A stretch of DNA of 10,316 nt from the NCBI GenBank assembly GCA_012031955.1, contig JAAURZ010000041.1, positions 1 to 10,316 on the forward strand, read 5' to 3'. Below, piece after piece: positions 1 through 10,316 of the stretch. Origin of the DNA: Bacteroidia bacterium (GTDB lineage: Bacteria > Bacteroidota > Bacteroidia > Cytophagales > Cyclobacteriaceae). Below the pieces are notes generated by a model. The model did not search any database, had not been told where the DNA came from, and was given only the letters and a program-made list of their open reading frames with translations. The number at the start of each line of letters is the position of its first letter. Position 1 is the stretch's first letter. The position numbers and the translations under genes were made by a program.

Positions 1-1011
1 TGGAACTGGGCTCGGATAAAAAACAAGAAGAATGTTACGGGTAGCGCGCAGGCAGATTGGGATTACTTGCGCGCCGAGGCGTGGAAGGGTTTTATGGAAC
101 GGTACGACGCCGGCGATCCGGTCTTGTGCGAACGCTTCGAGCGCGAGCTGACTGTTATCAGGGCGAAAGGATTCTGTGGTTACTATCTCATTGCCTACGA
201 TCTCATCAGGTTTGCAAAGGAGAAAAAATTCGACTTCGTGGGGCGTGGCAGCGGCGCCAACAGCGTAATCGCCTATTGCCTCGGTATCACCAACGTGGAC
301 CCTATCGAGCTCAATCTTTATTTTGAACGCTTCCTCAACACGGAACGCACCACCCCGCCCGATTTCGACATCGACTTCTCCTGGGACAACCGCGACAATG
401 TGTACAACTACCTTTTCGAACGCTACGGCGCCGACCATGTGTGCCTGCTGGGTACGCACGTCACATATCAAAAGCGGTCGGTCATACGCGAGTTGGGAAA
501 GGTATTCGGGCTTCCCAAAGGCGAGATCGACGCGCTGGTCGACAATCCAAAAAAATTTCGGAGCCGCGACCACATCACGGAGCTCATCATGCGCTATGCG
601 CAGCACATGCGCGACCTGCCAGCGAACATGTCTATACACGCCGGCGGCGTGCTGATTACGGAAAAGCCTATATGTACATACACGGCCATCGACGTTCCAC
701 CCAAGGGCTATCCGGTTTCACATTTCGAGATGCACAGCGCCGAAGACCTCGGTATTTTCAAGTTCGACATCCTGAGCCAGCGCGGACTCGGACACATCAA
801 GGAGACCGTACAGCACATCCGCCGCAACAGGAATGAGTCAGTGGATGTACACCGGTTCCGTGAATTCAAGAAAGATGAAAAATCAAGGCGCTGTTGCGCG
901 ACAGCAAAGCAATGGGATGCTTTTACGTGGAATCGCCCGCCATGCGCATGCTGCTGGGTAAACTGCGCTGCGAAGACTACCTCACGCTGGTGGCGGCCAG
1001 CTCCATCATAA
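1..1011 (+). CDS. dnaE: DnaE segment 1: palm with catalytic aspartates (frame 1)
   Basis: The frame is open from base 1, so the TTG at 67 is an internal leucine codon and not a start. Genuine homology runs to about base 882; the remainder to the stop at 1009-1011 is out-of-frame read-through rich in Cys, Trp and Arg. Conserved blocks are GFCGYYLIAYDLIRFAK, then GRGSGANS near 241-267, and PDFDIDFSW near 358-384. The aspartates at codons 361-363 and 367-369 correspond to E. coli D401 and D403. The third metal-binding aspartate, E. coli D555, is at codon 766-768 in FKFDILSQRGL. All three catalytic acids are present, so the polymerase is predicted to be active. Confidence 0.85.
   Translation, partial: WNWARIKNKKNVTGSAQADWDYLRAEAWKGFMERYDAGDPVLCERFERELTVIRAKGFCGYYLIAYDLIRFAKEKKFDFVGRGSGANSVIAYCLGITNVDPIELNLYFERFLNTERTTPPDFDIDFSWDNRDNVYNYLFERYGADHVCLLGTHVTYQKRSVIRELGKVFGLPKGEIDALVDNPKKFRSRDHITELIMRYAQHMRDLPANMSIHAGGVLITEKPICTYTAIDVPPKGYPVSHFEMHSAEDLGIFKFDILSQRGLGHIKETVQHIRRNRNESVDVHRFREFKKDEKSRRCCATAKQWDAFTWNRPPCACCWVNCAAKTTSRWWRPAPS
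878..882 (+). other. dnaE: Frameshift in dnaE at an A5 run (one A missing)
   Basis: Frame 1 reads KKDEKSRRCC across this point and loses homology. With a sixth A the text reads KKDEKIKALLRDSK and joins frame 3 seamlessly. Frame 3 has a stop at 876-878, so the change must lie within about 6 bases of the run. Confidence 0.85.
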
Positions 1012-1727
1012 GACCCGGTGTGGCTCGCTCGGGAATGATGCGCGCCTACATTGAGCGATTTCACGCAGTGCGCAACGGCGGCACCTACGAATCTGTACAT
1101 CCGAAAATGGATGAACTCATGGCCGAAACGTATGGCGTAATGGTGTACCAGGAAGATGTGATCAAAGTAGCCCACGAGTTTGCGGGCCTCACGCTCACCG
1201 AGGCCGACGTGCTCAGGCGCGGCATGTCGGGCAAGTTTCGATCACGCGAAGAATTCAAGCGTGTAGCGGAGCGTTTCTTCGCCAACTGCCAGGAGCGCGG
1301 ATACGACCGCCTGGTGGCCGAACGTGTCTGGTTTGAGATCGAAAGTTTTTCAGGCTACTCATTTGCTAAAGGCCATTCGGCGAGCTACGCCGTGGAAAGT
1401 TATCAAAGCTTGTTTCTGAAAGCGCACTACCCGCTTGAATTTATGGTGGGTGTGATCAACAACTTCGGCGGCTTCTACCGCACAGAATTTTACTTTCACG
1501 AAGCACGCATGAACGGTGGTGTTATCGAAGCGCCCTGCGTAAACAGCAGCGACTACCTGACCACCATCAGCGGGAATCGCATCTACATTGGTTTCATTCA
1601 TGTCAAGAGCCTTGAGGCGGGCATTGGAAAGCGCATCCACGTCGAACGCGAACGCAACGGCCTTTTAAGAGCCTCGACAATTTTATTCGTCGCATCGGGT
1701 TGGCGTTGGAGCAAGTGCGCGTGTTGA
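879..1727 (+). CDS. dnaE: DnaE segment 2: fingers and helix-hairpin-helix region (frame 3)
   Basis: Homology starts at about base 882 (IKALLRDSKAMGCFYVESPA) and ends at about 1664; the tail to 1727 is out of frame. An in-frame stop at 876-878 bounds this frame on the left, so a gene caller would place a false start at the TTG at 894. Conserved DnaE blocks are YGVMVYQEDVIKVAHEF with LTEADVLRRGMSGK (about 1134-1232) and FAKGHSASYAVESYQSLFLK with AHYPLEFM (about 1362-1445). These form the fingers and incoming-nucleotide region. The region after NNFGGFYRTEFYFHEARMNG, ending in GFIHVKSLEAGIGKRI, fits the helix-hairpin-helix DNA-binding part. Confidence 0.85.
   Translation, partial: KIKALLRDSKAMGCFYVESPAMRMLLGKLRCEDYLTLVAASSIIRPGVARSGMMRAYIERFHAVRNGGTYESVHPKMDELMAETYGVMVYQEDVIKVAHEFAGLTLTEADVLRRGMSGKFRSREEFKRVAERFFANCQERGYDRLVAERVWFEIESFSGYSFAKGHSASYAVESYQSLFLKAHYPLEFMVGVINNFGGFYRTEFYFHEARMNGGVIEAPCVNSSDYLTTISGNRIYIGFIHVKSLEAGIGKRIHVERERNGLLRASTILFVASGWRWSKCAC
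1663..1666 (+). other. dnaE: Frameshift in dnaE at a T4 run (one T missing)
   Basis: Frame 3 reads ERERNGLLRASTILF. With a fifth T it reads ERERNGLFKSLDNFIRRIG, which matches the usual DnaE pattern ER-NG-F-SL-DF-RR and continues in frame 2. Confidence 0.85.
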
Positions 1728-2317
1728 TTCGGATGGGGTCATTTCGCTTTACCGGAAAAACCAAACAACGACTATTGTGGGAAGCGCTCCTGTACTTCAG
1801 CAGTATAAAGACCCGCCGCCACGCAACCGTCGAACTATTCGATACCGAGCCAGCCGACCAGCCGCTGCCTGAATTGCAGCGCCATCCGCTTGAAGATGCC
1901 TTCGAAGAAATTGAATTGCTGGGCTTTCCGTTGTGCGACCCGTTTCTCCTGCTCGACACGCGCGAGCGCGGCAATGCGAATGCCGATGACCTACTCGACA
2001 AAATAGGTGCATCGGTCGAAATTGTCGGCTACGTGGTCACGACCAAAGACACAAGCACGCTGAAAAATGAACCGATGCATTTTGGTACATTTTACGATCA
2101 GCAGGGCGAAGTTTTTGACACGGTTCATTTTCCCGACATCGCGGCGAAATATCCGTTTCGGGGTCGGGGTTTTTACCTGATACGCGGACGGGTTGTGGAA
2201 GATTTCGGTGTGGCGATGATTGAAGTTTCGTTCATGGACAAGCTCCCGATCGTAAACAAGCGTGCGGAAGAATTCATGCGCGACGATCCGTCGATCGCAG
2301 CGCAACAAGCGCACTGA
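1664..2317 (+). CDS. dnaE: DnaE segment 3: C-terminal OB-fold (frame 2)
   Basis: True homology resumes at about 1664 with FKSLDNFIRRIG; the TTG at 1700 is only an apparent start. The segment holds the end of the helix-hairpin-helix region, a linker with LEDAFEEIELLGFPLCDPF, and an OB-fold from about 2015 onward, recognisable from VEIVGYVVTTKDTSTLKNEP followed by FGTFYDQQGEVFDTVHFP and YPFRGRGFYLIRG. The OB-fold binds single-stranded template DNA in DnaE proteins. The protein ends 30-40 residues after this fold with no tau-binding domain. Confidence 0.82.
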   Translation, partial: FKSLDNFIRRIGLALEQVRVLIRMGSFRFTGKTKQRLLWEALLYFSSIKTRRHATVELFDTEPADQPLPELQRHPLEDAFEEIELLGFPLCDPFLLLDTRERGNANADDLLDKIGASVEIVGYVVTTKDTSTLKNEPMHFGTFYDQQGEVFDTVHFPDIAAKYPFRGRGFYLIRGRVVEDFGVAMIEVSFMDKLPIVNKRAEEFMRDDPSIAAQQAH

Positions 2318-2319
2318 TT

Positions 2320-3267
2320 TTACTTTTCTTCGATAAAATCGATAATGTGCCCGGCTGTTTCCTCCGGAGATTCCTCCATGGGTACGTGACCGACGCCACT
2401 CACCATCACACTTTTGCTGTCGGGGAGATCGCGTTCAAACTTGGCCGCGTAACTGCGGGGTATGAGTTTGTCGCCGCTGCCCCAAATTATCAATGTCTTC
2501 ACCTTCACTTGTCTCACCGAAAGGGTGTCAAACTTCTGCGTTATACTCAGGCGTGTGCGCAACGCCTGGCGGTTGCCGGGTCGCAGCAGCATGTCGCAAT
2601 ACTGATCGATCAATCGCGGTGTCACCTTGTTGTCGTCGGCATAAATATCTTCGAGGCTGGCCTTCACTACAGGCTTCGGATTTATCACGGTCATCAGCGC
2701 TTTCGCCATCGGCATTCGTGCCAGTCGCAAGCCCAGCGTAGGTATGTCATGTAAAGGATAGCCCGCGGCGTCGATCAATATCAACTTCTTAACTTCTTTC
2801 GGATAGGCCAGCGCGTACTTCCACGCGATGTGTCCGCCCAGCGAGCTTCCCACGAGATAGCATTGCTTCACTTCCAGTTTCGCGAGGAACTCGTGAAGGA
2901 ACGTCACATAGTATTCGACCGAGTAGTCGCCGCTGGCGTTGGGCCCGGTAAGTCCGAACCCGGGCAGGTCGACGCGAATGGTGCGGTGCGGTTTCAGGAA
3001 CATCGCACAACTGTCCCATGTGAGCAGGGACGAAGAAAGGCCATGAAGCAACACGATGGGCGTGTCCGGTCGCTGATCACCCTGATCGCGATAGTGAACC
3101 TGCATACCCTGCAGCGGCATAAAAGCCGAGGCGTTGTGCGACGCGTATTTTTTCTTGAGAATCTCCAGTGGTGTGTCGCCCTTATACAGGATTGCAAAGC
3201 CGACGGCGTTGAAAATTACAAAGCCCAGTGCAAGCCTCGCCAGCCAAATGAAGATTTTCTTCAGCAT
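2320..3267 (-). CDS. Membrane-anchored alpha/beta hydrolase
   Basis: This is a 315-residue alpha/beta-hydrolase-fold enzyme; the substrate is not predictable from sequence. Residues 5-27 are one hydrophobic segment with Lys in front, so the protein is probably anchored in the inner membrane with its catalytic domain outside the cytoplasm. The oxyanion-hole motif is LLHG (H75-G76), the nucleophile elbow is G-S-S-L-G with S142, the acid is D266 in WGSGDKLIP, and the base is H294 in GVGHVPMEE. The full triad and spacing fit lipase, haloperoxidase or meta-cleavage-hydrolase-like members. I chose the ATG at 3267-3265, five codons inside a longer TTG frame, because the membrane segment begins right after it and a purine-rich GAAGGAAGAAGGA stretch precedes it. 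The gene lies 62 bp downstream of the GSG-repeat gene on the same strand and converges with dnaE. Confidence 0.9.
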   Translation of the reverse strand: MLKKIFIWLARLALGFVIFNAVGFAILYKGDTPLEILKKKYASHNASAFMPLQGMQVHYRDQGDQRPDTPIVLLHGLSSSLLTWDSCAMFLKPHRTIRVDLPGFGLTGPNASGDYSVEYYVTFLHEFLAKLEVKQCYLVGSSLGGHIAWKYALAYPKEVKKLILIDAAGYPLHDIPTLGLRLARMPMAKALMTVINPKPVVKASLEDIYADDNKVTPRLIDQYCDMLLRPGNRQALRTRLSITQKFDTLSVRQVKVKTLIIWGSGDKLIPRSYAAKFERDLPDSKSVMVSGVGHVPMEESPEETAGHIIDFIEEK

Positions 3268-3329
3268 TCCTTCTTCCTTCAAATCACTAAGATCAAAAGG
3301 AAGAAGGAAAGATCAATTTGATTAGCAGG

Positions 3330-3815
3330 TTATTTTTCAATTACGGCTTTACCCGAACCTGTACTGACTCTGATTTCGATGTCTTTGTCGGATAGCCTGG
3401 CGGTTTTCCGTATGCGGGCGTTTCGCCCTTCGTCCAGTTCTTCCGTTTTGTCGAATTTGAAGGGCGCGAGTATCTCGCCATTGTTTTTGTTTGCCGTCAT
3501 CACTACGGTGCCTTCCATCTTGTTGCCGTTGTAGTTGAGTTTGGCGTCGCCCGAGCCACTGTTGATGGAAACATCGTACTGAAGTGCCGACTGCAGGGTT
3601 ATTGACACATCGCCGGAGCCCGAGTTGAAGGAACCTTTGCCCGCAAGCGTCAGGTCGGTGGCCTTGATGTTGCCACTCCCTACGTTGGCGTGAATTTTTC
3701 CGTTGGCGCCGCTGAGCCTTATGTTGCCGGAGCCGGCATTCACAGCGATGTCGCCTTCCGACGAAGTGATGTCGATACTGCCGGACCCTGTGTTGCCGTC
3801 AATGTCGCCCTTAGT
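3330..3815 (-). CDS. GSG-repeat protein, C-terminal segment
   Basis: After removal of one base the frame continues as TKGDIDGNTGSGSIDITSSE. The apparent start at 3743 is internal. The segment contains repeat units with N codons at 3794, 3740 and 3686, two longer units (about 3626 and 3563), and a C-terminal non-repeat part with ILAPFKFDKTEELDEGR followed by DIEIRVSTGSGKAVIEK. The last stretch is itself a degenerate GSG strand, typical of the C-terminus of this family. Confidence 0.75.
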   Translation of the reverse strand, partial: TKGDIDGNTGSGSIDITSSEGDIAVNAGSGNIRLSGANGKIHANVGSGNIKATDLTLAGKGSFNSGSGDVSITLQSALQYDVSINSGSGDAKLNYNGNKMEGTVVMTANKNNGEILAPFKFDKTEELDEGRNARIRKTARLSDKDIEIRVSTGSGKAVIEK

Positions 3816-3957
3816 GGTTTTGGAGCGTAATGTTGCCGGAGCCCGTGTTAATCTTCACGTTGCCTGTGATCTTTTGCAAATCGATGTTGCCCGAGCCGGT
3901 ATTCGACTTCATGGTGATGGCCACGTCGCTCACGTCGAGGTCTCCGGAACCCGTGTT
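3518..3957 (-). repeat. Coding repeat, 54-bp period (18-residue NxGSG units)
   Basis: Six consecutive units have N codons at 3957, 3903, 3849, 3794, 3740 and 3686. The spacing is 54 bp except 55 across the frameshift. Two longer units follow at 3626 and 3563. Similarity is mainly at the protein level, so this is a beta-solenoid-like repeat and not a recent DNA expansion. Confidence 0.85.
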
Positions 3958-4269
3958 GAAATTGAGATCGATATTGTCCGGAAGTGTCAACGTCCATTTT
4001 GAAGAGCCGGAGTGGTTTCGCCCTTCGAATTCTTCTTTCAATATCAGCGTTGTTCCCTCCTGCTCCAATACCGGTTTATACGTGTCCTTGTCGTACGTGT
4101 AGGTAAGTTTCACATTCACCTCGCTGCCTGTGCCCTTCACAATACGGCAACTGCCCGAGGCCGTGTTCATCTTGATTTTGCTAATTCCCGTAAAGGTCTT
4201 GTTCACCTCTTGCGCCTGAGTCTGTACGCTCAGCCAGAGCGCGCCGGCTATCATTAGTATCTTTTTCAT
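3811..4269 (-). CDS. GSG-repeat protein, N-terminal segment with signal peptide
   Basis: This is the first reading-frame segment, 152 codons ending LQNH at TAA 3813-3811. It carries the signal peptide, a beta-rich part (KIKMNTASGS, VKLTYTYDKD, KWTLTLPDNIDLNF) and the first three 18-residue repeat units starting at bases 3957, 3903 and 3849 and reading downward. The terminal NH is an artefact of the frameshift. Confidence 0.75.
   Translation of the reverse strand: MKKILMIAGALWLSVQTQAQEVNKTFTGISKIKMNTASGSCRIVKGTGSEVNVKLTYTYDKDTYKPVLEQEGTTLILKEEFEGRNHSGSSKWTLTLPDNIDLNFNTGSGDLDVSDVAITMKSNTGSGNIDLQKITGNVKINTGSGNITLQNH
3816..3821 (-). other. Frameshift in the GSG-repeat gene (one extra base)
   Basis: Coding-strand text is CTC CAA AAC CAC TAA. 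Deleting one A from the A4 run gives LQTTKGDIDG, or one C from CC gives LQNTKGDIDG. Either makes the interrupted repeat exactly 18 residues long like its neighbours, whereas adding two bases would make it 19. Confidence 0.82.
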
Positions 4270-4327
4270 AAAGGTTGGATATAGTTGTTGAGCCAAAGAC
4301 CTTATCCGGCAGGCAGAGGTTGCATGG

Positions 4328-5758
4328 CTACTTCATTTCCTTCACAAGTTTCCCCAACGTGCGGATGCCGTCCTCTACCTTGTCGCTCCACGGCTCGCCA
4401 TAGCAAAGCCTGAAGCAGTTGTCGAACCGCGACTGCGACGAGAATATCTGGCCCGGCGCAATGCCAATGTTATTTTTAAGCGCCTTTTTGTGGAGCTTGT
4501 ACGCATTCACTTTCCTGTTCATTTCGATCCACAGCGCGAAGCCGCCCTGGGGACGAGTAAAGCGTGTGTCTTCCGGAAAATACTCGGAGATGGCCTGAAT
4601 GTATCGCAGCGACTGTGTGTGCAGAGCCTTGCGCAAATGGCGCAGGTGCAACTCATAGCGACCGTTTTTGAGGAAGTGCGCAATGGCCGCCTGCGTGAGT
4701 GTGTTGGTGGACACGGTGTTCATGCGCTTGAGGCGTATCACCTGGTTTTTGAACCGCCCCGGTATGGCCCACCCGATGCGGTAGCCCGGCGCCAGCGATT
4801 TGGAGAACGAACCGCACGACAACACGAGCCCTTTTCTATCGAAGCTTTTGCACGTGCGCGGCCGCGTCTTGCTAAAGTATAGCTCACCATAAATGTCGTC
4901 TTCGATAAGCGGAATTTCCTTCTTTGCCAGCATGTGCACGAGTTGCTTCTTGTTCTCGTCTGGCATGCAACTGCCGAGCGGATTATTGAAGTTGTTCACA
5001 AAAAGGCACGCCTTGATGTCCAGCCGCCCGATGGCCTCGTCGAGGAAGTTCAGGTCGATGCCTGTTACCGGGTCCGTTGGTATTTCAACCACCTTCAGTC
5101 CGAGGTGCTCCATTACCTGGAATATTGCGAAATAGGTTGGGCTTTCAATGGCCACGGCATCGCCCGGCTTGGTTACCGCCCTCAGACAAATCGCCAGGGA
5201 TTCCATGCAGCCCGCCGTCACCACGATGTCGTCTTCTGTAAAGGTACCGCCCCAGTTAAAGGCCTGCCGCGCAATTTGCTTGCGCAGCTCCTGGTTGCCT
5301 TGTATCTCGTCGTAGTTGAGACATGAGTATTTGGAATCGCGTATCGCCTGCACCACCGCTTTGTTCAGCTTGGCGGCCGGCAACAGTTCGATAGATGGTG
5401 CCGCCATCGAAAAATTGAGAAGCGTCTCTGAATTCAAATCTTTGTAGACACTCGCAATCATTTCATCCACGCTTACCGGCACCGCGTCTTCAGGTGGCTC
5501 GCATGTGGTAGGAAGTTCGGGCGCATGCGCAGGTGTAAACTTCACATAGTAGCCCGACTGCGGACGCGCTTCGATCAGTCCCTTGCTCTCCAGGTAGTAG
5601 TACGCTTGAAACGCCGTGCTCAGGCTTATGCCCTGCTCCTTGCTGAGTGCGCGCACCGACAACAGCCGGTCGCCCACTTTCAGCACTTCATTTTCAATCA
5701 GGTGCTCAATGCGCTCAGCCACCTCCATGTATTTGTGTTCGGGTATCAGGGTTTCCAT
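4328..5758 (-). CDS. MocR/PdxR-type regulator: GntR helix-turn-helix fused to a PLP aminotransferase-like domain
   Basis: This is a 476-residue cytoplasmic transcription factor. Residues 1-75 are a GntR winged helix (VGDRLLSVRALSKEQGISLS, then AFQAYYYLESKGLIEARPQSGYYV). Residues about 110-470 are an aminotransferase class I/II fold with the PLP-binding lysine K320 in SFSKSLAPGYRIGW, D288 in EDDIYGEL for the pyridine nitrogen, N259 in FNNPLG, and ESPTYF. The Arg in FRLCYGEPW is the likely carboxylate-binding residue. In this family PLP plus an amino-acid-like ligand modulate DNA binding and the enzyme activity is usually secondary. Its own upstream region holds a perfect TAnnTTTG box overlapped by a palindrome, and part of that sequence recurs upstream of the EamA gene near 9768. 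This suggests autoregulation and control of that transporter. The ATG at 5758 is the natural start. The effector is not predictable. Confidence 0.93.
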   Translation of the reverse strand: METLIPEHKYMEVAERIEHLIENEVLKVGDRLLSVRALSKEQGISLSTAFQAYYYLESKGLIEARPQSGYYVKFTPAHAPELPTTCEPPEDAVPVSVDEMIASVYKDLNSETLLNFSMAAPSIELLPAAKLNKAVVQAIRDSKYSCLNYDEIQGNQELRKQIARQAFNWGGTFTEDDIVVTAGCMESLAICLRAVTKPGDAVAIESPTYFAIFQVMEHLGLKVVEIPTDPVTGIDLNFLDEAIGRLDIKACLFVNNFNNPLGSCMPDENKKQLVHMLAKKEIPLIEDDIYGELYFSKTRPRTCKSFDRKGLVLSCGSFSKSLAPGYRIGWAIPGRFKNQVIRLKRMNTVSTNTLTQAAIAHFLKNGRYELHLRHLRKALHTQSLRYIQAISEYFPEDTRFTRPQGGFALWIEMNRKVNAYKLHKKALKNNIGIAPGQIFSSQSRFDNCFRLCYGEPWSDKVEDGIRTLGKLVKEMK

Positions 5759-5770
5759 AGTTCGGAGGTA

Positions 5771-5805
5771 TTGATCTGATCAAAATTACAAAAATTAGAA
5801 CTGTT
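5771..5805 (+). promoter_or_regulatory. Candidate MocR operator, copy 1 (own promoter)
   Basis: This is a 35-bp element beginning with the perfect odd palindrome TTGATC-T-GATCAA (5771-5783) and ending with AACTGTT (5799-5805). It is 26/35 identical without gaps to 9768-9802. It covers the putative core promoter of the MocR gene, a position expected for autorepression. CTGATC (5776-5781) and, just outside on the other strand, CTGGTT (5817-5812) resemble the CTGG-type half-sites described for some MocR regulators. Confidence 0.55.
5781..5788 (-). promoter_or_regulatory. Putative -7 box of the MocR gene (TAATTTTG)
   Basis: This is an exact match to the Bacteroidota -7 consensus TAnnTTTG on the coding strand, 22 bp before the ATG. 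A TTG lies 22 bp upstream on the same strand as a possible -33 remnant. The box overlaps the right arm of the TTGATCTGATCAA palindrome. Confidence 0.5.
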
Positions 5806-5850
5806 CGGTTCAACCAGACCCGCGCTTTATCCGAATCATCGGTGCGCAAG

Positions 5851-6537
5851 TCAGTGTAAGATCGGCTCGCCGTTGGCGTTGGTGGTGAGCGCGGTGGACA
5901 TATAGTCGAAGAAAGGCCGGATAGCCTTGTAAGTCCGGTTCACTTCCTTCGCGAAACCGGGTGCAAGCACTTCGGCATCGCTGAATTTTCTTTCAAACCA
6001 GAACTGTTTGAACCGCAACAGGTCGATGGCAGGGTGTTGTTTGGAGAACCCTTTCGGTGCTGTTTTCACTTGGTCACCGGTCATGCCGCCAAATGTGGAT
6101 GCGATCTGTTTCTTCTTCAAAAGTGTTCTCCACTCGTCAGCGTTCAGGTCGATGTCCTCGCGAATCCGTTTCAGGTCGGCGGGATTCGGATAGGTGAACC
6201 CGCATCCAACGCGCGACGCGCCTGGCTTGATCCAAAAATAATAGCCGCCACGAAGCAGCGGCTTCACACGTTTCAGATGGCCGGCAAAACGCGCGTTGTA
6301 CGGCGTTTTGTCGGTAGAGAACCGCACGTCGTTGTAAATTCGATAGAGTGCTTCCTTCCCCGTCTTGGTTTGCAACTGATCGTGTGCGTTCATCAATACG
6401 ATCACGTTGTCCACCCATTCCGCCATATTCTGTTGGGCGTCGAGGTAGCGCTGCTTGTTTTGTTGAAACCACTCACGGTTGTTTTTACGCGCAAGGTGCT
6501 TGAGAAAATCAAATGTCTCTGTTTCGATCCGTATCAT
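5851..6537 (-). CDS. DUF2461 family protein
   Basis: This is a 228-residue protein of the DUF2461/TIGR02453 family, whose biochemical role is unknown. The family signature is clear: an N-terminal TFDFLKHLARKNNREWFQQN, then YRIYNDVRFSTDKTPYNAR, then GGYYFWIKPGASRVGCG, and a C-terminal region with KGFSKQHPAIDLLRFKQFW. There is no signal peptide or membrane segment, so it is cytoplasmic. The start is the ATG at 6537-6535; a TTG two codons earlier is less likely. It begins 15 bp after the stop of the methyltransferase gene on the same strand, so the two are probably cotranscribed. Confidence 0.92.
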   Translation of the reverse strand: MIRIETETFDFLKHLARKNNREWFQQNKQRYLDAQQNMAEWVDNVIVLMNAHDQLQTKTGKEALYRIYNDVRFSTDKTPYNARFAGHLKRVKPLLRGGYYFWIKPGASRVGCGFTYPNPADLKRIREDIDLNADEWRTLLKKKQIASTFGGMTGDQVKTAPKGFSKQHPAIDLLRFKQFWFERKFSDAEVLAPGFAKEVNRTYKAIRPFFDYMSTALTTNANGEPILH

Positions 6538-6552
6538 GCACAACTCCCGTGT

Positions 6553-7320
6553 TCAATTCTTGGTTACGTGGTATATAATCTCCGGTGTTATACCCATGGC
6601 GTACCGCTGCTCTTTTGTGAGTGAGTAAGCCAGTCTGTCTTCATTTACAACAAACCCTGCGTCGCGCAGCCGGCCGGGGTAGTCTTTACCATACATGCGC
6701 ACGTGATCCGACTGTCCGAACGCTTTTTCTCGTTCCTTGGGATCGGTGATCGTCTTGTCTTCGTACGTTACGTCAGGCACCGGGTTAAAAAAAGGTACGA
6801 GCAAAATGGCGTTACCGCCGGGCTTCAACACTCTTTTAATTTCACTTAGTGCCTTCCTGTCGTCGTCGACATGTTCGAGCACGTGGTTGCAAAGCAGAAA
6901 ATCAAACCGGTTGTCTTCAAACGGCATGTGGTGTATGTCCATCTTCACCTTGGCCAGCGGCGACTCAATGTCGGCAGTGATGTAGCCGTCGTGATGTACA
7001 GCTTCAAATCTTTTCATGAAACACTGTTCGGGCGCTATGTGCAAAATTTGTTGCGGCGCATCAAAGAAATCGGAGCGCTCGCGCAGGAAGAGCCAGATAA
7101 GCCGATGGCGTTCCAGCGACAGGCACGCGGGGCACAGCGCATTGGGCCGCGGATCAAACCGGCCATAGGGCAGAAATTTTCTGTACGAATGTCCGCATAT
7201 AGGGCACGTTACTTCATTGCCCGCCATAAAAACGCCCACAATCCGCAGCCCAAACCCACTCACAAGCTGAAGGTATTTGCGGGGTATGAACCTTATCAAA
7301 AGAGAGATCAGTTTGCCCAT
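6553..7320 (-). CDS. Zinc-ribbon class I SAM-dependent methyltransferase
   Basis: This is a 255-residue predicted methyltransferase. Residues 1-32 are basic and hydrophobic (LISLLIRFIPRKYLQLV), possibly a membrane-associating helix. Residues 39-66 hold two CxxC pairs, C39-P-I-C42 and C63-P-A-C66, a typical zinc ribbon. The Methyltransf_11-type core follows: ILHIAPE (92-98) in the place of motif I, FLLCNHVLEHV (141-151), and RVLKPGGNAIL (163-173). The acceptor is unknown; similar proteins occur in carbohydrate and surface-polymer loci, but nothing here fixes that. I took the ATG at 7320 because the longer frame to 7512 would translate a transcription terminator and overlap the preceding gene. 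It appears to be the first gene of a unit with the DUF2461 gene. Confidence 0.88.
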   Translation of the reverse strand: MGKLISLLIRFIPRKYLQLVSGFGLRIVGVFMAGNEVTCPICGHSYRKFLPYGRFDPRPNALCPACLSLERHRLIWLFLRERSDFFDAPQQILHIAPEQCFMKRFEAVHHDGYITADIESPLAKVKMDIHHMPFEDNRFDFLLCNHVLEHVDDDRKALSEIKRVLKPGGNAILLVPFFNPVPDVTYEDKTITDPKEREKAFGQSDHVRMYGKDYPGRLRDAGFVVNEDRLAYSLTKEQRYAMGITPEIIYHVTKN

Positions 7321-7400
7321 ATTCCGGCAAATAAAGCAAATTTGAACGCAACGGCCGCATCCCGCGGAATACTTGGCTTCATTCAAATTCACCCCGCCGC

Positions 7401-7430
7401 CAAACAAAAAGCCGCGACGTGCGCGGCTTT
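7401..7430 (-). terminator. Rho-independent terminator downstream of SRPBCC gene 1
   Basis: On the minus strand a perfect 9-bp stem, AAAGCCGCG / CGCGGCTTT (7430-7422 with 7416-7408), with a 5-base loop is followed by TTTTTGTTTG. It lies about 58 bp after the SRPBCC1 stop at 7488 and about 80 bp before the methyltransferase start. It therefore separates the two transcription units. Confidence 0.85.
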
Positions 7431-7487
7431 CCGTGAAAAACATTTCTCTCAAACAGTATAACGGACAGGCGTTGCCTTTCCACCGAA

Positions 7488-7988
7488 TCAATGCGCCCTG
7501 TCGAGTTGCCATTTTTCGACAATGGATGCATTAAAACCTTTGCCCTCCCTGGGGTTGGGGCTGCCCTGGCCAGTGGTGATCAGGTCGTGTAGACTAGTCT
7601 CGATGTAGTTGGTCCAGCCTTCCTGGCATATCTCGAAACACTCGTAGTCGGGTACCAGTCCCACATGGGTAAACCGCAGTAGCGTCTTGTCATTCTTCCG
7701 GTCGATTTCAAACCTGATCTTCGTGCCTGTCCATTCCTTTTTGTCCTTCGTAAAGCTGAAATGGTTATTCAATACCAGCCACTCGACTTTCTTCGCGGGC
7801 ACCAGTTCCGTGATCTCTATTCTGCAAATGTGAACGTCCTGATACTGATAGGTGAACACGCTGTTTGCCGTGTCCGTGCTACCGTCCACTTGCTGCGACC
7901 ACCAGCCACGCACGTTGTTGATAGCATTAAACACTTCATCCGGAGTCTGGTCGACCACGATGGTGGTAGTAAAATCTTTTTGTGTCAT
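7488..7988 (-). CDS. SRPBCC / AHSA1-like protein, copy 1
   Basis: This is a 166-residue START-like (SRPBCC) protein of the kind annotated as activator of Hsp90 ATPase 1-like. The fold forms a hydrophobic ligand cavity; the ligand is unknown. Family marks are the opening beta-strand with TPDEVFNAINNVRGWWSQ, then KEWTGTKIRFEI, then LLRFTHVGLVPDYECFEICQ followed by GWTNYIETSLHDLITTG. It is a close paralogue of the protein at 9121-9579 but has about 15 additional C-terminal residues. Two cysteines in ECFEIC are kept in the paralogue as ECYKDC. It is divergent from the GlxA-type regulator with 132 bp between the starts, and has a perfect -7 box and a candidate operator in that interval. Confidence 0.9.
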   Translation of the reverse strand: MTQKDFTTTIVVDQTPDEVFNAINNVRGWWSQQVDGSTDTANSVFTYQYQDVHICRIEITELVPAKKVEWLVLNNHFSFTKDKKEWTGTKIRFEIDRKNDKTLLRFTHVGLVPDYECFEICQEGWTNYIETSLHDLITTGQGSPNPREGKGFNASIVEKWQLDRAH

Positions 7989-8015
7989 AGATGTATTTTG
8001 ATTTTTTGTGCTTCA

Positions 8016-8023
8016 CAAACCTA
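8016..8023 (-). promoter_or_regulatory. -7 box of SRPBCC gene 1 (TAGGTTTG)
   Basis: This is an exact TAnnTTTG on the coding strand, 27 bp before the ATG. No TTTG lies at the usual -33 spacing, which suggests an activator-dependent promoter. The shared AAATAGACTT element begins exactly 30 bp further upstream. Confidence 0.6.
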
Positions 8024-8043
8024 GTATCCGAACAGCGTTTATC

Positions 8044-8091
8044 GCCGGGGTAAAATAGACTTTGAAGTGGGTTGATTTGGACAATCCAAAT
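8044..8091. promoter_or_regulatory. Candidate GlxA-type operator, copy 1 (SRPBCC1/regulator intergenic)
   Basis: The order is GCCGGG (8044-8049), AAATAGACTT (8053-8062), TGGG (8068-8071) and GATTTGGACAA (8074-8084). The same order and nearly the same spacing occur at 9637-9678. The right end contains the perfect inverted repeat ATTTGGA-CAA-TCCAAAT (8075-8091). It is upstream of the SRPBCC1 promoter and overlaps the putative promoter of the regulator. Confidence 0.6.
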
Positions 8092-8095
8092 GCAG

Positions 8096-8103
8096 TAATT
8101 TTG
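8096..8103 (+). promoter_or_regulatory. -7 box of the GlxA-type regulator gene (TAATTTTG)
   Basis: This is an exact TAnnTTTG, 17 bp before the ATG at 8121. TTG at 8072-8074 is 21 bp upstream and may be the -33 element, which would put the 17-bp palindrome between the two boxes. The predicted leader is very short. Confidence 0.5.
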
Positions 8104-8120
8104 GTTGAAATGAACGACCC

Positions 8121-8591
8121 ATGAAGCACGTAACTATTGTAGTACCCGAAGGCGACACAAACCTGAGCAGCATCACAGGCACGTACGAGATATTGAAGGG
8201 CGCGCACAACCATTGGCTGAAATCTGGCAACAAGCCGATGATCGACATTTGCATCGCCGGGTTTATGTCGGAGCTTGCACTCGAGGGCGGCTTCTTTTCC
8301 ATACACCCTGTTAATATTGAAACGATCCGACACACTGACCTGCTCGTAATACCTTCCGTTTCGCACGACTACAACGAGCTGATACAATCCAACCAGGCTT
8401 TGGTCGCATGGATCAGGGACCAGTACAAGCAGGGCGCCGAAGTAGCCAGCATGTGCTCCGGCGCATTCCTGCTCGCCGCCACCGGACTATTGGACGGCAA
8501 GACTTGCTCCATGCACTGGAACAGGATTGATGAGTTCAGGCGACGGTACCCCCAACATCAAAGTTGCCGAAGACAAGATCATCAGCGATGA
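8121..8591 (+). CDS. GlxA-type regulator, N-terminal segment (DJ-1/PfpI domain)
   Basis: This reading-frame segment encodes the sensor domain from MKHVTIVVPEGDTNLSS to HWNRIDEFRRRYP (144 genuine residues). The last dozen residues (QHQSCRRQDHQR) are out-of-frame translation. The ATG at 8121 directly precedes the first beta-strand. Confidence 0.78.
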   Translation: MKHVTIVVPEGDTNLSSITGTYEILKGAHNHWLKSGNKPMIDICIAGFMSELALEGGFFSIHPVNIETIRHTDLLVIPSVSHDYNELIQSNQALVAWIRDQYKQGAEVASMCSGAFLLAATGLLDGKTCSMHWNRIDEFRRRYPQHQSCRRQDHQR

Positions 8592-9102
8592 GAGCGGCAT
8601 TTACACCAATGGCGGTGCCTACTCCTTTCTCAACCTGGTATTGTATCTCGTAGAAAAACTTTTCGACCGCCCTACTGCCATCTTCTGCTCAAAGCTTTTT
8701 CAGATCGACATTCAGCGTACCACGCAATCGGCGTTCTCGATCTTTCACATTCAAAAAGGCCACGGCGACGAGCTGATAGGCAAGGCACAGACATACATTG
8801 AAGAAAACATCGATGCGAAGATATCCTTCGAAAAACTGGCTTCCGATCTGGCAATCAGCCGACGCAACTTCGACAGGCGTTTCATCAAAGCCACCGGCAA
8901 CACACCGGTCGAATACTTGCAGCGTGTGAAGGTAGAGGCCGCAAAGAAGGAATTGGAAAGAGGTCGCAAAACGGTGTTCGAAATAATGAACGACGTTGGG
9001 TACTCCGACGACAAAGCCTTCAGGGAAGTATTCAGAAAAGTGACAGGCCTCGCTCCCCTTGAGTACAGGGCGCGGTACAACAAAGACGCCGTAGCCGCGT
9101 GA
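8527..9102 (+). CDS. GlxA-type regulator, C-terminal segment (AraC DNA-binding domain)
   Basis: Genuine homology starts at about 8554 with NIKVAEDKIISDESGIYTNG; the TTG at 8527 is an artificial start. The segment holds the end of the DJ-1-like domain (GGAYSFLNLVLYLVEKLFDR), a linker, and the complete AraC-type DNA-binding domain. It ends with KDAVAA. Confidence 0.78.
   Translation: MMSSGDGTPNIKVAEDKIISDESGIYTNGGAYSFLNLVLYLVEKLFDRPTAIFCSKLFQIDIQRTTQSAFSIFHIQKGHGDELIGKAQTYIEENIDAKISFEKLASDLAISRRNFDRRFIKATGNTPVEYLQRVKVEAAKKELERGRKTVFEIMNDVGYSDDKAFREVFRKVTGLAPLEYRARYNKDAVAA
8549..8553 (+). other. Frameshift in the regulator at a C5 run (one extra C)
   Basis: TAC CCC CAA CAT reads YPQH and ends the homology. 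With four Cs it reads TAC CCC AAC ATC, giving YPNIKVAEDKI, the expected continuation of GlxA-type proteins. Confidence 0.87.
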
Positions 9103-9120
9103 CGGCACGGCTCACTGAGA

Positions 9121-9579
9121 CTACTGCTTGTGCGCTTCCAGTTTTTCGGGAATGCCTTTGCCTGTTGTGATAAGCTGACGCAGGCTTGTTGCAATGTAGT
9201 AGCTCCACGCATTCGAACAATCCTTATAGCATTCAACATCGGGTACGAGACCAACATGGGTAAACCGGAGTTGCGTTTTGCTCCCTTTCCCGGAGATCTC
9301 GAAACGGACCTCCGTGCCTGTCCACTCCTGCTTGTCGCGAAGGAAGCTGAGGTGGCTTTCGGTGATCAGCCAGACTATGCTCTTGTTGGGTACCACTTCA
9401 GTGAGTTTTTGTTTTGAGAAATGTATATCTTCAAACTGAACGGTAAACTCGTCGTTCACCTCCCGGCATTGTCCCTGCATGTTTTCCGTCCACCATTTGG
9501 TAACACTGGCGATGGCGTTAAAGACTTCCTCCGCGGATTGGGTCACTTCGAAAGCGACTTCGTAATTTTTGTTTTGCAT
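9121..9579 (-). CDS. SRPBCC / AHSA1-like protein, copy 2
   Basis: This is a 152-residue START-like protein, paralogue of the one at 7488-7988. Shared blocks are EVFNAI followed by a WW pair, KxEWTGT with RFEI, LRFTHVGLVPD-EC with a second Cys, and LITTGKGIP at the C-terminus. The ligand and function are unknown. The start is the ATG at 9579-9577 because the alignment with copy 1 begins there; the frame is open to 9789 but that would translate the promoter region. It converges with the GlxA-type regulator and is divergent from the EamA gene. Its promoter has the same architecture as that of copy 1, so both may answer to the same regulator. Confidence 0.9.
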   Translation of the reverse strand: MQNKNYEVAFEVTQSAEEVFNAIASVTKWWTENMQGQCREVNDEFTVQFEDIHFSKQKLTEVVPNKSIVWLITESHLSFLRDKQEWTGTEVRFEISGKGSKTQLRFTHVGLVPDVECYKDCSNAWSYYIATSLRQLITTGKGIPEKLEAHKQ

Positions 9580-9609
9580 AAAGGCTTTTGTTTTAAAAAC
9601 GTTGCAATG

Positions 9610-9617
9610 CAAAACTA
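9610..9617 (-). promoter_or_regulatory. -7 box of SRPBCC gene 2 (TAGTTTTG)
   Basis: This is an exact TAnnTTTG, 30 bp before the ATG, again with no TTTG at the -33 spacing. As in copy 1, AAATAGACTT begins exactly 30 bp upstream of the box (9647 versus 9617). Confidence 0.6.
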
Positions 9618-9636
9618 TCCGGCCCGCCGGTTTCAG

Positions 9637-9688
9637 GCCGGGTGCGAAATAGACTTCCTCATTGGGCGATTTGGACAAAATGAGTCCA
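9637..9688. promoter_or_regulatory. Candidate GlxA-type operator, copy 2
   Basis: The order is GCCGGG (9637-9642), AAATAGACTT (9647-9656), TGGG (9663-9666) and GATTTGGACAA (9668-9678). The right part contains a weaker inverted repeat, TGGAC-7-GTCCA (9672-9688), in place of the perfect palindrome of copy 1. Confidence 0.58.
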
Positions 9689-9740
9689 CAGCGGCGCGGG
9701 ATGTTCTGCGGGATACTCAACCCAAGCAACCATATTCTGC

Positions 9741-9778
9741 ATCTGGTCCGGCGCGAAAAACTCGAAATTGATCTGGTC
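9741..9778 (+). repeat. Direct repeat ATCTGGTC, 30 bp apart
   Basis: ATCTGGTC occurs at 9741-9748 and 9771-9778, about three helical turns apart, upstream of the EamA gene. The second copy lies inside the 35-bp element shared with the MocR promoter. Paired direct half-sites are common for MocR-family regulators. Confidence 0.45.
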
Positions 9779-9802
9779 AAAAAACACAAAACTGAAACTG
9801 TT
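9768..9802 (+). promoter_or_regulatory. Candidate MocR operator, copy 2 (EamA promoter)
   Basis: TTGATCTGGTCAAAA at the left and AACTGTT at offset 28 match 5771-5805 in the same register. The element ends 31 bp before a TATAATTG sequence (9834-9841, one mismatch to TAnnTTTG) and 47 bp before the GTG start. That position suits an activator. Confidence 0.5.
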
Positions 9803-9849
9803 TTTTATCCGTATTTAAGGGAAATTTTGTATCTATAATTGTATCGCCC

Positions 9850-10316
9850 GTGAAGAAAGATCTACTAGCCTACACTGCTTTAGCTGCTGTTTGCCTCATC
9901 TGGGGCACCACCTACCTGGCGCTCCGTATCGCTGTGCAGCATTTTCCTCCGCTGTTATTTACCGGCATCCGACAGTCGGTGGCCGGGCTCCTGCTGGGTG
10001 GATTCATGTTCACCCTCGGCAAAGCCGCGTGGCCGGGTACCGCTCACGTTGTGCGGCAGGCTATCGGCGGCTTTTTTATGATTTCGCTGGGCAACGGCCT
10101 GGTGGCCTGGGCCGAAATGCACATACCCAGTGGCGTCGCTGCTGTAATCTGCTCCATGATGCCGGTGTTCGTGATACTGGTAAACCTCACTATCAATCGC
10201 GAAGAAAAACCAACCGTGCCCATCATGGTGGGCGTGTTGCTCGGCCTCGCGGGCATCATCATGATCTTCGGTGAAAATATCAAAGCGTTTTCAAAGACGG
10301 TAATAACCTGATGGGA
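9850..10316 (+). CDS. EamA/DMT-family transporter, N-terminal half (cut by window end, probable frameshift)
   Basis: This is an inner-membrane drug/metabolite-type exporter, substrate unknown. Five hydrophobic segments are visible at about residues 8-26, 33-55, 68-88, 92-112 and 122-142, with the usual IWGTTYLALRIA in the first and GLVAWAEMHIPSGVAAVI before the fourth, which together make one EamA domain. The family normally has two domains and about 300 residues. The start is GTG at 9850, because TM1 follows immediately and no ATG is nearby. The frame meets a TGA at 10309-10311. With one more A at 10293-10295 the text becomes AFSKDGNNLMG and stays open to the window edge, so the stop is probably an indel artefact. 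MocR regulators often control EamA exporters, and the upstream element shared with the MocR gene fits this. Confidence 0.8.
10293..10295 (+). other. Probable frameshift in the EamA gene at an A3 run (one A missing)
   Basis: As written the gene stops after one EamA domain. Adding one A changes AFSKTVIT-stop to AFSKDGNNLMG, a plausible inter-domain loop. Only 21 bases follow, so support is limited. Confidence 0.5.

Follow-up and report, generated by a model that had tools for sequence, protein, structure and literature searches.

A candidate MocR operator in front of both a MocR regulator gene and a distant EamA exporter gene in Cyclobacteriaceae

Two copies of a 35-bp element are present in the window, which is the whole 10,316-nt stretch of Cyclobacteriaceae DNA analysed here; one copy precedes a MocR-type regulator gene and the other an EamA exporter gene (Table 1). 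The copies most probably represent the operator of the window MocR protein, an operator that was common to divergently transcribed ancestral genes and was later split, with repression and activation partitioned between the two halves. The connection of MocR with EamA, proposed in an earlier note on this DNA, is largely supported by the comparisons described below. A link thereby emerges between the regulator and an exporter, one that is not apparent from gene order.

The window MocR carries a GntR domain (PF00392, 3.1e-11) and an Aminotran_1_2 domain (PF00155, 6.4e-36), which is the domain fusion of the MocR subfamily. The PLP-binding lysine of the SxSK motif, residue 320 in this protein, is present without exception in the alignment of orthologues (41 of 41). 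The protein is not a GabR orthologue, as it scores 130.7 bits with the NCBIfam GabR model NF052285 (cutoff 600); the PdxR model NF052282 is the best-scoring one, at 265.7 bits, which is still below its cutoff of 320. The EamA open frame stops five bases short of the end of the window, and the open frames of relatives are 306–374 aa. The five genes said to lie between the copies correspond to five gene units: DUF2461, a methyltransferase, AHSA1, a DJ-1/PfpI and AraC-HTH gene in two frames, and a second AHSA1.

The previously described ungapped match of 26 of 35 positions between 5771–5805 and 9768–9802 was reproduced by direct alignment. It is the only direct alignment in the window that reaches this identity when the AHSA1 paralogues are excluded, with two overlapping starts (5770/9767 and 5771/9768). 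The register given by relatives is shifted by two bases, and in that register 25 of the 35 positions are identical. The AACTGTT common to both copies proved to be the distal half-site (AACAGTT on the minus strand). The suggested CTGG-type half-site did not hold: of the two copies just that of EamA contains CTGG, which differs from one relative to another, and the relatives' matrix, in which the conserved half-site is CTGWT, rules it out as the core.

Table 1. Positions of the genes, element copies, boxes and putative promoter motifs in the window
Feature	Position	Strand	Remarks
MocR-type regulator gene	4328..5758	-	GntR winged helix and fold-type-I aminotransferase domain, 476 aa (Pfam)
MocR-proximal operator copy, CAGTTCTAATTTTTGTAATTTTGATCAGATCAATA	5769..5803	-	28.7 bits with leave-window-out matrix; profile R1 E 2e-9
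Box 3, proximal half-site of MocR copy	5769..5773	-	CAATA in place of CAGWT
Putative -7 box of MocR promoter, TAATTTTG	5781..5788	-	within operator positions 16-23; TAnnTTTG at 6/6 defined positions
Box 2 of MocR copy (operator positions 7-9)	5795-5797	-	reads TAA (lost)
Box 1, distal half-site of MocR copy	5799..5803	-	CAGTT; register from relatives
EamA operator copy, CAGTTTCAGTTTTGTGTTTTTTGACCAGATCAATT	9766..9800	- (reverse relative to EamA)	45.5 bits with leave-window-out matrix; profile R1 E 1.3e-10
Box 2 of EamA copy	9790..9794	-	CAGTT, retained
Putative -7 box of EamA promoter, AAATTTTG	9822..9829	+	TTTG begins 28 nt after C of CTG half-site
EamA/DMT exporter gene, first half only	9850..10311	+	Pfam EamA 4.4e-17

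The element is conserved, which the earlier note had named as a test. It is found ungapped upstream of 39 of 40 MocR orthologues of 57–80% identity (L001–L040 of 80 loci, the discovery set) and of 12/12 EamA orthologues of 12 relatives. Nor do its matches scatter over random genomic sites: all 22 profile matches at E ≤ 1e-4 in the 12 relatives fall on MocR or EamA sites, as do 31 of 35 matches in 22 further genomes; the match that follows in the 12 relatives has E 0.003. These scans scored the best 150 candidates per genome, so that weak sites can escape, e.g., the MocR site of G211, which was found by matrix only. The first matrix was seeded with ten sites read beforehand, and its scores are partly in-sample. 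A strict pattern search recovers 25 of the 39 sites of L001–L040 and none in L041–L080. A matrix search, on the other hand, detects a variant with the identical 35-bp layout before 37 of 40 distant MocR genes (L041–L080, 46–50% identity); TTTG is at offset 28 in 36 of these 37, and in Chryseobacterium the variant site has a divergent EamA gene. With this specificity, a regulon can be read from related genomes.

Some MocR genes have no upstream site: L005 (1/40) in the discovery set, G063, G054, G246 and G259 in a first validation set (4/22) and L275 in a second (1/30). Autoregulation of MocR is therefore dispensable. The first validation set comprised 22 new MocR proteins of at least 60% identity, from 51 matches, and the second 30 new MocR proteins of at least 54% identity, from 49 matches.

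The half-sites of the element, AACAGWT and ATCAGWT, are direct and lie at a distance of 30 bp within a constant length of 35 bp. This spacing is in keeping with MocR operators, in which the direct half-sites recognized by dimers are described as being spaced by two or three helical turns (PMC5320631). The three boxes, which start at positions 1, 7 and 31, are all direct, and the consensus has no inverted CAGWT (no AWCTG). Bases 4 and 34 of the half-sites are concordant in 36 of the 39 MocR sites of L001–L040 (11 T/T, 25 A/A and 3 T/A; L005, a non-site, is left out). Residue 67 in the wing is Q in the 13 proteins of the clade of the window and K in the other 28. The Q/K and T/A covariation may represent one event, and it does not extend to L041–L080.

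The relationship of the element to promoters differs on its two sides. The Bacteroidota -7 box has the consensus TAnnTTTG, as given in PMC9723704. According to that paper the box spans -12 to -5, from which transcription would be predicted to start near 9834 (+) for EamA and 5776 (-) for MocR. A -7 box of this form sits inside the MocR copy, in agreement with the placement of that copy over the core promoter in the earlier note. The EamA copy had been placed upstream of the EamA promoter, and it does lie a short way upstream of a conserved TTTG -7 box. TTTG is found at offset 28 in 22/23 target-only sites and 18/21 shared sites (19/21 at offsets 27–29), vs 3/19 MocR-only sites. In shared sites of the discovery set, TAnnTTTG is matched at at least five of six positions in 19 of 21. 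The -7 box of targets is mostly A/G-A-nn-TTTG, the consensus T being present in 4/22 target-only and 1/18 shared sites.

In many relatives MocR is divergent from its target, EamA or another gene, and one common copy lies between them. A single site between divergent MocR and EamA genes is found in Chryseotalea (L003), in loci of Chitinophagaceae, in Cesiribacter and in Dyadobacter. In the lineage of the window the two genes are apart and each has its own copy. Box 2 (CAG at positions 7–9) follows this arrangement. It is present in 44/44 shared or target-only sites of the discovery set vs 0/19 MocR-only sites, where the 'shared' class was assigned, not blindly, from the neighbour list after the box pattern began to show, and where two loci at contig edges were placed in MocR-only (L012, neighbour out of view) and shared (L021, from contig L207). 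In the two later sets the corresponding counts are 39/39 vs 7/23; for the first the prediction was recorded before the sites were read, and for the second, in which 6 of 29 sites repeat discovery sites exactly, classes were assigned by script. Fisher values calculated on such counts are overstated, since genomes that share ancestry enter them as independent; among the validation genomes, several are almost duplicates of each other. In the window itself, box 2 is absent from the MocR copy in either register considered.

Exceptions to the box 2 rule are 4/12 MocR sites away from EamA and 3/11 sites classed 'not shared', in which the box is kept. A plausible other divergent target accompanies six of these seven, as was noticed post hoc. 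Four further sites adjoin neither MocR nor EamA, and two of them have box 2. Target-type TTTG without an exact box 2 is found in L006, L009, L029 and G274, and in L056, which combines TTTG with a divergent Pyridox_ox_2 gene, box 2 reads CAA. All of L041–L080 but one (L076, where none was called) have a divergent frame close to MocR, 39 of 40 in total. Box 2 is present in 36 of the 37 sites there, all of which the script classed as 'not shared' since the divergent genes are of other families; these sites were therefore counted by promoter.

Autorepression and activation are assigned here from the positions of the copies. The ancestral state would be a single operator between divergent MocR and target genes, with half-sites about three helical turns apart, to which a MocR dimer in head-to-tail arrangement would bind with its two winged helices. 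Toward MocR, the operator would cover the -7 box and cause autorepression; toward the target, it would abut a weak -7 box at a fixed 28 nt, take the place of the -33 region and permit activation. The third direct box, beside the distal half-site, would serve the target function. In the lineage of the window, the genes would have separated with a copy retained by each, the MocR copy losing box 2 and keeping TAnnTTTG and the EamA copy doing the reverse.

It is less likely that MocR represses both genes through the element, with an effector relieving both and EamA not activated, although one operator type at both genes fits common repression and some MocR proteins do repress, EnuR being called a repressor in PMC8739950. 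At target genes, however, the operator extends as far as the -33 region, TTTG follows at a constant 28 nt, and in most cases the -7 box is without the consensus T; a fixed distance together with a weak -7 box is the geometry of an activator-dependent promoter. Common repression is also hard to square with a box 2 kept mainly on the target side.

Within the preferred reading, of a split operator that represses MocR and activates EamA, a more specific scheme is offered tentatively, as having somewhat less than an even chance. It is a three-box switch, whereby one and the same MocR dimer would shut the MocR promoter through boxes 1 and 3 and would need box 2, 6 bp from box 1, for target activation, the operator having split repeatedly into repression-only and activation-only halves. 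The copies that came apart in Bacteroidota can be regarded as natural mutants, and from them one box seems to serve activation. If the scheme is correct, a bidirectional operator survives in present-day genomes as naturally separated halves, one for repression only and one for activation only.

That another transcription factor, or a MocR paralogue, binds the element and controls MocR and EamA is very improbable. The element accompanies nearly all MocR orthologues and, as a variant, most of their distant kin, its direct half-sites have the reported form for MocR dimers, and the MocR-like protein that comes next in similarity in the 12 close genomes, found in five of them at E ≤ 1e-20, is just 22–25% identical. 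The link to the window MocR is nonetheless drawn from sequence, and a weak site of like layout (E 4.4e-4) is present at the MocR paralogue G033:C78, from one of the other 27 genomes scanned by profile; cross-talk between MocR paralogues is therefore possible.

Chance likeness of A+T-rich promoter DNA can be set aside. Both copies are A+T-rich (GC 0.24 and 0.29), and the first 15 bases are not rare, with three matches in the window at up to three mismatches vs a shuffle mean of 0.67 (8 of 200 shuffles reach three), so the window-only pattern is weak evidence by itself; but an equal 26/35 pair occurs in 0 of 40 order-2 Markov windows, and with the leave-window-out matrix the third-ranked site of the window has -4.0 bits and the top of 5 Mb of simulated sequence 9.3, a result that with conservation and the profile scans refutes chance. 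A recent duplication or mobile repeat with no regulatory role, as might be suggested by direct repeats about 4 kb apart, has equally negligible probability, as different families retain the copies at constant distances from promoters and no further matches at E ≤ 1e-4 are among those listed for the 12 close genomes.

Genes around the sites of relatives encode EamA, LysE, GNAT, PhzF, OsmC, DinB, class IV and V aminotransferases and Pyridox_ox_2. Pfam detected no domain in a divergent gene X (2/2 proteins) or in a cupin-looking gene of L225. The regulon is probably an amino-acid/amine or B6-linked module made up of the EamA exporter with GNAT, OsmC, PhzF, LysE, DinB and aminotransferase genes, and the switch would probably be an amino compound that reacts with PLP on Lys320. 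This places the exporter in a setting that can be tested, the PLP-linked handling of amino acids or amines. Literature searches found no paper on MocR with EamA, and none on split bidirectional operators.

Repression and activation from one operator by MocR proteins are best studied in GabR. In Bacillus subtilis, GabR is a PLP-dependent autorepressor and activator that acts through 41 bp of DNA in which two divergent promoters overlap with its operator (PMC9452892, PMC6522883). The element resembles that of the gabR/gabTD divergent promoter in its MocR regulator and direct repeats, and at most of the 21 discovery-set sites classed as shared one operator overlaps divergent regulator and target promoters. 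In the GabR operator, however, an inverted repeat separates the two direct repeats, whereas the element here has three direct boxes, an exporter-module regulon and an operator split between distant genes. TauR, a MocR activator, also has direct CTG-containing repeats (CTGGACYTAA; PMC5320631), but the half-site here is CTGWT.

In gene content, the regulon is similar to the PdxQ and PdxW regulons. As presented by Suvorova and Rodionov (2016; PMC5320631), those regulons include DMT or LysE transporters, PLP-dependent aminotransferases, a CsdA-family desulfurase, RimI acetyltransferase, a COG384 PhzF-like protein (PdxQ), OsmC (PdxW) and pyridoxamine phosphate oxidases, and such regulators are less common in Bacteroidetes. 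The DMT/LysE transporter, RimI, PhzF and aminotransferase content of PdxQ is found in relatives; the window ends inside EamA. As to genes of the pyridoxamine phosphate oxidase type, Pyridox_ox_2 occurs in L229, one of the eight listed neighbourhoods of EamA, and in L056, where it stands divergent to the more distant MocR gene. The best reading of the window MocR is that of a putative GabR-like autorepressor/activator with a PdxQ-like regulon.

The likeness between positions 5771-5805 and 9768-9802 claimed in the earlier note is real, with 26 of 35 bases identical. Two AHSA1 paralogues supply the window's strongest direct repeats; these aside, no second direct alignment in the window reaches 26/35, and such a pair occurs in none of 40 order-2 Markov windows. 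The first 15 bases of the element by themselves would not be convincing. A matrix built from 50 relatives' sites, with the window excluded, ranks the two copies first (scores in the table); the third-ranked window position scores -4.0 and the maximum over 5 Mb of simulated DNA is 9.3. With a sequence profile the EamA and MocR copies have E values of 1.3e-10 and 2e-9, respectively, the next match 0.12.

Frame changes break several window genes, which suggests an error-prone assembly; both operators retain the exact 35-bp length. In both copies the proximal half-site has CAA in place of CAG, and of the 50 aligned sites only one has this change too, the MocR copy of a relative's locus, L010. It may stem from shared drift, from co-evolution with the protein or from a sequence error.

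Coordinates of the features discussed (plain numbers, window; L, loci from relatives; G, relatives' genomes)
Feature	Location	Strand	Remark
Element, MocR copy	5769-5803	-	matrix score 28.7 (5769-5807); CAA half-site 5769-5773
Element, EamA copy	9766-9800	-	matrix score 45.5 (9766-9804); CAA half-site 9766-9770
DNA-polymerase-III-alpha-like gene	1-2317		frame changes; presumed identity
DUF4097 gene	3330-4296		frame changes
DJ-1/PfpI-AraC gene	8121-9102		frame changes
EamA gene	10296-10311 (affected part)		frame changes
AHSA1 paralogues	7488-7988, 9121-9579		on either side of the DJ-1/PfpI-AraC gene
Extra site	G122:1487219 (L266:1749)		adjoins neither MocR nor EamA
Extra site	G216:229831 (L262:1336)		adjoins neither MocR nor EamA
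Extra site	L271:1524 (G171)		immediately beyond 3' end of gene X
Extra site	L274:314 (G198)		immediately beyond 3' end of gene X
Weak site	L223:905-940 (G033)		directly before start of a MocR paralogue
Gene X	L273:271-1083, L244:997-1746		like frames beside MocR in L006, L009, L029, L250, L271, L274

A MocR protein scan of relatives retained 80 loci, of which L001-L040, the discovery set, display 57-80% identity. A conserved element of constant length lies upstream of MocR in relatives. In the comparison of orthologous upstream regions that the earlier note proposed, a matrix search places it before 39 of 40 MocR genes and all 12 EamA orthologues, the latter from the 12 genomes closest to the window; one of these EamA sites is physically identical with the MocR site of L003. 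The same search of L001-L040 finds no element upstream of the MocR of L005 (Pseudochryseolinea). The consensus in MocR orientation is AAAACAG[AT]TTCAGTTTT..TAATTTTGAC[CT]A[GT]ATCAG[AT]T, with half-sites AACAGWT and ATCAGWT spaced by 30 bp. Across the 50 aligned sites, six columns (G3, T5, A29, C31, A32 and T35, by element numbering) do not vary.

Chitinophagaceae, Cesiribacter and Dyadobacter have the target divergent beside MocR, with a single site shared by both. The shared-site target, assigned by Pfam on representatives and otherwise by resemblance, is EamA (L011, L014, L019, L025, L028, L030, L036, L037), GNAT then class IV aminotransferase (L015, L024, L031-L033, L039), pyridoxal-dependent decarboxylase then EamA (L027) or a DinB-like gene (L035). 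Niastella and neighbours, where the genes ahead of MocR resemble rpiA, have additional sites before pyridoxal-dependent decarboxylase and class V aminotransferase. The distance from MocR to EamA is 4 kb in the window; in the 12 close genomes, L003 excepted, it is 10 to 117 kb where the two genes do not lie on separate contigs. At least four changes between the shared and separate states are required on the MocR tree. Separation would be more frequent than this if it were irreversible; a return to the shared state could come about by recombination between two direct-repeat operators, and therefore no number above four is claimed. An intermediate order is found in G056, where gene X lies between EamA and MocR, with EamA's site on the EamA side and another site towards MocR.

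Gene X encodes a product of about 250-270 amino acids with a secretion-signal-like start and has no Pfam match in the two proteins tested. Several genomes have it next to MocR in divergent orientation, frequently with a target-type promoter, and it is probably a further target. Among eight EamA neighbourhoods (L225-L232), GNAT follows EamA in six of the seven with visible downstream sequence. Other genes after EamA are OsmC, PhzF, LysE, DinB, class IV aminotransferase and Pyridox_ox_2; one protein of each family, GNAT included, was confirmed by Pfam, the others by resemblance.

Random genomic matches, which would have weakened the proposed link, are not seen at E<=1e-4 in the 12 close genomes, where all 22 profile matches are MocR or EamA sites and the best remaining match is partial (E 0.003). 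Chryseotalea (G003) has a single site, between divergent MocR and EamA, and G005 an EamA site only. A simple pattern with one mismatch gives 44 matches in these genomes versus 6 for a backwards-read control. A further 22 genomes of the family yield 35 matches at the same threshold: 31 MocR or EamA sites, plus the four extra sites in the table. The G171 copy past gene X is an apparent orphan, with EamA 24 kb off bearing its own copy; a contig end lies close to that of G198. The remaining 27 scanned genomes yield additional targets and a few weak matches, including the site of the MocR paralogue in G033 (E 4.4e-4) and, in G035, a match that precedes a GNAT gene (E 0.003).

The -7 box of Bacteroidota is given as TAnnTTTG in PMC9723704. 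In the target direction, TTTG starts exactly 28 nt past the C of the distal half-site CTG in 22/23 target-only, 18/21 shared and 3/19 MocR-only sites; other offsets have one or two sites each, up to three in MocR-only. It lies at 27 or 28 in all 16 EamA-only sites of the 22 further genomes. T as first base of the target -7 box is rare (4/22 target-only, 1/18 shared), and the half-site occupies the expected -33 box position. The EamA copy is upstream of its putative promoter, as was proposed, with its TTTG at the same fixed 28 nt as in relatives. The proposed position of the other copy, over the putative core MocR promoter, also fits: TAnnTTTG in the MocR direction is at element positions 16-23. 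It matches at five or more of six positions in 19/21 shared sites, 1/23 target-only and, with the window site in corrected register, 15/19 MocR-only. A MocR protein bound at this place would sit over the promoter of its own gene.

Box 2, the CAG at positions 7-9, is found in 21/21 shared and 23/23 target-only sites of the discovery set versus 0/19 MocR-only. For the 22 further genomes the prediction was fixed before the sites were read. Box 2 is present in 16/16 EamA-only sites, 3/3 shared and 2/2 with one small gene ahead of EamA, and in 4/12 MocR sites away from EamA; four genomes had no MocR site, and in one the contig was too short. Four extra sites lie next to neither MocR nor EamA, and two of them have it. 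In all four exceptions gene X is divergent from MocR, with TTTG at the exact spacing in two and with one base changed in two. In a second validation with 30 Chitinophagaceae genomes, with classes assigned by script, box 2 is in 18/18 shared sites and 3/11 not shared, one genome having no site. Two exceptions, L287 and L293, have another GNAT-like divergent gene (by Pfam and by resemblance, respectively); the third is L297. Summed over the three sets, with the four extra sites excluded, the counts are 83/83 versus 7/42. Losses arose in Chitinophagaceae as well as in the window's clade, and the sequence of the lost box varies from genome to genome, as expected under relaxed constraint. From this distribution alone we infer a putative role of box 2 in activation. 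The distal half-site is also TAG, not CAG, in the MocR-only sites of five Chitinophagaceae genomes (L278, L283, L291, L295, L298); for autoregulation, this half seems to be under weaker constraint.

The more distant MocR genes, L041-L080 (46-50% identity; Chryseobacterium, Sphingobacterium, Arenibacter, Emticicia and others), carry a variant site above 5 bits with the same matrix in 37 of 40 cases. As many score 5 to 12 bits, near or slightly over the simulated maximum, it is the recurring layout and not the score that carries conviction: CAG is at 7-9 in 36/37, the exception being L056 (CAA), and TTTG is at offset 28 in 36/37. Divergent partners by Pfam are EamA (L041), GNAT (L048, L049), ketopantoate reductase (L047, L072), short-chain dehydrogenase (L043) and Pyridox_ox_2 (L056). 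The regulon family in Bacteroidota is thus much wider than the window's clade.

At positions 4 and 34, which form the W of the two half-sites, 36 of 39 MocR sites have matching bases and three have T/A. The match is T/T in the window's clade; outside it, A/A is found. The 13 proteins of this clade have Q at wing residue 67, and the remaining 28 have K. This covariation in sequence fits one residue reading both half-sites, and may be a single event.

Control of DMT transporters by MocR is already known in outline. A literature search found no paper on this operator, which the supplement of PMC5320631 may list. Motifs of three direct boxes are rare in Table 2 of that paper (4 regulogs, 18 regulons), and the spacing it describes is by whole turns, which the 6-bp box step of the present element does not fit. 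The gene content reported there for the PdxQ and PdxW regulons is close to that after EamA in L225-L232. Among experimentally known systems GabR is the closest analogue, described in PMC6522883 and PMC9452892 as autorepressor and activator from 41 bp overlapping the divergent gabR/gabTD promoters. By analogy, the window's MocR would repress itself from the -7 box of its own promoter and activate the target from a site standing in for the -33 region, the trigger presumably being an amino compound on PLP.
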